From contig NZ_CP137854.1 in the NCBI RefSeq assembly GCF_033546935.1, forward strand, positions 3,534,001 through 3,598,000: DNA of 64,000 nt, given 5' to 3'. Shown in pieces: positions 1 to 64,000 of this stretch. The notes under the pieces are model-generated. The model was not told where the DNA came from and did no database searches. It saw only the letters and a program-made list of their open reading frames with translations. The translations under genes were made by a program, and so were the position numbers. Source of the stretch: Xylophilus sp. GOD-11R. Its GTDB lineage: Bacteria; Pseudomonadota; Gammaproteobacteria; Burkholderiales; Burkholderiaceae_C. How positions within the stretch are numbered: the first letter of the stretch is position 1; each line of letters starts with the position of its first letter.

Positions 1-305
1 TGATGTGGGCCAGCGTGTTCACCACCGCCGAATGGACGCTGGGCGACCCGCAGATCCACTGGGGCTGGCCGCTGGTCGCGGCGATCGCCTTCGTCGGCCT
101 GTTTCCCTCGATCGTCGCCTACCGCGCCTACGGAGCCGGCGTGCAGCTGGTCGGCCCGACCATCGCGGCCTTCTTCGGCAACCTCACGCCGGTCTTCGCC
201 GCGCTGCTCTCCGCGGCCTTTCTGGGCGAGCCTCCGCGCGTCTTCCATGCCGTGGCGTTCGCACTCATTGCCGCCGGCATCGCGGTATCGGCGCGCAGGT
301 CGTAG
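1..305 (+). CDS. EamA/DMT-family transporter, C-terminal part
   Basis: Only the last ~100 residues are in the window; the gene begins upstream and is read in the frame of the ATG at 3, which is probably an internal Met. Three hydrophobic helices are visible: WPLVAAIAFVGLFPSIVAY, an amphipathic-to-hydrophobic stretch ending FAALLSAAFLGE, and AVAFALIAAGIAV. The pattern of a proline-containing helix followed by LGEPPRVFHAVAFALIAAGI is typical of the second EamA repeat in drug/metabolite transporters, which move small metabolites across the inner membrane. The substrate cannot be predicted. Confidence 0.8.
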   Translation, partial: MWASVFTTAEWTLGDPQIHWGWPLVAAIAFVGLFPSIVAYRAYGAGVQLVGPTIAAFFGNLTPVFAALLSAAFLGEPPRVFHAVAFALIAAGIAVSARRS

Positions 306-385
306 GAGTTCCAAAGAACCATTGCGCCCTGGCCAGTCATAGCACTGCGCTTCCTATAGTGACTGATCACTTAAAGGGAGCGTTC

Positions 386-733
386 ATGAACCACCAGTTT
401 CCGCTATCGGCCGTCTTCTCCGTGCTCACTCTGCTCGCGTTGCAAGGCTGCGCCACCAAGAATTACGGCCGGCAACCCGACTTCACCCCGTTCGAGCAGA
501 GCACCATGACCTGCCGCGAGATCGACCTGGAACAGGCCAAGGTGCAGGGCTTCCTCGACCACATCGACCGGGAAAGCAGCTTCGACGGTCGCAGCGTGCT
601 GTCCTTCATGGGCGACTTCGGCATCGGCAACGTGATGGAGAAGAATTCGGCGGTGACCAGCGCCAAGGACCGGATGAAATCCCTGATCGACGCCCGCAAG
701 ACCAAGGGCTGCGACACCGTCACGACCCGCTGA
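386..733 (+). CDS. Small predicted lipoprotein, function unknown
   Basis: A 115-residue protein with a short N-terminus, a hydrophobic segment and a lipobox-like LQGC with Cys22, so it is probably lipid-anchored. The mature part is hydrophilic with two further cysteines (CREID near residue 42, KGCDT near the C-terminus). The ATG at 386 is preceded by AAAGGGAG, a strong ribosome site, which makes it preferable to the longer upstream reading. The protein resembles small uncharacterised lipoproteins with a Gly-rich turn (GDFGIGNVMEK) in the middle. It is monocistronic: the strong terminator at 746-780 follows at once. No function is claimed. Confidence 0.75.
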   Translation: MNHQFPLSAVFSVLTLLALQGCATKNYGRQPDFTPFEQSTMTCREIDLEQAKVQGFLDHIDRESSFDGRSVLSFMGDFGIGNVMEKNSAVTSAKDRMKSLIDARKTKGCDTVTTR

Positions 734-745
734 ACCATCCAAACG

Positions 746-780
746 AAATGCCCGCCAGGCAGTGCCTGGCGGGCATTTTT
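746..780 (+). terminator. Strong intrinsic terminator, probably bidirectional
   Basis: AAATGCCCGCCAGGCA (746-761) pairs perfectly with TGCCTGGCGGGCATTT (763-778) around a single G, giving in practice a stem of about 14 bp with a tight loop, followed by a T run to 780. It lies 13 nt after the lipoprotein stop and 35 nt before the convergent stop of the BMP gene. The flanking A/T tracts make it usable in both directions. Confidence 0.92.
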
Positions 781-814
781 CATGGCGTTGCCGACCGCCG
801 GGTCGGCCGTGCGA

Positions 815-1969
815 TCAGTTCGGCACCTTGCCTTCGACGCCCTGCACGTAGAACTTGACCCCGCTCAGGAACTTGTCGTCCGCCACGGCGTCCTTGGCCA
901 GCACTTCCTTGCCGGTGTTGTCCATGATCGGGCCCTTCCAGATCGAGAAGGTGCCGGCCTTCAGGCCCGCCTTGATCTCCTCGACCTTGGCCTTGATCTC
1001 GGCCGGCACGTCGTCGGCGATGGACACCAGGTCGATCGTGCCTTCCTTCACGCCCCACCAGCTGCTGCCGGTGGTCCAGGTGCCTTCCATCTGGTCCTTC
1101 ACCGTCTTGATGTAGTACGGGCCCCAGTTGATGATCGAAGACGCCAGGTGGGCCTTGGGGCCGTAGGCGGTCATGTCCGAATCCCAGCCGAAGGCGCGCT
1201 TGCCCTTTTCCTGCGCTGTCTTGAGCACGGCCGGCGAGTCGGTGTTCTGGAACAGGATGTCGGCGCCGCCGTTGATCAGCGAAGTGGCGGCCTCGGTTTC
1301 CTTGGGCGGGCTGAACCATTCGTTGACCCACACCACTTTGGTCTTGACCTTCGGGTTCACGCTCTGCGCGCCCATGGTGAAGCTGTCGATGTTGCGGATC
1401 ACCTCGGGGATCGGCACCGAGCCGACGATGCCCAGGGTGTTGGTCTTGGTCATCGCGCCCGCGATCACGCCGGCCATGTAGGCGCCTTCGTAGGTGCGGC
1501 TGTCGTAGGTGCGCATGTTGGCCGCGGTCTTGTAGCCGGTGGCGTGTTCGAAGCGCGTGTCCGGGAAGTCGGCCGCGACCTTGAGCATCGGCTCCATGTA
1601 GCCGAAGGTGGTGCCGAACACCATCTTGTTGCCCTGGCTGGCCATGTCGCGCAGCACGCGTTCGGCGTCGGCCGACTCGGGCACGCTCTCGACGAAGCTG
1701 GTGACGATCTTGTCGCCGAATTCCTTCTCGAGCGCCTTGCGGCCGTTGTCGTGCGCGAAGGACCAGCCGCCGTCGCCCACCGGGCCGACATAGGCGAAAG
1801 CGATCTTCAACGGTGCCGATGCGGGTGCCGGCGCGGCCGCTGCCGGCGCGGGAGCCGGTGCGGCGGGCGCGGGTGCCGGCGCTTCCGTCTTGCTGCAGCC
1901 AGCCAGCGCTGCCGCCATGGCGGCGGCGGCGGCGACGTTCAGCAGCGAACGCTTGGTGATCTCGGTCAT
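815..1969 (-). CDS. BMP-family ABC substrate-binding lipoprotein (likely purine/nucleoside)
   Basis: A 384-residue periplasmic binding protein of the BMP/PnrA family (basic membrane protein, type I periplasmic fold), whose characterised members bind purine nucleosides. The N-terminus is a lipoprotein signal ending LAGC (Cys25), then a Pro/Ala linker, then the family opening KIAFAYVGPVGDGGWSFAHD. Further family blocks are VFGTTFGYM, FEHATGYK, GSVPIPEVIRNIDSF and FQNTDSPAV. The start at 1969 is chosen because GAGAGAAG precedes it and the lipobox follows; the frame runs open upstream but without a signal sequence. It is the last gene of a four-gene importer operon. The nearby deaminase and xdhAB support a purine substrate by inference. 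Confidence 0.9.
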   Translation of the reverse strand: MTEITKRSLLNVAAAAAMAAALAGCSKTEAPAPAPAAPAPAPAAAAPAPASAPLKIAFAYVGPVGDGGWSFAHDNGRKALEKEFGDKIVTSFVESVPESADAERVLRDMASQGNKMVFGTTFGYMEPMLKVAADFPDTRFEHATGYKTAANMRTYDSRTYEGAYMAGVIAGAMTKTNTLGIVGSVPIPEVIRNIDSFTMGAQSVNPKVKTKVVWVNEWFSPPKETEAATSLINGGADILFQNTDSPAVLKTAQEKGKRAFGWDSDMTAYGPKAHLASSIINWGPYYIKTVKDQMEGTWTTGSSWWGVKEGTIDLVSIADDVPAEIKAKVEEIKAGLKAGTFSIWKGPIMDNTGKEVLAKDAVADDKFLSGVKFYVQGVEGKVPN

Positions 1970-2022
1970 GTCTTCTCTCTCTCGGTTGTTGATCGTTGGA
2001 ACTAAAGCAATATCCGGGCTCG

Positions 2023-2943
2023 TCAGGAGCCCGGGTAGAAGGGTTTGCCCAGGGAAGCCGGCATGTTCGCCTTGATCCACGCCGGGTTGCGCGAGATCAG
2101 CGCCAGCACCGCGATGGTGGCCACGTAGGGCAGCATGCTCAGCAGCTGGCTCGGCACGTCGACACCGATGCCCTGCAGGTGGAACTGCAGCATGGTCACC
2201 CCGCCGAACAGGTAGGCGCCCAGCAGCACCCGGGCCGGCCGCCAGGTGGCGAAGGTGGTCAGGGCCAACGCGATCCAGCCGCGCCCGGCCACCATGCCCT
2301 CCACCCACAGCGGCGTATAGACGGTGGAGATGTAGGCGCCCGAAAGCCCGCACAGCGCGCCGCCCGCCACCACCGCCGCCAGCCGGATGCGTCGCACCGG
2401 GTAGCCCAGCGCGTGCGCCGATTCGGGCGACTCGCCGACCGAGCGCAGCACCAGCCCGGCCCGCGTGCGGTAGAGGAACCAGATCAGCCCGGCGGCGATC
2501 AGCATGGCCGCATACACCATCGGATGCTGGCGGAACAGCGCCGGCCCCACGAAGGGAATGTCGCCCAGCACCGGAATCGAATAACTCCCGCTTTCCGGCA
2601 GCTTGGCCTGCACGTAGCTGATGCCCATGAAGGCCGAGAAACCGGTGCCGAAGAGCGACAGCGCCAGCCCGGTGGCGTACTGGTTGGTGTTGAGCCAGAT
2701 CACCAGCAGCCCGAAGATACCGGCCAGCACGGCGCCCGCCAGCATGCCGGCCAAGAGGCCGACCAAGTAGCTGCCCGTGTGCACCGTCGCCGCGAAGCCG
2801 GCGATGGCCGCGCAGAGCATCATCCCCTCGGCCCCCAGGTTGACGATGCCGGCCTTCTCGTTGATCAGCAGACCCAGCGCGGCGATGGCCAGCACGGTGC
2901 CGGCCGACAAGGTCGCCGCCAGAAGCAATGCGTACGAATCCAT
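2023..2943 (-). CDS. ABC transporter permease (BMP-type importer)
   Basis: A 306-residue inner-membrane permease of the branched-chain/sugar-type (BPD_transp_2) family. About eight hydrophobic segments are visible; family blocks are LINEKAGIVNLGAEGMML near the N-terminus and AVVAGGALCGLSGAYIS in the middle, the latter near the ATPase-contacting loop. The ATG at 2943 lies 4 nt after the stop of the upstream permease, so both are surely cotranscribed. It forms the translocation channel as a heterodimer with the product of 2948-4039. The length is normal for the second permease of nucleoside importers (NupQ/YufQ-like). Confidence 0.9.
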   Translation of the reverse strand: MDSYALLLAATLSAGTVLAIAALGLLINEKAGIVNLGAEGMMLCAAIAGFAATVHTGSYLVGLLAGMLAGAVLAGIFGLLVIWLNTNQYATGLALSLFGTGFSAFMGISYVQAKLPESGSYSIPVLGDIPFVGPALFRQHPMVYAAMLIAAGLIWFLYRTRAGLVLRSVGESPESAHALGYPVRRIRLAAVVAGGALCGLSGAYISTVYTPLWVEGMVAGRGWIALALTTFATWRPARVLLGAYLFGGVTMLQFHLQGIGVDVPSQLLSMLPYVATIAVLALISRNPAWIKANMPASLGKPFYPGS

Positions 2944-2947
2944 CTGG

Positions 2948-4039
2948 TCAAGCTCCCGCGACGGTATGGACGACGGCGGCTTGTCGTTTGACGCGCCGGA
3001 TGCGATAGGCCACCAGCGTGTCGCAAGCCAGCAGCGCGAACAGCAGCAGCCCCTGGAACACACCCGTCAACGATTTCGGCAAGCCCAGTCGCGACTGCGC
3101 CAGTTCGCCGCCGATATAGAACATGCTCATCAGCACCGCCGACAGCACCATGCCCACCGGGTGCAGCCGCCCCACGTAGGCCACGATGATCGCCGCGAAG
3201 CCGTAGCCCGCCGGCACATAAGGCGTGAGCTGGCCGATGGGGCCGGCCACTTCCAGGCCACCCGCCAGGCCCGAGGCGCCGCCGGAAATCAGCAACGCGG
3301 TCCACAGCGCCTTGCGCGACGAAAAACCCGCGTAACGCGCCGCTGCCGGCGCCAGCCCGCCGACCTGCAGCGAGAAGCCCGCCCGGGTGCGGAACAGAAA
3401 GATCCACAGCGCCGCCACCCCCACCAGCGCGATGATCACGCCGATGTTCATGCGCGATCCCTTCATCAGCTTGGGGATCTGCGTCACTGCGTCGAAGTTG
3501 CGTGTCTGCGGGAAGTTGTAGCCCATCGGGTCTTTCCACGGCCCGTAGACCAGGTAGCCCAGCACCAGCACGCCCACATACACCAGCATCAGGCTCACCA
3601 AAATCTCGCTGGCGTTGAATTTGTCGCGCAACAGCGCCACCAGCCCGGCCCATGCCATGCCGCCGGCAACGCCCGCCAGCAGGATCACCGGCACGATCCA
3701 CGGCCCGGTGCTCTTGTCGGCCATCAGCGCCACGCCACCGGCAGCCACCGCGCCGATCACGAACTGCCCTTCCGCGCCGATGTTCCACACGTTGGAGCGA
3801 AAGCACACCGCCAGGCCGAGGGCGATCAGCAGCAGCGGCGTCGCCTTGACCACCAGTTCGCCGATGGCGTACTGCGTCTTGATCGGCTCCCAGAAGAAAA
3901 CCTGCAGCCCGCGGATCGGATCCTTGCCGAGCGACGAGAACAGGATCACCCCGACCAGCACCGTCACGGCCAGCGCCAGCAGCGGCGAGCCGTAGGTCCA
4001 GAACTTCGACGGCTGCGGCCGCGCCTCGAGCTTAAGCAT
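2948..4039 (-). CDS. ABC transporter permease (BMP-type importer)
   Basis: A 363-residue permease, the longer partner of the pair, as usual in NupP/YufP-type nucleoside importers. After a charged N-terminus (MLKLEARPQPSKFW) come about nine hydrophobic segments. The typical motif LAVCFRSNVWNIGAEGQFVIG is seen around residues 75-95, and LLISGGASGLAGGLEVAGP corresponds to the cytoplasmic coupling loop. Its start overlaps the ATPase stop by 8 nt, showing translational coupling. With the product of 2023-2943 it makes the membrane channel. Confidence 0.9.
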   Translation of the reverse strand: MLKLEARPQPSKFWTYGSPLLALAVTVLVGVILFSSLGKDPIRGLQVFFWEPIKTQYAIGELVVKATPLLLIALGLAVCFRSNVWNIGAEGQFVIGAVAAGGVALMADKSTGPWIVPVILLAGVAGGMAWAGLVALLRDKFNASEILVSLMLVYVGVLVLGYLVYGPWKDPMGYNFPQTRNFDAVTQIPKLMKGSRMNIGVIIALVGVAALWIFLFRTRAGFSLQVGGLAPAAARYAGFSSRKALWTALLISGGASGLAGGLEVAGPIGQLTPYVPAGYGFAAIIVAYVGRLHPVGMVLSAVLMSMFYIGGELAQSRLGLPKSLTGVFQGLLLFALLACDTLVAYRIRRVKRQAAVVHTVAGA

Positions 4040-5597
4040 GGGCGGCTCCCTGCACGGCGGCGGCCGGGGCGTCTTCCCACAGGCCGCTCATCCACTGGCC
4101 GATCTTCTCCACCGTGGCCTCGGCCCGGGCAACGGAAGGCGACAGGCGCCCCTTGGCAATGACATGCATGCGATCGCTCAATTCGAAGAGTTCGTCCAGT
4201 TCCTCGCTCACCACCAGCACCGCGCAACCGGCGTCGCGCAGGGCCAGGATCTCGCCGCGGATCTGCGCGGCCGCGCCCACGTCCACGCCCCAGGTCGGCT
4301 GCGACACGATGAGCAGCCTGGGCCTGGCGTCGATCTCGCGGCCGACGATGAATTTCTGCAGGTTGCCGCCCGACAGCGACTTGGCCGGCGCGTTCGGCCC
4401 GCCCGCCTTCACGTTGAACCGGCGGATGATGTCGGCCGCCTGCGCCTGCAGCGGCCCGAGCTTCAGCCAGCCGCCCGCGCCCACCGCGTCGCCGCGTGTG
4501 AGCAGCAGGTTGTGCGCCAGGCCCAGCGTGGGCACCGCGCCGCGGCCCAGCCGCTCCTCGGGCACGAACTGCAGGCCGAGCTTGCGGCGCTGCGTGGGGC
4601 CGAGCCGGCCGACCGGCACGCCGGAAATCTCCACCGCCGACGGCGCCGCGCGGGTGTCTTCGCCGGACAGCGCGTAGAGCAATTCCTGCTGGCCGTTGCC
4701 CGACACGCCCGCGATGCCCACCACCTCGCCCGAGCGCACATGCAGCGCCACGTCGTCCAGGTCCACACCGAAGACCGAGCCCTTGGCCAGGCTCAGGCCC
4801 TTCACCGTGAGCACCGCCGCGCCGGCCTTGGAAGCCCGGTGCTCCAGCGCCGGCGGTTCGGCGCCGATCATCAGGCGCGAGAGCGAGGCGTTGGATTCTT
4901 CCGTCGGGTTGCAGACCCCGGTCACCTTGCCGCCGCGCAGCACGGTGCAGGCGGTGCACAGCTCGCGGATCTCGTGCAGCTTGTGGCTGATGTAGAGGAT
5001 GCTGCAGCCCTCCGACGCGAGCTTCTTCAGCACCACGAAGAGCTTCTCCACCGCCTGCGGCGTCAGCACCGAGGTGGGCTCGTCGAGGATGAGCAGGCGC
5101 GGGTCGGTCAGTAGCGCGCGGATGATCTCCACCCGCTGCATCTCGCCCACCGACAGGGTGTGCACCGGCCGCAGCGGGTCGATGTCGAGCCCGTATTCGG
5201 CCGCCTTGGCGGCGATGCGTTCGGTGACGGTGGCCAGCGGCACCGAGCGATCCAGGCCCAGCCACACGTTCTCGGCCACGGTCATGGTGTCGAACAGGCT
5301 GAAATGCTGGAACACCATCGCGATGCCCAGGCCACGCGCCTCCTGCGGGTTCTTCACCAGCACCGGCTTGCCGTCGAAGCGCACCGAGCCTTCGTCGGGC
5401 TTGACCGAGCCGTAGATGATCTTCATCAACGTCGACTTGCCCGCGCCGTTCTCGCCCAGCACCGCGTGGGTCTGGCCGGGCAGCACCGTGAGCGAGACGT
5501 CGCTGTTGGCCACCACCGCCGGATAGCGCTTGGTGATGCCTTCGAGCTGCAGGCGGGGCACGGGCGGAATGCCGGGTGGCGGGTTGACTGGTTTCAT
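4032..5597 (-). CDS. ABC transporter ATP-binding protein with two nucleotide-binding domains
   Basis: A 521-residue double ATPase of the sugar/nucleoside importer type. Domain 1 (about residues 15-250) has Walker A GENGAGKST, signature LSVGEMQR and Walker B LLILDEPTS. Domain 2 (about 260-510) has a degenerate Walker A (GVSGNGQQELL), an intact signature LSGGNLQK and a modified Walker B (LLIVSQPTWG). This asymmetry is normal for the family. The ATG at 5597 is preferred over a TTG two codons upstream. It is the first gene of the importer operon, 51 nt downstream of the LysR gene on the same strand, so readthrough from that gene is possible. Confidence 0.93.
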   Translation of the reverse strand: MKPVNPPPGIPPVPRLQLEGITKRYPAVVANSDVSLTVLPGQTHAVLGENGAGKSTLMKIIYGSVKPDEGSVRFDGKPVLVKNPQEARGLGIAMVFQHFSLFDTMTVAENVWLGLDRSVPLATVTERIAAKAAEYGLDIDPLRPVHTLSVGEMQRVEIIRALLTDPRLLILDEPTSVLTPQAVEKLFVVLKKLASEGCSILYISHKLHEIRELCTACTVLRGGKVTGVCNPTEESNASLSRLMIGAEPPALEHRASKAGAAVLTVKGLSLAKGSVFGVDLDDVALHVRSGEVVGIAGVSGNGQQELLYALSGEDTRAAPSAVEISGVPVGRLGPTQRRKLGLQFVPEERLGRGAVPTLGLAHNLLLTRGDAVGAGGWLKLGPLQAQAADIIRRFNVKAGGPNAPAKSLSGGNLQKFIVGREIDARPRLLIVSQPTWGVDVGAAAQIRGEILALRDAGCAVLVVSEELDELFELSDRMHVIAKGRLSPSVARAEATVEKIGQWMSGLWEDAPAAAVQGAAHA

Positions 5598-5648
5598 GCG
5601 CAAGCGGTGGTTCGTCGTTGTTCGTGTGATCTTAAGAAAACCCGGCGC

Positions 5649-6581
5649 TCATTCCTTGCGCAGCGCGCCGGCCACCGTCCGGATGCGCTCGCGCAGCCAG
5701 GCCGCCGATGCCGAGGTGTGCGTGCGCGCATGCCAGAGCTGGTAGTACAGCAGGCGCGGAAAGGCCACCGGCGGCTCCAGCACCTCCAGCGGCAGGTGCT
5801 TCAGGTAGCGCTGGCAGAACTGCCGTCCGGTGGTCAGCACCAGCAAGCTCCGGGCCACCATCTCGGGCACCAGGCTGAAATGCGCGCAGCGGGCGGCGAT
5901 GTTGCGCTGCAGCCCGATCGACTGCAGATGCTCGTCGATGATGCCGCGCGCGCCGGGGTGCATCGGCGTGGGCGCGATGTGCTCGGCCTGCAGCCAGGCG
6001 GCCTCGTCCCAGCCGCGCCGCACCGCCGGATGGTCGCGGGCGACCAGGCACACCACGTCGTCGCCGAAGAGCCGGCCCATGTGCAGGTCGTCGGGCGGGC
6101 GTGACCAGTTGCCGACCACCACGTCGATGTCGCCTTGCGCCAGGTGGCCGTGGTAGTGGGCGTCGGCCGACAGCGGAAAGATCTCCACCCGGCACAGCGG
6201 CGCCTGCTGCTTGAGCATGGCCATCAGCTGCGGCAGGAAGAAAGGATCGAGGTAGTCGCTGGCCGCGATCCGGAAGGTGAGCGCGGCGGTCTGCGGATCG
6301 AAGCCGCGCGCGTCGCTGAACAGCATTTCGGCGGCCTGCAATATGCGCGCCGCCGGCTCCACCATGCGCAGGCCGGCGTCGGTCGGGGCCATGCCGGTGC
6401 CCGAGCGCACCAGCAGCGGATCGTCGGCCAGGTCGCGCAGGCGCTTGAGCGATGCGGATACCGCGGGCTGGTGCATGCCCAGCCGTACGGCGGCCCTCGA
6501 TACGCTTCGTTCCATCAGCACGGTGTGCAAGACCCTTATCAGATGGAGGTCGATCTTGTCGAAAAGGGCCTGGTCTCTCAT
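5649..6581 (-). CDS. LysR-family transcriptional regulator
   Basis: A 310-residue regulator. The N-terminal winged helix-turn-helix (about residues 10-65) includes SVSRAAVRLGMHQPAVSASL, and a substrate-binding domain follows. The start at 6581 (MRDQALFDKIDL) fits the family; the frame is open further upstream but that extension is not LysR-like. It sits between the deaminase operon and the importer operon, all on the minus strand, so it most likely controls one or both. A purine-related effector is an inference from position only. Confidence 0.9.
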   Translation of the reverse strand: MRDQALFDKIDLHLIRVLHTVLMERSVSRAAVRLGMHQPAVSASLKRLRDLADDPLLVRSGTGMAPTDAGLRMVEPAARILQAAEMLFSDARGFDPQTAALTFRIAASDYLDPFFLPQLMAMLKQQAPLCRVEIFPLSADAHYHGHLAQGDIDVVVGNWSRPPDDLHMGRLFGDDVVCLVARDHPAVRRGWDEAAWLQAEHIAPTPMHPGARGIIDEHLQSIGLQRNIAARCAHFSLVPEMVARSLLVLTTGRQFCQRYLKHLPLEVLEPPVAFPRLLYYQLWHARTHTSASAAWLRERIRTVAGALRKE

Positions 6582-6701
6582 AGCGGTGCCTGCATTCCTC
6601 TCATATGCCAATACGTATGCGCGATGGCGCCCGGCGGCATAGCGAAGATGCGGGGCCGGCAAATGTACCGGTTCCGCCGTGTATCGGGCTGGTAATGCCG
6701 T

Positions 6702-7172
6702 CTATCCGCCGCGCAGCGCCGAGGCCGCTTCCTCGCGGAGCAATTCCGGGTCCACCCTGACCGGCGGCGTCGCCCGGCGCAGCAGGTAGGTGCACGAGGA
6801 AGGCAGTCCGCTGGAGCCCAGCGCCGAGCGGATGTCCTCGCTGGTGGCGCCGTACACCACGCGCGAGATGCCGGCCCAGTACATGGCGCCGGCGCACATC
6901 GGGCAGGGCTCGCCACTGGCGTAGACGGTGGCGCCGCGCAAGGCTGGCAGGCCGAAACGCGCACTCGCATCGCGCACCAGCACCATCTCGGCGTGGCCGG
7001 TGCAGTCGGCCGTGGTGGTCTGGTTGTTCTCCGACACCAGCATCACCTCACCCTCGGGCGACACCAGGGTCGCGCCGAAGGGGTTGTTGCCGGCGGCCAG
7101 GGCCTTGCGCGAGGCGTCGATGGCCAGGCGCATCGCGTGGTGGTCGAGTTCGCTGAAATCGATGGTGGTCAT
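6702..7172 (-). CDS. Nucleoside/guanine deaminase (cytidine-deaminase fold)
   Basis: A 156-residue zinc deaminase with both family motifs: HAE within TGHAEMVLVRD (zinc His and proton-shuttle Glu) and PCPMCAGAMYWAGI (two zinc cysteines). Length and the order NPFGA, HAE, EPCPMC, YWA resemble bacterial guanine deaminase GuaD (same length in Bacillus), which makes xanthine from guanine. Related enzymes deaminate other bases, so the substrate rests on context: a BMP protein is in the same operon and xanthine dehydrogenase genes lie nearby. Its ATG overlaps the stop of the flavin-reductase gene (ATGA, 7169-7172). Confidence 0.85.
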   Translation of the reverse strand: MTTIDFSELDHHAMRLAIDASRKALAAGNNPFGATLVSPEGEVMLVSENNQTTTADCTGHAEMVLVRDASARFGLPALRGATVYASGEPCPMCAGAMYWAGISRVVYGATSEDIRSALGSSGLPSSCTYLLRRATPPVRVDPELLREEAASALRGG

Positions 7173-7792
7173 TTGGGTTCGAGCATTCCTGCGTCCTGTG
7201 CCTCGGCGGCGGTGAATCGGCCCGCGGTCGTCATGTAGAGATCGGCGCCGAAGCGCCCGACCGGGTGGTAGTCCTCCAGGCGCACGCGCCAGGTGGTCGT
7301 GTCGACCAGCCCCTCGCGCACCGCCAGGTACTGCACCCGGCCGATGAACACGTAGCGGCTGGCGGTTTCCAGCGTTTCGTGGGTCACGCATTCGAAGGCG
7401 ACCGGCGCCTCGGCGATGCGCGGCGGCGCCACGCTGCGCGAGGGCACCGGCGTCAGTCCGGCATGGGCAAGTTCACTCTCGTGCGGCGGCAGCGTGTCGC
7501 CGCAGGCATGCATGCGCGCGGCCATGGCCTCGTCGGTGAGATGCACCACGAACTCGCCGGTGCGCAGCACGTTGACCACCGTGTCCTTCTGCGGCCCGGT
7601 CTCCAGCTTGTTGATGCTGAACATCACCACCGGCGGATCCTCGCCCACCATGTTGAACATGCTGAAAGGCGCGGCGTTGACCGTGCCGTCCGCGCCCAGC
7701 GTGGTGATCAGCGCGATCGGCCGGGGGACGATCAGGCTGGCCATGAGCTTGTAGCGCTGGTAGGCGGTGAGCTGCGAGAAATCGATGTCCAT
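7169..7792 (-). CDS. Flavin-reductase-family FMN-binding protein
   Basis: A 207-residue protein with the split-barrel flavin_reduct domain: VPRPIALITTLGADGTVNAAPFS near residues 22-45 is the typical flavin-phosphate-binding stretch, and NVLRTGEFVVHL is the conserved mid-domain block. Such proteins reduce FMN for a partner monooxygenase or act alone as flavoenzymes. The ATG at 7792 lies 11 nt after the BMP gene stop, and the end overlaps the deaminase start by 4 nt, so it belongs to the same transcription unit. No partner monooxygenase is recognised in this window. Its role in purine metabolism is therefore unexplained. Confidence 0.85.
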   Translation of the reverse strand: MDIDFSQLTAYQRYKLMASLIVPRPIALITTLGADGTVNAAPFSMFNMVGEDPPVVMFSINKLETGPQKDTVVNVLRTGEFVVHLTDEAMAARMHACGDTLPPHESELAHAGLTPVPSRSVAPPRIAEAPVAFECVTHETLETASRYVFIGRVQYLAVREGLVDTTTWRVRLEDYHPVGRFGADLYMTTAGRFTAAEAQDAGMLEPK

Positions 7793-7803
7793 AGAAACCG
7801 TGG

Positions 7804-8898
7804 TCAGGGCTGGGAACCGACGATGCCGTTGACGTAGAACTTCATCTTCCAGAGTTCGTCGTCGGCCAGGCCCTGCCCGGCCGCGACACGCACCTTGCCG
7901 GCCTGGTCGGTGATTGGCCCGGCAAAGGGAAGCAAGGTCCCGGCCACGATGGCCGCGCGGTTCTTTTCCACCGATGCGGCCACGTCCTTGGGCAGCACCG
8001 GGTTGAGCGGCGCGAGCTGCACGATACCCTCCTTCATGCCCCACTTGGTGTCCTCGGCCTTCCACTGGCCGGCCAACTTCTGGCGTACCTTGTGCACGTA
8101 ATACACGCCCCAGTTCAGCACGTTGCCGGTGAGGTGCGACTTCGCGCCGAAGCGGCTCATGTCGGAGTCCTGGCCGAAGGCGTAGAGGCCCTTGCTCTCG
8201 GCCAGCTGCACCACCGCGGGCGAGTCGGTGTTTTGGTAGAAGGTGTCAGCGCCCTGGTTGGCCAGCGTCTGCGCGGCTTCGCGCTCGCGGGCCGGGTCGT
8301 ACCAGCTGCTGATCCACACCACCTTGGCCGTCACCTTGGGGTTCACGCTGCGGGCGCCGAGCACGAAAGCGTCGAGATTGCGGATCACCTCGGGGATGGG
8401 GAACGGCGCCACGTAGCCCAGCACGTTGGTCTTGGTCATGCGGCCGGCAATGGTGCCCAGCAGGTAGGCGCCCTCGTAGAAGCGGGTCTGGTAGATGCCG
8501 ACGTTGCGCGCCATCTTGTAGCCCGAGCAGTGCTCGAAGGCCACCTCGGGGAAATCCGGCGCGACCCGGATCGTCGGCTCCATGAAGCCGAAGGAAGTGG
8601 TGAACACCATGCCGCAGCCGTCGCCAGCCAGGTCGCGGATGACGCGCTCGGCGTCCGGCCCTTCAGGCACGCTCTCGACGAACACCGTCTTGACCTGGGC
8701 ACCGAATTCCTTCTCGACCATTTTGCGGCCGAGGTCGTGCTGGTAGGTCCAGCCGACGTCCGACACGGGGCCGGAATAGACGAAACCGATCTTCAGCGGC
8801 TTGGCCGGCGCTGCGGCATGGGCGGCCAGTGGCAGGCCGGTGAGCGAAAGGGCGCCGGCGCCGGACAGGGCGGAGGCGAGTAGTTGGCGACGTTGCAT
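7804..8898 (-). CDS. Second BMP-family substrate-binding protein
   Basis: A 364-residue paralogue of the protein at 815-1969, sharing KIGFVYSGPVSDVGWTYQHD, TTSFGFMEPT, FEHCSGYKMA, PIPEVIRNLDAFV and YQNTDSPAVV. It differs by having an MQRRQLLAS twin-arginine-like signal peptide ending near AAHA instead of a lipobox, so it would be soluble in the periplasm. The ATG at 8898 has GGAG about 10 nt upstream. It leads the operon with the flavin-reductase-like and deaminase genes and has no permease of its own, so it may feed the importer at 2023-5597. Two GTATAC palindromes lie in its upstream region. Confidence 0.9.
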   Translation of the reverse strand: MQRRQLLASALSGAGALSLTGLPLAAHAAAPAKPLKIGFVYSGPVSDVGWTYQHDLGRKMVEKEFGAQVKTVFVESVPEGPDAERVIRDLAGDGCGMVFTTSFGFMEPTIRVAPDFPEVAFEHCSGYKMARNVGIYQTRFYEGAYLLGTIAGRMTKTNVLGYVAPFPIPEVIRNLDAFVLGARSVNPKVTAKVVWISSWYDPAREREAAQTLANQGADTFYQNTDSPAVVQLAESKGLYAFGQDSDMSRFGAKSHLTGNVLNWGVYYVHKVRQKLAGQWKAEDTKWGMKEGIVQLAPLNPVLPKDVAASVEKNRAAIVAGTLLPFAGPITDQAGKVRVAAGQGLADDELWKMKFYVNGIVGSQP

Positions 8899-8955
8899 GG
8901 CGAAAGCTCCTGATGTTCTCGCGGAGGGAAACGCGACAGACCGTCCATCGCGATT

Positions 8956-8965
8956 TTGTATACAT
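8956..8965. promoter_or_regulatory. Candidate GntR/FCD operator 1
   Basis: TTGTATACAT, a near-palindrome of the T-n-GT-n-AC-n-A type bound by FadR-subfamily GntR proteins. It is 58-67 nt upstream of the start of the BMP gene at 8898. Read on the minus strand it contains a -10-like TATACA, so an occupied site would block transcription. Confidence 0.5.
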
Positions 8966-9033
8966 GCAGTCTTCATGCCAGACACAAAAATCAATATTTT
9001 TGTTTTAAATCAAATATTTAAAGTATTCTTGTT

Positions 9034-9045
9034 TTTGTATACAAA
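9034..9045. promoter_or_regulatory. Candidate GntR/FCD operator 2
   Basis: TTTGTATACAAA is a perfect 12-bp palindrome in an AT-rich island within otherwise GC-rich DNA. Its centre is 79 bp from the centre of operator 1. It lies between the gntR stop and the start of the BMP gene. The FCD-type regulator encoded next door is the obvious candidate ligand; this is inference from motif and position. Confidence 0.55.
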
Positions 9046-9132
9046 TCTAATCCAGGGCGAATTGTCCACGATGGCGCATACAACCGCACCGCATTGGGTG
9101 GGTCGCACCAGAACGACGCAGGAATCGAAACG

Positions 9133-9156
9133 AAAAAAGGCCCGGACTTCAGTCCG
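9133..9156 (-). terminator. Possible intrinsic terminator of the gntR gene
   Basis: On the minus strand CGGACT and AGTCCG flank a GA loop, followed by GGCC and six T. The stop codon of gntR lies in the loop. The stem is short, so the call is tentative, but the T run and the position immediately at the gene end fit. Confidence 0.45.
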
Positions 9157-9838
9157 CCACGGCCGGCACGCGCAGCCGGTTTTCCAGCGCCAGCAGATGC
9201 AGGTCCATCGCCTCGGCCGCACGGTCGCCGTCGCGCAATGCCAGCAGGTCCACGAGTTGCTCGTGTTCCTCGTGCTCGCAGGTGGCGTCGCCCGGCGCCT
9301 CGTACAGGGCCACGATGAGCGAACAGCGGGTCATCAGCTCGGTCAGGATGCGTTGCAGCTCCCGGTTGCCGGAGAGCTCGGCCAGCGCCAGGTGAAAACC
9401 GCCCGCCAGTGCCACCCAGCGGCCGTGGTCCTGCGTGTGCAGCGCGTCGTGTTCGGCCTGCAGGCGCTGCTTGAGCCGCTCCACCTCGCCGTGGGTGATG
9501 CGCCGGGCCACCGCGCGCACGATGCCGGCCTCGATCAGGCGGCGGGCGGCGAACACGTCGCGCGTCTCGGCCGGGCCGGGCATGGCCACCGCCGCGCCCT
9601 TGTTGGTCACGATGTCGACTACCCGCTGCTCGGCCAGCCGGTGCAGTGCCTGGCGCACCACGGTGCGGCTGACACCGAAGCGGTCGCACAACGCCGCCTC
9701 GCCGAGCTTCTCGCCCGGGCGCAGGCGGCCGTGCATCACTTCGTCGAACAGCGTGTCGTAGACGGTGCGGTCCAGCGTCACGGCGGCCGGGCCGGCCTTG
9801 GGGGTGGGAGACTTGCGGGGAGCGGTGGGGGTTGGCAT
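9149..9838 (-). CDS. GntR-family regulator with FCD domain
   Basis: A 229-residue regulator. Residues ~20-85 form the GntR winged helix-turn-helix (GEAALCDRFGVSRTVVRQAL, then a NKGAAV wing); residues ~90-215 are the FCD effector domain, with its metal-ligand pattern in GGFHLALAELSGN, CEHEEHEQL and MDLHLLALE. The start at 9838 is preferred because the open frame upstream encodes only a low-complexity Ala/Pro stretch. It sits between the BMP-deaminase operon and the divergent xdhAB operon, so it probably controls purine catabolism. Confidence 0.9.
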   Translation of the reverse strand: MPTPTAPRKSPTPKAGPAAVTLDRTVYDTLFDEVMHGRLRPGEKLGEAALCDRFGVSRTVVRQALHRLAEQRVVDIVTNKGAAVAMPGPAETRDVFAARRLIEAGIVRAVARRITHGEVERLKQRLQAEHDALHTQDHGRWVALAGGFHLALAELSGNRELQRILTELMTRCSLIVALYEAPGDATCEHEEHEQLVDLLALRDGDRAAEAMDLHLLALENRLRVPAVAD

Positions 9839-10021
9839 CGCGCTTGCGGTGGGTGCTGGCCGGACCGCCGGCGGCGGCGCAGTATATCGACGGGAGGCGA
9901 CCGGGCGCTGCGCGTTAGAGCGCGGCACGCATCACCGTTATACCCGCCGCCTTATGGCTGCGCGGCCGCCTGCGGCTACAAACCGAGGCATGCTTCCGAA
10001 CACCACGAACGAGCAAATCGC

Positions 10022-11539
10022 ATGACGACCACGCGCCCCCTCACCTTCATCCGACGCGGCAAGCGGGTGACCCTGCACGACGTCGCCCCCGACCGCACCC
10101 TGCTCGACCTGCTGCGGGAAGACCTGCACCACACCGGCACCAAGGAAGGTTGCGGCGAAGGCGACTGCGGCGCCTGCACCGTGGTGCTCGGCGAACGCGC
10201 CACCGACACGAACGGCCAGCCCGCCATCACCTACCGCGCCATCAACAGCTGCATCCGGCTGGCGCATTCCATCGACGGCATGGCGCTGTGGACGGTGGAA
10301 GACCTCGCGACCGATCCCTTGATCCGGCCGGCGGGTGGAGACGCCGCCCCGCCCCCCGGCTGCCTGCACCCGGCCCAGGAATCCATGGTCGCCTGCCACG
10401 GCTCGCAGTGCGGTTTCTGCACGCCCGGCTTCGTGATGAGCCTGTTCGGCATGTACCAGAACCGTGTCGTGCCCGGCCAGTCGATCAGCCGCGCCCAGGC
10501 GCAGGAAGACCTCTCCGGCAACCTCTGCCGCTGCACCGGCTACCGGCCGATCTTCGATGCCGCGCAGCGCATGGAAACCCTGCCGCGCGTGGCGGTGGAC
10601 GAAGCCGCGCTGCTGTCGCAACTCGGCGCCCTGGCCCATCCGCCGCAGGGCACCGAAGGCTACCAGGCCCCGGCCACGCTCGCCAGTCTGCTGCAGGCCC
10701 GCGCCGAACGCCCCCATGCGCAGATCGTCGCCGGCTGCACCGACGTCGGCCTGTGGATCACCAAGCAGCACCGGCAATTCGCCCAGGTGCTCGACGTGAC
10801 CCGCGCGGCCGAGCTGCGCCGGGTCGAACCGCTGCCCGGCGGCGGGCTGCGCATCGGCGCGGCCGTCAACCTGCAGGACGCCTACGCCGCCCTGTGCGCC
10901 ACCCGGCCGCAGTTGCAGAACTTCGCCGCCCGCTTCGCCGGCCTGCCGGTGCGCAACTCCGGCACCCTGGGCGGCAACGTGGCCAACGGCTCGCCCATCG
11001 GCGACTCGATGCCGCTGCTGATCGCGCTCGACGCGCAGGTGGTGCTGGCCAGCGTGCGCGGGCAGCGCGCCCTGCCGCTGGAATCGCTCTACACCGGCTA
11101 CCGGCAGAACGTGATCGCCGCCGACGAGATCGTCGCCTTCATCGACGTGCCGCCCGCGGCCGACGATGAATTCCTGCGGGCCTACAAGGTCAGCAAACGG
11201 CAGGACGACGACATCTCCGCCGTCTGCCTGGCCATCCGCCTGGTGCTGCGCGACGGGGTGGTGGCGCACGCCTCGATCGGCGCCGGCGGTGTCGCCGCCA
11301 CGCCCGCCCGGGCACGCGACGCCGAGGCCACCCTCGTCGGCCGGCCGTGGTCGGCCGAGGCCGCCACGGCCGCCGGCGCCGCGTTGCAAGCAGAGTTCAG
11401 CCCCATTTCCGACATGCGCGCCAGCAGCGCCTACCGCTCGGTGCTGCTGGGCAACCTGCTGCAGCGCTTCTGGCGCGAGAGCCAGGGCCAGGCCGGCGCG
11501 AGCCTGGCCTCCATCGACATCGTGGAGCTCACCGCATGA
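10022..11539 (+). CDS. xdhA: Xanthine dehydrogenase, Fe-S/FAD subunit XdhA
   Basis: A 505-residue small subunit. Residues ~1-80 carry the plant-type 2Fe-2S cluster ligands (GCGEGDCGACTVV), ~90-170 the second 2Fe-2S domain (CGFCTPGFVMS and GNLCRCTGYRPI), and ~210-400 the FAD domain (AGCTDVGLWITKQ, LGGNVANGSPIGDS), with the CO-dehydrogenase flavoprotein C-terminal domain to the end. It passes electrons from the molybdenum centre of XdhB to NAD+ or another acceptor during hypoxanthine-to-xanthine-to-urate oxidation. The ATG at 10022 starts MTTTRPLTFIRRG, matching the family; the open frame before it is noncoding. It overlaps xdhB by 4 nt (ATGA). Confidence 0.95.
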   Translation: MTTTRPLTFIRRGKRVTLHDVAPDRTLLDLLREDLHHTGTKEGCGEGDCGACTVVLGERATDTNGQPAITYRAINSCIRLAHSIDGMALWTVEDLATDPLIRPAGGDAAPPPGCLHPAQESMVACHGSQCGFCTPGFVMSLFGMYQNRVVPGQSISRAQAQEDLSGNLCRCTGYRPIFDAAQRMETLPRVAVDEAALLSQLGALAHPPQGTEGYQAPATLASLLQARAERPHAQIVAGCTDVGLWITKQHRQFAQVLDVTRAAELRRVEPLPGGGLRIGAAVNLQDAYAALCATRPQLQNFAARFAGLPVRNSGTLGGNVANGSPIGDSMPLLIALDAQVVLASVRGQRALPLESLYTGYRQNVIAADEIVAFIDVPPAADDEFLRAYKVSKRQDDDISAVCLAIRLVLRDGVVAHASIGAGGVAATPARARDAEATLVGRPWSAEAATAAGAALQAEFSPISDMRASSAYRSVLLGNLLQRFWRESQGQAGASLASIDIVELTA

Positions 11540-13959
11540 ACACCCGCGACCAGCAAGCCCCCCTCAGCCGCGACGCCGAGGACGACCCGCGCGCCATCGC
11601 CGCCGACGCGGTCGCCGACGCCACCGCCGCCTTCCTGCCACCGCCCGCCGGCGCCCTGCCCGCCACGCCCGCCGTGCAGGCGCGTGTCGCGGGCACCTCG
11701 CAGGCGCACGAGAGCGCCCGTGCCCAGGTCGCCGGCGGCGCCACCTACATCGATGACATCGCCGAAGTGCGCGGTACCCTGCACGCAGCGCCCATCCTGT
11801 CGACCGTGGCCCACGGCAGGCTGCGCGGCATCGACCCGGCCGCCGCGCTGGCCATGCCCGGCGTGGTCGACGTGGTGCTGCACCACGACGTGACCGGCGA
11901 CAAGATGCTGGCCGCCTTCGCCCACGACGAGCCGGTCTTCGCCTTCGAGACGGTGCAGCACATCGGCCAGGTGGTCGGCGTGGTGGTGGCCCGCACCGCC
12001 ATGGACGCCCGGCGCGCGGCCCGCAAGGTGCTGCTCGACATCGATCCCCTGCCCGCCGTCATGACCCCGCGGGAGGCCCACGCCGCTGCTAGCTACGTGC
12101 TGCCGCCGATCACCGTGGCGCGCGGCGACGCGCCCGGCGCGCTGGCCCAGGCACGCCACACGCTGTCGGGAAGCCTGAAGGTCGGCGGCCAGGAGCATTT
12201 CTACCTGGAGGGCCAGATCGCCTACGCCCTGCCGCTGGAGCAGGACCAGTGGTGGATCCACTCCAGCACCCAGCACCCTGGTGAGGTGCAGCACTGGGTG
12301 GCGCATGCGCTGGGCATCGCCAACCATGCGGTGCGGGTCGAATGCCGGCGCATGGGCGGCGGCTTCGGCGGCAAGGAAACCCAGGCCGGCCACCTGGCGG
12401 TGTGGGCGGCGCTGGCCGCGCGCAAGACCGGCCAGCCGGTCAAGCTGCGGCTCGACCGCGACGACGACTTCATGATCACCGGCAAGCGCCACCCCTTCGA
12501 CTACGACTGGCAGGCCGGCTTCGACGACGACGGCCTGCTGACCGCCCTCGACATCACCATGCTGGCCGACTGCGGCTTCTCGGCCGACCTCTCCGGCCCG
12601 GTGGCCGACCGCGCCATCTTCCATGCCGACAACGCCTACTACCTGTCGGACGTGGTGGTGCGCTCGTACCGCTGCAAGACCAACACCCAGAGCCACACCG
12701 CCTACCGTGGCTTCGGCGGGCCGCAGGGCGTGGTCGTGATCGAGGCGATCCTCGGCGACATCGCCCGCCACCTCGGCCTCGACCCGCTCGACGTGCGCCT
12801 GCGCAACCTCTACGGCATCGAAGATCGCAATGTCACCCACTACCAGATGACGGTGGAAGACAACATCCTGCGGCCCCTCATCTCCACCCTGGAGCAGGGC
12901 TCGGACTACCGCCGTCGACGCGCCGAGATCGCCCGCTGGAACGCGAGCAGCCCGGTGCTCAAGCGCGGCATCTCCATCACGCCGGTGAAGTTCGGCATTT
13001 CCTTCACCGCCACGCTGTTCAACCAGGCGGGTGCGCTGGTGCACGTCTACACCGACGGCAGCGTGCAGGTGAATCACGGCGGCACCGAAATGGGCCAGGG
13101 CCTGCACACCAAGGTGGCGCAGATCGTGGCCGACGAGCTGGGCCTGGATTTCGGCGACATCCGCATGACCGCCAGCGACACCGCCAAGGTGCCCAACGCC
13201 TCGGCCACCGCCGCCTCCAGCGGCACCGACCTCAACGGCCGCGCCGCGCAGTTCGCCGCGCGCCAGGTGCGCGACAACATCGCGGCCTTCGTGGCCGGCA
13301 TCGACGGCTGCGAGCCACGCGAGGTGCGCTTTCATGCCGGCGCCATCGTCACGCCCACGCAGTCGCGCGCCTTCGCCGACTGCGTGGGCCTGGCTTACGC
13401 CGCACGGGTGCAGCTCTGGAGCGACGGCTTCTACCGCACGCCCAAGATCCACTACGACAAGCACACACTCACCGGTCGGCCGTTCTATTACTTCTCGTAC
13501 GGCGCCGCCTGCACCGAGGTCGCCATCGACACCCTCACCGGCGAGAGCCGCGTGCTCAAGGTCGACATCCTTCACGACGTGGGCCGCAGCATCAATCCGG
13601 CGATCGACGTCGGCCAGATCGAGGGCGGCTTCGTGCAGGGCATGGGCTGGCTGACCACCGAAGAGCTGGTCTGGAACGCCAAGGGCCTGCTCACCACCCA
13701 CGCACCGAGCACCTACAAGATTCCGGCCACCGGCGACATTCCGGCGCACTTCAACGTGGAGCTGTGGCCCGAGGCCAACCGCGAGGACAACGTCTTCGGC
13801 AGCAAGGCCGTGGGCGAGCCGCCCTTCATGCTGGCGATCAGCGTCTACGAAGCATTGCGCGAGGCGGTGGCCGCCGGCCGGGCCGACGGGCAAGCCGTGG
13901 TGCTGCGGGCACCGGCCACGGCCGAGAGCGTGCTGCGCGCGCTCGGCGGCGTGGACTGA
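11536..13959 (+). CDS. xdhB: Xanthine dehydrogenase, molybdopterin subunit XdhB
   Basis: An 807-residue catalytic subunit. Molybdenum-cofactor motifs GGGFGGKE and KAVGEPPF (catalytic Glu) are intact. The two substrate-orienting residues that mark purine-oxidising members are also present, Glu in GGQEHFYLEG and Arg in AYRGFGGPQG. The N-terminus before VARV is a ~50-residue low-complexity extension rich in Ala and Asp. The protein should hydroxylate hypoxanthine and xanthine. The usual third gene, xdhC, which inserts the sulfurated cofactor, does not follow: the next gene is a histidine kinase on the other strand, 6 nt away. Confidence 0.95.
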   Translation: MNTRDQQAPLSRDAEDDPRAIAADAVADATAAFLPPPAGALPATPAVQARVAGTSQAHESARAQVAGGATYIDDIAEVRGTLHAAPILSTVAHGRLRGIDPAAALAMPGVVDVVLHHDVTGDKMLAAFAHDEPVFAFETVQHIGQVVGVVVARTAMDARRAARKVLLDIDPLPAVMTPREAHAAASYVLPPITVARGDAPGALAQARHTLSGSLKVGGQEHFYLEGQIAYALPLEQDQWWIHSSTQHPGEVQHWVAHALGIANHAVRVECRRMGGGFGGKETQAGHLAVWAALAARKTGQPVKLRLDRDDDFMITGKRHPFDYDWQAGFDDDGLLTALDITMLADCGFSADLSGPVADRAIFHADNAYYLSDVVVRSYRCKTNTQSHTAYRGFGGPQGVVVIEAILGDIARHLGLDPLDVRLRNLYGIEDRNVTHYQMTVEDNILRPLISTLEQGSDYRRRRAEIARWNASSPVLKRGISITPVKFGISFTATLFNQAGALVHVYTDGSVQVNHGGTEMGQGLHTKVAQIVADELGLDFGDIRMTASDTAKVPNASATAASSGTDLNGRAAQFAARQVRDNIAAFVAGIDGCEPREVRFHAGAIVTPTQSRAFADCVGLAYAARVQLWSDGFYRTPKIHYDKHTLTGRPFYYFSYGAACTEVAIDTLTGESRVLKVDILHDVGRSINPAIDVGQIEGGFVQGMGWLTTEELVWNAKGLLTTHAPSTYKIPATGDIPAHFNVELWPEANREDNVFGSKAVGEPPFMLAISVYEALREAVAAGRADGQAVVLRAPATAESVLRALGGVD

Positions 13960-13965
13960 TCCGGC

Positions 13966-16044
13966 TCAAGCCTCCGACCGGGCCAGCAGCCGCTGGTCGA
14001 GCAGCTTGCGCACCCGCAGCGCCAGCGCGTCCTGGGTGTAGGGCTTGCCGAGCAGCTCCACCCCGGCGTCGAGCCGGCCGCCATGCACGATGGCGTTCTG
14101 GGTATAGCCCGAGGTGAACAGCACTGCGATGCCCGGCAGCCGCTCGCGCGCACGGCGGGCGAGTTCGGGGCTGCGCATGGTGCCGGGCATGACCACGTCG
14201 GTGAACAGCAGGTCGATCGCGATGCCGCTCTCGATGATCGCCAGCGCCGAAGCCGGGTCGCGCGCCTGCAGCACCCGGTAGCCCAGCCGCTCGAGCATCT
14301 CGACCACCGTGGCGCGCACTTCGTCGTCGTCCTCGGCGACCAGGATGGTCTCCTCGCCGCCGACCACCGGCCGCGCCCGTTCGGCGACCACCACGTCTTC
14401 GGCCTGCATCGCGCGCGGCAGGTAGAGCTTGACCGTCGTGCCCTGGCCCAACTCGCTGTAGAGCTTGACGTGACCGCCCGACTGCCGCACGAAGCCGTAG
14501 ACCATCGACAGGCCCAGCCCGGTTCCCTTGCCCTCGGGCTTGGTGGTGAAGAAGGGTTCGAACACCTTGGCCAGCACCTCGGGCGGCATGCCGCTGCCGG
14601 TGTCGGTCACTGCCAGCATCACGTACTGGCCGGACTCCAGCTCGGGGTGGTGGCGCGTGTAGTCGTCGTCGAGCATGGCGTTGCCCGCTTCGATGGTCAG
14701 CCGGCCGACGCCGCCCATGGCGTCACGCGCGTTGATCGCCAGGTTGAGCAGTGCGTTCTCCACCTGCGAAGGATCGACCAGCGTGTTCCACAGCCCGCCG
14801 GCCACCACCGTCTCGACCTCGATGGTTTCGCCCAGGCTGTGGCGCAGCAGGTCGTCCATGCCGGTGACGAAGCGGCCGATGTTGACCACCTTGGGTTCCA
14901 GCGGCTGGCGCCGCGCGAAGGCCAGCAGCTGGCTGGTGAGCTTGGCGCCCCGGCTCACCGCCGCCATCGCGTTGGCGATGTGCTTCTCGCCGCGCTCCTG
15001 GCCGGCCACCATGCGGCCGAGCAGCTGCAGGTTGCCCGACACCACCTGCAGCAGGTTGTTGAAATCGTGCGCCACGCCGCCGGTGAGCTGGCCGACACTT
15101 TCCATCTTCTGCGACTGGTAGAGCGCCGCCTCGCTGCGCTTGAGCGCCTCCGACGCATCGCGCTCGGCCGTCATGTCGCGGCCGACGAGGTGTACGCAGC
15201 CGTCGTCGGCCACCGCCGTCCACAGCAGCAGGTGCCAGCCGCTCTCGCGGTGCTTGAGCCGGCATTCGAAGCGCACGGTGGCCACGTCGCCGCGCAGGCG
15301 CTCCAGCGCGATCAGCACCGTGTCGCGGTCGTCCGGATGCAGCAGGCCGTCGAGCGCGTCGCCCACCAGCTGCGCGGCCGGCCAGCCGAGCACGCCGGTC
15401 CAGGCCGGGTTGGCCGCGGCCAAACGGCCGTCGGTGTCGAGCACTGCCATCAGGTCGGTGGACAGGCGCCAGAGCCGGTCGCGGTCTTCGGTGCGGTCGG
15501 CCACCTCGCGGCTCAGGCCGTCGGCGTACTGCGCCAACTGCCGCTGGGCGGCCACCTTGCCGGTGGTTTCGATCACCGTGTCGACCATGCCGCGCACCAC
15601 GCCCGCCTCGTCGCGCACCGGGCTGTAGCAGAAGGTGAAGAACGCTTCCTCCACGAAGCCGGACCGGTTCACCGGCAGCGCGAAGTCCTCGATATAGGTC
15701 GCCTCGCCATCGAAGGCGCGGTCCACCACCGGCGCGAGCGTGTCCCAGGCTTCGCTCCACACGTCGTCGAAAGGCCGGCCCAGCGCCTCTGCCTTCTGGC
15801 CGAGGATGGGGCGGAAGGCATCGTTGTACAGGGTGATGCGTCGCGGCCCCCACACCAGCGCCTTGGGAAAGTGCGAGGCCAGGATCATGTCGCAGGCGAT
15901 GCGCAGGCAGCTCGGCCAGCCGGCGATAGGGCCGAGCGGCGTGGCGGACCAGTCGAACAGGCGCACCCGTTCGCTCATCAGGCCGCTGTGCGCGGGAAAG
16001 GTGTCGGCAGGCGCCGGACGGATGTCTTCCGAAGCTGGTGTCAT
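13966..16044 (-). CDS. Soluble PAS-type hybrid histidine kinase with C-terminal receiver
   Basis: A 692-residue protein without membrane segments. Residues ~25-165 form a PAS-like sensor region starting RLFDWSATPLGPI, as often in cytosolic light/redox-type kinases; ~185-300 form a second PAS with PAC. The kinase follows: H-box GGVAHDFNN (His326), N-box NLAINARDAMGG (~435-445), DTGSGMPPEV, and the G-boxes around KGTGLGLSMVYGF. Residues ~565-690 are a receiver with acidic EDDD and phospho-acceptor Asp616 in LLFTDVVMPG. The stop is only 6 nt from the end of convergent xdhB. No DNA-binding partner is adjacent; the signal is unknown. Confidence 0.92.
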   Translation of the reverse strand: MTPASEDIRPAPADTFPAHSGLMSERVRLFDWSATPLGPIAGWPSCLRIACDMILASHFPKALVWGPRRITLYNDAFRPILGQKAEALGRPFDDVWSEAWDTLAPVVDRAFDGEATYIEDFALPVNRSGFVEEAFFTFCYSPVRDEAGVVRGMVDTVIETTGKVAAQRQLAQYADGLSREVADRTEDRDRLWRLSTDLMAVLDTDGRLAAANPAWTGVLGWPAAQLVGDALDGLLHPDDRDTVLIALERLRGDVATVRFECRLKHRESGWHLLLWTAVADDGCVHLVGRDMTAERDASEALKRSEAALYQSQKMESVGQLTGGVAHDFNNLLQVVSGNLQLLGRMVAGQERGEKHIANAMAAVSRGAKLTSQLLAFARRQPLEPKVVNIGRFVTGMDDLLRHSLGETIEVETVVAGGLWNTLVDPSQVENALLNLAINARDAMGGVGRLTIEAGNAMLDDDYTRHHPELESGQYVMLAVTDTGSGMPPEVLAKVFEPFFTTKPEGKGTGLGLSMVYGFVRQSGGHVKLYSELGQGTTVKLYLPRAMQAEDVVVAERARPVVGGEETILVAEDDDEVRATVVEMLERLGYRVLQARDPASALAIIESGIAIDLLFTDVVMPGTMRSPELARRARERLPGIAVLFTSGYTQNAIVHGGRLDAGVELLGKPYTQDALALRVRKLLDQRLLARSEA

Positions 16045-16249
16045 GGTGGGTTGGAGGCAGGGGCGAATCGCCTGGAATCGACGGCGCCGAATGTCGCTCT
16101 GATCCTACAAGACCGGGGTCAAAACGCATTGGCCGCTGTCAAAAACCCCGCCAAAGTCGCGTCGACGCGTGCGCATCGTCGCCCCCGTGGGAAGATTGCG
16201 CCCTCCGGATGGTCTCGCGTCCATCCCCTGTTTTTCCAGTTCGCCACCG

Positions 16250-16654
16250 ATGACCCGTAGCCAGCGCACCCTTCGCGCCCCTTCTCTTGCGTTTTTTCTG
16301 ACAGCTGTCCTGTCTTGCGCCACCCCGGCGGTGATGGCTGCGCCGGACGCCGCCGAGTCCCCCGAGCTGCGTGCCGTGGTCGAGTCCTACCGGCTCTGCA
16401 TCGCGATGAACCTCCCGGCCGATTTCCGCAAGGTCAACGACGCCCAGTCGGCCGCCCAGGTCGCCTCGCAGAAATGCGCCGGCCACCGGCTGGAGGTGGC
16501 GGGCCGCTTCGCACTCGACAACCCCGGCACCCGGCAAACCCGCAGCTACATCGACGGCGTGACGATCCGCCTGGTCAATGAACTCGGCATGTGGGTCGAA
16601 GACGTGAACGCCGACCGCGAGTCGCCGAACCCGGCCCAGCGGCGCGCCCGCTGA
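16250..16654 (+). CDS. Small exported protein, function unknown
   Basis: A 134-residue product. The ATG at 16250 (MTRSQRTLRAPSL) is chosen because a Sec-type signal peptide follows it (AFFLTAVLSCATPAVMAAPD, cleavage probably after VMA). The mature part has two cysteines (YRLCIAMN and SQKCAGH) that could form a disulfide, and a conserved-looking block AQSAAQVASQKCAGHRLE. I do not recognise the family. It lies 18 nt upstream of the large CHASE2-EAL gene on the same strand and may be cotranscribed with it. Confidence 0.65.
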   Translation: MTRSQRTLRAPSLAFFLTAVLSCATPAVMAAPDAAESPELRAVVESYRLCIAMNLPADFRKVNDAQSAAQVASQKCAGHRLEVAGRFALDNPGTRQTRSYIDGVTIRLVNELGMWVEDVNADRESPNPAQRRAR

Positions 16655-16672
16655 CGAGCCGTCCAACCTTCG

Positions 16673-19672
16673 ATGCCGCATAGTCGCCTCGCACTCTCTG
16701 CCGGTCGTCGCCCCGGGCCGCGCGAAATCCTGGGTTTCGGCATGGTGGCGCTGCTGGCCTGTGCCGTGACGCTGTCGCTGTGGACCGTGCGGAGCCGCCT
16801 GCCGGTGCTCGAGCGCGTCGAGTCGGCCGCGCTCGATCTGCAGATGCGCGCGCGCGGCCCGCTGGCCCCCGATCCGCTCCATCCGATCCTGCTGCTGGGC
16901 CCCGATGAAGAAAGCCCCGGCCACTTCGACGCCGCGACCGACCGCCGCCAACTGGCCGCCGCCATCAACCGGCTCAAGAGCGACGGCGCGGCGGTGATCG
17001 CGCTCGATCTGCTGCTGCCCGCGTCCTCCCGCATCGACCCCTCCGGCGACACCGCGCTGGCCCGGTCGATGCAGGCGGCCGGCAATGTGCTGATCCCCTT
17101 CGCGCTGCCGACCAACGGCGCGCCCGGCGTCGATTCCGCTCCCACGCGCGACATCCTCGACAGCGCATTCGGTCGCGTCGCCAACGGCGAGGCGGCCGAC
17201 GCCGCAGCGCAGCGCCCGGTGCGGCTGGTCGCGCCGCAGCCGGACCTGGCCACCGCGGCCGACGCACTCGGCCACGCCGGCGAGTCGCGCGGTACCGGCG
17301 CCACCGCGCGCTTCGACATGCCGGGCCTGGCGCTGGACGGCAGGGCCTACCCGTCGCTGGCCCTGCGCATCGCGGCCAACGCCGCCGGCCAGGAATGGCG
17401 CGGCGCCGAAATGCGCTTCGGCGATGCGGCCCGGATCGGCGGCATCCAGGTGCCGGTCGACGAAGCCTCGCGCCAATGGATCAACCACTACGGCCCGGCC
17501 GGCACCTTCGAAAGCCGCAGCCTGGCCGAACTGCTCGACGGCGCCGTTCCGCGCGCGGCGGTGCGTGGCCGCATCGTGCTGATCGGCGCCTGGCCGCCGG
17601 GCTCGGGCGACCGGTTCGCCACGCCTTTCGACGAAGCACTGCCCGAGCTCGACCGGCTCGCCACAGTGGTCGACAACATCCTGAGCCGGCGGGTGCTGAG
17701 CCGCCCGGCCTGGGCAGCGCGGGCCGAAGTCGCCGCGATGGCGGCGCTGCCGGTGCTGGCCATCGTGCTCATCGCCACCCTGCCGCTGCGGCGCGCGCTC
17801 GGCGCCCTGGTGGCACTGCTGGGAGCGCTGGTCGGCGCCTTGCAATGGCGCTTCGTCAGCGACAACGAATTCGTGTTCTGGGCGTATCCCGCGCTGGCCC
17901 TGGTGCTGGCGCTGCTCGGCACCTTCGCCCTGCGCGCAGGCGCGACACGTGCGCGGCGCGAGGCGGCGCTGGCGGCCCTGCGCAGCAGCGAAGAACGCTA
18001 TGCCCTGGCCGCCAGCGGCGCCAACGACGGTCTGTGGGACTGGGACATCGCGCGCGACCGGGTCTTCTTCTCCGAGCGCTGGCGCACGCTGATGGGCCTG
18101 TCGGCCACCGCCGCGGCCGGCATGCGCGCCTGGACGGTGCCGCTGCCGCGCGCCGCCGCCCAGGGCTTCGACGACGCTCTGACCCAGCACCTGGAAGGCC
18201 GCAGCCTGCAGTTCCATCATGTGCTGGCCTTCCGCCAGGGCGGCCAGGATCGCTGGCTGCTGGCACGCGGCGTGGCCATCCGCGAGGCCGGCCGACCGGT
18301 GCGCATGGCCGGCTCGCTCACCGACATCAGCGAGCCGCAGCGCCTGCAGCAACAGCTGCGCTTCGACGCGATGCACGACCGCCTGACCGGCCTGCCCAAC
18401 CGCAGCCTGTTCCGCGAGCAGCTCATCCAGATGCTGTCGGGCAACGAGCGTCGCGATGTGGGCATGCTGGTGCTGGGCCTGGACGGCTTTCGCGCCTTCA
18501 ACGAGGCGCAGGGCACGCAGGCGGGCGACATGGTGCTGATGGAGCTCGCCCGCCGGCTGCGTTTTCGCGACGGCCGGCCGCTCACCTGCGCGCGTATCGG
18601 CCCGGACGAATTCGGCGTCGCCTTCGGCACCTCCGCGCGCGCACCGGCCGTCGCCTCGCCGGGCCTGCTAGCCTGGGCACGCGAGAGCCTGTCGGCCGGC
18701 TTCCCGGTCGGCCAGCAGGTGCTGAGCCTCACCGCCAGCATCGGCTGGGCGCATTGCGCCGCCGGCCTGCAGACGGCCGACGAATTGATGGCCGCCGCCG
18801 AAGACGCGCTCGCCCGTGCCAAGGCGCGTGGTCCGGACCAGATCCACGCCTTCGATCCGGCCGAGCAACGCCAGGAACAGGGCCGCCGCTGGATGCGCGA
18901 GAACATCGACCTGGCCCTGCTCGCAGGCGACCAGTTCCGCCTGCACTACCAGCCTTTCGTGCGTTTGTCCGACCGCGCGCTGCTCGGCTTCGAGGCGCTG
19001 ATCCGCTGGCAGCATCCCGAGCGCGGGTTGATCATGCCGGGCGACTTCATCCCGGTGGCCGAGGCCAGCGGGCAAATCAACGCCATCGGACGCTGGACGC
19101 TGCTCGAAGCCGCCGCCCAGCTGCGGCGCTGGGCACCGCTGGGCTTCACCGGCGAGGTCGCGGTCAACATTTCCGGCGTGCAGCTGGCCCACGACGACGA
19201 ACTGCTCGCCGATGCCGAAGCCGCCCTGCTCGCCCTGGGGCCGGTGCCGGCGCGACAGCTCAAGCTGGAGGTGACCGAAAGCATCGCCATGGCCAACCCG
19301 CAGCGCAGCGCCGAACTGCTGCAGCAGCTCGCGCGCCTGGGCTACAAGCTGTCGATCGACGACTTCGGCACCGGGTATTCGTCGCTCGCCTACCTGCACC
19401 GCTTTCCGTTCGACACGCTCAAGGTCGACCGCAGCTTCGTGATGCGCCTGGGCGCCGGGCGTGAGGCGCAGGAAATCGTGCGCACCATCGTCGGCCTGGC
19501 GTTGGCGCTCGACAAGCAGATCCTGGCCGAAGGGGTGGAAGACGAGTCGCAAGCCGCGCTGCTGGAGCAGCTCGGCGTGCAGGCGGCGCAGGGCTGGCTG
19601 TTCGCCCGCGCGCTGCCGGCCGACCAGGCGCAGGCGCTGATCGGCGCGGCGCCCTGGCGCAAGCCAGCCTGA
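16673..19672 (+). CDS. CHASE2-PAS-GGDEF-EAL signalling protein, probable c-di-GMP phosphodiesterase
   Basis: A 999-residue membrane protein. One N-terminal helix (~20-40) precedes an extracytoplasmic CHASE2 sensor (~45-345), then three close helices (~350-420), a PAS domain (~430-560), GGDEF (~565-735) and EAL (~745-995). The GGDEF signature reads GPDEF (643-647): the second Gly is Pro, so cyclase activity is doubtful. The EAL domain looks complete: EAL 774-776, Asn in VNISG, LEVTES, DDFGTGYSSL (DD at 896-897), the Lys in LKVDRSF, and LAEGVED. It should therefore hydrolyse c-di-GMP, with the degenerate GGDEF perhaps acting as a GTP sensor (family precedent). Confidence 0.92.
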   Translation: MPHSRLALSAGRRPGPREILGFGMVALLACAVTLSLWTVRSRLPVLERVESAALDLQMRARGPLAPDPLHPILLLGPDEESPGHFDAATDRRQLAAAINRLKSDGAAVIALDLLLPASSRIDPSGDTALARSMQAAGNVLIPFALPTNGAPGVDSAPTRDILDSAFGRVANGEAADAAAQRPVRLVAPQPDLATAADALGHAGESRGTGATARFDMPGLALDGRAYPSLALRIAANAAGQEWRGAEMRFGDAARIGGIQVPVDEASRQWINHYGPAGTFESRSLAELLDGAVPRAAVRGRIVLIGAWPPGSGDRFATPFDEALPELDRLATVVDNILSRRVLSRPAWAARAEVAAMAALPVLAIVLIATLPLRRALGALVALLGALVGALQWRFVSDNEFVFWAYPALALVLALLGTFALRAGATRARREAALAALRSSEERYALAASGANDGLWDWDIARDRVFFSERWRTLMGLSATAAAGMRAWTVPLPRAAAQGFDDALTQHLEGRSLQFHHVLAFRQGGQDRWLLARGVAIREAGRPVRMAGSLTDISEPQRLQQQLRFDAMHDRLTGLPNRSLFREQLIQMLSGNERRDVGMLVLGLDGFRAFNEAQGTQAGDMVLMELARRLRFRDGRPLTCARIGPDEFGVAFGTSARAPAVASPGLLAWARESLSAGFPVGQQVLSLTASIGWAHCAAGLQTADELMAAAEDALARAKARGPDQIHAFDPAEQRQEQGRRWMRENIDLALLAGDQFRLHYQPFVRLSDRALLGFEALIRWQHPERGLIMPGDFIPVAEASGQINAIGRWTLLEAAAQLRRWAPLGFTGEVAVNISGVQLAHDDELLADAEAALLALGPVPARQLKLEVTESIAMANPQRSAELLQQLARLGYKLSIDDFGTGYSSLAYLHRFPFDTLKVDRSFVMRLGAGREAQEIVRTIVGLALALDKQILAEGVEDESQAALLEQLGVQAAQGWLFARALPADQAQALIGAAPWRKPA

Positions 19673-19679
19673 AACGGCG

Positions 19680-20684
19680 CTAGTCGAGCCCGATCCGCGT
19701 CTTCTCGATCACGCCTTTCCACAGCATGTTCTCGTCGGCCACGTAGCGCGCCATCTCCGCCGGGTTCTTGGTCAGCGGATCCATGCCGCGCGAAGCCATC
19801 GCCTGCACGATGGCGGGGTCGGCCAGGGCGGCCGACAGCGCATCGGTCAGCGCGGCCAGCACGGCCGGCGGCGTCTTGACCGGCGCGAACAGGCCGAACC
19901 AGGTGCTGACCTCGAACCCCTTCACACCGAGCTCGATGAAGGTCGGCACGTTGGGCAGCAGCGCAGAGCGCTTGGCGCTGGTGATGGCGATCGGCACGAT
20001 CTTGCCCGAGCCGACCTGGGTGATGGTGGTGGGCAGCGGGTCCATCAGAAAATCGATCTGGCCGCCGAGCAGGTCGGCCATGGCCGGGCCGCTGCCCTTG
20101 TAGGGCACGTGCAGCATCGAGGTGCCGAGCTCCAGATTGAGGAACGACATCTGCGTGTGGTGCGAGGTGCCGGGGCCGGCCGAGCCGTAGGTGGCTTCGC
20201 CCGGACGCTTCTTCAGGTCGGCCAGCACGGCCGCGAAGTCGGGGTATTTTTCCGGGCGGCCAGAGATCATCACGCTGGGCACCGAGGCCAGTCCGCCGAT
20301 GGGCGCGAAGTCGCGCGAGGACGAATACGGCACCGACTTCATCATGTGCGGCACCACCGCCATGGTGCTGGCCGCGCCCAGCAGCAGGGTGTAGCCGTCG
20401 GGATCGGCGCGGGCCACCGAGGCGGTGCCGATGGTGCCGCTGGCGCCGGGCCGGTTGTCGATGACGAAGCCGATGTTCATCAGCTCGCCCATTTTCTTGA
20501 GGATGGGCCGGGCGACGGTGTCGTTGATGCCGCCGGGCGGAAACGGCACGACCACATGGATCGGCTTGGTCGGGAATTTTTCCTGCGCCTGGGCGGCGAC
20601 GGGCAAGGCGATGGCGGCAAACAGCGCCGCCAGCCCCAGGCGGCGGCGAAGCGACGCGGGGCGGCGGTCGAGAAACTGGAACAT
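19680..20684 (-). CDS. Bug-family tripartite tricarboxylate transporter receptor
   Basis: A 334-residue periplasmic binding protein. After an Arg-rich N-terminus and hydrophobic signal (AALFAAIALPVAAQA) comes the family opening FPTKPIHVVVPFPPGGINDTVAR, then NRPGASGTIGT and HVPYKGSGPAMADLLGGQID. Such proteins bind carboxylates for TctAB-type carriers, but no tctA/tctB gene is in this window, as is common for the many orphan Bug proteins in Burkholderiales. It is convergent with the EAL gene, 7 nt apart. The ligand is not predictable. Confidence 0.92.
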   Translation of the reverse strand: MFQFLDRRPASLRRRLGLAALFAAIALPVAAQAQEKFPTKPIHVVVPFPPGGINDTVARPILKKMGELMNIGFVIDNRPGASGTIGTASVARADPDGYTLLLGAASTMAVVPHMMKSVPYSSSRDFAPIGGLASVPSVMISGRPEKYPDFAAVLADLKKRPGEATYGSAGPGTSHHTQMSFLNLELGTSMLHVPYKGSGPAMADLLGGQIDFLMDPLPTTITQVGSGKIVPIAITSAKRSALLPNVPTFIELGVKGFEVSTWFGLFAPVKTPPAVLAALTDALSAALADPAIVQAMASRGMDPLTKNPAEMARYVADENMLWKGVIEKTRIGLD

Positions 20685-20821
20685 GGGCGGGCTTCCTGCG
20701 GTCGGTTGGACACGGGGATGCCGCCCCGATCGCAGTGCTGGCGCGACCGGGCGAGAAGGCCTCCCCGGTCACACCGAGCATTTTCCGGACCACCCGCCCG
20801 GGCGGCGGCCCGTATCGCCGG

Positions 20822-21034
20822 CTATTCCAGCTCGATGCTGCCGGCCTCCACGTATTCGTCGAACTGGGTGCGTGGAATGGCCGCCGAGCCGACCACGCCG
20901 TCGGCCTGTTCCCAGCTCAGGATGGCGCTGTCGGGCGCCAGTTCGACTTCGATGCGCCCTTTGGGGACCTTGATCGGCGTGCCGTCACCCGGCATGTAGG
21001 TGACTTGCCCCGTCACGGTGGCGAATTGCGGCAT
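20822..21034 (-). CDS. Small conserved-looking protein, function unknown
   Basis: A 70-residue soluble protein (MPQFATVTGQVTYMPGDG at the start, ending SIELE). The predicted content is mostly beta strand. The start has a good ribosome site (GAGGAG about 7 nt upstream), and the coding frame shows the GC-rich third positions of its neighbours, so I consider it real. It lies between a Bug receptor and the M28 peptidase on the same strand. No domain recognised. Confidence 0.65.
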   Translation of the reverse strand: MPQFATVTGQVTYMPGDGTPIKVPKGRIEVELAPDSAILSWEQADGVVGSAAIPRTQFDEYVEAGSIELE

Positions 21035-21160
21035 GGAGAGCTCCTCGTTCTGTGGTGTTCGTTTCCCGCGCGCGCGGGTTTCGGCACCGATTGAATGATG
21101 GAATCACGCCAAGCTTGTATCAAGGCTTGAAGGCCCTGACTGCGACGACACCATGCGCGG

Positions 21161-22438
21161 TCAGCGGCGCAGGCCGGCCAGCGCCTCGTCCGACATGGCC
21201 AGCGCCGCATCGGCCATGGCGCAGGTCACGCGCAGGGCGCGCCGCAGTTCGGTTTCTTCCACCACCGCCGGCACGTCGCCGCCGCCCAGGATGTGGTTGA
21301 CCCGCGAATCCTCCCGGTCGAATCCGGCCACCAGCCGCAGCGCGGGAATGTCGTGGCGGGCGAAGTTGGCGTGGTCGGAGTTGGGCATCAGCGGCAGGTA
21401 GCTGTCTACCGGTACGCCGGAGGCGGCGGCAGCGCCGGCCACGAACGGGGCCAGGCCGGGAAAGTCGCTGATCAGCGCGGTCAGGCGTTCGTCGCCGGCC
21501 ACCGTGTCGAGGTTGATGTCCAGCGCCAGGCGATCGCGCTCGGCGGGCTCCATGGCAGCCAGGTATTGCGCGGAGCCAGCCAGCGCCCATTCCTCGGCGG
21601 AGAACAGGCAGACGCGCAGGCCGTGCGTGCCCGCGCCGATGCGCGGCGCCAGCGCGCGTGCCGCGGCCAGCGCCACGGCCACCCCGGTGGCGTTGTCCAG
21701 CGCGCTCTGGCCCAGGTCGTGTCCGTCCATGTGGGCGCTGATCACGATGCTGCGGCCGCTGCCGCCGGGCAGGTCGAGCACGCCGATGCCGGCCTGCGAG
21801 CCGCGCAGCTCTTCACCGGCCACGAAAAGCCGCACGCGTGCGTGCGGCCCGGCGGCCACCAGGGCCTGGCAGGAGGCGTCGTCGATGTAGGCGGCCGGAA
21901 TGCCCGCGCCATCGACCGCCCGGCCGGAGGAGCCCGACAGCAGGCCGCGACCGGGCAGCGGATTGGCGATGAGAAAACCGGCGGCGCCGCGCGCCACGGC
22001 CAGGTCGTACTTGCGGCGGCGGTGCATGTGGCGCGGCGAAAACGGGTATTCGTGGCGCACCAGCACGATGCGGCCACGCACCGCGTCGCCGACGCGGTCG
22101 AAATCCTCGGTGCGGCCGGCACCCAGATCGATCACCTCGCCGCTCAGCCCCTCGGCCGGCGTGCTGGCCGAGCGCAGCAGCGGCTTGCAGGCCAGCGTGG
22201 CGCCGCCTTCCAGCGCCAGGCTCGCCGACAGGCAGCGCCAGCCGTCGTAAGGCACCTCGACGCGGCGCACCTCGCCGCCGATCTCGGCCATGCGCGCGAT
22301 CGCCCAGGCCATGGCGGCAGCCTCTTCGGGCGTGCCGGCCAGCCGGCCGCCGAAGGCGCACAGCGCGCCGAAGTCGGCCATCAGCGCCGGGTCGTGTTCG
22401 GCCGCGTCCAGCCAGATGTCTCGCTTGTCGTTCTTCAT
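21161..22438 (-). CDS. M28-family zinc aminopeptidase/hydrolase
   Basis: A 425-residue protein with the M28 metal-ligand set: His236 in SAHMDGH, bridging Asp248 in ALDNATG, the Glu pair in SAEEWAL (282-283), Asp311 in INLDTVAGD and His356 in NSDHANF. A PA-like insert domain lies around residues 100-205 (GRIVLVRHEYPF to AAYIDD). No signal peptide is seen, so it may be cytosolic, unlike many secreted M28 enzymes. The adjoining Bug receptor starts 19 nt beyond its start on the same strand, suggesting that the peptidase processes an imported amide or peptide. Confidence 0.9.
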   Translation of the reverse strand: MKNDKRDIWLDAAEHDPALMADFGALCAFGGRLAGTPEEAAAMAWAIARMAEIGGEVRRVEVPYDGWRCLSASLALEGGATLACKPLLRSASTPAEGLSGEVIDLGAGRTEDFDRVGDAVRGRIVLVRHEYPFSPRHMHRRRKYDLAVARGAAGFLIANPLPGRGLLSGSSGRAVDGAGIPAAYIDDASCQALVAAGPHARVRLFVAGEELRGSQAGIGVLDLPGGSGRSIVISAHMDGHDLGQSALDNATGVAVALAAARALAPRIGAGTHGLRVCLFSAEEWALAGSAQYLAAMEPAERDRLALDINLDTVAGDERLTALISDFPGLAPFVAGAAAASGVPVDSYLPLMPNSDHANFARHDIPALRLVAGFDREDSRVNHILGGGDVPAVVEETELRRALRVTCAMADAALAMSDEALAGLRR

Positions 22439-22457
22439 GGTGTCGTCCGTTTTTGTC

Positions 22458-23435
22458 TCAGTCGATCTTGATGTCGGCGCGCTTGATCACGTCCTGCCAG
22501 CGCACCAGGTCGGCCTTCACGATCTTCTGCAGCGCCTGCGGGTTGCCGTCGGCGGGCGCCGAAACGCCCACGGCCGACATGCGCGCCTTGACCACCGTGG
22601 TGTCCATCACCTTTGCCATGGCCTTGGCGAGCGTGGCCTGCACGTCCTTGGGCGTGCCGGCCGGCGCCATCAGGCCCCACCAGCTCTCCACCGCCATGCG
22701 CGGCACGCCGGCCTCGCGGAAGGTGGGCACCTCGGGCGTGTCCTTCTGGCGCTGGTCGCTGCTGACCGCCAGGGCGCGCAGCTTGCCCGCCTGGAACAGC
22801 GCACTGGCGCTGGCCATGGTGGTGAACGACGCGTCGATCTGGCCGGCGGCCAGGTCGGTGACCGAGGCGGCCGCGCCCTTGTAGGGAATGTGGGTCAACC
22901 TGGTGCCGCTGTTGATCATGAACAGCTCGGCCATCAGGTGCGTCAGCGAGCCGTTGCCGCCGGAGCCGATGGACACCGTGTCGGGCGCCGCCTTGGCGCG
23001 CTTGACCAGGTCCTGCGCGCTGGAGATCGGCGACTTGCTGTTGACGAACAGGTAGGTCGGCGCCACGCCGAGCAGCGCGATCGGCGCGAAGTTCTTCTCG
23101 GCGTCGTAGCGGGCCTTCTCCTTGTAGAGCGCCGGCACGATGGTGAAGGGCACGTCGGCCAGCAGCAGGGTGTAGCCGTTGCCGGCGTCCTGGGCGACGT
23201 ACTGGGTGCCGATGAGCGAGCCGGCGCCGGCCCGGTTGTCGACGATGACCGGCTGGCCGAGCACCTTGGCCAGCTCGTCGCCGATGGCGCGGGCGATCAC
23301 GTCGGAGCTGCCGCCCGGCGAATAGGGCACGACGATGTGGACCGGCTGGTCCGGATAGGCAGCATGGGCGGCGGCGCCCAGCAGGAGGGAGCTCAGCGCG
23401 AGTGCTGCGACGACGGTGCGGCGAAAGGGAATCAT
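22458..23435 (-). CDS. Bug-family tripartite tricarboxylate transporter receptor
   Basis: A 325-residue periplasmic receptor. The start at 23435 begins MIPFRRTVVAALALSS, a signal peptide cleaved near AHA; the long open frame upstream is noncoding overlap with the LysR gene. Family blocks are VHIVVPYSPGGSSDVIAR, DNRAGAGSLIGT and HIPYKGAAASVTDLAAGQID. The stop lies 19 nt before the M28 peptidase start, so both are one operon, divergent overall from the LysR-receiver boundary. Ligand unknown. Confidence 0.92.
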   Translation of the reverse strand: MIPFRRTVVAALALSSLLLGAAAHAAYPDQPVHIVVPYSPGGSSDVIARAIGDELAKVLGQPVIVDNRAGAGSLIGTQYVAQDAGNGYTLLLADVPFTIVPALYKEKARYDAEKNFAPIALLGVAPTYLFVNSKSPISSAQDLVKRAKAAPDTVSIGSGGNGSLTHLMAELFMINSGTRLTHIPYKGAAASVTDLAAGQIDASFTTMASASALFQAGKLRALAVSSDQRQKDTPEVPTFREAGVPRMAVESWWGLMAPAGTPKDVQATLAKAMAKVMDTTVVKARMSAVGVSAPADGNPQALQKIVKADLVRWQDVIKRADIKID

Positions 23436-23557
23436 GGAACGGGCCTGCTCGTGGGACGAAAGATGCGGCCCATTCTGGGCAGCGCCCCGGCGGCGGACAA
23501 ACGACGAATCGGCATACGCTATTCCGTCATGGAATACCGGCGGAACCGCATGCCGGC

Positions 23558-24460
23558 TCAGGGCGGTGCGTCCAGCGCGGCCGCGAGCTCGCTCACCCAG
23601 CCGGTGAAGGCATCGAGGTACGGCCCGCCCTGCAGCGGCCGCGGCTGCATCAGGTAGTAGCCGTAGCGGCCCGGCACCGCTTCGCCGAAGGGCCGCACCA
23701 GGCTGCCCTCGCGCAGCGCCGGCTGCACGATGCACAGCGGCACGATGGCCGCGCCCAGGCCGTGCATCAACGCGGGCAAGAGCATCGAGAAGCCTTCGTA
23801 TTCCGGCGCGTTGCGGCCCGGCCCGGGCCAGTCGGGCGCCATCTCGGCCTTCCATTCGTCCCAGCCGTAGCCGCGCTGGGCGCGCTTGAGCAGCGGCAGC
23901 GCGTCCAGGTCCTCGATGCCGGCGAGGGGCGAACGTGCCAGCAGCATGGGCGCGGCCACCAGGCACATTTCGCGGCCGCAGAGGTAGTCGCAACTCATGC
24001 CCGAGCGGTGACCGGTGTGCAGCTGGATCTCGGCGTCGAAGCGCTCGGACCTGTCGCGCGGCGACATCAGCCGAGGCCGCACGTTGATGCGGATCTCCGG
24101 ATGCCGGTCGAAGAACTCCTGGAAATGCGGAAACAGGCAGTGCTGCGCGAACGAGGGCGACACCGCGATGTTCAGGTTCACCCGCGCCGAGGGATGTGCC
24201 ACCTTGGCGTCGGCCTCGTCGATCAGCCGCAGCGCCGCCGAGATGTTCTCGAGATAGATCGCCCCGGCATAGGTCAGCTGCAGCCCGGTCGGCGTGCGCT
24301 TGAACAGGCTGGCGCCGAGCTTGAGCTCCAGCGACTGGATGTGTTTGCTGACCGCGCTCTGCGTCATGTGCAGGTCTTCGGCGGTGCGGCTGAAGTTGAG
24401 ATGGCCGCTCGCCGCGACGAACACGCGCAGGGACACCAGGGAGTTGCGGGAGCCTTTCAT
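23558..24460 (-). CDS. LysR-family regulator
   Basis: A 300-residue regulator starting MKGSRNSLVSLRVFVAASGH. The helix-turn-helix is FSRTAEDLHMTQSAVSKHI (~20-40), followed by GLQLTYAGAIYLEN linker and a substrate-binding domain resembling GcvA-type regulators. It is immediately upstream, on the same strand, of the Bug-M28 operon (122-nt gap) and divergent from the receiver/ethanolamine genes (140-nt gap). Regulation of the Bug-M28 operon is the simplest reading. Confidence 0.9.
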   Translation of the reverse strand: MKGSRNSLVSLRVFVAASGHLNFSRTAEDLHMTQSAVSKHIQSLELKLGASLFKRTPTGLQLTYAGAIYLENISAALRLIDEADAKVAHPSARVNLNIAVSPSFAQHCLFPHFQEFFDRHPEIRINVRPRLMSPRDRSERFDAEIQLHTGHRSGMSCDYLCGREMCLVAAPMLLARSPLAGIEDLDALPLLKRAQRGYGWDEWKAEMAPDWPGPGRNAPEYEGFSMLLPALMHGLGAAIVPLCIVQPALREGSLVRPFGEAVPGRYGYYLMQPRPLQGGPYLDAFTGWVSELAAALDAPP

Positions 24461-24600
24461 TGGCCAAATTATGAAAGCCGTCTCGGGAATAGCCCGAGTG
24501 CGCCAAAAACCTACAGGACGCCACCGCCCGCTCCGACGGACCGGTAGCGCTGGCGCTGGCAAGCTCGCAGGTCCCGTCCGGCGCTCCACCCGTCCATACC

Positions 24601-24981
24601 ATGCACTCCGCGTTTCTCGTCGAAGATAGTCCTCCCGCCCGCGAGTCGCTTACGCTTGCCCTGGCCGAGACGGCCGACATCGTCGCCGTGGGCTGGGCCG
24701 AATCGGAAATCGAAGCCGTGGAATGGCTGCGGCAGCATCCCAAACCGGACGTGGTGGTGCTCGATCTGTTTCTCAACGCCGGCACCGGGCTCGGCGTGCT
24801 GGCCAAGATCCGGCAGATGGCGCTGGATCTGCGGGTGGTCGTGCTCACCAACAGCGCCACCAGCCTGCTGCGCCGCAGCTGCCTGCTGCTGGGTGCCGAG
24901 GCGGTCTACGACAAGGCCGACAACCTCGAGGATTTTCTGCACCACTGCCGCAACATGTTCGCCGAGCCGGCCGGCGGATGA
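24601..24981 (+). CDS. Stand-alone response-regulator receiver protein
   Basis: A 126-residue single-domain receiver. It has the acidic ED pair at residues 8-9, phospho-acceptor Asp54 in VVVLDLFLNAG, LTNS as the switch Thr/Ser region and the Lys in VYDKAD. No output domain follows; the stop comes right after the helix-5 region. It lies 70 nt upstream of the ethanolamine permease gene on the same strand and is probably cotranscribed. Single-domain receivers act by protein contact or phospho-relay; the partner kinase is not adjacent, though a soluble hybrid kinase is 8.5 kb away. Confidence 0.88.
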   Translation: MHSAFLVEDSPPARESLTLALAETADIVAVGWAESEIEAVEWLRQHPKPDVVVLDLFLNAGTGLGVLAKIRQMALDLRVVVLTNSATSLLRRSCLLLGAEAVYDKADNLEDFLHHCRNMFAEPAGG

Positions 24982-25051
24982 CGCCGCCGGCCGAGGCAGG
25001 GCACGGCACTTGCTGGCGGCACAGCATCGCCCGCACCCACCCAGGACCGCC

Positions 25052-26446
25052 GTGACCCCGACGCCCGCCACGCCCCGAACCACGTCGCAGCTGCAACAGG
25101 TGCTCGGCCCCTTCCAGCTCTGGGGCATCGCGGTCGGACTGGTCATCTCCGGCGAATACTTCGGCTGGAGCTACGGCTGGAACAGCGCCGGCACCCTGGG
25201 CTTTCTGGTGGCGACGGTGCTGGTGGCCACCATGTACACCACCTTCATCTTCAGTTTCACCGAACTGTCGACCGCCATTCCGCATGCGGGCGGCCCCTTC
25301 GCCTATGCCCGGCGGGCGTTCGGCGCCACCGGTGGTTTCGTCGCCGGCTTCGCCACGCTGGTTGAGTTCGTCTTCGCGCCGCCGGCCATCGCGCTGGCCA
25401 TCGGGGCGTACCTGCATGTGCAGTTCCCGGGCGTCGATCCGCGCTATTTCGCGCTGGGTGCGTATGCGATCTTCATCGCGCTCAACTGGGTGGGCGTGGG
25501 CATCGCGGCGGCCTTCGAACTCTTCGTCACCCTGCTGGCCATCTTCGAACTGCTGATGTTCATGGGCGTGGTGGCGCCGGGCTGGTCGCTGGCCGCCTTC
25601 ACCGCCCACGGCTGGGCCGGCAGCGACCGCTTCAGCGCGGCCGCCGTGCCGGGCATCTTCGCGTCGATTCCCTTCGCCATCTGGTTCTTCCTGGCGATCG
25701 AGGGCGCGGCCATGGCGGCCGAAGAAGCCCGCGATCCGCGGCACACCATTCCCATCGCCTACACCGGCGGCATCGTCACCCTGGTGGTGCTGGCCTTCGG
25801 CGTGATGGTGTTCGCCGGCGGCGTGGGCGACTGGCGCACCATCGCCAACATCAACGATCCGCTGCCGCAGGCCATGAAGGTCGTCGTCGGCGCCGACAGC
25901 GGCTGGCTGCACATGCTGGTGTGGATCGGCCTCTTCGGCCTGGTCGCCTCCTTCCACGGCATCACCATGGGTTACTCGCGGCAGATCTTCGCCCTGGCCC
26001 GTGCCGGCTACCTGCCGCCCTGGTTCGCGGCGCTCAGCCCGCGCTTCGGCACGCCGCACCGCGCACTGCTGGCCGGCGGCGTGGTGGGCATCGTCGCCAT
26101 CTTCAGCGACGAATGGGTGAGCTTCGGCGGCCAGACGCTCACCGCCAACATCGTGACCATGGCGGTGCTTGGCGCCATCGTGATGTACCTGGTGTCCATG
26201 GCGTCGCTGTTGCGCCTGCGCCGCACCGAGCCGAATCTGCCGCGCAGCTACCGCGCGCCTTTCTATCCGGTGTTTCCGGCCATCGCCTTCGGGCTGGGGC
26301 TGGTCTGCCTGGGCGCGATGGTGTGGTTCAACGGCCTGCTGACCCTGCTCTTCCTCGGCCTGATGGCGGTGGCTTACGGCTACTTTCTGGCGACCGGCGA
26401 ACAACGTCGCCGCGCCGCGCCCGACGCCCTGCTGTCGGCCGACTAG
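25052..26446 (+). CDS. eat: Ethanolamine permease (APC superfamily)
   Basis: A 464-residue, about 12-helix transporter. The GTG at 25052 is chosen because AGGA precedes it by about 6 nt and the product begins with a short hydrophilic tail before LGPFQLWGIAVGLVISGEYFG. The block GWSYGWNSAG, the HAGGPFAYARRAFG stretch and AIEGAAMAAEEARDP are characteristic of the ethanolamine permease group. It imports ethanolamine by proton-linked transport. It is followed after 13 nt by eutB, which supports the assignment strongly. Confidence 0.9.
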   Translation: MTPTPATPRTTSQLQQVLGPFQLWGIAVGLVISGEYFGWSYGWNSAGTLGFLVATVLVATMYTTFIFSFTELSTAIPHAGGPFAYARRAFGATGGFVAGFATLVEFVFAPPAIALAIGAYLHVQFPGVDPRYFALGAYAIFIALNWVGVGIAAAFELFVTLLAIFELLMFMGVVAPGWSLAAFTAHGWAGSDRFSAAAVPGIFASIPFAIWFFLAIEGAAMAAEEARDPRHTIPIAYTGGIVTLVVLAFGVMVFAGGVGDWRTIANINDPLPQAMKVVVGADSGWLHMLVWIGLFGLVASFHGITMGYSRQIFALARAGYLPPWFAALSPRFGTPHRALLAGGVVGIVAIFSDEWVSFGGQTLTANIVTMAVLGAIVMYLVSMASLLRLRRTEPNLPRSYRAPFYPVFPAIAFGLGLVCLGAMVWFNGLLTLLFLGLMAVAYGYFLATGEQRRRAAPDALLSAD

Positions 26447-26459
26447 AACCCGCGACACC

Positions 26460-27854
26460 ATGCCTTACCACACCACCATCGCCGGCCAGGTCTTCGCCTT
26501 CGACGACCTGAAGCAGGTCATGGCCTGCGCCAGCCCGGCGCGCTCGGGCGACTACCTCGCCGGCATCGGCGCGGCCACCGCGCAGCAGCGCATGGCCGCA
26601 CGCCACGTGCTGGCCGACCTGCCGCTCAAACGCTTCCTGACCGAAGCGCTGATTCCTTACGAAGACGACGACATCACCCGGCTGATCATCGACAGCCACG
26701 ATTCCGCCGCCTTCGCGCCGGTGTCGCACCTCACCGTGGGCGACTTCCGCGACTGGCTGCTGTCCGAACGCGCCACCACCGAGGCCCTGAGCACACTGGC
26801 GCCCGGCCTCACGCCGGAGATGGTCGCCGCCGTCTCCAAGCTGATGCGCAACCAGGACCTGGTCGCGGTGGCGCGCAAGTGCAGCGTCGTCACCCGCTTT
26901 CGCAACACCATCGGGCTGCCCGGCCACCTGGCGGTGCGGCTGCAGCCCAACCATCCGTCGGACGACCTGCGCGGCATCGCGGCCTCCACGCTCGACGGCC
27001 TGCTCTACGGCGCGGGCGACGCGGTGATCGGCGTGAACCCGGCCTCCGACAGCCTGCAGGTGCTCGGCCGCCTGCTGCGCATGCAGGACGAGGTGATCCA
27101 GCGCTTCGAGATTCCCACTCAATCCTGCGTGCTGACCCATGTCACCAACACCATCCGGCTGATCGAGACCGGCGCGCCGGTCGACCTGGTGTTCCAGTCG
27201 GTCGCCGGCACCGAGAAGGCCAACCGCTCCTTCGGCGTCAGCACCGCCATCCTCGACGAGGCCTGGCAGGCCGCGCTGTCACTCAAGCGCGGCACGCTCG
27301 GCGACAACGTCATGTACTTCGAGACCGGCCAGGGCAGCGCGCTGTCGGCCGATGCCAACTTCGGTGTCGACCAGCAGACCTGCGAGGTGCGCGCCTATGC
27401 GCTGGCGCGGCGCTACCGGCCGCTGCTGGTCAACACGGTCGTCGGCTTCATCGGGCCGGAGTATCTGTACGACGGCAAGCAGATCATCCGTGCCGGCCTG
27501 GAAGACCACTGCTGCGGCAAGTTGCTGGGCCTGCCGATCGGCTGCGACGTCTGCTACACCAACCATGCCGAAGCCGACCAGGACGACATGGACACCCTGC
27601 TCGTGCTGCTGGCCGCCGCCGGGCTCACCTTCCTGATCGGCGTGCCCGGCGCCGACGACGTCATGCTGAACTACCAGAGCACCTCCTTCCACGACGCGCT
27701 GTTCCTGCGCGAAACGCTGGGCCTGAAGCGCGCGCCCGAGTTCGAGACCTGGCTGGCGCGCATGCGCATCACCGACGGCGCCGGCCGGCTGGCGCCGCCC
27801 TCCTCCAACCGGCTGCTGGCCGGCATGGGCGGCATCGCCGCCTTGGGCGCATGA
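26460..27854 (+). CDS. eutB: Ethanolamine ammonia-lyase large subunit
   Basis: A 464-residue catalytic subunit, full length for EutB. Family blocks include the N-terminal FAFDDLKQVMACASPARSGD, GEYFETGQGSALSA-like segment (VMYFETGQGSALSADAN) and the C-terminal YQSTSFHDALFLRETLGLK. With EutC it converts ethanolamine to acetaldehyde and ammonia using adenosylcobalamin. The gene overlaps eutC by 4 nt (ATGA). No eutA reactivase, no cobalamin adenosyltransferase and no microcompartment shell genes are present, so this is the simple cytosolic pathway. Confidence 0.97.
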   Translation: MPYHTTIAGQVFAFDDLKQVMACASPARSGDYLAGIGAATAQQRMAARHVLADLPLKRFLTEALIPYEDDDITRLIIDSHDSAAFAPVSHLTVGDFRDWLLSERATTEALSTLAPGLTPEMVAAVSKLMRNQDLVAVARKCSVVTRFRNTIGLPGHLAVRLQPNHPSDDLRGIAASTLDGLLYGAGDAVIGVNPASDSLQVLGRLLRMQDEVIQRFEIPTQSCVLTHVTNTIRLIETGAPVDLVFQSVAGTEKANRSFGVSTAILDEAWQAALSLKRGTLGDNVMYFETGQGSALSADANFGVDQQTCEVRAYALARRYRPLLVNTVVGFIGPEYLYDGKQIIRAGLEDHCCGKLLGLPIGCDVCYTNHAEADQDDMDTLLVLLAAAGLTFLIGVPGADDVMLNYQSTSFHDALFLRETLGLKRAPEFETWLARMRITDGAGRLAPPSSNRLLAGMGGIAALGA

Positions 27855-28642
27855 GCACCGACGACGGCGCCGTCACCCGCGACCCCTGGCAGGACTGGCG
27901 CGCCGCCACGCCCGCGCGCCTGGCCCTGGGCCGCGCCGGCGCCGGCATGCCGACCGACGAAACCCTGCGTTTCGGCTGGGCGCACGCCATGGCCCGCGAC
28001 GCGATCCATGCCGCGCTGGACGTCGACCGGCTCGACGCCGCCCTGCGCGCCGACGGTTGGGAGGTGGAGCACGCGCGCAGCCAGGCGCCGGACCGCACCA
28101 CCTACCTGCGGCGTCCCGATCTCGGCCGCCGCCTCGACGAGGCCGAGGCTGAACGGCTGCGCGCGTCGGCACGCCCGGCCGAGGTCAGCGTGGTGATCGG
28201 CGACGGGCTGTCGTCGCTGGCGGTCGACCGCCACGCCGCGCCGCTGCTCGCCGCGCTGCGACCGCTGCTGCCGGCGTCCACCGTGTTCGCGCCGGTCGTC
28301 GTCGCCACGCAGGCGCGGGTGGCGCTGGCCGACGGCGTGGGCGAGATCTACGACGCGCGGCTGGCGGTGATGCTGATCGGCGAGCGCCCGGGTTTGAGTT
28401 CGCCCGACAGCCTGGGCATCTACCTCACGCATTCGCCGCGGGTGGGCCGGCACGATGCCGAGCGCAACTGCATCTCCAACGTGCGACCCGAGGGGCTGTC
28501 GTATGAACTGGCCGCCTTCAAGCTGGCTTGGCTGATGCGCGAGGCGCTGCGGCTCGGCGCCACCGGCGTGTCGCTCAAGGACGAAAGCGACCTGGCGGTG
28601 CTCGACCTGGGCGATGCGTCCGCGCCACTGCCGCCGCCCTGA
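27851..28642 (+). CDS. eutC: Ethanolamine ammonia-lyase small subunit
   Basis: A 263-residue small subunit, slightly shorter than enterobacterial EutC because the N-terminal extension is reduced. Recognisable blocks: ARLALGRAGAGMPTDETLRF, VVIGDGLSSLAV (cobalamin-contacting region), LIGERPGLSSPDSLGIYLT and ERNCISNVRPEGL. It binds adenosylcobalamin at the interface with EutB. Translation is coupled to eutB through the ATGA overlap. Confidence 0.96.
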   Translation: MSTDDGAVTRDPWQDWRAATPARLALGRAGAGMPTDETLRFGWAHAMARDAIHAALDVDRLDAALRADGWEVEHARSQAPDRTTYLRRPDLGRRLDEAEAERLRASARPAEVSVVIGDGLSSLAVDRHAAPLLAALRPLLPASTVFAPVVVATQARVALADGVGEIYDARLAVMLIGERPGLSSPDSLGIYLTHSPRVGRHDAERNCISNVRPEGLSYELAAFKLAWLMREALRLGATGVSLKDESDLAVLDLGDASAPLPPP

Positions 28643-28774
28643 TCGGGCCGCCGACCCGCGCGATCGGGCCACGAAGCAGCGCCCGCGCGCCGCTGGCCGG
28701 CTCGCCGCGCGCGCGGCGGGCCGCCCGGTGGCATCATCCGGCGCGCTCCCCGCGCACCTGTTCTCCAGCCCCGC

Positions 28775-29707
28775 ATGCAATCCCTGATCGACGTCATCCT
28801 CCACGCGGGCCGCAGCGCCGTGGACACCGCCCTCTACACCATGCTGCCGATCATGGTGGTCATGATGATCTTCATGCGCTTCCTGGAGGTCAAAGGCGTC
28901 ACCGGACGGCTGGTGCACTGGTTCACGCCGGTCGCGCGGCCCTTCGGCCTGCCGGGCCTGGGCGTGCTGGCCATGGCGCAGATCTCGCTGGTGAGCTTCG
29001 CCGCGCCGCTGCCCACGCTGATGCTGATGGACCGCCAGGGCGCCTCCAGCCGGCACCTCGCCGCCACGCTCGCCGCCATGTTCGCGATGGCACCGGCCAA
29101 CGCCACCTTTCCGCTGGCCGCGCTCGGCATGCGGCTCGAACCGGTGGTGCTGATGTCCATCGTCGGCGGGCTGGTCGCGGCCTCGACCACCTATTGGGGC
29201 CTGGCGCGCTTCCTGCCCGACACCCATCGCCACGGCGCCGCCGACGACGCCCCGCCGCCGCCCCACGAGAACCTGCTGCAGATCATCAACAACAGCGGCG
29301 CGCAGGCCATCCGCATCTGCATCAACGTGATTCCGATGTTGATCCTGTCGCTGGTGGTGGTGCTGGGCCTGCAGCGCCTGGGCATGGTCGACGTGCTGAC
29401 CCGCCATCTCACGCCGGTGCTGGCCGTGTTCGGCATCGACGGCTCCTTCCTGCTGCCGATGGTCACCAAGTACCTCGCGGGCAATACCGCCATGGTCGGC
29501 GTGGTGCAGGAGATGGCGGCGCAAGGCCATCTGCAGGCCGCGCAGGTCGACCGCTGCGCGGGCTTTCTGCTGCACCCGCTGGACCTGCCGGGCGTCGCCA
29601 TTTTCGCCAGCGCCGCACCGCGCCTGGCCCGCATCTGCCTGCCGGCGATGGCGGGCGCCTGCGTGGGGATTGCGGTGCGTTCCTTCGGCTCGGTGGTTTT
29701 GGGCTGA
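28775..29707 (+). CDS. Gate/nucleoside-recognition-domain membrane protein
   Basis: A 310-residue inner-membrane protein with about eight helices and two copies of the Gate-type pattern (FAAPLPTLMLMDRQGAS-type loop in the first half, TKYLAGNTAMVGVVQEM in the second). This domain occurs in nucleoside transporters and in SpmA/FeoB-like proteins; the transported compound is unknown. The ATG at 28775 follows a 132-nt gap after eutC with no clear terminator, so cotranscription with the eut genes is possible but not shown. Confidence 0.75.
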   Translation: MQSLIDVILHAGRSAVDTALYTMLPIMVVMMIFMRFLEVKGVTGRLVHWFTPVARPFGLPGLGVLAMAQISLVSFAAPLPTLMLMDRQGASSRHLAATLAAMFAMAPANATFPLAALGMRLEPVVLMSIVGGLVAASTTYWGLARFLPDTHRHGAADDAPPPPHENLLQIINNSGAQAIRICINVIPMLILSLVVVLGLQRLGMVDVLTRHLTPVLAVFGIDGSFLLPMVTKYLAGNTAMVGVVQEMAAQGHLQAAQVDRCAGFLLHPLDLPGVAIFASAAPRLARICLPAMAGACVGIAVRSFGSVVLG

Positions 29708-29774
29708 GCCGCACGTCGGGAGCGTGGCGAACGCAAAATTGGCGGATCGCAACGCCAGAGAAAGGTTCTTCGCC

Positions 29775-30515
29775 ATGTCCATCGCAACCGACATCGTTTG
29801 CGCCTTCGCACCCGCCGGAACGCTGCGGGCATCGATCAACACCGGCAACCCCATCCTGGCCCGGCTCGACGCCTCGGGCGAGGCCGTGGGTGTGTCGGTG
29901 GACCTGGCGCGCAAGCTCGCCGCCCGGCTCGGCGTAGGCATCGAACTGATGGTGTTCGACGCGGCGGGCAAGTCGGTGGCGGCGGTGACCGGCGAGCAGG
30001 CCGACATCGGCTTCTTCGCCATCGACCCGGCGCGCGGCGAGGGCATCCGCTTCACCGGGCCCTACGTGCTGATCGAAGGCGCCTACCTGGTGGCCGAGGG
30101 CTCGCCGCTGCGGGACAACGCCGAGGTCGACCGCGCCGGCCACCGGGTGGTGGTGGGCCGGGGCAGCGCCTACGACCTGTATCTGAGCCGCGCGCTCAAG
30201 GCCGCCGAGATCGTGCGCGCCGTCAACTCGCAGGCGGTGGTCGACACCTTCGTGGCAGGCGGCCAGGAAGTCGCCGCCGGCGTGCGCCAGCAGCTGCAGG
30301 CCGACCTGCTGCGCCACCCCGGGCTGCGCCTGCTGCCGGGCCGCTTCATGGTGATCGAGCAGGCGATGGGCCTGCCCAAGTCGCGCGGCGAGGCCGCCGC
30401 CGACTTTCTGCGCGGCTATGTCGAGGAGATGAAGGCCAGCGGCTTCGTCGCCGAAGCGCTGGAACGCCATCGCATCGAAGGCGCGTCGGTAGCGCCTGCA
30501 TCCGCGAACGCCTAG
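29775..30515 (+). CDS. Family-3 extracellular solute-binding protein lacking a signal peptide
   Basis: A 246-residue protein with the amino-acid-binding (SBP_bac_3) fold: the N-terminal strand with LRASINTGNP, VDLARKLAARLGVGIEL, ADIGFFAIDPARGEGIRFTGPYVLIEG and the C-terminal DFLRGYVEEMKASGFVAEAL. The ATG at 29775 has AGAGAAAGG upstream. There is no hydrophobic export signal at this start or at the more upstream in-frame start, so the product looks cytosolic, unusual for this fold. No permease or ATPase gene is adjacent. Its end shares a CTAG with the stop of the convergent gene. Confidence 0.8.
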   Translation: MSIATDIVCAFAPAGTLRASINTGNPILARLDASGEAVGVSVDLARKLAARLGVGIELMVFDAAGKSVAAVTGEQADIGFFAIDPARGEGIRFTGPYVLIEGAYLVAEGSPLRDNAEVDRAGHRVVVGRGSAYDLYLSRALKAAEIVRAVNSQAVVDTFVAGGQEVAAGVRQQLQADLLRHPGLRLLPGRFMVIEQAMGLPKSRGEAAADFLRGYVEEMKASGFVAEALERHRIEGASVAPASANA

Positions 30516-32092
30516 TACTGGATCGCGATGTCGCGCACCACCGGGCCGGCTGCGCCGCCGATGAACGACGCCGCCGCATTGCCCGTGGTGTTGCCGTACA
30601 GCGTGGCCGCGCCGGTCGCGAGCGACACGGTGTAGAGCGTGAAAGGTCCGGTCGCGCCGCTGCGCAGGGCCGCGAGCACCAGGCCGTTGGCGCCGCCGGC
30701 GATGTCGAGCGCACCCTGGCCGGCCAGCACCACGCCGGTCGGGCCCACGTTGACCAGCGTGCCGTCGTTGGGCGGGTTCTGGATGGCCAGCACGTTCTCA
30801 TTGTTCTCCAGGTCATAGAGCGTGGTGGCGGCGGTGCCGGCGAAGCTGTTGGTGTAGGCCGCGGCGACCACGCTGGCGGGCGTGGCGCGGTTGATGGCGC
30901 CGTCGGTGGTGGTGGCGCCGGTGTCGACGTTGATGCGCAGGCTCTGGCCGGTGTCGCCGATGACGCGCAGGCGGTCGGCGACCGGGTTGAAGTCGACGGC
31001 GAAGCGGCTGCCGACCAGGCCGGTGTAGGGCGCCGTGGTGTCGGTGGCGTCGGGCAACAGCGTCGCGACGACGGTCGCCACACCGGTCTCCGGCACCACG
31101 GTCAGCAGGCGCGCGGCGCTGGTCAGCGCATAGAGCCGGCCGTTGCTCGGGCGGAAGTCGATGCCCAGCACGGTTTCGCCGGAGGCCAGTCCGCTGATCG
31201 CCACCGGCGTTGACAGGGTGCCCGGCGTGGCGGGCGCAAAGGCGGTGAGCTGGGACGCGTCGGTCAGCACATAGGCGCGCGGCGCGGCGGGGGCGACGAG
31301 CGTCAGGCCGACGATGGCTTCGCCCGTGCCGATGGCGCCGACGGCCCGCGCACCCGCCGAGCCGCCGAGCGGCACGGTGTAGAGCTGGGTCACGCCGCCG
31401 ACGGTCAGTGCCGCGTAGCCGGTGTTGTTGCGCGGGTCGATGTCGAAGCCGTTGGCGGCAGCGAAGGTCACGCCCAGGGCCACGGGCGTGGTCTGCGTGC
31501 CGGCGTTCGGCGGGTCCTGCAGATAGAGCGTGCCGGCGCCGTCGAGGTTGAAGAGCTGAGTGGTGGTGGTGCCGGCGAAGGCGTTGGTATAGGCCGATGC
31601 GGTGATGGTGGCGGGTGCGCCGTTGATCGCGCCGTCGACCGTGGCCGCGCCGGTGCTCACGTCCACCCGCAGGTTCTGGCCGGTGTTGCCGACGATGCGC
31701 AGGCGGTCGGCCACCGGGTTGAAGTCCACGCCGAACTGGCTTCCGGCCAGCGGCACTGACAGGGTGGCGCGCAGCGTGAGCGCGCCGGTGAGCGGCTCGA
31801 GCGTGTAGATGCGGCTGAGCGAGCTCACCGCGTAGACCAGGCCGTCGGCCGGCCGCACGTCGATGCCGACAATGTTCTCGCCGCTGGCCAGGCCCGAAAG
31901 ATTGACGCCGCTGGTCAACGTGGCCGGCGCCGTGCGGTTGAAGCTGACAACGCGCCCGGCGGCGGTCACCGCCACCGTGTCGCCGAGCGTGGCCGGCGGA
32001 AAGACAGTCGGCGAATTGCTGCCTCCGCCGCAGGCGCAAAGCGCGGCGGCCGCGACGAGGGCCAGGGGAAGAACGCGGTGGATGACGGGCAT
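30512..32092 (-). CDS. DUF4394 lipoprotein with tandemly duplicated domain
   Basis: A 526-residue predicted surface or periplasmic lipoprotein: the signal LALVAAAALCAC gives lipid Cys21, followed by a GGGSNS tether. Two homologous halves follow (~38-270 and ~280-520). Each contains LASGE...GID.RP, GS.F.VDFNPVADRLR, TGQ.LR..V.TGA and AYTN.FAGT..T.L, the DUF4394 beta-propeller-like repeat. Function is unknown. The start at 32092 is chosen because the signal begins there; the open frame upstream is not signal-like. Confidence 0.85.
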   Translation of the reverse strand: MPVIHRVLPLALVAAAALCACGGGSNSPTVFPPATLGDTVAVTAAGRVVSFNRTAPATLTSGVNLSGLASGENIVGIDVRPADGLVYAVSSLSRIYTLEPLTGALTLRATLSVPLAGSQFGVDFNPVADRLRIVGNTGQNLRVDVSTGAATVDGAINGAPATITASAYTNAFAGTTTTQLFNLDGAGTLYLQDPPNAGTQTTPVALGVTFAAANGFDIDPRNNTGYAALTVGGVTQLYTVPLGGSAGARAVGAIGTGEAIVGLTLVAPAAPRAYVLTDASQLTAFAPATPGTLSTPVAISGLASGETVLGIDFRPSNGRLYALTSAARLLTVVPETGVATVVATLLPDATDTTAPYTGLVGSRFAVDFNPVADRLRVIGDTGQSLRINVDTGATTTDGAINRATPASVVAAAYTNSFAGTAATTLYDLENNENVLAIQNPPNDGTLVNVGPTGVVLAGQGALDIAGGANGLVLAALRSGATGPFTLYTVSLATGAATLYGNTTGNAAASFIGGAAGPVVRDIAIQY

Positions 32093-32358
32093 GGCGAGGA
32101 TCCTGTGATGGAGTTGAATGGAGGTGCCGTGGGTCTTTGTTCGGTCTGCGTTTTTGATCGCGGCACCCTTCACTACCCGCCGGCAACCCCGATGGATGCA
32201 GCCTTGGCGAACCCTTACCTTCGGTAGCAGGGTCGCGGGTAAACCCCATTCCCATCCGCTGCACGATCGGGCAACACCCGAGCGAAACATTCGCTTCGAC
32301 CCGATGCGACAATCCGCGCCTTTCGAGCCCTGGCGCCGCCGCCCGCGCCACCTTTGCC

Positions 32359-33270
32359 GTGATCGTTCGACCCCGCCCCCACTGGATCCACCTTCTGTTC
32401 GTACGGCGCGGCTCGCTCATCCGGCTGATCTGGCAGCAGCAGTTGTTCATCGTGCTGTGGTCCTGCGCGGTGGTCTGGGTGCACGGCCAGCTGTTTCTCT
32501 TCAAGGTCACGCTCAATTCCAGCCCGTTCTCGCTGATGGGCGTGGCGCTGGCGATCTTCCTGGGCTTTCGCATCAACGCCAGCTACGACCGCTACTGGGA
32601 AGCTCGCAAGCATTGGGGCGCGGTGTTGGTGGAAGCGCGCAACCTGGCGCGACTGGCGCTGGCATCCATCGCGCCGCCGCAGGACGTACGGCCCTTCGTG
32701 CTCGGTTTGATCGCCTTTGCCACCGGCATGCGCAACCAGCTGCGCGGCCAGCCGGCGGCCACCGGCACCGAAGGTCTGCTGCCGCCCGAGGTATGTCGCC
32801 AGCTCGAAGGCGCGCGTTCCGGCCCCACACTCACCTTGCTGTGGCTGGCGCGCTGGCTGCAGGACCGTCAGCGCGAGGGCTGCATCGACGGGCACAAGGC
32901 GCAGACCATGGACACCTCGCTCAACGCCCTGTCGATGGCTTTCGGCAGCTGCGAGCGCATCGCCAACACCCCCCTGCCCTTCACCTATTCGGTCATCCTG
33001 CACCGCAGCGCCTATGTGTATTGCACGCTGCTGCCCTTCGGCCTGGTCGATTCCATCGGCTGGATGACGCCGCTGGTGGTCTCCTTCGTGTCCTACACGT
33101 TCTTCGCGCTGGAGGCGCTGAGCGACGAGATAGAGGAGCCCTTCGGCCTGCGGGCCAACGATCTGGCGCTGGACGCCATGACCGCCGGTATCGAAGCCGG
33201 GCTGCGCGAGATGCTGGGCGAAGTGCCGCCGCCGCCGATGCGCCCCGACACGCAGTACCGGTTGAGCTGA
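32359..33270 (+). CDS. Bestrophin-like (UPF0187) membrane channel
   Basis: A 303-residue protein starting at GTG 32359 (MIVRPRPHWIHLLF). The family pattern is clear: RGSLIRLIWQQQLFIVLW, ALAIFLGFRINASYDRYWEARKHWG, then cytosolic helices, LPFTYSVILHRSAYVYC and SDEIEEPFGLRANDLALDAM near the C-terminus. Bacterial homologues of bestrophin form pentameric ion channels (some sodium-selective). The acidic SDEIEEPFG block aligns with the bestrophin calcium-clasp region. Monocistronic; the upstream 266 nt hold a possible -10 box (GACAAT near 32308) but nothing stronger. Confidence 0.9.
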   Translation: MIVRPRPHWIHLLFVRRGSLIRLIWQQQLFIVLWSCAVVWVHGQLFLFKVTLNSSPFSLMGVALAIFLGFRINASYDRYWEARKHWGAVLVEARNLARLALASIAPPQDVRPFVLGLIAFATGMRNQLRGQPAATGTEGLLPPEVCRQLEGARSGPTLTLLWLARWLQDRQREGCIDGHKAQTMDTSLNALSMAFGSCERIANTPLPFTYSVILHRSAYVYCTLLPFGLVDSIGWMTPLVVSFVSYTFFALEALSDEIEEPFGLRANDLALDAMTAGIEAGLREMLGEVPPPPMRPDTQYRLS

Positions 33271-33310
33271 CGACGGCCATTGCCGGGACAAGAGTCGAGC
33301 GCTCTGCGGT

Positions 33311-33370
33311 ATACAGCTTAAAAGCTGTATTTTTCGCCTACAGCTTTTGAACTGTTTTTTCAAAAAACAG
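33311..33370. promoter_or_regulatory. Triple inverted-repeat operator upstream of hipBA
   Basis: Three palindromes lie side by side in an AT-rich patch: ATACAGCTT-AA-AAGCTGTAT at 33311-33330 (perfect), ACAGCTTTTGAACTGT at 33340-33355 (one mismatch), and CTGTTTTTT-C-AAAAAACAG at 33352-33370 (perfect). All share ACAG/CTGT ends. They sit 37-96 nt before the hipB start, as expected for autorepression by a HipB-type dimer. The sequence is not the Escherichia coli HipB site. Confidence 0.65.
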
Positions 33371-33406
33371 CATAGGATATGTAAACCTACCGCTTCGAAA
33401 GCCGCC

Positions 33407-33670
33407 GTGCGCGAATACCCCGTGAGAACCGCAAGCCAGCTGCCCGGCTTGCTCAAGGCATATCGTCAGGAGTCGGGTTTGACGCAGTCTGAACTCGCCC
33501 GGCGCCTCGGCATCACCCAGCAGACGCTGTCCACCCTGGAGCGCAACGCAGCTAAGGTCAATGCCGACCGGCTGCTGCAGTTGCTCAATCTGCTCGGTGT
33601 GGAACTGGTGCTCCGCCGCCCGGCGCCCACCGACCTGGCACCCGCCGGCGATGAAGGACCGGCCTGGTGA
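33407..33670 (+). CDS. hipB: HipB-like antitoxin, Xre-family DNA-binding protein
   Basis: An 87-residue protein read from GTG 33407 (product MREYPVRTASQLPGLLK); a GTG five codons later is possible. The HTH_3 domain is complete: GLTQSELARRLGITQQTLSTLERN, then the typical LLQLLNLLGVELVLR end that packs against HipA. A TTG start at 33347 is formally open but would lie inside the operator. The stop overlaps the hipA GTG (GTGA, 33667-33670). It should neutralise HipA and repress its own operon. Confidence 0.88.
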   Translation: MREYPVRTASQLPGLLKAYRQESGLTQSELARRLGITQQTLSTLERNAAKVNADRLLQLLNLLGVELVLRRPAPTDLAPAGDEGPAW

Positions 33671-35004
33671 ACCGCCGCCGCTGCCTGGGCCTGTGGATGA
33701 ACGGCGTTTTCGTCGGCACCTGGAGCCTGTCGCAACCGAGCGGCGAAACCCTGCAGTACGACACCGCTTGGGTCGCATCGGCCGAGGCACGGCCCCTGTC
33801 CCGCTCGCTGCCCATCATGCCGGGCAATCCGCCGCATCGCGGCGCAGTAGTCCACGATTACTTCGACAACCTGCTGCCCGACAGCAAGGACATCCGCGAC
33901 CGGGTCGCCCGCCGCTGGCGCGCTGCCGGCACCGACGCCTTCGACCTGCTCGCGGAAATCGGCCGCGACTGCATCGGCGCGCTGCAGATCCTGCCCGAGG
34001 GGGCGGTGCCTGCCGGCATGGACACCGTCTCTGCATCGCCGCTGACTGAGTCCGAGGTCGCGCGCCTGCTGCGCGCCACTCTGGCGCCGACGCCACTGGG
34101 CCTGGCCGACGCCGAGGACTTCCGCATTTCGCTGGCCGGCGCCCAGGAAAAGACCGCCCTGCTCCAGCAAGACGGACGCTGGTGGCTGCCGCACGGCACC
34201 ACGCCGACGACCCACATCCTGAAGCTGCCCATGGGCCTGATCGGCGGCCAGCAATACGACATGCGCGACTCGGTGCAGAACGAATGGCTGTGCTCGCGCA
34301 TCCTGGCTGCGTACGGCATGCCGGTCGCGCCGTGTCGCGTCTGCCGATTCGAGGACCTCACCGTGCTCGCGGTCGAACGCTTCGACCGCGCATGGTGGAC
34401 GACATCCACCGGCGAGCGCCGGCTGATTCGCCTGCCGCAGGAGGACCTGTGCCAGGCCACGGGCACACCGCCGTGGATGAAGTACGAAGCCGATGGTGGT
34501 CCGGGCATCGAGGCGATCATGGGTTTGCTGGCCGGTGCCATCGACCCGACCGCCGCGCGGCGCGTCTTCTTCCAGGCGCAGGTGCTGTTCTGGCTGCTCT
34601 GCGCCACCGACGGACATGCGAAGAATTTCTCGATCTTTTTGCGCCGGGGCGATGCCTACGCGCCCACGCCGCTCTACGACGTGCTGTCGGCCTATCCGCT
34701 GCTCGGCGAGGCTCCGGGCCGGCTGTCGCCGCACAAGGCGTCGATGGCCATGGCGGTCCGTTCGAAGAACGCCCACTGGAAGATGCGCGAGATCCTGCGC
34801 CGGCACTGGCTGGCGCTCGGCGAGCGCCACGGCGTCACGCTGCCCGGTGGCGGCGAGCCGGCCGAGGTGCTCGACGACCTGGTCAGCCGCACGCCGGGCG
34901 TGATCGACACGGTGCGTGCCGAGATTCCCGAGACCTTCCCGGCCGGGTTGGCGGACGCGATTCTGAAAGGGCTGGAACAGGCGGCGGTGCGACTCGCCGG
35001 CTGA
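33667..35004 (+). CDS. hipA: HipA-family serine/threonine kinase toxin
   Basis: A 445-residue full-length HipA. The N-terminal subdomain (~1-110) is followed by the HipA kinase core with all key residues conserved: autophosphorylatable Ser155 in the ISLAGAQEKTALL loop, Lys186 in THILKLP, catalytic Asp315 and Asn320 in TDGHAKNFS, and metal-binding Asp338 in LYDVLSA. The Escherichia coli enzyme phosphorylates glutamyl-tRNA synthetase and causes persistence; the target here is not provable. It forms an operon with hipB by GTGA overlap. Confidence 0.95.
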   Translation: MNRRRCLGLWMNGVFVGTWSLSQPSGETLQYDTAWVASAEARPLSRSLPIMPGNPPHRGAVVHDYFDNLLPDSKDIRDRVARRWRAAGTDAFDLLAEIGRDCIGALQILPEGAVPAGMDTVSASPLTESEVARLLRATLAPTPLGLADAEDFRISLAGAQEKTALLQQDGRWWLPHGTTPTTHILKLPMGLIGGQQYDMRDSVQNEWLCSRILAAYGMPVAPCRVCRFEDLTVLAVERFDRAWWTTSTGERRLIRLPQEDLCQATGTPPWMKYEADGGPGIEAIMGLLAGAIDPTAARRVFFQAQVLFWLLCATDGHAKNFSIFLRRGDAYAPTPLYDVLSAYPLLGEAPGRLSPHKASMAMAVRSKNAHWKMREILRRHWLALGERHGVTLPGGGEPAEVLDDLVSRTPGVIDTVRAEIPETFPAGLADAILKGLEQAAVRLAG

Positions 35005-35016
35005 GATCGAACGCCG

Positions 35017-35826
35017 TCATTCCGGTCGGTTAGACACCGCGAGGACCTCGCGCAGCGATACGTCCTCCAGCGAATACACACCGCGTGAAGCGCGCCAGAC
35101 AAGCGACCTGTCCTGCAGCGCCTGGAGCGCGGCCTGGGTGGAGGTGACATCGAGCCGGCCCGCGGCTTCCTCGGGCTCGCCGGCCTGACGCAAGGCGTCG
35201 CGGTACTTTTCCAGCGTGGCCGCTTCGAAAGGCCGGTAATGGGTGCCCGCGTCGGCCAAAACACGCAGCACGGCGGACTGCAGTGGCGTCAGCGCATGGA
35301 CCACCCGCAAGGTCTCGGCGATGGCGGCATCGATCTGTTCCTGCACGGCGGCGGCGAACCGCTGCGGCACGTCGTCGGCGGTCAGTTCGAGGTCGAAACG
35401 CAGGGAATCGGCGGCGGCCCCCAGAAGCTCCGGACGCCATCCGGCCTGTTCGAACAAAAGCCAGGCCGCCTCGGCCTCGATCGGGGCCGGCAATCCGACG
35501 TGCTGGCAAAACCACTGGATGTAGTCGCGGTCGAGATGCGGAAACGTCACGAGCGGCGCGCCGTAGAAGGCTTGGTCCTGGCTGTTGCGCAGCATGGCCA
35601 GCTTGTCGCGATTGGAGCCGGTACACACCAGCCGCAGGCCGAAATGCGTGCTGCTGTTGAGCTCGTCGCGCGCTGCCTTGAGGGCGAAAAGGCTGTCCAT
35701 GCCCGCCTGGCTGGTCAATGCCTGCTGCGCCTCGTCGATCACGATCACCACCGGTTTGCGCAACTCGTCAGAGAGCGCGCCCAGCGCCTGGACCAGCGTC
35801 ACATCGCGCCCGATGCCGATGATCGC
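35017..35826 (-). pseudogene. N-terminally truncated AAA-type ATPase fragment
   Basis: The open frame encodes ~270 residues starting immediately after the lolD stop codon, in the same frame (A-I-I-G-I-G-R-D, then a GTG at 35802). It keeps Walker B (VVIVIDEAQQAL) and downstream blocks LVCTGSNRDKLAMLRN and a C-terminal helical/winged region, but the Walker A half is missing, replaced by lolD. The fragment therefore looks like a remnant left by a deletion or insertion joining it to lolD. I do not know the intact protein. It could be expressed from the GTG, but without a P-loop it should not hydrolyse ATP. Confidence 0.75.
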
Positions 35827-36537
35827 TCAGGCGAGCTGACCGGCTTCCACGAACCGCCCCGACACCAGCTTCAGCCGCCGATTGCAGCGCTCGGCCAGCG
35901 CGGCATCGTGGGTCACCATCACGAAGGCCGTGTCGTGCTCGCGCGCCAGGCGCAGCATCAGGTCGAACACGCCATCGGCCGTGGAACGGTCGAGATTGCC
36001 GGTGGGCTCGTCGGCCAGCACGCAGGCCGGGCGGGTGACCAGCGCGCGGGCGATGGCCACGCGCTGGCGCTCGCCGCCCGACAGCTCGGCCGGTCGGTGC
36101 AACAAGCGCTCGCCCAATCCCACCTGCTGCAGCAAGGCGGTGGCAGCGGCCTCGCATTCGGGCCGGGTCTGGCGGCGGATGCGCAGCGGCATGCCGACGT
36201 TGTCGAGCGCGCTGAATTCCGGCAGCAGATGGTGGAACTGGTAGATGAAGCCCAGGCTGCGGTTGCGCAGCCGGCCCTGCGCGGCGGCATCGAGCTTGTC
36301 GAGGCGCTGGCCGAGCAGCGTGACCTCGCCGGCGGTAGGCGCGTCCAGCCCGCCGAGCAGGTGCAGCAGCGTGCTCTTGCCCGAGCCGCTGGCGCCGACG
36401 ATGGCGATGGTTTCCCCGGCACGGATGTCGAGGTCGATGCCGTGCAGCACCGTCAGGTCGATGCGGCCGTCGACGAAGCGCTTGGACAGTCCGCGGGCGG
36501 ACAGCACGGCCTGGCCGTGGGTGATGGTTTCACTCAT
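35827..36537 (-). CDS. lolD: Lipoprotein-releasing ABC transporter ATPase LolD
   Basis: A 236-residue ATPase with Walker [11 protein letters not shown]-loop region [17 protein letters not shown] (typical of LolD/MacB group), signature LSGGERQR, Walker [13 protein letters not shown] and switch His in VMVTHD. It powers LolC/E to release outer-membrane lipoproteins to LolA. The start overlaps the end of the permease gene by 8 nt. The 3' end is abnormal in context: the following sequence is an in-frame ATPase fragment. LolD itself looks full length, ending [12 protein letters not shown]. Confidence 0.96.
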
Positions 36538-37786
36538 AACGCAGGGCCTCGGCCGGGTTCACGCGGCTGGCGCGCCAGCTGGGATAGAGGGTGGCGACGA
36601 AAGCCAGCACCAGCGAGATGACCGCGATCGGCACGATGTCGGCCTCCTGCGGCTCGCTCGGCATGCGGCTGATGAGATAGACGTCCTTGGGCAGGAAGCT
36701 CGCGTGGAACAGTTGCTCCAGCGCCGGCACGATGACGTCGATGTTGAAGGCGATCAGCAGACCCAGCCCCAGGCCCGCCAGCGTGCCGATGACGCCGACC
36801 ATGGCGCCCTGCACCACGAAGATGCCCATGATGCTTTTCGGGCTGGCGCCGAGCGTGCGCAGGATCGCGATGTCGGCGCGTTTGTCGGTCACCGTCATCA
36901 CCAGGGTGGAGACCAGGTTGAAGGCCGCCACCGCCACGATGAGCGTGAGGATGATGAACATCATGCGTTTCTCGACCTGCACGGCCGCGAACCAGGTCTT
37001 GTTCTGCTGGGTCCAGTCGCGCACGAAGACTTCGCCGCTCAGGCTGTTGGCCAGTTCCTGAGCCACTTCCGGGGCCCGGTGCAAATCGCGCAGCTTCAGG
37101 CGCACGCCGCTCGGGCCTTCGAGTCGGAAGATGCGCGCGGCGTCTTCCTCGTGGATCAGCGCCAGGGCCGAGTCGTATTCGAAGTGGCCCGAATCGAAGG
37201 TGCCGACCACCGTCATCTGCTTGAGCCGCGGCACCACGCCGGCCGGCGTCACCTGGCCGTTGGGCGACACCAGCGTGACCGGATCGCCCACCCGCACGCC
37301 CAGGGCGCGCGCCAGTTCGATGCCGAGCACCACGCCGAACTGGCCCGGCACGAGCTTGTCGAGCACGCCGGGCGCGGTGGCCGTGCCGAGGTCGGTCACC
37401 TCGCTCTCGTGCGCCGGGTCGATGCCGCGGATCAGCGTGCCGCGCATGTCCTCGCCACGCGCGATGAGCGCCTGCGCTGCGATGAAGGTGGCCGCGCCGA
37501 CCACCTCGGGGTTGCGGCGCGCTTCGGCCATGGTCTTGGCGGCGTCGGGCAGCGCGCCGCCGGCGGGCGCGAAGATCTCGATGTGCGAGACCACCGACAG
37601 CATGCGGTCGCGCACCTCCTTCTGGAAGCCGTTCATCACCGACAGCACGATGATCAGCGCCGCCACGCCGAGCGCGATGCCCAGCATGGACACGCCCGAG
37701 ATGAAGTTGATGAAACCGTTGCGCCGGGTGGCCCGGCCGGCGCGGGTGTAGCGCCAGCCCAGGACCAGCTCGTAGGGAAGTTGCAT
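36530..37786 (-). CDS. lolC: Lipoprotein-releasing permease (LolC/LolE family)
   Basis: A 418-residue permease with one N-terminal helix ([32 protein letters not shown]), a large periplasmic domain (~50-270) and three C-terminal helices ([21 protein letters not shown] and following), ending [18 protein letters not shown], the typical family end. Only one such gene is present, so it probably works as a homodimer with LolD (LolF-like arrangement). The start at 37786 ([15 protein letters not shown]) matches the family; the open frame upstream is noncoding. Confidence 0.95.
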
Positions 37787-37922
37787 GGAGAAAAGGTGGA
37801 GTGCTCGTGGATGCTCGGGCGGCCGCCCCGGCACACGGCGGGAGCCGGCGCGACGGAAGGCGCAGGCATTGTGATCGAAACGGTCATGACCCTGGTGTCC
37901 GACTGCAAGCCGCGCCCGATGG

Positions 37923-37928
37923 GACAAT
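37923..37928 (+). promoter_or_regulatory. -10-like box directly before start codon
   Basis: GACAAT within GGGACAATCC, ending 8 nt before the ATG at 37936. If used as a -10 element, transcription would begin at or next to the A of the start codon, giving a leaderless or near-leaderless mRNA. No clear -35 box is seen. Confidence 0.45.
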
Positions 37929-37935
37929 CCGGGCG

Positions 37936-38877
37936 ATGCATCTTCTCGTTCCGTACGCCAGCGCCCTGGCCCCGGCCTGCGAGGCCGCCCAGCAAAACCT
38001 CGCGCTGCCGAACCTGCAGCGCCTGCTGGCGCGGTTGGCCCTGTCGACGGCCGACGAGGCCGACGAATTCAACCCCACGCCGCCGCATGAACGTGCCCTG
38101 GCGCGTTTGCGCGGCCTGCCCGCCATGCCCGGTCGCCAGCCCTGGGCCGCGCTGGCGCTGGCCGACGCGGGCCAGGCACCCGGCGGCGACGCCTGGGCCT
38201 GGATCACACCCTGCCACTGGCAGATCGCGCCCGACCACATCAGCATGACCGATCCGGCCGCGCTCGGCCTGACCGAGGCCGAGTCGCGCGCGGTACTGGC
38301 ACTGGTGTCGCCGTATTTCGCCGAAGACCGCATCACGCTCGACTACCGCTCGCCCACCACCTGGCTGGCGCGCGGCGACATCTTCCGCGACCTGCCGAGC
38401 GCCTCGCTCGACCGCGTCACCGGCCGCAGCATCGACCTGTGGATGCCCGACGGCCCCGCCGCCCGGCCGCTGCGAAGGCTGCAGACCGAGTTTCAGATGC
38501 TGCTCTACACCGACCCGATGACCGACGAACGCAACGCCCGCGGCCTGGCCGCCGTCAACGCCTTCTGGATCAGCGGCACCGGCGCCCTGCCCGAAGGCAT
38601 ACGGCCGGCGCCGGCCGCGCTGGTGGTGCCGCAGGGCCTGCGCGAAGCCGCACTGCACGAGAACTGGGCCGCCTGGCGCCAGGCCTGGCAGGAGATCGAC
38701 GCCGGCGCCTGCGCCGACGCCCTGCGCGCACTGGACGCCGGCGAGCCGGTCACGCTCACCCTCTGCGGCGAACGCGCGGCACTCGAGTTCACCCCATCGA
38801 AACCGACGCTGTCGCAACGCCTGCGCGGCCTCTTCGGCGCCAAGGCCGGCCTGCAGGACTGGACGGCCCGCTTATGA
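37936..38877 (+). CDS. Phosphoglycerate-mutase-like conserved protein upstream of recJ
   Basis: A 313-residue soluble protein starting MHLLVPYASALAPACEAAQ. Its middle has WITPCHWQIAPDHISMTDP and FWISGTGALPE, blocks I associate with a conserved betaproteobacterial family usually annotated as a phosphoglycerate mutase (cofactor-independent-like), although I see no convincing metal-ligand set of that fold. Its ATG follows a GGGACAATCC box by a few bases, and its stop overlaps the recJ start (ATGA), so both genes are co-expressed. Function should be treated as unknown. Confidence 0.75.
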   Translation: MHLLVPYASALAPACEAAQQNLALPNLQRLLARLALSTADEADEFNPTPPHERALARLRGLPAMPGRQPWAALALADAGQAPGGDAWAWITPCHWQIAPDHISMTDPAALGLTEAESRAVLALVSPYFAEDRITLDYRSPTTWLARGDIFRDLPSASLDRVTGRSIDLWMPDGPAARPLRRLQTEFQMLLYTDPMTDERNARGLAAVNAFWISGTGALPEGIRPAPAALVVPQGLREAALHENWAAWRQAWQEIDAGACADALRALDAGEPVTLTLCGERAALEFTPSKPTLSQRLRGLFGAKAGLQDWTARL

Positions 38878-40589
38878 AGATCATCGACCGCGACGTGCCG
38901 CCGCGCAGCGCCTGGGCGCTGGAGCAGGCCGGCGTGCATCCGCTGCTGGCGCGGCTCTACGCGGCGCGCGGCGTGCGCCACCAGGACGAACTCGACGACG
39001 GCCTCGCCCGCCTGCTGCCGCCCGCCGGCCTGCTCGGCGCGGCCCAGGCCGCCGTGCTGCTGGCCGACGCCATTCGCGACGACCGGCGCATCTGCATCGT
39101 GGCCGACTACGACTGCGACGGCGCCACCGCCTGCGCGGTCGCGGTGCGCGGGCTGCGACTGCTCGGCGCCCGCCACGTCGACTACCTGGTACCCGACCGC
39201 GTGGTCGACGGCTACGGCCTCACCGCCACCATCGCCCAGCGCGTGGCCGAGCGCGGCTGCGACCTGCTGGTCACCGTCGACAACGGCATCGCCAGCGTGG
39301 AAGGCGTGGCCTTCGCGCAATCGCTCGGCCTGCAGGTGCTGGTCACCGACCACCATCTGCCCGGGCCGGTGCTGCCGACGGCAGAAGTGCTGGTCAACCC
39401 GAACCAGCCCGACTGCGGCTTCGACAGCAAGTGCATCGCCGGCTGCGGCGTCATGTTCTACGTGCTGCTGGCGCTGCGGGCCGAGCAACGCCAGCGCGGC
39501 GTGTACACCGAGCAACCCCAACCCAAACTCGACGCGCTGCTGCCGCTGGTGGCGCTGGGCACCGTGGCCGACGTGGTCAAGCTCGACGCCAACAACCGCC
39601 GGCTCGTAGCCCAGGGCCTGGCGCGCATCCGGCGCGGCGCGATGCAGCCCGGCATCGCGGCATTGTTCGAGGCGGCCGGCCGCAAGGCGCCGGCCGCGAC
39701 GGCCTTCGATTTCGGCTTCGCGCTCGGGCCGCGCATCAACGCCGCGGGTCGCCTGGCCGACATGACGCTGGGCATCGAATGCCTGCTCACCGAAGACCGC
39801 GCCCGCGCCGACGAACTCGCCCGCATGCTCGACACCATCAACCGCGAACGGCGCGACATCGAAGGCGGCATGCGCGACGACGCCATGGCCATGGCCGAGA
39901 CACTGTTCGCCGCCGGCGGCCTGGACAGCCCGCCGGGCGCCATCTGCGTGTTCGGTGCGGACTTCCACGAAGGCGTGGTCGGCATCGTCGCCTCGCGCCT
40001 GAAGGACAAGCTGCACCGGCCCACCTTCGTCTTCGCCGCCAGCGCCGCGCCCGGCAAGGAGATGGAACTCAAAGGCTCGGGCCGGTCGATTCCAGGTTTT
40101 CACCTGCGCGACGCGCTCGACCTGGTCGCCAAGCGACATCCGGGCGTGCTGCTCAAGTTCGGCGGCCATGCCATGGCGGCGGGCTGCACCATTGCCCGGG
40201 AGCACTTCGAGACGTTTCGCGATGCGCTCGCGCAGGTCGCCGACGAATGGCTGGACGAAGCCACGCTCACCCGCCGCCTCGAAACCGACGGCCCGCTGGC
40301 GCCCGAATACCGGCGCGCCGAGATGATCGACACGCTGCACACCGCCGTCTGGGGCCAGGGCTTCGCCGCGCCCACCTTCGCCGAGGAGGTGCAGGTGGTG
40401 AGCCAGCGGCTGGTGGGCGAGCGGCACCTGCAGCTGAAACTGCTGCACCAGGGCCAGCCGGTGGACGGCATCTGGTTCGGGCGCACCGAGGTGCTGCCGG
40501 CACGGGTGCGTCTGGCGTTCCGGCTCGACGTGAACGAGTGGCGGGGCGAGCGGAAGGTGCAGTTTCTGGTGGAGGCGGCGGAACTTTGA
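38874..40589 (+). CDS. recJ: Single-stranded-DNA-specific exonuclease RecJ
   Basis: A 571-residue 5'-3' exonuclease. The DHH-domain metal motifs are present: VADYDCDGATA, LVTVDNGI and VTDHHLPG, followed by GTVADVV; the DHHA1 domain has FGGHAMAAGCTI; an OB-like C-terminal domain begins around residue 465. It degrades ssDNA in mismatch repair and RecF-pathway recombination. Normal length. The start at 38874 overlaps the preceding stop by 4 nt. Confidence 0.97.
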   Translation: MKIIDRDVPPRSAWALEQAGVHPLLARLYAARGVRHQDELDDGLARLLPPAGLLGAAQAAVLLADAIRDDRRICIVADYDCDGATACAVAVRGLRLLGARHVDYLVPDRVVDGYGLTATIAQRVAERGCDLLVTVDNGIASVEGVAFAQSLGLQVLVTDHHLPGPVLPTAEVLVNPNQPDCGFDSKCIAGCGVMFYVLLALRAEQRQRGVYTEQPQPKLDALLPLVALGTVADVVKLDANNRRLVAQGLARIRRGAMQPGIAALFEAAGRKAPAATAFDFGFALGPRINAAGRLADMTLGIECLLTEDRARADELARMLDTINRERRDIEGGMRDDAMAMAETLFAAGGLDSPPGAICVFGADFHEGVVGIVASRLKDKLHRPTFVFAASAAPGKEMELKGSGRSIPGFHLRDALDLVAKRHPGVLLKFGGHAMAAGCTIAREHFETFRDALAQVADEWLDEATLTRRLETDGPLAPEYRRAEMIDTLHTAVWGQGFAAPTFAEEVQVVSQRLVGERHLQLKLLHQGQPVDGIWFGRTEVLPARVRLAFRLDVNEWRGERKVQFLVEAAEL

Positions 40590-40645
40590 CCTGGCCTCCA
40601 TGCGACGCCGACGCGGTCTTGCGGCCACCGTCGACGCCGCCGGCC

Positions 40646-40651
40646 TAAAAT
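40646..40651 (+). promoter_or_regulatory. -10-like box directly before start codon
   Basis: TAAAAT, a good -10 match, ends 7 nt before the GTG at 40658. The spacing places the transcription start at the initiation codon. TTGCGG at 40619-40624 is too far to be a convincing -35. Confidence 0.45.
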
Positions 40652-40657
40652 GCACGG

Positions 40658-41512
40658 GTGCCTACCTTCCAAAACGCCGACCTCCATTGCCACTCCGTGG
40701 TCTCCGACGGCACCCTCACGCCCGAAGCGCTGGCAGCCCGGGCCAAGGGCAACGGGGTCGAGCTCTGGGCACTCACCGACCACGACGAGATCGGCGGCCA
40801 GCACCGCGCCGCTGCCGCTGCCCGAGCGGTCGGCCTGCCCTACCTGACCGGCGTGGAGATCTCGGTCACCTTCGCGGATGAGACCGTGCACATCGTGGGC
40901 CTGGGCTTCGACGCCGACGACCCGGCCATCGTGCAAGGCCTGGCCGACACCCGCGGCGGTCGCGAGAAGCGCGCACGCGAGATGAGCGAGCAGCTCGCCA
41001 AGGTCGGCATCGACAGCGCCTACGAAGGCGCGCTGCGCTACGTCGGCAACCCGGAACTCATTTCCCGCACCCACTTCGCGCGCTACCTGGTCGAGGCCGG
41101 TTACTGCAAGGACACGCCGGAAGTCTTTCGCAAATACCTCACCGACAACAAGCCCGGCTTCGTGCCTCACCGCTGGGCGACGCTCTCCAACGCCGTGGGC
41201 TGGATCACCCAGGCAGGCGGTGTCGCGGTCATCGCCCATCCGGGCCGCTACAAGTTTTCGGCCACGGCCGAATACGCGCTGTTCAGCGAATTCAAGCAGC
41301 ACGGCGGCAAGGGCGTGGAAGTGGTCACCGGCAGCCACACGCCGCCGGAATACATCGTCTATGCCGACATGGCCCGCGAATTCGGGCTGGCCGCCTCGCG
41401 CGGCAGCGACTTCCACAGCCCGGACGAATCGCACACCGACCTGGGCAAGCTGCCCTATCTGTCGCAGGATCTCCCCACCGTGTGGGACCTGCTGGCAGAC
41501 CGCATCCAGTGA
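40658..41512 (+). CDS. rnm: PHP-domain phosphatase/5'-3' exoribonuclease (YciV/Rnm-like)
   Basis: A 284-residue metal-dependent phosphoesterase. PHP metal motifs are all visible: DLHCHSVVSDGTL (residues 8-20), TDHDEIGG, GVEIS, AHPGRYKF and SRGSDFHSP. The family includes E. coli YciV (RNase AM), which trims 5' ends of rRNA, and 3',5'-bisphosphate phosphatases. GTG start at 40658; the 3' end overlaps the EamA gene start (GTGA). The neighbourhood with yciO just downstream parallels the E. coli yciV-yciO pair. Confidence 0.9.
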   Translation: MPTFQNADLHCHSVVSDGTLTPEALAARAKGNGVELWALTDHDEIGGQHRAAAAARAVGLPYLTGVEISVTFADETVHIVGLGFDADDPAIVQGLADTRGGREKRAREMSEQLAKVGIDSAYEGALRYVGNPELISRTHFARYLVEAGYCKDTPEVFRKYLTDNKPGFVPHRWATLSNAVGWITQAGGVAVIAHPGRYKFSATAEYALFSEFKQHGGKGVEVVTGSHTPPEYIVYADMAREFGLAASRGSDFHSPDESHTDLGKLPYLSQDLPTVWDLLADRIQ

Positions 41513-42393
41513 GCCCCGCGCTCGCGGGAATCGCTTGCGCGGTGCTGGCCACCGCCTGTTTCGCCACCCTCGACAGCAGCATGAAGTACATGGGCGCGAC
41601 GCTGCCCCTGTTCACCGTCGTCTGGATCCGTTATGCGGTGCAGGCGGTGGTGGTGAGCGCCGCGATCCTGCCCTCGCGCGGTCTGGCGGCGCTGCGCACC
41701 GAGCATCCGCGTTTTCAGTGTCTGCGCGGCGTGCTGCTGATGTCCACCAGCATCCTCGGCTTCTTCAGCCTGCGCCACATGCCGGTGGGCGAGTTCACCG
41801 CCGTGGTCATGGTCACGCCGCTGGCCATCACCGTGCTGGCCGGCATGGTGCTGCACGAGAAGGTGTCCGCGCTGCGCTGGATGCTGGTGGCGCTGGGCTT
41901 CGCCGGCACGCTGGTGGTGTTGCGCCCGGGCAGCGAAGCCTTCCAATGGGCCACGCTGCTGCCGCTGGCGCTGGTCGGCTGCAACGCCTGGTTCCAGGTG
42001 CTCACCAGCAAGCTCGCCCGCACCGAGGATCCGATCACGATGCAGTTCTACAGCGGCTGGGTGGGCACGGCCTTGCTGTCCCTGATGCTGCCGCTGGGCT
42101 GGAAGATGCCGGGCGACTGGCTGACCTGGGTCAAGCTGATCGCCATGGGGCTGGCCGGCACCGTCGGCCACTACCTGCTGACCATCGCCTATCGCCGCGC
42201 GCCGGCGGCCACGCTCATGCCCTTCTTCTATGCGCAGATCGGCTTCGCCGTGGTGGCCGGCTACCTGCTGTTCAGCCACGTGCCGGATTCGGTCGCGGTG
42301 GCGGGCATCGTGCTGATCGCCTTGTCGAGCGCGGCCGGCGCCTGGCTCACGGTGCGCGAGAGCCGGATAGTCGTACAGCCCGCAGAGGCTTGA
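41509..42393 (+). CDS. EamA/DMT-family transporter
   Basis: A 294-residue inner-membrane protein with ten predicted helices in two EamA repeats. The start is GTG 41509, overlapping the preceding stop by 4 nt, and the product begins with a hydrophobic helix (ALAGIACAVLATACFATLDSS). The typical MPVGEFTAVVMVTPLAITVLAG in repeat 1 and RRAPAATLMPFFYAQIGFAV in repeat 2 are clear. Substrate unknown. Ends 22 nt before yciO. Confidence 0.9.
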   Translation: MSPALAGIACAVLATACFATLDSSMKYMGATLPLFTVVWIRYAVQAVVVSAAILPSRGLAALRTEHPRFQCLRGVLLMSTSILGFFSLRHMPVGEFTAVVMVTPLAITVLAGMVLHEKVSALRWMLVALGFAGTLVVLRPGSEAFQWATLLPLALVGCNAWFQVLTSKLARTEDPITMQFYSGWVGTALLSLMLPLGWKMPGDWLTWVKLIAMGLAGTVGHYLLTIAYRRAPAATLMPFFYAQIGFAVVAGYLLFSHVPDSVAVAGIVLIALSSAAGAWLTVRESRIVVQPAEA

Positions 42394-42402
42394 CGCGCAA
42401 GG

Positions 42403-42408
42403 GACAAT
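42403..42408 (+). promoter_or_regulatory. -10-like box directly before start codon
   Basis: GACAAT within GGGACAATCC, the same decamer as at 37921, ending 8 nt before the yciO ATG at 42416. A transcription start here would fall at the start codon. Confidence 0.45.
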
Positions 42409-42415
42409 CCTCCCC

Positions 42416-43057
42416 ATGGCCCAGTACTTCGAACTTCATCCCGACAACCCGCAGGCGCGGCTGATCAAGCAGGCCGTCGCCCTGCTGCAGCGCGGCGGCG
42501 TGGCGGCGATTCCCACCGATTCCAGCTATGCGCTGGCCTGCCAGCTCGACGACCGTGACGCGGTGGAGCTGATGCGCCGCATCCGCCAGGTCGACGACAA
42601 GCACCACCTCACCCTGCTCTGCCGCGACCTGAGCGAGCTCTCCAGCTACGCCAAGGTCGACAACCGGCAGTACCGGCTGCTCAAGGCCGCCACGCCCGGC
42701 GCCTACACCTTCCTGCTCGAAGCCACCAAGGAAGTGCCGCGCCGGGTGAGCCATCCGCAACGCAAGACCATCGGCCTGCGCGTGCCCGACCACAAGGTGC
42801 TGCAGGCACTGCTGGCCGAACACGGCGCGCCGCTGCTGGCCACCACCTTCATTCCACCCGGCGAGGACGAGCCGCTCAACGACGCCGCCGAGATCCGGTC
42901 GCGCTACGAGAAAGTGCTGGCCGCCGTGGTGGACGCCGGCGCCTGCAACCTGGAGCCGACCACCGTGGTCGACCTCACGCCCATGGACGGCGGCGACGAC
43001 CCGGTCGTGATCCGCCAGGGCCGGGGCAGCCTGGAAGCGCTGGGCCTGCAGGGCTGA
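42416..43057 (+). CDS. yciO: YciO-type member of the Sua5/YciO/YrdC family
   Basis: A 213-residue protein. It begins AQYFELHPDNPQARLIKQAV and continues AAIPTDSSYALACQLDD, LTLLCRDLSELSSYAKVDN and RKTIGLRVPDH, which follow the YciO branch more closely than the TsaC/Sua5 enzymes. The fold makes threonylcarbamoyl-AMP for tRNA t6A in its essential members; YciO members have weak or unclear activity, so a specific enzyme role is not claimed. Confidence 0.9.
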   Translation: MAQYFELHPDNPQARLIKQAVALLQRGGVAAIPTDSSYALACQLDDRDAVELMRRIRQVDDKHHLTLLCRDLSELSSYAKVDNRQYRLLKAATPGAYTFLLEATKEVPRRVSHPQRKTIGLRVPDHKVLQALLAEHGAPLLATTFIPPGEDEPLNDAAEIRSRYEKVLAAVVDAGACNLEPTTVVDLTPMDGGDDPVVIRQGRGSLEALGLQG

Positions 43058-43063
43058 CACAAT
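43058..43063 (+). promoter_or_regulatory. -10-like box directly before start codon
   Basis: CACAAT in GACACAATCG ends 7 nt before the GTG at 43070, overlapping the end of yciO. It is the fourth such box in this 5-kb block. Confidence 0.4.
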
Positions 43064-43069
43064 CGCCCG

Positions 43070-43738
43070 GTGGACATCTCTCAACTGATTCAGACCGTAC
43101 TGGTCAATGCGCTGCCGCTGCTCTTTGCGATCACGGTGCACGAGGCGGCCCACGGTTATGCCGCGCGCCGCTTCGGCGACGACACCGCCATGCGCATGGG
43201 CCGGCTCACCCTTAACCCGCTGCGGCACATCGACCCGATCGGCACGGTGATCATGCCGGCGATCATGTTCTTCGCCACCGCCGGCTCCTTCGCCTTCGGC
43301 TATGCCAAGCCGGTGCCGGTCAATTTCGACCGGCTGCGAAATCCGCGCCGCGACATGGTGCTGGTCGCGCTGGCCGGTCCGGCGTCCAATTTCATCCAGG
43401 CCTTTCTGTGGGCGGTTTTCCTGCTGGCGCAGCTCGGTTTCGGGGTGCAGGAGCGCTTCTTCCTGGAGATGGCGCAGTCGGGCATTCGCTGGAACCTGGT
43501 CATGTGGGCCTTCAACCTGTTCCCGCTGCCGCCGCTCGACGGCGGGCGGGTGTTGTCCGGCCTGCTGCCGCCCCGTGCGTCGGCGGCGCTCGACCGCATC
43601 GAGCCCTACGGATTCTTCATCGTCATGGGCCTGGTCGTCGTCGGCGTGGTCAGCGCGTTCTGGATGGTGCCGCTGATCGGCCTCGGCGAAAGCGTGCTCA
43701 AGCTGATGCTGATGCCCATCGCTTCGCTGGTGCGCTAG
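43070..43738 (+). CDS. M50-family intramembrane (site-2) protease
   Basis: A 222-residue, about five-helix membrane protein. The zinc site is HEAAH (His24, Glu25, His28) within the first helix, and the third ligand lies in NLFPLPPLDGGRVLSG. The family also shows GPASNFIQAFLWAV. It lacks the PDZ domain of RseP, so it belongs to the small rhomboid-like-sized S2P group whose substrates are unknown. GTG start at 43070, 12 nt after yciO. Confidence 0.92.
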   Translation: MDISQLIQTVLVNALPLLFAITVHEAAHGYAARRFGDDTAMRMGRLTLNPLRHIDPIGTVIMPAIMFFATAGSFAFGYAKPVPVNFDRLRNPRRDMVLVALAGPASNFIQAFLWAVFLLAQLGFGVQERFFLEMAQSGIRWNLVMWAFNLFPLPPLDGGRVLSGLLPPRASAALDRIEPYGFFIVMGLVVVGVVSAFWMVPLIGLGESVLKLMLMPIASLVR

Positions 43739-43804
43739 GGTTCACCGCCACGCCAGCGCCACCCGGCGGATTCCCTTCTTTCCTGCGACATCGTTTTTTC
43801 TCCC

Positions 43805-45112
43805 ATGAGCATCCAACGCGTTCTCACCGGCATCACCCCCACCGGCACGCCGCACCTCGGCAACTACGTCGGCGCCGTCCGGCCAGCCATCGCGGCCAGC
43901 CGCGAGCCGGGTGTCGAGAGCTTCTATTTCCTGGCCGACTACCACGCGCTGATCAAGTGCGACGACCCAGCGCGCATCCAGCGCTCCACGCTGGAGATCG
44001 CCGCGACGTGGGTGGCTTCCGGGCTCGACCCCGAGCGCGTCACCTTCTACCGCCAGTCCGATATTCCGGAGATTCCGGAACTCAACTGGATGCTCGGCTG
44101 TGTCACCGGCAAGGGTCTGCTCAACCGTGCGCATGCCTACAAGGCGCAGGTCGACAAGAACGCCGCCGCCGGTGCCGAGCCCGATGCCGACGTGAGCGCG
44201 GGCCTTTTCATGTATCCGGTGCTGATGGCCGCCGACATCCTGATGTTCAAGGCGCACAAGGTGCCGGTCGGCCGCGACCAGGTGCAGCACATCGAGATGG
44301 CGCGCGACATCGCCTCCAGCTTCAACCACCTCTACGGCGAGCACCTGGTGCTGCCCGAAGCGGTGATCGAAGCCTCCGTCGCCACCCTGCCCGGCCTCGA
44401 CGGCCGCAAGATGAGCAAGAGCTACGACAACACGATTCCGCTGTTTTTGCCGCGCGACGAGCTCAAGCGGCGCATCGGCGGCATCCTCACCGACTCGCGC
44501 GCACCCGGTGAGCCCAAGGAAACCGAGGGCTCGGCCCTGTTCCAGATCTTTCAGGCCTTCGCCGCCGAAGACGAAACCGCCGCGCTGCGCCAGGCCTACG
44601 CCGAGGGCATCTCCTGGGGCGACGCCAAGCAGAAGCTGTTCGAGCGCATCGACCGTGAAGTCGCTCCGATGCGCGATGCGTACGAAGCGCTCATCGCCCA
44701 CCCTGCCCGGCTCGAAGACCTGCTGCAGGCCGGCGCCGCCAAGGCGCGCCGCACGGCCACGCCGCTGATCGGCGAACTGCGTCATGCCGTCGGCCTGCGC
44801 CGCCTCGCCGCGGCCAGCGTGCCGCAGACGCAGCAACAAAAACCGGCCCGCGCCGCGCTGCCCACCTTCAAGCAGTACCGCGAAGCCGACGGCCAATTTC
44901 ATTTCAAGCTGCAGGACGGCCGGGGCCAGTTGCTGATCCAGAGCCGGGGCTATGCGGCGCCGCGCGAGGCCGCGCAGGCCATGGCCGCCTTGCAGGTGCC
45001 GGGCGCCGATCTCACGGCCCTGCTGGCCGACGCGGTGGACGACGCCGTGCCGGCCGATCCGGCCGCGGTGGCCGACGCGCTGCAACTGCTGCTGGCGGCC
45101 CGCGAGGGCTGA
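43805..45112 (+). CDS. trpS: Tryptophanyl-tRNA synthetase
   Basis: A 435-residue class I synthetase. The ATP-binding HIGH-like motif is TGTPHLGNY (14-21) and the KMSKS loop is exact (202-206). The sequence GRDQVQHIEMARDIA around 157-170 is a family hallmark. The protein carries a ~90-residue C-terminal extension (after ~345) beyond the minimal enzyme, with KQYREADGQFHFKLQDGRG, known in Burkholderiales TrpS but of unclear role. It charges tRNA-Trp. Monocistronic, 66 nt after the M50 gene. Confidence 0.97.
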   Translation: MSIQRVLTGITPTGTPHLGNYVGAVRPAIAASREPGVESFYFLADYHALIKCDDPARIQRSTLEIAATWVASGLDPERVTFYRQSDIPEIPELNWMLGCVTGKGLLNRAHAYKAQVDKNAAAGAEPDADVSAGLFMYPVLMAADILMFKAHKVPVGRDQVQHIEMARDIASSFNHLYGEHLVLPEAVIEASVATLPGLDGRKMSKSYDNTIPLFLPRDELKRRIGGILTDSRAPGEPKETEGSALFQIFQAFAAEDETAALRQAYAEGISWGDAKQKLFERIDREVAPMRDAYEALIAHPARLEDLLQAGAAKARRTATPLIGELRHAVGLRRLAAASVPQTQQQKPARAALPTFKQYREADGQFHFKLQDGRGQLLIQSRGYAAPREAAQAMAALQVPGADLTALLADAVDDAVPADPAAVADALQLLLAAREG

Positions 45113-45221
45113 CCTCGCCCCGGGCGGGCCGCCTACAGCATCCACTCGCTGGCGCCCGACGTGCGCCGCCCGCGCCGCTGGCCAGACTCACCGCATTCCA
45201 TACCGATGCAGGAGAGACAAC

Positions 45222-45440
45222 GTGAGCCAGCCAGCCAAAACCCAGAACCCGGTCGACGAAACACCGCGCGCCGGTGAAATCACCGGCGGTAACCGGGGCG
45301 CCCTTTCCGGTCGCGACGACGACCAGAGTCGCGCGATCGGTCAGGACAATCCCTTGGTCGAGGGCAGCCGCCAGGGCCGCGAGCGCAACAAGCAGAGCCT
45401 CGACAAGGACTTGCCGGGTGATTCCGACAAGGCCATCTAA
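45222..45440 (+). CDS. Small hydrophilic hypothetical protein
   Basis: A 72-residue, highly charged, probably disordered protein (MSQPAKTQNPVDETPRAGE at the start; DDDQSRAIGQDNP in the middle). GTG start at 45222 with a strong AGGAGAG site 7-12 nt upstream. No hydrophobic segment and no recognised domain; the composition resembles small stress-related hydrophilic proteins, but no function is claimed. Confidence 0.65.
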   Translation: MSQPAKTQNPVDETPRAGEITGGNRGALSGRDDDQSRAIGQDNPLVEGSRQGRERNKQSLDKDLPGDSDKAI

Positions 45441-45541
45441 CAGCTGTAGGCCGACACGCCGTCGACCCACGGCGTTACGTCCTGCAACTACCAATCAGGT
45501 ACGAAGTTCCAATCGAAATCTGCCCGGTTAAGGAGCCTGTC

Positions 45542-45706
45542 ATGCGCCGACCGTTACACAAAGCTTTTGCCGTTTTCTCCGCCACTGTGTTGGTTGCGGT
45601 GTCAGCCGCAGCTGCGGTGTTGCTGCCTGATCAGGCTGCCGAGGCGACCGATCTGGGCATCATCCAGATCGATCAGCTCTTCGGCCCGGGCACGTTCGAG
45701 CGCTGA
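45542..45706 (+). CDS. 54-residue exported small protein
   Basis: A short gene starting ATG 45542 with AAGGAG six bases upstream. The product has a basic N-terminus (MRRPLHKAF), a hydrophobic core VFSATVLVAVSAAAAVLL and an acidic tail ending IDQLFGPGTFER. The hydrophobic part could be a signal peptide cleaved near AEA or a single membrane anchor. Third-position GC and the ribosome site argue that it is real despite its size. Unknown function; possibly cotranscribed with the 72-residue gene upstream. Confidence 0.6.
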   Translation: MRRPLHKAFAVFSATVLVAVSAAAAVLLPDQAAEATDLGIIQIDQLFGPGTFER

Positions 45707-45733
45707 GCGATCGTCAAAAAAGGCCTTCCGGAT

Positions 45734-46711
45734 TCAGCCCTCGGCGGGCTTGTCCGATTTCTCCTGTCGAAATTGCGCCATCGCCATCAGTTGCTCGTCG
45801 CGCCACTGCACCCGCTGCTCCCACTGCTCGAGCGGCAACAATTCGCGGCGCTGCGTGGCTACCTTGCCGACCAGTTCCGGCGTCCACGGATCGTGCTGAC
45901 CGCGTGACGCCCCCATGCGCTCGTAGGCCGGGCCCATCTTGGCGGCATGGCTTTCGATGCCACCCCGCGTGTTGAGGTCCACCGTCTCGAACGGGCCGAT
46001 GAAGCTCCAGCGCAACCCCAGCCCGTCGCGCATCACGGTGTCGATGTCTTCCACGCTGGCCACGCCGTCGCGCACCAGGCAATAGGCCTCGCGCAGCACC
46101 GCGCCCTGCAGGCGGTTGAACAGAAAACCCTCGATTTCCTTGCGCACGATCACCGGCTTCATGCCGACCGAGGCGAAGATCGCCCGGCACCGCACCAGCG
46201 CGTCCGCATCGGTGAAGTCGGCCGGCACCAGTTCGATCACCGGAATGAGATACGGCGGATTGCCCGGGTGCGCCACCATGCAACGGCCGCGGCCCGGCAG
46301 TTCGGCGCAATAGGCCGATGCCGGCAGCGCTGACGATGCGCTGCACAGCACCGCATCGGCCGGCGCAAAGGTGTCGAGTGCGGTGAACACCTGCTTCTTG
46401 ACGTCGGCGCGTTCGGGCGCGCATTCGATCGCCAGCGCGATGCCCGCGGCGGCCACTTCGACCGAATCGACCGTCTCGACGCGGGCGAGCAGCGCATCGA
46501 CGGGCTCGTTCAACAGGCCGCGTTGCAGCAGCATGTCGCAACGCTCGCGCAATTCTGCGGGCACCAGTCGCCGCCGCTCGGCCGACGGATCCTGCACCCG
46601 CACCTGCCAGCCGGCGCGCGCCAGCACTAGCGCGAAGGCGACTCCGATGCTGCCGCCGCCGATGACGGCGGCGACTCGATGGATGGGACTGGCGGGCGCG
46701 GCGAGAGTCAT
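45734..46711 (-). CDS. 3-hydroxyacyl-CoA dehydrogenase/lambda-crystallin-type dehydrogenase
   Basis: A 325-residue NAD-dependent dehydrogenase. The Rossmann motif VIGGGSIGVAFALVLARAG is at residues ~15-35, and the substrate motif is AHPGNPPYLIPVIEL with the catalytic His; GFLFNRLQGAVLREAY is the C-terminal helical domain. The AHPxNPPY pattern is nearer to lambda-crystallin/L-gulonate 3-dehydrogenase than to FadB-type enzymes, so the substrate may be a hydroxy acid rather than a CoA ester. The start at 46711 has GGAAG upstream. Confidence 0.88.
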   Translation of the reverse strand: MTLAAPASPIHRVAAVIGGGSIGVAFALVLARAGWQVRVQDPSAERRRLVPAELRERCDMLLQRGLLNEPVDALLARVETVDSVEVAAAGIALAIECAPERADVKKQVFTALDTFAPADAVLCSASSALPASAYCAELPGRGRCMVAHPGNPPYLIPVIELVPADFTDADALVRCRAIFASVGMKPVIVRKEIEGFLFNRLQGAVLREAYCLVRDGVASVEDIDTVMRDGLGLRWSFIGPFETVDLNTRGGIESHAAKMGPAYERMGASRGQHDPWTPELVGKVATQRRELLPLEQWEQRVQWRDEQLMAMAQFRQEKSDKPAEG

Positions 46712-46802
46712 GAAAAAGGCTTCCGAAAACGGTGGAAAGAGGAGCCTTCGATTATGTCGACGCACCCCGAAGCCTGCTGCCGACGGCGCCGACACGGCCC
46801 GC

Positions 46803-47165
46803 TCAGCGCAACCGGGCGGCGTCGACCTCGTCGCTTCCGATGCGCACCGCCTCCACAGGCCGCACCAGCGCTCGCATCTCGGTCAGCAGCCCCGTCACCT
46901 GCTGGGCATGCCGTTGCTCGTCGCTCTCGCGCCAGAGCGCCTGCTGTTTGCGCAGCCAGAGCTTGTCTTTCTGGGAGCGCTGACGTTGCTCGAAAGCCTG
47001 CTCCGCGAAGCCCTGCTCCAGCACCTCGCGCATCGGCGCCAGCCAGCGCGCCATGAGCCGGCCCGGCGTCGCCCACCACCAGAGCACCGTCGCGGTCGCG
47101 GCACCGCCCAGCGCGGCGAGCGCTCCCACGACCAGGAGCAACCAGATCTCGACGGTCTGCGTCAT
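46803..47165 (-). CDS. Small single-pass membrane protein, function unknown
   Basis: A 120-residue protein with one N-terminal helix (IWLLLVVGALAALGGAATATVLWWW) and a long charged, helix-forming cytosolic part rich in Gln, Arg and Glu (EQGFAEQAFEQRQRSQKDK), probably a coiled coil. The start at 47165 has GAGAGGA upstream. It precedes the dehydrogenase gene by 91 nt on the same strand. No domain recognised. Confidence 0.65.
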   Translation of the reverse strand: MTQTVEIWLLLVVGALAALGGAATATVLWWWATPGRLMARWLAPMREVLEQGFAEQAFEQRQRSQKDKLWLRKQQALWRESDEQRHAQQVTGLLTEMRALVRPVEAVRIGSDEVDAARLR

Positions 47166-47382
47166 GCGGTCCTCTCGGGGTGATGGGCGGCGGCTGCGGT
47201 GACGAATGGCGATGAAGGCATGGACTGGCTCGCTGGTGATTCCCTGGTCGGCCCGGCCTCCAACGGCTGCCGTCCAAAATCAGGGAGCGAGAAATTCTAG
47301 AAGTGCCCGTCCCCGTTTCAGCCCGGTTTGCCGATGTGTTTCCCTCGCGGCCAAATGAATCCCGGCAAAACCATTTGAAACT

Positions 47383-48276
47383 TCAAGCGGGACGAAAACC
47401 GTCCGCGTCGTCCTCGCGGCTCGCCGAAACCGCACGCCAGAAATCGCCGTTGAGATGCGCCCGCGGGTTGTCCGAACGCTCCACCATGCCGACCTCGCGG
47501 TAGAAGGTGTCTGCGCCCAGGGATACCTCCCGCACCCGCGCGCCGATCACCCGCAGCGTCGCCGTTTTCGGCAGGATCGCCACTCCCGCACCGCGCGCCA
47601 CCAGCAGGCCGATCGCCTCGATGGAATCGGTCTCCATCGATTCGCGCACGGCGTAGCGCTGGCGGCGCAGAAAGCGCTCGACCAGGCTGCCGCCGTGGGA
47701 CAGCCGGTCGTAGCGGATGAACGGCAGATTCGCCAGCAGCCAGGCCACGTCGTCGGAGCGTTCGGCCTCGGGCACGATCAACACGAAAGGCTCCTGGCGC
47801 AGCGGCTGCCAGCGCAGCGCGCCTTCGAGCGGATACGCCGGCTTGACGATCAGCGCGCAGTCGAGCCGCTGCTTCTCCACCAGCGCGACCAGCTCCACCG
47901 ACGTGCCCGGCGTGAGGTGCACCTCCACATTAGGAAAGCGCTCGCGGAACACCGCCATCGCATCGACCACGTTGCCCAGCAGCTCGGTGGTGATGGCGCC
48001 GGCACGCAGCGTGCCGGTCACGTCGGCATCGGCCACGCCGCCGGCCATCTGGCCGAACAGCGCCACGATGCTTTCCGCGTGCACCAGCGCCCGGCGGCCC
48101 TGCTCGTTGAGCACCGCCGTGCGCCCGGCGCGGTCGAACAGCTCGACGCCCAGCGCTTCTTCGAGCTTGCGCATCTGCACGCTGACCGCCGACTGCGTAA
48201 GCCCCAAGCGGTCGCCGGCGGCGGCAAAGGTGCCGTGGCGCGCCACGGCGGCCAGGGTTTGCAGATGGCGAATCAA
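47383..48276 (-). CDS. LysR-family regulator, divergent from ghrA-like gene
   Basis: A 297-residue regulator. The only in-frame start upstream of the helix-turn-helix is TTG at 48276 (product IRHLQTLAAVARHGTF), because an in-frame stop lies seven codons before. The HTH is FAAAGDRLGLTQSAVSVQM. The effector domain follows and looks complete (LLVARGAGVAILP near the end). It is divergent from the hydroxyacid dehydrogenase with a 119-nt shared promoter region, so it probably regulates that gene. Confidence 0.88.
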   Translation of the reverse strand: MIRHLQTLAAVARHGTFAAAGDRLGLTQSAVSVQMRKLEEALGVELFDRAGRTAVLNEQGRRALVHAESIVALFGQMAGGVADADVTGTLRAGAITTELLGNVVDAMAVFRERFPNVEVHLTPGTSVELVALVEKQRLDCALIVKPAYPLEGALRWQPLRQEPFVLIVPEAERSDDVAWLLANLPFIRYDRLSHGGSLVERFLRRQRYAVRESMETDSIEAIGLLVARGAGVAILPKTATLRVIGARVREVSLGADTFYREVGMVERSDNPRAHLNGDFWRAVSASREDDADGFRPA

Positions 48277-48306
48277 GCCCGACCGCCTTTCGAATCATTC
48301 ACATCT

Positions 48307-48344
48307 TTCATGCATTCACCCAATAACTTTCGTATTTGCATGAA
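48307..48344. promoter_or_regulatory. Candidate LysR operator, inverted repeat
   Basis: TTCATGCA (48307-48314) and its exact complement TGCATGAA (48337-48344) are 30 bp apart centre to centre, close to three helical turns, in the AT-richer divergent region between the LysR gene and the ghrA-like gene. The arrangement suits a LysR-type tetramer on two half-sites. Confidence 0.5.
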
Positions 48345-48395
48345 GAATACTCTTTAACATTTCACTTTTCGCCCGCTGCGCCAACCGTCTCGCCC

Positions 48396-49334
48396 ATGCC
48401 CACGAACCCACATGCCCCCATCGCCCTCTGTTGCAGCCACGTCGAGGGTGCCACCTGGGAGGCGGGCTTGCGCGCCGCCCTGCCGGACGCCGCTCTCAGC
48501 GTGTGGCCGGTCGCAGCGCCGGATGCCGAATACGCCATCGTCTGGTCGCCCACGCAGGACTTCCTGGACGCCCACCCCCAACTCCGGCTGATCTTCAACA
48601 TGGGTGCCGGCGTCGACGCGCTGATGCGCCTGCGCCTGCCGCCGAACGCCCGCATCGTCCGCATCGAAGACGGCGGCATGGCGGTGCAGATGGCCGACTA
48701 CGTCTGCCATGCGCTGCTGCGCCATTTCCGCGAGTTCGACCGGTATGCCGCCAGCGCCGCTAGCAGCGCCTGGGCACCGCGCGCGCCGCGTGACCGTCGC
48801 GATTTCCCCGTCGGTGTGATGGGCCTGGGCGCCCTGGGCCAGCGCGTGGCCCGCACCGTCGCGGCCTTCGACTTTCCGGTGCTGGGCTGGAGCCAGTCGC
48901 CCAAGTCGATCGAAGGCGTGACCTGCCTGGCCGGCGCCGACGAGTTCGATCGCTTCCTGTCGCAGACCCGGGTGCTGGTCTGCCTGCTGCCGCTCACGCC
49001 TGCCACCGAAAACATCCTGAACTACGCCAGCCTGTCTCGCCTGAAAGCCGGCGGCTACCTGATCAACGTCGCACGCGGCGCGCAACTGGTCGAGGAAGAC
49101 CTGCTGCGCCTGATCGACGAAGGCCACATGGCCGGCGCCACGCTCGACGTGACCCGCGTCGAGCCGGCGCCGCCGGAACACCCCTTCTGGCACCGCCCCG
49201 AAATCGAACTGACGCCGCACATCGCCGCCCAGACCGTGGTGCGCGAAGCGATCGCGCAGATCGCCGCCAAGATCGCCGCCGGCCTGGATGGCGCGGCGCC
49301 CAGCGGTGTCGTCGATCCGTCGCGCGGCTACTGA
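48396..49334 (+). CDS. ghrA: Glyoxylate/hydroxypyruvate reductase A-like D-2-hydroxyacid dehydrogenase
   Basis: A 312-residue NAD(P)-dependent dehydrogenase. The nucleotide motif is VMGLGALGQRVA (~residues 140-150). The catalytic set is Arg in NVARGAQLVEED, Glu in DVTRVEPAPPEHPFW and His in ELTPHIAAQT. The overall pattern (FNMGAGVDALM near the N-terminus) matches the GhrA group, which reduces glyoxylate and hydroxypyruvate. The ATG at 48396 is preferred over one 60 nt upstream inside the operator region. Confidence 0.88.
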   Translation: MPTNPHAPIALCCSHVEGATWEAGLRAALPDAALSVWPVAAPDAEYAIVWSPTQDFLDAHPQLRLIFNMGAGVDALMRLRLPPNARIVRIEDGGMAVQMADYVCHALLRHFREFDRYAASAASSAWAPRAPRDRRDFPVGVMGLGALGQRVARTVAAFDFPVLGWSQSPKSIEGVTCLAGADEFDRFLSQTRVLVCLLPLTPATENILNYASLSRLKAGGYLINVARGAQLVEEDLLRLIDEGHMAGATLDVTRVEPAPPEHPFWHRPEIELTPHIAAQTVVREAIAQIAAKIAAGLDGAAPSGVVDPSRGY

Positions 49335-49375
49335 CCCTCTGATTCCCCAGCATTCACGCCAAAGAAAACAGCCCC

Positions 49376-49789
49376 ATGCAATCGATCTTCCACTTCGCCT
49401 TCAACATCACCGACCTCGACCGTGCACGCGAGTTCTACGGCAAGGTCCTCGGCTGCCGCGAAGGCCGCAGCACCGACACCTGGGTCGACTTCGACTTCTT
49501 CGGCCACCAGATCTCGCTGCACCTCGGCCAGCCCTTCTCCACCGCCGCCACCGGCCGTGTGGGCGACAAGATGGTGCCCATGCCACACTTCGGCCTGATC
49601 CTGGCCCTGCCCGAATGGCAGGCCATGGCCGACCGCCTCACCGCCGCCGGCACCGACTTCGTGCTGGCGCCGCAAGGCCGTTTCCTCGGCGAGCCGGGCG
49701 AGCAGTGGACGATGTTCTTCCTCGACCCGTTCGGAAACCCGATCGAGATCAAGGGCTTCCGCGACCTCGAAGCCGTCTACGCGACCTAA
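49376..49789 (+). CDS. VOC-family (glyoxalase-like) protein
   Basis: A 137-residue single glyoxalase/dioxygenase domain: FHFAFNITDLDRAREFYGKVLG at the start gives the first His ligand, and FLDPFGNPIEIKGF at the end gives the Glu ligand. HQISLHL supplies a middle His. VOC proteins are metal enzymes or resistance proteins of many kinds, so the reaction is unknown. It follows the ghrA-like gene by 41 nt and may be cotranscribed. Its stop overlaps the stop of a small minus-strand gene. Confidence 0.88.
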   Translation: MQSIFHFAFNITDLDRAREFYGKVLGCREGRSTDTWVDFDFFGHQISLHLGQPFSTAATGRVGDKMVPMPHFGLILALPEWQAMADRLTAAGTDFVLAPQGRFLGEPGEQWTMFFLDPFGNPIEIKGFRDLEAVYAT

Positions 49790-49965
49790 GCCGCCGCCGG
49801 CGGGCGTGGCTCGGGCTTGCGCGGCTCGGTGCCTTCGGCGCTGGGCGCCACGCCGTCCGGGTGGATCGCCGAGTCGGCCGAGTCGAGGCCCGAGCCCGGG
49901 TCTTCCTCGCCTGCGGCGGACTCGTGCAGTTCGTGGGGTTTGGGGTTTTGCCTGGAGGTGTTCAT
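49786..49965 (-). CDS. Small acidic/proline-rich hypothetical protein
   Basis: A 59-residue product (MNTSRQNPKPHELHESAAGE at the start, ending KPEPRPPAAA), hydrophilic and likely disordered. It overlaps the VOC stop tail-to-tail (49786-49789). No convincing ribosome site is seen. I include it because HELHESAAGEEDPGS looks like a real conserved N-terminus rather than random translation, and the third-position GC bias holds throughout. Function unknown. Confidence 0.5.
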   Translation of the reverse strand: MNTSRQNPKPHELHESAAGEEDPGSGLDSADSAIHPDGVAPSAEGTEPRKPEPRPPAAA

Positions 49966-50052
49966 CGCGCGAGCATGATCTCGCCGCTCCGGCCGCAGCG
50001 TAGGACCGCGCCGAAGCTACACTGCCCGCCCTTTCCCCTACGGGCTTCCTGC

Positions 50053-50526
50053 ATGGCCGTCGAGATCGAACGCAAATTCCTGGTCCGCGACCCCTCCGTC
50101 GTCGCCGGCCTCGCCGGCACGCGCATGGGCCAGGGCTATATCGCCGACAACGGCATGTGGGTGCGGGTGCGCATCGCCGGCGACACCGGCTGGCTCACGC
50201 TCAAGGGTCCGACACGCGGCATGTCGCGCGCCGAATTCGAATACCAGATTCCCCTGGCCGACGCGCAGCAGTTGCTGGCCGAACACTGCGCCCACGGTTC
50301 GCTCACCAAGGTGCGCTACATCGTGACGGTGGACGGTTTCGACTTCGAGGTGGACGTATTCGACGGACCGCTCGCCGGACTGGTGATCGCCGAGGTCGAA
50401 CTCGCCAGTGAGGCCATCGAGCCGCCCCGTCCCGCCTGGCTGGGCGCCGAGGTGACGGACGACCGGCGCTACACCAACGCACAGCTCGCCAAGACCCGCA
50501 CGGTGCCGACACCGGCAGAGGACTGA
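50053..50526 (+). CDS. CYTH-domain protein (triphosphate tunnel enzyme)
   Basis: A 157-residue protein with the CYTH signature ExExK at the very start (EIERK, residues 4-8), then WVRVRIAG, WLTLKGP, the acidic EFEYQI and a second barrel half with VDVFDGPLAGLVIAEVEL. The family cleaves inorganic triphosphate or thiamine triphosphate or makes cAMP; small bacterial ones are usually triphosphatases. The ATG at 50053 gives the motif at its standard position. Monocistronic. Confidence 0.9.
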   Translation: MAVEIERKFLVRDPSVVAGLAGTRMGQGYIADNGMWVRVRIAGDTGWLTLKGPTRGMSRAEFEYQIPLADAQQLLAEHCAHGSLTKVRYIVTVDGFDFEVDVFDGPLAGLVIAEVELASEAIEPPRPAWLGAEVTDDRRYTNAQLAKTRTVPTPAED

Positions 50527-50641
50527 GCGGGCCCTTCTCCCGGCGCTCCTACAACGCACCCCGTCGCACGCCGACGGAGCACACGGCAATGCGGCGCTAA
50601 CTTGGATGGCCCCTCACCCGACCCGCGAAGCGACAACGCCG

Positions 50642-51649
50642 ATGCCCGATCCGAACCCCGGCGAAACCCTGTCCCGACTGCAGCGCCAGCACGGCGCCGA
50701 ACTGCGGCTTTCCCGACTGCTCGACGCCCATCTGGATGAGCTTCCCCTTCCGGGCGCCGGCCGCACCCTCGACCGCTGGCGATGGCTCGCCGCCGTCGCG
50801 GCCTGCGACCTTTCCCTGGTCAAGCTCTTCGAAGGCCACACCGATGCACTGGCCATCCTGGCCGAGCTCGGCGGCCCCGACGTGCCACCGGGCAGCGCCT
50901 GGGGCACCTGGTGCGCCGAGCCGCCGGATGCACGACTGGAATTTCGGCCCGACGGCGACGATGGCCGGCTGCGCATCGACGGCACCAAGGCCTGGTGCTC
51001 GGGCGCTGCCAGCGTCGACCACGCCCTGGTCAGCGGCTGGGACGCCGACGGCCGACCCTGCCTGGCCGCCGTCGCGCTGCGGCAGCCTGGCGTTCGGGTG
51101 ACCGACACCGGCTGGCAGGCCGTCGGCATGGCCGGCAGCGCCAGCGTCAACGTGTGTTTCGACCGCGCCGTGGGCCAGGCGGTCGGCGGCCCGGGCGACT
51201 ACACCGCGCGGCCCGGCTTCTGGCAGGGCGGCATCGGCGTGGCGGCTTGCTGGTTCGGCGGCGCGCAGGCCATCGCCGACATGGCAATGGAACAATCACG
51301 CGGCCGGAGCGACCCGCACCGGCTGGCGCACCTCGGCGAGATAGACGTGGCCCTGTCGGGCGCCGCCGCCGTGCTGCGCGAGGCCGCCGCGGCGATCGAC
51401 TCACATCCCCAGGCCAATGCCCAAGAACTCGCATTGCGCGCCCGCCTGGTAGTGGAAGCCGCCTGCGACGCGGTGCTGCGCCACGCCACCCGGGCGCTCG
51501 GCGCCGGGCCGCTGTGTCGAAACGCCCGCTTCGCGCGGCTGGTGGCCGACCTGCCGGTCTACCTGCGGCAAAGCCACGCCGAACGCGACCTGGCCGCGCT
51601 CGGGCAGGGCACGGTCGACAGCGGAGGAGCCCGCCCATGGACGCTCTGA
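50642..51649 (+). CDS. Acyl-CoA-dehydrogenase-like protein
   Basis: A 335-residue protein, shorter than typical acyl-CoA dehydrogenases (~380). The middle domain shows the FAD-contact pattern LRIDGTKAWCSGAASVDHALV, and the C-terminal helical domain ends HAERDLAALGQGTVDSG. No clear catalytic Glu was identified. The start is ATG 50642; an ATG 36 nt upstream is possible. It overlaps the deacetylase gene by 13 nt, so the two are translationally coupled. Probably it reduces or oxidises an acyl group in the product of this cluster rather than in beta-oxidation (inference). Confidence 0.78.
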   Translation: MPDPNPGETLSRLQRQHGAELRLSRLLDAHLDELPLPGAGRTLDRWRWLAAVAACDLSLVKLFEGHTDALAILAELGGPDVPPGSAWGTWCAEPPDARLEFRPDGDDGRLRIDGTKAWCSGAASVDHALVSGWDADGRPCLAAVALRQPGVRVTDTGWQAVGMAGSASVNVCFDRAVGQAVGGPGDYTARPGFWQGGIGVAACWFGGAQAIADMAMEQSRGRSDPHRLAHLGEIDVALSGAAAVLREAAAAIDSHPQANAQELALRARLVVEAACDAVLRHATRALGAGPLCRNARFARLVADLPVYLRQSHAERDLAALGQGTVDSGGARPWTL

Positions 51650-52404
51650 ACGAGAACACCCGCTTCATCGACGCCAGCGACGGCACCCCCGAATCCGTAT
51701 GGCTGCACGCCCCCGGACTGGACGCGATCCCGGCCGTCGATCCGCAGACACTGGTGCCGGCCGGATCACGCGCGGTAGTGGTGGCGCCGCATCCGGATGA
51801 CGAGGTGCTGTCCGTCGGCGGCCTGATGGCCGAACTTTCCGCGGCGGGCCGCGAGATCTGCGTCGTCGCCGTGACCGACGGCGATGCCAGCCACCCCGGA
51901 TCGAGCCTGTGGAGCGCGAGTGAACTCGCCTGCGTGCGCCGCCACGAGACCCGCATCGCCCTGCGCCGACTCGGTTTGCAGCACGAGGCGATACGGCTCG
52001 GCCTGCCCGATGGAGGCCTGCAGGCGCGGCGCGAAGAACTCGCCGACCAGATCGCCGCGCTGCTGCAGCCGAACGACGTGGTCTTCTGCACCTGGCGCCT
52101 GGACGGCCACCCGGACCACGACGCCACCGGAGAAGCCTGCGCCACGGCGACATCGCGCGCCGGAGCCAAGCTGATCGAAGTGCCGGTATGGGCGTGGCAC
52201 TGGTCCAGGCCGGGCGATCCGCGCCTGCCCTGGGCGCGCGCTTTGCGCCTGCCGCTCGGCGCCGATGCGGTGCGGCGCAAACGCGAGGCCGTTACCGCCT
52301 TTCGCAGCCAGCTAGAACCCGACGTCACCACCGGCGCGCCGCCGATCCTGCGCGCCAGCACCGTCGCGCGCGCGTCGCGGCCCTTCGAGATCGTCTTCGC
52401 ATGA
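51637..52404 (+). CDS. PIG-L-family deacetylase
   Basis: A 255-residue zinc deacetylase: APHPDDEVLSVGG (~50-60) gives the first His and the catalytic Asp pair, and LDGHPDHDATGEA gives the last His ligand. The fold removes N-acetyl groups from sugars (as in GPI or mycothiol synthesis) or similar amides. A strong GGAGGAG site is at 51622. The end overlaps the methyltransferase start (ATGA). A sugar N-acetyl is the likely substrate given the nearby glycosyltransferase. Confidence 0.92.
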   Translation: MDALNENTRFIDASDGTPESVWLHAPGLDAIPAVDPQTLVPAGSRAVVVAPHPDDEVLSVGGLMAELSAAGREICVVAVTDGDASHPGSSLWSASELACVRRHETRIALRRLGLQHEAIRLGLPDGGLQARREELADQIAALLQPNDVVFCTWRLDGHPDHDATGEACATATSRAGAKLIEVPVWAWHWSRPGDPRLPWARALRLPLGADAVRRKREAVTAFRSQLEPDVTTGAPPILRASTVARASRPFEIVFA

Positions 52405-53015
52405 ACATCTCGCCTACGGCCAAGCACAGCTATTTCACCGACCTGTACCGGGCGAGCGACGACCCCTACGCGGTGCGCACCCGCTGGTACGAGCAACGCA
52501 AGCGCCAGCTGCTGCTGGCCTCGCTGCCGTCGCCGTCGTATGCCAACGCCTTCGAACCCGGCTGCGGCGTGGGTGAGCTGACCGTGGGCCTGGCGGCCCG
52601 CTGCACGCGTTTGCTGGCGAGCGATTTCACGGAAGACGCCGTGCAGATCGCGCGACAGCGCACGGCGCCGCTCACCAACGTCGAGGTGATCCGCCAGACC
52701 CTGCCCGCCGACTGGCCGCACCCGTCCGCGCCCTTCGACCTGATCGTGCTGAGCGAGATGGGCTACTTCCTCGACGCTGATTCGTGGGCGCAGGTGGTCG
52801 ACGCGATCCGGACCAGCCTCGCACCCGGCGGCACGCTGGTCGCCTGCGACTGGTTACCGGATTTCGCTGAGCGCGCCCAACCGACCCGCGCACTGCACGC
52901 CGCCTTGGACGGGCTCGGCCTGCACACGCTGGTGCGGCACGAGGAGGCCGACTTCCTGCTGCGCGTCTGGAGCGCGGACGAGCGCTCGGTCGCACAGCGC
53001 GAACGCATCCGCTGA
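52401..53015 (+). CDS. SAM-dependent methyltransferase (NodS-like)
   Basis: A 204-residue class I methyltransferase. Motif I is FEPGCGVGELTVGL; LLASDFTEDAV is the acidic-loop strand and LIVLSEMGYFLD motif IV. The N-terminus SPTAKHSYFTDLYRASDDPYAVRTRWYEQRKR is of the type found in NodS, which N-methylates the deacetylated glucosamine end of Nod factors. Coupled to the PIG-L gene by ATGA overlap, so it may N-methylate the deacetylated product. Confidence 0.88.
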   Translation: MNISPTAKHSYFTDLYRASDDPYAVRTRWYEQRKRQLLLASLPSPSYANAFEPGCGVGELTVGLAARCTRLLASDFTEDAVQIARQRTAPLTNVEVIRQTLPADWPHPSAPFDLIVLSEMGYFLDADSWAQVVDAIRTSLAPGGTLVACDWLPDFAERAQPTRALHAALDGLGLHTLVRHEEADFLLRVWSADERSVAQRERIR

Positions 53016-53025
53016 AGCCGCGGCC

Positions 53026-53265
53026 TCAGCTCTCCTGGTTCTTGCGCAGGCCGCGGATGTTCATCGCCGCCAGGCAGACCTGCAGCGCCATCAACGCCAA
53101 GGCCTGGGCATGCAGGCCCCAGCCGATCCACAGCACGTTGCTCGCCAGGAATACCCAGAACCCGATCTTGCGTTTGCGCTCGACATCCGAGGCCACCAGC
53201 CAGGCCGCCGCCACCGAAGCGGCGAAGGCGAACCACTGCAGCACGTTGTAGAAGGAATCGTCCAT
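53026..53265 (-). CDS. Small three-helix membrane protein
   Basis: A 79-residue protein read from ATG 53265 (MDDSFYNVLQWFAFAASVAA). Hydrophobic segments are WFAFAASVAAAWLVASD, FWVFLASNVLWIGWGL and LALMALQVCLAAM, resembling one half of PnuC/YgjV/amino-acid-lipid exporter-type small proteins. Four nucleotides after the glycosyltransferase stop; same strand, so probably cotranscribed with it. It may help translocate the cluster's product. Confidence 0.75.
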   Translation of the reverse strand: MDDSFYNVLQWFAFAASVAAAWLVASDVERKRKIGFWVFLASNVLWIGWGLHAQALALMALQVCLAAMNIRGLRKNQES

Positions 53266-53269
53266 CCGT

Positions 53270-53986
53270 TCAGGCACCGACCGGCACAACGGCAGACAAG
53301 GCCTTGGCCGATGCGTCGGCCAGCCGCTGCGACACCGCGCCGATCAGTGCGTCGGCAAATCCGCCCACCGCCCGCGCCTGCCGGCGGGCACTGGTGGTCA
53401 CCCGCGGCCGGGCGCTCCAGGCGATGTTGGCGCCGGCCGCCTGCAGGGCATCGACCAACGCCACGTCCTCGCTGCAGGCCATGGGCCGGAAGCCGCCGAC
53501 GCGCCGATACGCCTCGGCCGCCACACCCAGGTTGGCGCCGTGCACATGCCGATGCCCGTCGCGGTCGAAATAGGTGAGCTCGAAATGCGCCCGCAGCAGG
53601 TCGGCGTGTTCGCCGTGCGGCGACCAGTCGTCCACGCCGACCGTGCCGCAGACCGCGTCGGCCCGCAGTGCGAGCTGCTCGGCCAGCCAGTCCGCCTGCA
53701 CGCAGCTGTCGGCATCGGTGAACGCCAGCCAGCGCGCGCCAAGCGCCAGCAAGGCTTCGGCACCTGCTGCGCGCGCCGCGCCCACGTTGCGCAGATCGGC
53801 CGACAGACAGATCGCACCGCGCCGTGCGGCGATCACGCCGGTGGCGTCGGTGCAGCTGTCGAGCACGACCACGATCTCCACCGCCTCGCCCTGCAGCGCC
53901 GGATGCGTGGCCGCCTCGCGCGCGGCATGCAGGCAGTCGTCGATGGTGTCTTGTTCGTTGTGCGCGGGGATGACGATGCCGAGCAT
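53270..53986 (-). CDS. Family-2 glycosyltransferase
   Basis: A 238-residue GT-A-type glycosyltransferase. VIPAHNEQDTIDDCL (start), VVVLDSCTDAT and the DxD-type LAFTDADSCVQADWL are the family motifs; ANLGVAAEAYRRVGGF and CSEDVALVDAL are acceptor-side blocks including the catalytic ED. No membrane segments except a weak one. The start at 53986 (MLGIVIPAHN) is chosen as the motif begins there. Convergent with the methyltransferase group across the small membrane protein gene. Confidence 0.9.
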   Translation of the reverse strand: MLGIVIPAHNEQDTIDDCLHAAREAATHPALQGEAVEIVVVLDSCTDATGVIAARRGAICLSADLRNVGAARAAGAEALLALGARWLAFTDADSCVQADWLAEQLALRADAVCGTVGVDDWSPHGEHADLLRAHFELTYFDRDGHRHVHGANLGVAAEAYRRVGGFRPMACSEDVALVDALQAAGANIAWSARPRVTTSARRQARAVGGFADALIGAVSQRLADASAKALSAVVPVGA

Positions 53987-54099
53987 GGTGCGCTTTCCGT
54001 TGCGGTGGTGGAGATGCGCAAAGGTAGATGGCGCGAACGGCCGCCATCGTGGGTCGCGGCGCGGGCGCGCTGTAGGCGCGGCGCCTGCGGTCTTCGGCA

Positions 54100-55032
54100 T
54101 CAGCCGGCGAGCTGCAGGCTGCGCCGGCTCACGAAGCGCCGCTCGCGGCCGGTGATCGGATCGACGAAGGCGAATTCCCGCGCCAGCAGTTGCAGGGGAT
54201 GCGAGTAATCCGGCTCTGCGCCCGGCGGCGGCTCGGGCAGCAGGCGCGGGTAGATGCGGTCGCCCGCGATCGGCAGGCCCAGCGCGTTCATCTGGGTGCG
54301 CAGCTGGTGCTTGCGGCCGGTGTGCGGCGTCAGGCGGTAATGGCCTAGGGCGCCTTCGGGTCCGAGGCGGCAGAGCAGCTCGACCAAGGTCTCGGCATTG
54401 GGCTCGCCCGGCACCACCTGCATCTGCATGAAGTTGCGGCCGGGCGGCTCCTCGATGCGGTGGCGGCAGGTCAGCGGCAACGCCAGATCGGCCCGCCAGG
54501 GCGCGACCGCCTCGTAAACCTTGTGCACCGTGCGATCCCGCAACGTGCAGTGGTAGGCGTGGCGGTTGGCGGGCTGCACGACGAAGACCAGCACGCCGGC
54601 GGTCTCGCGGTCGAGCCGGTGCATCGGAACCAGTGTGGCGATGCCCAGTTGCTGCTTGAGCCGCACCAGCGCCGTCTCCACCAGGTGCCGGCCGCCGGGC
54701 ATGGTCGGCAAAAAATGCGGCTTGTCGATGACCACCAGCGCCTCGTCCTGGAACAGGATGTCGATGTCGAAGGGCACGCGCGGCTCGGGCGGCGGCTCAC
54801 GCCAGTACCAGAAGGCCATGCCCAGCGTGCAGGGCGACTCGGCCGCTGCCGGTGCGCCATCGTCGCCCAGCACCTCGCCGCGCGACAGGCGCTGCGGCCA
54901 GTCGTGTACCTGGGGAAAGCGTGCGACCAGAAAGTCGAGCAGCGTGGCGTGGCGGGTGGTGCCAACGCCGACGCGGCTGGGGCTGACACCGTCGCGCATC
55001 GGCGGCGTCCAGCCCGGCTTCGGGCGGGTCAT
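54100..55032 (-). CDS. RluA-family RNA pseudouridine synthase
   Basis: A 310-residue pseudouridine synthase. The catalytic motif is MHRLDRETAGV with Asp (~residue 185), and HTGRKHQLRTQMNALG is the conserved C-terminal block. FQDEALVVIDKPHFLPTMPGG is the standard entry strand. The protein should isomerise uridines in rRNA or tRNA. The start at 55032 overlaps the TrhO stop (ATGA), so two RNA-modification genes form one operon. The exact target cannot be assigned. Confidence 0.92.
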   Translation of the reverse strand: MTRPKPGWTPPMRDGVSPSRVGVGTTRHATLLDFLVARFPQVHDWPQRLSRGEVLGDDGAPAAAESPCTLGMAFWYWREPPPEPRVPFDIDILFQDEALVVIDKPHFLPTMPGGRHLVETALVRLKQQLGIATLVPMHRLDRETAGVLVFVVQPANRHAYHCTLRDRTVHKVYEAVAPWRADLALPLTCRHRIEEPPGRNFMQMQVVPGEPNAETLVELLCRLGPEGALGHYRLTPHTGRKHQLRTQMNALGLPIAGDRIYPRLLPEPPPGAEPDYSHPLQLLAREFAFVDPITGRERRFVSRRSLQLAG

Positions 55033-55877
55033 GTTTCGTCCTGCGGATCGAGCCGCAACGCGCGTTGCAGGCGCCAGGCTTCGTCCGGCAGATCGGCATC
55101 GAACACCTTTGCGGCACCGGTGGCGGTCTCGTGCAGGCGGGTATCCAAGGCGATGCGCCGGTCGAAGACGAAACATTCGCCGAGCCAGTCGCGGTCGGCG
55201 TCCGGCAGTCTCTGGAAGTAGTTGAGGATGCCGCCCTCGAGCTGGTACACCTCCAGGCCGAGGCTGCGCATCCAGGGGGCGGTCTTGTCGCAGCGAATGC
55301 CGCCGGTGCAGTACATCGCCACCGGCCGGCCCTCGGCGCGCCAGGTCGGCGCCCGCTCCTGCACATAGGCCACGAAGTCGCGGAAGTTGTGCACCCGCGG
55401 GTCGACCGCGCCCTGGAAGTGCCCGAGCCGATATTCGAAGTGGTTGCGGTTGTCGAGCAGCACCACGTCGGGCCGGGCGATCAGTTCGCGCCACGCGACT
55501 GGCGACAGGTGGCTGGCGTCGTGCTCGTCGGGCGCGGGCAGGCGCTCCTGCCCGGGCAAGCCGAGCGCGACGATCTCCGGCTTGGTGCCCACCTTGAGCC
55601 GGCCGAAGGGCTGCTGCGCGCAGCCGCTGCGCTTGAAGACCATGTCGCGCAGCGCGCCGTCCAACAGCGCGTCGGACTGCAGCGCGGCTTCGAACGCATC
55701 CACCGCCCCGGCCTCGCCGGCCACCGTGCCACTGATGCCCTCGGCGGCCAGCACGACCGCACCGCGCAGGCCTTGCGCCAGCACGCGCACCGCGTCCGCG
55801 GCGGCCTCGGGCGCGGCGATGGGAACGAATCGGTAGAAGGAGCTGTGCTGCAGCCCGGCGGTGTTCGGCGAAGTCAT
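55029..55877 (-). CDS. trhO: TrhO/YceA-like rhodanese-domain tRNA uridine hydroxylase
   Basis: A 282-residue protein with N-terminal ferredoxin-like and central rhodanese domain. The active-site loop is CTGGIRCDK (~residue 200, Cys present), preceded by LLDNRNHFEYRLGHFQGA. This pattern is diagnostic for TrhO, which uses oxygen to make 5-hydroxyuridine at tRNA position 34. The length is slightly below E. coli YceA because the C-terminal zinc-like tail is absent. In operon with the pseudouridine synthase. Confidence 0.92.
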   Translation of the reverse strand: MTSPNTAGLQHSSFYRFVPIAAPEAAADAVRVLAQGLRGAVVLAAEGISGTVAGEAGAVDAFEAALQSDALLDGALRDMVFKRSGCAQQPFGRLKVGTKPEIVALGLPGQERLPAPDEHDASHLSPVAWRELIARPDVVLLDNRNHFEYRLGHFQGAVDPRVHNFRDFVAYVQERAPTWRAEGRPVAMYCTGGIRCDKTAPWMRSLGLEVYQLEGGILNYFQRLPDADRDWLGECFVFDRRIALDTRLHETATGAAKVFDADLPDEAWRLQRALRLDPQDET

Positions 55878-55900
55878 CGGCGGCGATTTTCGCAGGGCGC

Positions 55901-56536
55901 TCAGAACCGCGTGTCCTCGTCACCGACACGCCAGGCCGGGTACTTGTGCATGACCGAATCCAGCAGCGGCGAGGCGGCCCAGTCGTGCAGCCAGGCCCGC
56001 AGGCGCGGCAGCGGCGCCTGCGCGAACCAGTCGGCATCGACACCGGCGAACTGGCGCACGAACGGCAGCACGGCCATGTCGGCCAGCGACGGTGTGTCGC
56101 GCAGCAGCCAGCGGTGCCGCGCCAGCCGGGCTTCGAGCGGCGCCAGCATCGCCTCCACGGCTTCGTCGCGCCACTGTTCGGGCGGGCGTTGCGGATGGCG
56201 CGGCGCGTATTTGTAGCGGTCGAGCGCCTGCTTGAAAGGGCCGTCGTTCAGCGCGACGATGGCCTGCACCTCGTCGTGCTCGGTGACCTGCATCCAGCCT
56301 TCGGGATCGTGCTGTGACAAGGCCCATCGCATGATGTCCAGGCTCTGCTCCAGCACGCGGCCGCCAGGTAGCTGCAGCACCGGCACCGTGGCCTTGGGCG
56401 ACAGCGCGATCAGCGCCGCGGGCTTGTCGCGCAGCACCACTTCACGCAGCACGACCGAGGTGCCCGACACCCGCAGGGCCAGGCGTGCGCGCATGGCGTA
56501 GGGGCAGCGGCGAAAGGAATAGAGCGTCGGCAGCAT
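55901..56536 (-). CDS. Glutathione S-transferase-like protein
   Basis: A 211-residue two-domain protein: thioredoxin-like N-terminus (LYSFRRCPYAMRARLALRV, with Cys in RRCPYAM) and a helical C-terminal domain (RHRWLLRDTPSLADMAVLPFVRQF). The CPYA motif suggests glutaredoxin-like chemistry rather than a tyrosine/serine GST. Lies 23 nt upstream of the TrhO gene on the same strand; may be part of the same transcription unit. Confidence 0.88.
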   Translation of the reverse strand: MLPTLYSFRRCPYAMRARLALRVSGTSVVLREVVLRDKPAALIALSPKATVPVLQLPGGRVLEQSLDIMRWALSQHDPEGWMQVTEHDEVQAIVALNDGPFKQALDRYKYAPRHPQRPPEQWRDEAVEAMLAPLEARLARHRWLLRDTPSLADMAVLPFVRQFAGVDADWFAQAPLPRLRAWLHDWAASPLLDSVMHKYPAWRVGDEDTRF

Positions 56537-56611
56537 CCCACCGATTCTCGATCACGCCGAATGCGGCCATCCTCGCCTCCCGAGGCCGGCCGCTCGGCGA
56601 TCAGGCGTCGA

Positions 56612-57316
56612 TCAGGTCCAGTCGCGCACCGGTGCATGCACCGGCGCCAGCACTTCATGGACCGACGAGGTGCGCTGTGCAGCCTTGTGGACCATGGTGT
56701 AGGCATAGTCCACGCCCATGCCGTAGGCGCCCGAATGCTCCTTGGCGATGGCCATCACCGCGTCGTAGGTCTCGCGGTTCTTCCAGTCGCGCTGCCATTC
56801 CAGCAGCACCTGCTGCCAGGTCACCGGCACCACGCCCGCCTGCACCATGCGCTGCATGGCGTAGTCGTGGGCTTCCTTGGTGGTGCCGCCGGAAGCGTCG
56901 GCCACCATGTAGATCTGGTAGTCGCCTTCGAGCATGGCGCACAGCGAGAAGGTGGTGTTGCAGACCTCGGTCCAGAGGCCGGCCACGACGACCTTCTTGC
57001 GGCCGTTGGCGGCCAGGCTGTCGCGCACCTTCTGGTCGTCCCAGGAGTTCATGGAACTGCGTTCCAGCACCTTGTGGTCGGGGAACACGTCGAGCAGCTC
57101 GGGGTAGGTGTAGCCCGAGAAGGATTCGCTTTCCACCGTGGTGATGGTGGTGGGAATGCCGAATACCTTGGCCGCCTTGGCCAGGCCGACGACGTTGTTC
57201 TTCATGGCCTGGCGGTCCATGGACTGCACGCCGAAGGCCATTTGCGGCTGGTGATCGATGAAGATCAGCTGGCTGTTCTTCGGGGTCAGGACTTCAAGCT
57301 TGGGATTGTTGGACAT
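56612..57316 (-). CDS. YcaC-like cysteine hydrolase (isochorismatase family)
   Basis: A 234-residue hydrolase. The catalytic set of the isochorismatase/nicotinamidase fold is visible: Asp in LIFIDHQPQM (~residue 21), Lys in the HKVLERSSMNSWDD region, and Cys in VVAGLWTEVCNTT (~residue 120). DASGGTTKEAHDYAMQRMVQAG is typical of YcaC. The C-terminal ~50-residue tail is longer than in E. coli YcaC. Its physiological substrate is unknown. Start at 57316 (MSNNPKLEVLTP). Confidence 0.88.
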   Translation of the reverse strand: MSNNPKLEVLTPKNSQLIFIDHQPQMAFGVQSMDRQAMKNNVVGLAKAAKVFGIPTTITTVESESFSGYTYPELLDVFPDHKVLERSSMNSWDDQKVRDSLAANGRKKVVVAGLWTEVCNTTFSLCAMLEGDYQIYMVADASGGTTKEAHDYAMQRMVQAGVVPVTWQQVLLEWQRDWKNRETYDAVMAIAKEHSGAYGMGVDYAYTMVHKAAQRTSSVHEVLAPVHAPVRDWT

Positions 57317-57540
57317 GGTGGCAGTTCTCCGCTGATGCGAACGACGAAAGAGAGCGGCCCGCAAGGCCTGCGGACCGGGCGTGTGGCCGCGCGGCCCGCG
57401 CTGCGGCGGGCATGGTGGCAACCGGGCGCTAGCCTAGGTTCGGCCGCGCGTCGGCACCATTGGCCTTTGGTATAGAGGGCAATCGCGGTGCCTGACCTGC
57501 CCGCGCCGCCCCCCGTCCTTGCCTTTTGCGTCTTGACGGA

Positions 57541-58452
57541 TCAGAACTGCAGTTCGAGCCCCGGGGCGCTTTCGTAGTCGCTCTGGCGATAGAGCTTGTG
57601 CTGCGCCGCCGGGCTGTTGGCGTCGGTCACCACGGCCAGGCGCCATGGGTCGCCTTCGTCGGCGCGGGCGCGTTCCTCGGCGGTGAGGCTGAAGCTGCGG
57701 GTGTTGCCGCCCAGGCCCTTGACCGAGAGCTTGAGCAGGGTCTTGCCCTTCTTGTCGGACACCTCGAGGTCGTAGCCGAAATGCGCGCTGGAGACGTTCT
57801 CGGCCCGGTAGCCGTAGCTGCTGAAGTACTTCACCAGGTAGGCGATGGCGGCGGCCTGGATGTCGTCCGGTGTGGCGTTCGGATCGGCCAGGTCGGCCGG
57901 GTTGGGCGGCAGCATGCCCTTGGTGCGCGCGGCGTCCAGGTCGGCTTCGGTCGGCACCCAGCCGCGCTCGCCGCGCACCATGACGGCGTAGCGCTGCTCG
58001 GGCTCCCACAGGGCGACATGCCATTCCTCGTCGTCGGGCACGCGCACCGATACCTTGGCCGCCTTGTCGGACTCGGCGGTGAGGATGGGGACGCGGTTGG
58101 CCTGCAGCACGGCGCGCACCGGGCGTTCTTCGTCGAGCGAGAACTTGAGCAACTGGATGCGGTCCTTGGCGCGCTGCACCTGCAGGGCGGAACGTTCGCC
58201 GCCACCGAGGCGCTGGTGGGTGTCGAGCGACTCCAGGTAGAACCACCGGCCGCTTTCGGCCACGGTCACGAACTCGGCCCAGACAGTGGCGATGACGGTG
58301 TCGCCGGTGGCCAGCCAGGCTGAAGAAGATGCCTGTGTGCGGGCGTCGTACACGCCCATGCGGGTGATGATTTCCACCGGCGTCGACTTTTCGCCCGACA
58401 GCCGTTTTTCGTTGAACACCGCCAGTACCTGGGGGTCGATTTCCTTTTCCAT
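57541..58452 (-). CDS. Protein with C-terminal DUF3883 (Mrr-like) domain
   Basis: A 303-residue protein. The first ~190 residues are unassigned. Residues ~200-280 look like DUF3883, a PD-(D/E)xK-type fold: AYLVKYFSSYGYRAENVSSA, then GYDLEV with Asp228 and Glu230, then KLSVKG, then FSLTAEE and WRLAVVTDA. Where active relatives have E-x-K, this protein has S243-V-K245, so nuclease activity is doubtful. No restriction or methylation genes adjoin it. Start ATG 58452; convergent or solitary, with 224 nt free on one side. Confidence 0.7.
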   Translation of the reverse strand: MEKEIDPQVLAVFNEKRLSGEKSTPVEIITRMGVYDARTQASSSAWLATGDTVIATVWAEFVTVAESGRWFYLESLDTHQRLGGGERSALQVQRAKDRIQLLKFSLDEERPVRAVLQANRVPILTAESDKAAKVSVRVPDDEEWHVALWEPEQRYAVMVRGERGWVPTEADLDAARTKGMLPPNPADLADPNATPDDIQAAAIAYLVKYFSSYGYRAENVSSAHFGYDLEVSDKKGKTLLKLSVKGLGGNTRSFSLTAEERARADEGDPWRLAVVTDANSPAAQHKLYRQSDYESAPGLELQF

Positions 58453-58669
58453 CCGCGCGAATTCCAGTCAGTTTCGAGGGGAGCGCCCAGGGCGCCCGCG
58501 ACCCTCGATTGTCGGCCACCGGTCGGCGACTTCTTTCACCGCACCCAATTTATCGAGCGGCGTCGTGCCGGTGACGGCGCCCATTAGGTGTAAACCCGCT
58601 GTAACACGCCCGGTCGGCAGCGGAGAGACATTCGCCGACATCGACAAAAGCCCCTACGGGGCATAAGGG

Positions 58670-58876
58670 ATGGACATGCGACTGCTCCTGCTGCTGCCTT
58701 TCGTCGGATTGCTCTGGGTGCCTTTCTACAACCGTGAACTGCCCGCCCTGTTCGGCTTTCCCTTTTTTTACTGGTACCAGCTCGCGTGGGTGTTCGTCAC
58801 CGCCCTCCTGACCTGGCTGGTCTACCGCAGCGAGCACGCGCGCAACGTCGTCGAAGACGAGGAGGCGGTGCGATGA
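58670..58876 (+). CDS. DUF3311 small membrane protein
   Basis: A 68-residue two-helix protein (LLLLPFVGLLWVPFYNREL and WYQLAWVFVTALLTWLVYR), the DUF3311 pattern usually found just before sodium:solute symporters. The ATG at 58670 immediately follows AAGGG; the ATG at 58676 has better spacing and is the likelier true start. The end overlaps the symporter start (ATGA). Probably an accessory subunit of that transporter. Confidence 0.88.
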   Translation: MDMRLLLLLPFVGLLWVPFYNRELPALFGFPFFYWYQLAWVFVTALLTWLVYRSEHARNVVEDEEAVR

Positions 58877-60375
58877 ACGGCCAGGGCATCCACTGGACCG
58901 CGCTGGCGGTCTTCGTCTTCTTCTTCGCGCTGGTCACGATCATGGGGTTCGTCGCCGCCCGCTGGCAGCGCGATCCCGATTCCGCTCCCGGCGACCACGG
59001 CAAGCACCTGGACGAATGGGGCCTGGGCGGACGCCGCTTCGGCGCCTGGATCACCTGGTTCCTGGTGGGCGGCGACTTCTACACCGCCTATACCGTCATC
59101 GCGGTGCCGGCACTGGTGTATGCCGTTGGCGCCTACGGCTTCTTCGCCCTGCCCTACACCATCCTGGTCTATCCGGTGGTGTTTGCGATCATGCCCAGGC
59201 TGTGGCAAAAGGCCCGCGCCGCCGGCCACGTGACGGCCGCCGACGTGGTCTACGGCCGCTATAACTCCCGCCCGCTGGAACTGGCCGTGGCGGTGACCGG
59301 CGTGGTCGCCACCATGCCCTACATCGCGCTGCAGCTGGTGGGCATGGAAGTGGTCATCAAGGCACTGGGCCTCACCGGTGAATTTCCCCTGGCGGCCGCC
59401 TTCGTCATCCTGGCGCTCTACACCTATTCGGCCGGCCTGCGGGCACCGGCGCTGATCGCCTTCGTGAAGGACCTGATGATCTACATCGTGGTGCTGGTGG
59501 CGGTGGTGCTGGTGCCGATGAAGCTCGGCGGCTACGCCTCGGTGTTCCAGACCGCGCAGGCCGACTTCGCGGCCAAGGGCGGCGCCACCGGCCTGCTGCT
59601 CAAGCCCTCGCAGATGCTGCCCTATGCCACCCTGGCGCTGGGCTCGGCGCTGGCGGCCTTCATGTACCCGCACACGCTCACCGGCATCTTCGCGGCCAAG
59701 AGCGCCGACACCATCCGCAAGAACGCGGTCTTCCTGCCGGCCTACACCGTGCTGCTCGGACTGATCGCCCTGCTCGGCTACATGGCGCACGCCGCCAAAC
59801 TCACCGTCGCCACGCCCAACGACGTGGTGCCGGCGCTGTTCGGCGCGCTGTTCCCGGCATGGTTCGCCGGCTTCGCCTTCGCCGCCATCGCCATCGGCGC
59901 GCTGGTGCCGGCGGCGGTGATGTCGATCGGCGCGTCCAATTTGTTCACCCGCAATTTCTGGAAGGCGTATGTCAACCCGGGCATCTCGCACGAGGGCGAG
60001 GCCAAGGTCGCCAAGATCGTGTCGCTGGTGGTGAAGTTCGGTGCGCTGGTGTTCATCCTGTTCATTCCCACGCAGTACGCGCTTGACCTGCAACTGCTCG
60101 GCGGCGTTTGGATCCTGCAGATCTTTCCGGCGGTGGTGTTCGGCCTCTTCTGGAAGCGATTCACCGCGGGCCCGCTGCTGGCCGGCTGGCTGGTGGGCCT
60201 GGCCACCGGCACCGGCCTGGCGTTCGCCGACGGCATCAAGCCGGTGCACGCCTTCGTCGTGGGCGGCGACAGCTACGCGGTCTACACCGGCCTGTTCGCA
60301 CTGCTGGTCAACATCGTCGTGGTACTGCTGGCACAGCCCTTCGTGCGGGGCCGGCCGGCTATATCAGCGACTTGA
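58873..60375 (+). CDS. Sodium:solute symporter family protein (MctP-like)
   Basis: A 500-residue SSS-family transporter with about 13 helices. Family blocks are WGLGGRRFGAWITWFLVGGDFYTAYT (first pair of helices), AGHVTAADVVYGRYNS, AFMYPHTLTGIFAAKSADTIRKN and GALVPAAVMSIGASNLFTRNF. It resembles monocarboxylate permeases (MctP) that take up lactate, pyruvate or alanine. Coupled to the DUF3311 gene. Its last 17 nt overlap the convergent FAD oxidoreductase gene. Confidence 0.9.
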   Translation: MNGQGIHWTALAVFVFFFALVTIMGFVAARWQRDPDSAPGDHGKHLDEWGLGGRRFGAWITWFLVGGDFYTAYTVIAVPALVYAVGAYGFFALPYTILVYPVVFAIMPRLWQKARAAGHVTAADVVYGRYNSRPLELAVAVTGVVATMPYIALQLVGMEVVIKALGLTGEFPLAAAFVILALYTYSAGLRAPALIAFVKDLMIYIVVLVAVVLVPMKLGGYASVFQTAQADFAAKGGATGLLLKPSQMLPYATLALGSALAAFMYPHTLTGIFAAKSADTIRKNAVFLPAYTVLLGLIALLGYMAHAAKLTVATPNDVVPALFGALFPAWFAGFAFAAIAIGALVPAAVMSIGASNLFTRNFWKAYVNPGISHEGEAKVAKIVSLVVKFGALVFILFIPTQYALDLQLLGGVWILQIFPAVVFGLFWKRFTAGPLLAGWLVGLATGTGLAFADGIKPVHAFVVGGDSYAVYTGLFALLVNIVVVLLAQPFVRGRPAISAT

Positions 60376-61567
60376 GCGGTATGCGCGGATCGACCGCCGC
60401 TTCGCGGTCCGGTGTGATGCCCTTGGCCAGCAACGCGCGCGCGGCCATGTGGTCGACCGGTGCGTTGACCGATTCGACACAGCTCAGCGCGCCCTGCGCG
60501 AAGTGCAGCACCGAAAAGCTACCCGGCCTGCCTCCCGGCCGGATCAGGCGTTCCGACCGTTCGGGCATGAGGCCGGCGATCTGCAGCCTCAGCACGCCCT
60601 GGTCCGACCAGAACCATGGCAACGCGACGTAGGGCGCCGCGTTGCCGGTGAGGGTGGCCGCCAGGTTCGCGGCCTGGTCGTTGGCGTTCTGTACCGATTC
60701 CAGACGCGTCGGACGGCCCCATCGCGCGTACGGAAAACGCACGCAGTCACCGATGGCGAATACACGTTCGTCGCTGGTGCGCATATGGGCGTCGACGACG
60801 ATGCCGTTGTCGCATGCCAGCCCCATGGCTTCGGCCAGGCCGGTCTCGGGCTCGGCGCCGATGCCCGCAAGCAGTACTTCCACCGCATGGGTCGCGCCTG
60901 CGGCGTGGAGCGCCACGACGCGGCCGTGCTCGAGATCGAATCGGGTGGCTGCCTCGCCCAGGTGCAGGTGCACGCCGATCGCCCGCATTTCGTGCGCGAT
61001 GTGGTTGGCCATTTCCGGCGACACCGCACGCGCCAGCAGCCGTGGCGCGGCTTCGAAGAGGTGGACCGTCTTGCCCGCCTGCGCGGCGGTGGCGGCCACC
61101 TCCAGGCCGATGAAGCCGCCGCCGAGGATGGTCAGCGACCGCGCTTCGTTCCAGACACCGCGCAGCCGGGCCGCATCGGCTGCGCTGCGCAGGTAATGCA
61201 GGTTGTCCGGGCAATCGGGCAACCCGGGCACCCGACGCGCGCGTGTACCGGTCGCCAGCACCAGGCGGTCGTAGGGCAGGCGCCGGCCGGAGGCGAGCGT
61301 GGCGACCGACTGCGTGCGGTCCACCGCCACCACCGCCTCGCCCAGGCAGAGTTCCACGCCCGCATCGACATAACTCTGTTCGCTGCGGATTGGCTGCAGC
61401 GCGGGCTCGGCATCTTTCAGGTAAGCCTTGGACAGCGGCGGCCGGTGATAGGGCAGGTGGGCTTCCGCACCCACCAATTGCACCGTGCCCACGTGCCCGG
61501 CTTGCGCCAACGCGCTGCACAGCTGCGCGCCCGCATGCCCGGCGCCGACGATGACCAGGCGCTTCAT
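60359..61567 (-). CDS. FAD-dependent ferredoxin/rubredoxin-reductase-like oxidoreductase
   Basis: A 402-residue pyridine-nucleotide-disulfide-type reductase. FAD motif LVIVGAGHAGAQLCSALAQAG (start), LVLATGTRARRVPG, the NAD motif ILGGGFIGLEVAATAAQAG, and the second FAD contact VFAIGDCVRFPY are all present; YHRPPLSKAYL places it with the reductases of Rieske/P450 electron chains. A C-terminal reductase domain follows. No ferredoxin or oxygenase gene is in the window. Start overlaps the amidase stop (ATGA). Confidence 0.92.
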   Translation of the reverse strand: MKRLVIVGAGHAGAQLCSALAQAGHVGTVQLVGAEAHLPYHRPPLSKAYLKDAEPALQPIRSEQSYVDAGVELCLGEAVVAVDRTQSVATLASGRRLPYDRLVLATGTRARRVPGLPDCPDNLHYLRSAADAARLRGVWNEARSLTILGGGFIGLEVAATAAQAGKTVHLFEAAPRLLARAVSPEMANHIAHEMRAIGVHLHLGEAATRFDLEHGRVVALHAAGATHAVEVLLAGIGAEPETGLAEAMGLACDNGIVVDAHMRTSDERVFAIGDCVRFPYARWGRPTRLESVQNANDQAANLAATLTGNAAPYVALPWFWSDQGVLRLQIAGLMPERSERLIRPGGRPGSFSVLHFAQGALSCVESVNAPVDHMAARALLAKGITPDREAAVDPRIPLKSLI

Positions 61568-63021
61568 GCGGCGATTGCGGGCCGCGCCGCATCGAAGGCA
61601 GGCCGACGCCCGATCCACGGCGCGGCTTCCTCCAGCTCGGCGGCCATCTGCATCACCTGGTCGTCGCGACCGAAGCGGCCGATCAGCTGAATGCCCACCG
61701 GCAGGCCGGAAGGCGTGCAATCGAGCGGCACGTTGGCCGCCGGCTGGCCCGAGGCGTTGATCACCGCCAGGAAGTTGGCATAGGTGGCGACCCGCTCGCG
61801 GAAGCTCTGCAGCGTGCCGCTCATCTGCAGCCAGCCGAGCTCGGCGGGCAGTTGCGTGAGCGTTGGCGTGAGCACCAGGTCGGCACCGGAAAGCGCGCCC
61901 TGCATGACCCGGCCGACGGTGTGGAACTGCTGGATCGCGGCGGCGTAGTCGCCGGCACCGAGCGTCTGCCCGACGCGATAGCCGTCGGCCATCGCCGGCT
62001 CCAGGTCGCCGTCCTGGAAGGCGCGGCCCAGCACCTTGAGCCGGGCGTTCGAGGCCAGCACGATGTTGGTCGCCAGCACCGTGATGTGCGCCTGCACGAA
62101 GGCGCGGTAGTCGAGCGGCGGCGGCGACGCGTCGATCACCTCGTGACCCAGCGCACGGCAGAGCGCGGCCGCCTTCTCGACGGCGGCCAGGCATTCGGCG
62201 GCCACCGGCATGTTCTCGAAGGCGGTGCGCCACACCAGCACCCGCATGCGTCTGGACGGTCGCTCGGTGATCGCGTTCAGGTAGGTGCCGGCACCGGTCG
62301 GCGCGGCATAAGGCGAGCCGTCTTCCCAGCCGCCGATGCCGTCCATGGCGGCGGCGCTGTCGCGCACCGTGCGGCTCAGCACGCCGTCGCAGGCCAGGCC
62401 GCCCCAGCCCTCGCCCTTGATCGGGCCCATGGGCACCAGGCCACGCGTCGGCTTGAGGCCGAACAGGCCGCAGCAGGCCGCGGGAATGCGGATGGAGCCG
62501 CCGCCGTCGCTGCCGTGCGCGATCGGCACGATGCCGGCGGCCACCGCCGCCGCCGCGCCACCGCTGGAGCCGCCGGGTGAGCGGGTGCGGTCCCAGGGAT
62601 TGAGCGTGGCGCCGCCGTTCTGCACCGCTTCGGTGGTCGGGGCCATGCACAGTTCGGGCACGGTGGTGCGCGCGAAGGGGATGAAGCCCAGCTGGTCGAA
62701 GCGGCCGATCAGCGTGGCGTCCTGCGCGGCGCGGGCGTCGGCGAAAAGCCGCGAGCCGTTGCTCGACGGAAAGCGCAGCGAGGCCAGGCCCGAGTCCTTG
62801 AGCAGGAACGGAATGCCGCCGAACGCGCCGCGCGGCCTCCAGTCGTCCGCCAGTGCCTGGCTTTCGTCGTAGCGCTCGTAGCGGATGGCGTTGAGCGCGG
62901 CACCCCGGGTGCGCGCCAGGCCGATGGCGATGGCCATCAGCTCCGAAGAGCTGACGTCGCCGCTGCGCAGCAGTCCGGCCAGAGCGAGCCCGTCGAGGCC
63001 CAGGTATTCGTCGTCCCGCAT
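61564..63021 (-). CDS. Amidase (amidase-signature family)
   Basis: A 485-residue amidase with the Ser-cisSer-Lys triad context: Lys in GIPFLLKDSG (~residue 75), cis-Ser in SPGGSSGGAAAAVA and nucleophile Ser in SDGGGSIRIPA. Family length is normal. Start ATG 63021 has AGGGAA at a proper distance; an ATG 18 nt upstream has none. In operon with the FAD reductase, divergent from an ABC binding-protein gene across a 311-nt region; together they suggest import and hydrolysis of an amide (inference). Confidence 0.93.
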   Translation of the reverse strand: MRDDEYLGLDGLALAGLLRSGDVSSSELMAIAIGLARTRGAALNAIRYERYDESQALADDWRPRGAFGGIPFLLKDSGLASLRFPSSNGSRLFADARAAQDATLIGRFDQLGFIPFARTTVPELCMAPTTEAVQNGGATLNPWDRTRSPGGSSGGAAAAVAAGIVPIAHGSDGGGSIRIPAACCGLFGLKPTRGLVPMGPIKGEGWGGLACDGVLSRTVRDSAAAMDGIGGWEDGSPYAAPTGAGTYLNAITERPSRRMRVLVWRTAFENMPVAAECLAAVEKAAALCRALGHEVIDASPPPLDYRAFVQAHITVLATNIVLASNARLKVLGRAFQDGDLEPAMADGYRVGQTLGAGDYAAAIQQFHTVGRVMQGALSGADLVLTPTLTQLPAELGWLQMSGTLQSFRERVATYANFLAVINASGQPAANVPLDCTPSGLPVGIQLIGRFGRDDQVMQMAAELEEAAPWIGRRPAFDAARPAIAA

Positions 63022-63140
63022 GAAGCGATTTCCCTGCATGAGTTGGGTGATGGAGAGATGCCGTCGGCGCCGACTTCCGGCCACCGTGGCATGCGAAATG
63101 CTTGAACCGTATCGTATCGCAGAGCGATTCGAACGTTTCC

Positions 63141-63167
63141 CTTAAAAATATGATCGACGTTTTTAAG
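63141..63167. repeat. Inverted repeat, candidate operator
   Basis: CTTAAAAA (63141-63148) and TTTTTAAG (63160-63167) are exact complements separated by 11 nt. The site lies 120 nt upstream of the amidase start and 166 nt before the binding-protein start. It could be an operator or an RNA hairpin; a regulator is not identifiable here. Confidence 0.45.
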
Positions 63168-63250
63168 AAGGCTGTCAAAAGAGGAATCAACTTCTTTTTT
63201 CAACCCAAAAAAGGGCATGCACGCACGTTTTCGTGCCCATGAAAAGAAGC

Positions 63251-63278
63251 TTGACACCGCCGGATGACGTTTCATAAT
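63251..63278 (+). promoter_or_regulatory. Sigma-70-type promoter of the binding-protein gene
   Basis: Perfect -35 TTGACA (63251-63256), 16-nt spacer, and -10 CATAAT (63273-63278; TAATAA two bases on gives an 18-nt spacer). Transcription would begin around 63285, leaving a leader of about 48 nt before the ATG at 63333. Confidence 0.65.
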
Positions 63279-63332
63279 AAATTTAGTCGTATCTGACAGC
63301 AATACGTTTAACCCAACCCGTTCGGAGCTTTT

Positions 63333-64000
63333 ATGTCCACGTTTTCCCGTCGCCAGATGCTCAGCGTCATCGGAGCCAGCGTCGCCGCACCCGCCGTCGT
63401 GCGGGCGCAGGACACCTCGCCCATCAAGATCGGCGGCATGCTGCCGCTTTCCGGTCCGGCCGCCATCGAGGGCGCGCAGGTGCGCAAGGGCTATGAGTTC
63501 GCGGTGGCCGAGGCCAATGCGCGCGGTGGTGTGTTCGGCCGCAAGATCGAACTGGTGCTGGAAGACGACGAAGGCAACGCCACCAAGGGCGTGAACGCGG
63601 TGCGCAAGCTGATCGAGCGCGACAAGGTGCCGTTCATCATCGGCACCTACCCCACCGCCGTGTGCGTAGCCGCGACCAAGGTGGCACGCGAATACAAGGT
63701 GGCGATGATCTCCGGCGGCTCCACCGCCGTGGCCGGCACCGACGCCAACACCGTCGGCGACCCGTGGTTCTTCCGCCCCTGGACCGACAGCAACGGCCAG
63801 GGCGCCGACACCGCCAAGGCCATCGTCCACCAATTCCACGGCAAGAAGGTCGCGATCATTCACGACCTCACCAACTATGGCGTGACCCTGGCCGACCAGG
63901 CCGCGGCCATCGTGCCCAAGGAAGGCAGCACCATCGTCGCCCGCGAAGGTTTCAACGCCGGCGAGAAGGACTTCTCCACCCTGCTGACCCGCCTGCGCAC
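63333..64000 (+). CDS. Branched-chain amino-acid-type ABC substrate-binding protein, truncated by window end
   Basis: The first ~222 residues are in the window with no stop. The N-terminus SRRQMLSVIGASVAAPAVVRA is a twin-arginine-like signal cleaved before QD. The fold is Peripla_BP_6: IKIGGMLPLSGPAAIEGAQVRKG and FGRKIELVLEDDEGNATKGVN, then FIIGTYPTAVCVAA and KVAIIHDLTNYGVTLADQ. GGAG lies about 6 nt upstream of the ATG at 63333. Likely first gene of an ABC importer operon continuing beyond the window; the ligand may be an amide or amino-acid-like compound given the divergent amidase. Confidence 0.92.
   Translation, partial: MSTFSRRQMLSVIGASVAAPAVVRAQDTSPIKIGGMLPLSGPAAIEGAQVRKGYEFAVAEANARGGVFGRKIELVLEDDEGNATKGVNAVRKLIERDKVPFIIGTYPTAVCVAATKVAREYKVAMISGGSTAVAGTDANTVGDPWFFRPWTDSNGQGADTAKAIVHQFHGKKVAIIHDLTNYGVTLADQAAAIVPKEGSTIVAREGFNAGEKDFSTLLTRLR

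Follow-up and report, generated by a model that had tools for sequence, protein, structure and literature searches.

The question raised by this locus is whether five closely packed genes belong together and, if so, what they make. A frame check gave 5 intact ORFs over 50,606-53,986 of the window (the whole stretch of DNA analysed, 64,000 nt). Three lie on the plus strand: an ACAD-like flavoprotein gene at 50,642-51,649, a PIG-L deacetylase gene at 51,637-52,404, which overlaps it by 13 nt, and a NodS-family methyltransferase gene at 52,401-53,015, which overlaps the PIG-L gene by 4 nt. They converge, with a stop-to-stop gap of 10 nt, on two minus-strand genes separated by 4 nt, which encode a small membrane protein of 79 aa (53,026-53,265) and a family-2 glycosyltransferase, GT2 (53,270-53,986). 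For the flavoprotein gene, which has an alternative ATG at 50,606, the start at 50,642 is favoured because the database entry for the window's own flavoprotein has 335 aa. The earlier note had described this layout with both overlaps correctly, and the family names that it gave to the enzymes are borne out by the family matches.

The earlier note had also let its reading depend on the five genes co-occurring elsewhere. When this was checked, four of them were found together widely and the membrane protein gene was not. All four profiles (flavoprotein, PIG-L, methyltransferase and GT2) were present in 30 of 36 regions located with the flavoprotein profile, whereas none of them turned up in any of 20 control regions, which rules out chance adjacency. 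Individually, the methyltransferase was found in 34 of these regions, PIG-L in 32 and GT2 in 30. The regions were pooled from 13 of 200, 6 of 274 and 21 of 200 genomes, partly overlapping, with G000 excluded and the second places G659:C49, G027:C2, G022:C119 and G575:C26 omitted. Another set was anchored on GT2 and comprises the best 80 of at least 439 confirmed places, mainly in Variovorax and relatives; it is not disjoint from the flavoprotein set, since the coordinates of G558 (L134) are identical to those in the genome of L085. All four genes are present in 53 of these 80 loci, only PIG-L is missing in 12, only the ACAD-like gene in 1, and GT2 stands alone in 14, with the ACAD-like gene located elsewhere in 13 of those 14 genomes. 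Of the 44 loci in this set with adjacent methyltransferase and GT2 genes, 36 show an overlap of exactly 4 nt between the two. One locus (L130) is truncated by the contig end and another (L133) is a very long branch, probably outside the family. The complete set of four was seen in an Acinetobacter plasmid, Comamonas, Kitasatospora, Nostoc and Legionella lytica; D. radiodurans gave the ACAD-like gene, PIG-L and the methyltransferase, with no GT2 match. We conclude that the four genes form a real, widespread and conserved module with fusion-like gene coupling. The membrane protein gene, found in 5 of the 36 and 9 of the 80 regions and in 0 of 8 plasmid regions and 0 of 20 controls, is ruled out as a core part by its presence in only 14 of 116 related regions; it is an optional companion or local extra outside the module core, and its PnuC- and YgjV-type family matches are all under the cut-off.

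The product of 51,637-52,404 is predicted to be a PIG-L (LmbE-type) metal-dependent N-deacetylase. It matches PF02585 at 6.8e-31 (107.9 bits against a cut-off of 28.2) and carries the motifs HPDDE and DGHPDH, with H52, D55, E56, D160 and H161 invariant across 17 rows. A GlcNAc-glycoside chemistry is supported by its family: the top matches of the profile in PDB are diacetylchitobiose deacetylase (1.3e-22), GlcNAc-malate deacetylase (2.8e-15) and MshB (3e-12). Against the equivalog profiles the protein stays below both cut-offs, with 64.3 bits for BshB1 (cut-off 182.5) and 23.3 for MshB (cut-off 224). PIG-L genes in general are insufficient to mark the module, because the seven weaker of 16 PIG-L places have no module partner. 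Among the best nine (L001-L009), seven carry the full set of four inside 3.8 kb, L003 has three genes plus the membrane protein, its GT2 being more distant (L138), and L005 has PIG-L alone.

The product of 52,401-53,015 is, by its predicted family, a NodS-family SAM-dependent methyltransferase. It matches PF05401 (NodS) at 2.5e-10 (41 bits, cut-off 24), as do all 18 methyltransferases scanned (E <= 1e-5); on the NCBI NodS equivalog it scores 56.6 bits, below the cut-off of 300, and its PDB relatives include 4isc (7.8e-42) and NodS 3ofj (3.4e-12). The deacetylation and N-methylation chemistry suggested in the earlier note is supported as far as the families go, PIG-L being nearest to GlcNAc-glycoside deacetylases and the methyltransferases all matching NodS. 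An obligatory relay from PIG-L to the NodS-type enzyme is ruled out, since 12 of the 80 GT2-anchored loci have the other three genes without PIG-L. Of 13 genomes of this kind that were searched, 8 have no PIG-L match, 4 have only a distant match and 1 a close one. On a tree of 108 rows, labelled by the content of the fetched stretch only, the presence of PIG-L changes at least 6 times, with bootstrap unsettled and gains indistinguishable from losses.

The product of 53,270-53,986 is a soluble GT-A fold family-2 glycosyltransferase of 238 aa, in which NodC-like membrane segments are absent by inspection. It matches Glycos_transf_2 (PF00535) at 2.3e-14, above the Pfam cut-off, with the motifs TDAD, RDGHRHVHGAN and SEDV, and it is the sole copy in this genome. 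Its model (pLDDT 77) matches only the generic GT-A fold, and its profile gave no match among PDB sequences.

The flavoprotein matches the Pfam family Acyl-CoA_dh_M at 1.1e-5 (25.9 bits), under the cut-off of 33.3, and its predicted structure (pLDDT 86) has the ACAD fold with FAD-binding domains. In the alignment, all 19 family rows have Gln in place of the catalytic Glu/His at the C-terminal column, and an invariant His lies two residues beyond it. Of the 12 PF00441 rows from this genome, only 6 have Glu at the same column, some ACAD subfamilies carrying the catalytic Glu at another position; the SfnB-profile rows have His there (HDP/HNP motif) in 8 of 8 cases, 3 of which are under the SfnB cut-off. 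The family and the canonical ACADs fall into separate clades on the tree, each starred; because the tree is unrooted, the nearer relative of the flavoprotein clade cannot be read from it. An ordinary acyl-CoA dehydrogenase is ruled out by the Gln and the separate clade, and simple SfnB/DszC membership by the Gln in place of the conserved His, again with the separate clade. As judged from alignment and model, the flavoprotein is a predicted ACAD-fold protein with a clade of its own. It resembles the ACAD-fold flavin oxygenases (DszC/TdsC, MsuC, SfnB and the sugar nitrososynthases KijD3/DnmZ): its top profile matches in PDB are TdsC (9.6e-15) and DszC (2.9e-11), and it shares the CSGA motif with DszC, but differs from them in the Gln at the C-terminal column and in its clade. 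Foldseek with the model ranked an aminosugar-nucleotide complex of KijD3 second; comparison of the model with known structures gave no separation of dehydrogenase from oxygenase.

In other genomes the module often has stress-linked genes as neighbours. Stress markers (catalase, OtsA, OtsB, GlgX, GlgB, GlgE, DUF421, PA2169 and PfpI, a set picked after viewing the table) occur near it in 13 of 36 regions against 0 of 20 controls (Fisher p 0.002). Unguided clustering of neighbours in 44 regions recovered catalase 7 times, OtsA 5, OtsB 5 and a MalQ-containing protein 4, with 0 in the controls. For example, the order otsB-otsA-ACAD-PIGL-MT-GT2 is found on one strand in four loci (L036, L086, L118 and L121), otsA-ACAD-PIGL-MT-GT2-otsB on one strand in L098, and otsB-GH65-PIGL-MT-GT2-ACAD in L101, while glgX abuts the ACAD-like gene in Pseudomonas brassicacearum (L096). 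Thus the module repeatedly adjoins trehalose, glycogen and KatE-type catalase genes in relatives. No such trehalose/catalase stress-island genes lie near it in the 64,000-nt window; OtsA and TreS are encoded in this genome. In those relatives the neighbourhood is shared with the known trehalose/glycogen and KatE stress islands, such as the Pseudomonas treY/Z operon, and in P. fluorescens the glycogen/trehalose operons and KatE are described as RpoS-dependent (PMC6372562). The difference is that these four genes are absent from the available portions of PMC6372562, PMC8982409, PMC8084333 and PMC12442406. A literature search of open-access main texts found the set named nowhere, PMC13130816 included in its accessible part.

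On these grounds we put at about an even chance that the module builds a small modified aminosugar glycoside with which bacteria respond to osmotic, drying or oxidative stress. We infer each reaction, substrate and role, the reaction steps from enzyme family. GT2 would attach a sugar, probably GlcNAc from UDP-GlcNAc, to a small acceptor; PIG-L would strip the acetyl group from the glycoside; the NodS-type enzyme would methylate the amine exposed in this way (in loci lacking PIG-L, a hydroxyl instead); and the flavoprotein may oxidise the product, possibly at nitrogen, like the ACAD-fold sugar nitrososynthases.

Decoration of a surface glycoconjugate or glycolipid (an outer-membrane or envelope sugar), instead of a free small molecule, is the strongest alternative, though an unlikely one: all four enzymes appear soluble, the unguided clustering found no recurrent polymerase, flippase or ligase, and the partners that do recur are trehalose, glycogen and catalase genes. 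Still less probable is a counterpart of mycothiol and bacillithiol with a redox or protective function, in which the amine is methylated and oxidised instead of ligated to cysteine. As in MshA-MshB and BshA-BshB, where a PIG-L enzyme deacetylates the GlcNAc glycoside formed by a glycosyltransferase, the module follows a glycoside-then-deacetylase logic; the nearest profiles to its PIG-L are those of BshB/MshB and diacetylchitobiose deacetylase, all 17 PIG-L proteins compared hit BshB1 with E <= 1e-5 (under the curated cut-off), and catalase genes are neighbours in relatives. However, the module uses a GT2 and not a GT4 enzyme, has no cysteine ligase, adds a methyltransferase and an ACAD-fold flavoprotein, and dispenses with PIG-L in some lineages, as the GT2-anchored loci attest. 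The Nod-factor-like acylated signal of the earlier note is very improbable: although an N-deacetylase, a NodS-family methyltransferase and a glycosyltransferase are present, recalling NodB/NodS tailoring, the deacetylase is of PIG-L and not NodB type, the GT2 is short and soluble, the acyl part is unsupported because the flavoprotein has Gln at the catalytic column and its own clade, and the module is widespread in bacteria, in many relatives beside trehalose, glycogen and catalase genes and not in a symbiosis setting. A NodA search gave no match in this genome, and likewise none in the control genomes, so that it had no positive control.

Within the preferred reading of a stress-related aminosugar glycoside, a more specific proposal is doubtful. 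The product would be a widespread, previously undescribed stress metabolite, a sugar hydroxylamine or nitrone formed when an aminosugar glycoside is both methylated and oxidised at nitrogen. It would act alongside trehalose and catalase in protecting cells from drying and peroxide, and would be made by a third functional ACAD-fold lineage with Gln at the catalytic position.

If these readings are true, the consequences reach beyond this locus. At least 6,711 database proteins, among 7,998 candidates and not all of the same clade, match the window's flavoprotein at E <= 0.001, and thousands of proteins named acyl-CoA dehydrogenase may carry the wrong name. An uncharacterised metabolite pathway would be common to bacteria of at least four phyla, and a new component would be added to desiccation tolerance in bacteria of soil, plants and hospitals.

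The cluster described in the earlier note is real: the position of its five genes and their overlaps were confirmed, and Pfam and NCBIfam uphold the names PIG-L, NodS-family methyltransferase and family-2 glycosyltransferase (GT2), whereas "dehydrogenase" is unsafe as a functional name for the acyl-CoA-dehydrogenase-like (ACAD) flavoprotein (50,642-51,649, plus strand). The neighbours in the window are ordinary: a 2-hydroxyacid dehydrogenase, a glyoxalase-like protein and a CYTH protein lie upstream, and the genes downstream encode a pseudouridine synthase and a protein of the UPF0176/rhodanese type.

These four genes occur together elsewhere. In the 36 regions found with the ACAD profile, the full set was present in 30, the methyltransferase in 34 and PIG-L in 32, but the fifth gene, for a small membrane protein (53,026-53,265, minus strand), is rare (5 of the 36 regions and 9 of the best 80 of 439 GT2-anchored loci), so the proposed five-gene set reduces to four. 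This gene was absent from the 8 plasmid and 20 control regions searched, and in four GT2-anchored loci (L017, L022, L070, L076) it immediately follows GT2 on the same strand, as in the window; we treat it as an optional companion. Among the same best 80 of 439 loci, from named genomes, 53 contained all four genes, 12 lacked only PIG-L and 1 only ACAD, while 14 had GT2 without the other three, ACAD lying elsewhere in 13 of those 14 genomes; where methyltransferase and GT2 are adjacent in these loci, they overlap by 4 nt in 36 of 44 pairs. A search of 60 genomes for PIG-L gave 16 places: all four genes lay inside 3.8 kb in 7 of the 9 strongest, and no partner gene was found at any of the seven weak ones. 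The module profiles had no match in the 20 control regions (nine genomes). Plasmid relatives with all four genes came from Acinetobacter, Comamonas endophytica, Kitasatospora, Nostoc and Legionella lytica; Deinococcus radiodurans has three, and a Methylobacterium plasmid ACAD only. Identity to the module of the window (compared at 50,642-51,649) is about 50% in two same-genus regions (L148, L152) but rises to 55-60% in other genera, and among the matches listed it is 69-73% between the window protein and database proteins under the name Xylophilus, so lineages may have exchanged the module.

For the window flavoprotein, the ACAD middle domain match is under the Pfam cut-off, and the top NCBI models, SfnB and DszC, are both far under theirs. 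Its predicted structure has the full ACAD fold; structure comparison ends in a tie between DszC/TdsC and dehydrogenases, and KijD3, an aminosugar enzyme of ACAD fold, is Foldseek rank 2. We aligned 19 family rows with 8 SfnB-type and 12 canonical PF00441 rows from this genome. At a C-terminal column, which we take to be the catalytic position of the fold, the family has Gln (19/19, with an invariant His two residues further on), the SfnB-type rows His (8/8) and the canonical rows Glu (6/12), and the three sets form separate clades in an unrooted tree. Given this Gln and the separate clades, function cannot safely be read from the name acyl-CoA dehydrogenase, and the acyl part suggested in the earlier note is unsupported. 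In Deinococcus radiodurans (L102:6543-8882) the ACAD part lies within a 779-aa protein whose first ~420 residues have no Pfam match, and one relative has a further copy of the flavoprotein gene (G659:C49:6087-7046), with one in-frame TGA.

The top solved relatives of the PIG-L profile having known activity act on GlcNAc glycosides, and the methyltransferase has a solved relative, 4isc, presumably from Pseudomonas syringae. PIG-L is inessential to the module, because among 13 genomes whose locus lacks it, 8 had no PIG-L match (4 had a distant and 1 a close match) and its presence changes at least 6 times on the flavoprotein tree (108 rows; gains not separable from losses). Such lineages either rely on a different deacetylase or place the methyl group elsewhere. 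On a Cupriavidus basilensis plasmid (L104) a distant PIG-L (4027-4749) adjoins a catalase gene and diverges from an operon of ACAD, methyltransferase and GT2 that has no PIG-L itself; glgE is close by. Behind GT2 in Pseudomonas brassicacearum lies a second PIG-L (L096:9782-10543), with HPGDE for HPDDE and GTPDH for GHPDH in the metal motif, and judging from these residues it is probably inactive as a deacetylase.

We drew neighbourhood probes from the loci on plasmids and from those anchored on GT2, and applied them to the 36 ACAD-found regions. Catalase, OtsA, OtsB, GlgX, GlgB, GlgE, DUF421, PA2169 or PfpI occurred in 13/36 regions against 0/20 controls (Fisher p 0.002, for a marker subset chosen post hoc), and all probes except SDR and histidine kinase, which match controls as well (5/20 and 2/20), in 14/36 against 0/20. 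Unguided clustering also recovers catalase, OtsA, OtsB and a MalQ-containing protein, and the best 80 of 439 GT2-anchored loci include catalase in 17, OtsA in 3, OtsB in 3 and GlgX in 2. Four loci (L036, L086, L118, L121) share the one-strand order otsB-otsA-ACAD-PIG-L-methyltransferase-GT2; otsA and otsB flank the four genes in L098, otsB and a GH65 gene precede them in Legionella lytica, and glgX precedes ACAD in Pseudomonas brassicacearum. In L034, L050 and L085, where GT2 is separated from the other module genes, a long catalase gene precedes it, either immediately or with one small gene in between. None of the trehalose, glycogen and catalase markers was found in the 64-kb window; OtsA and TreS are encoded elsewhere in its genome. 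In the available parts of two papers, glycogen/trehalose operons and KatE of P. fluorescens are RpoS-dependent (PMC6372562) and trehalose operons matter in Pseudomonas water stress (PMC12442406); those parts do not mention the four module genes. The module evidence points to stress physiology over the signalling role suggested in the earlier note.

We infer a pathway, including each reaction, their order and the acceptor, in which GT2 would glycosylate an acceptor, PIG-L would then deacetylate the sugar, the NodS-type enzyme would methylate it and the flavoprotein would carry out a final oxidation. In four distant regions (L123, L124, L129, L132) the module has an additional pair of glycosyltransferases nearby, one GT28-like and one GT2/GT7-like, which suits a sugar product of varying length. 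The logic of a GlcNAc glycoside followed by PIG-L is known; the variant with an unplaced flavoprotein clade is new. The product would be a modified aminosugar glycoside, its synthesis tied to trehalose-type stress protection.
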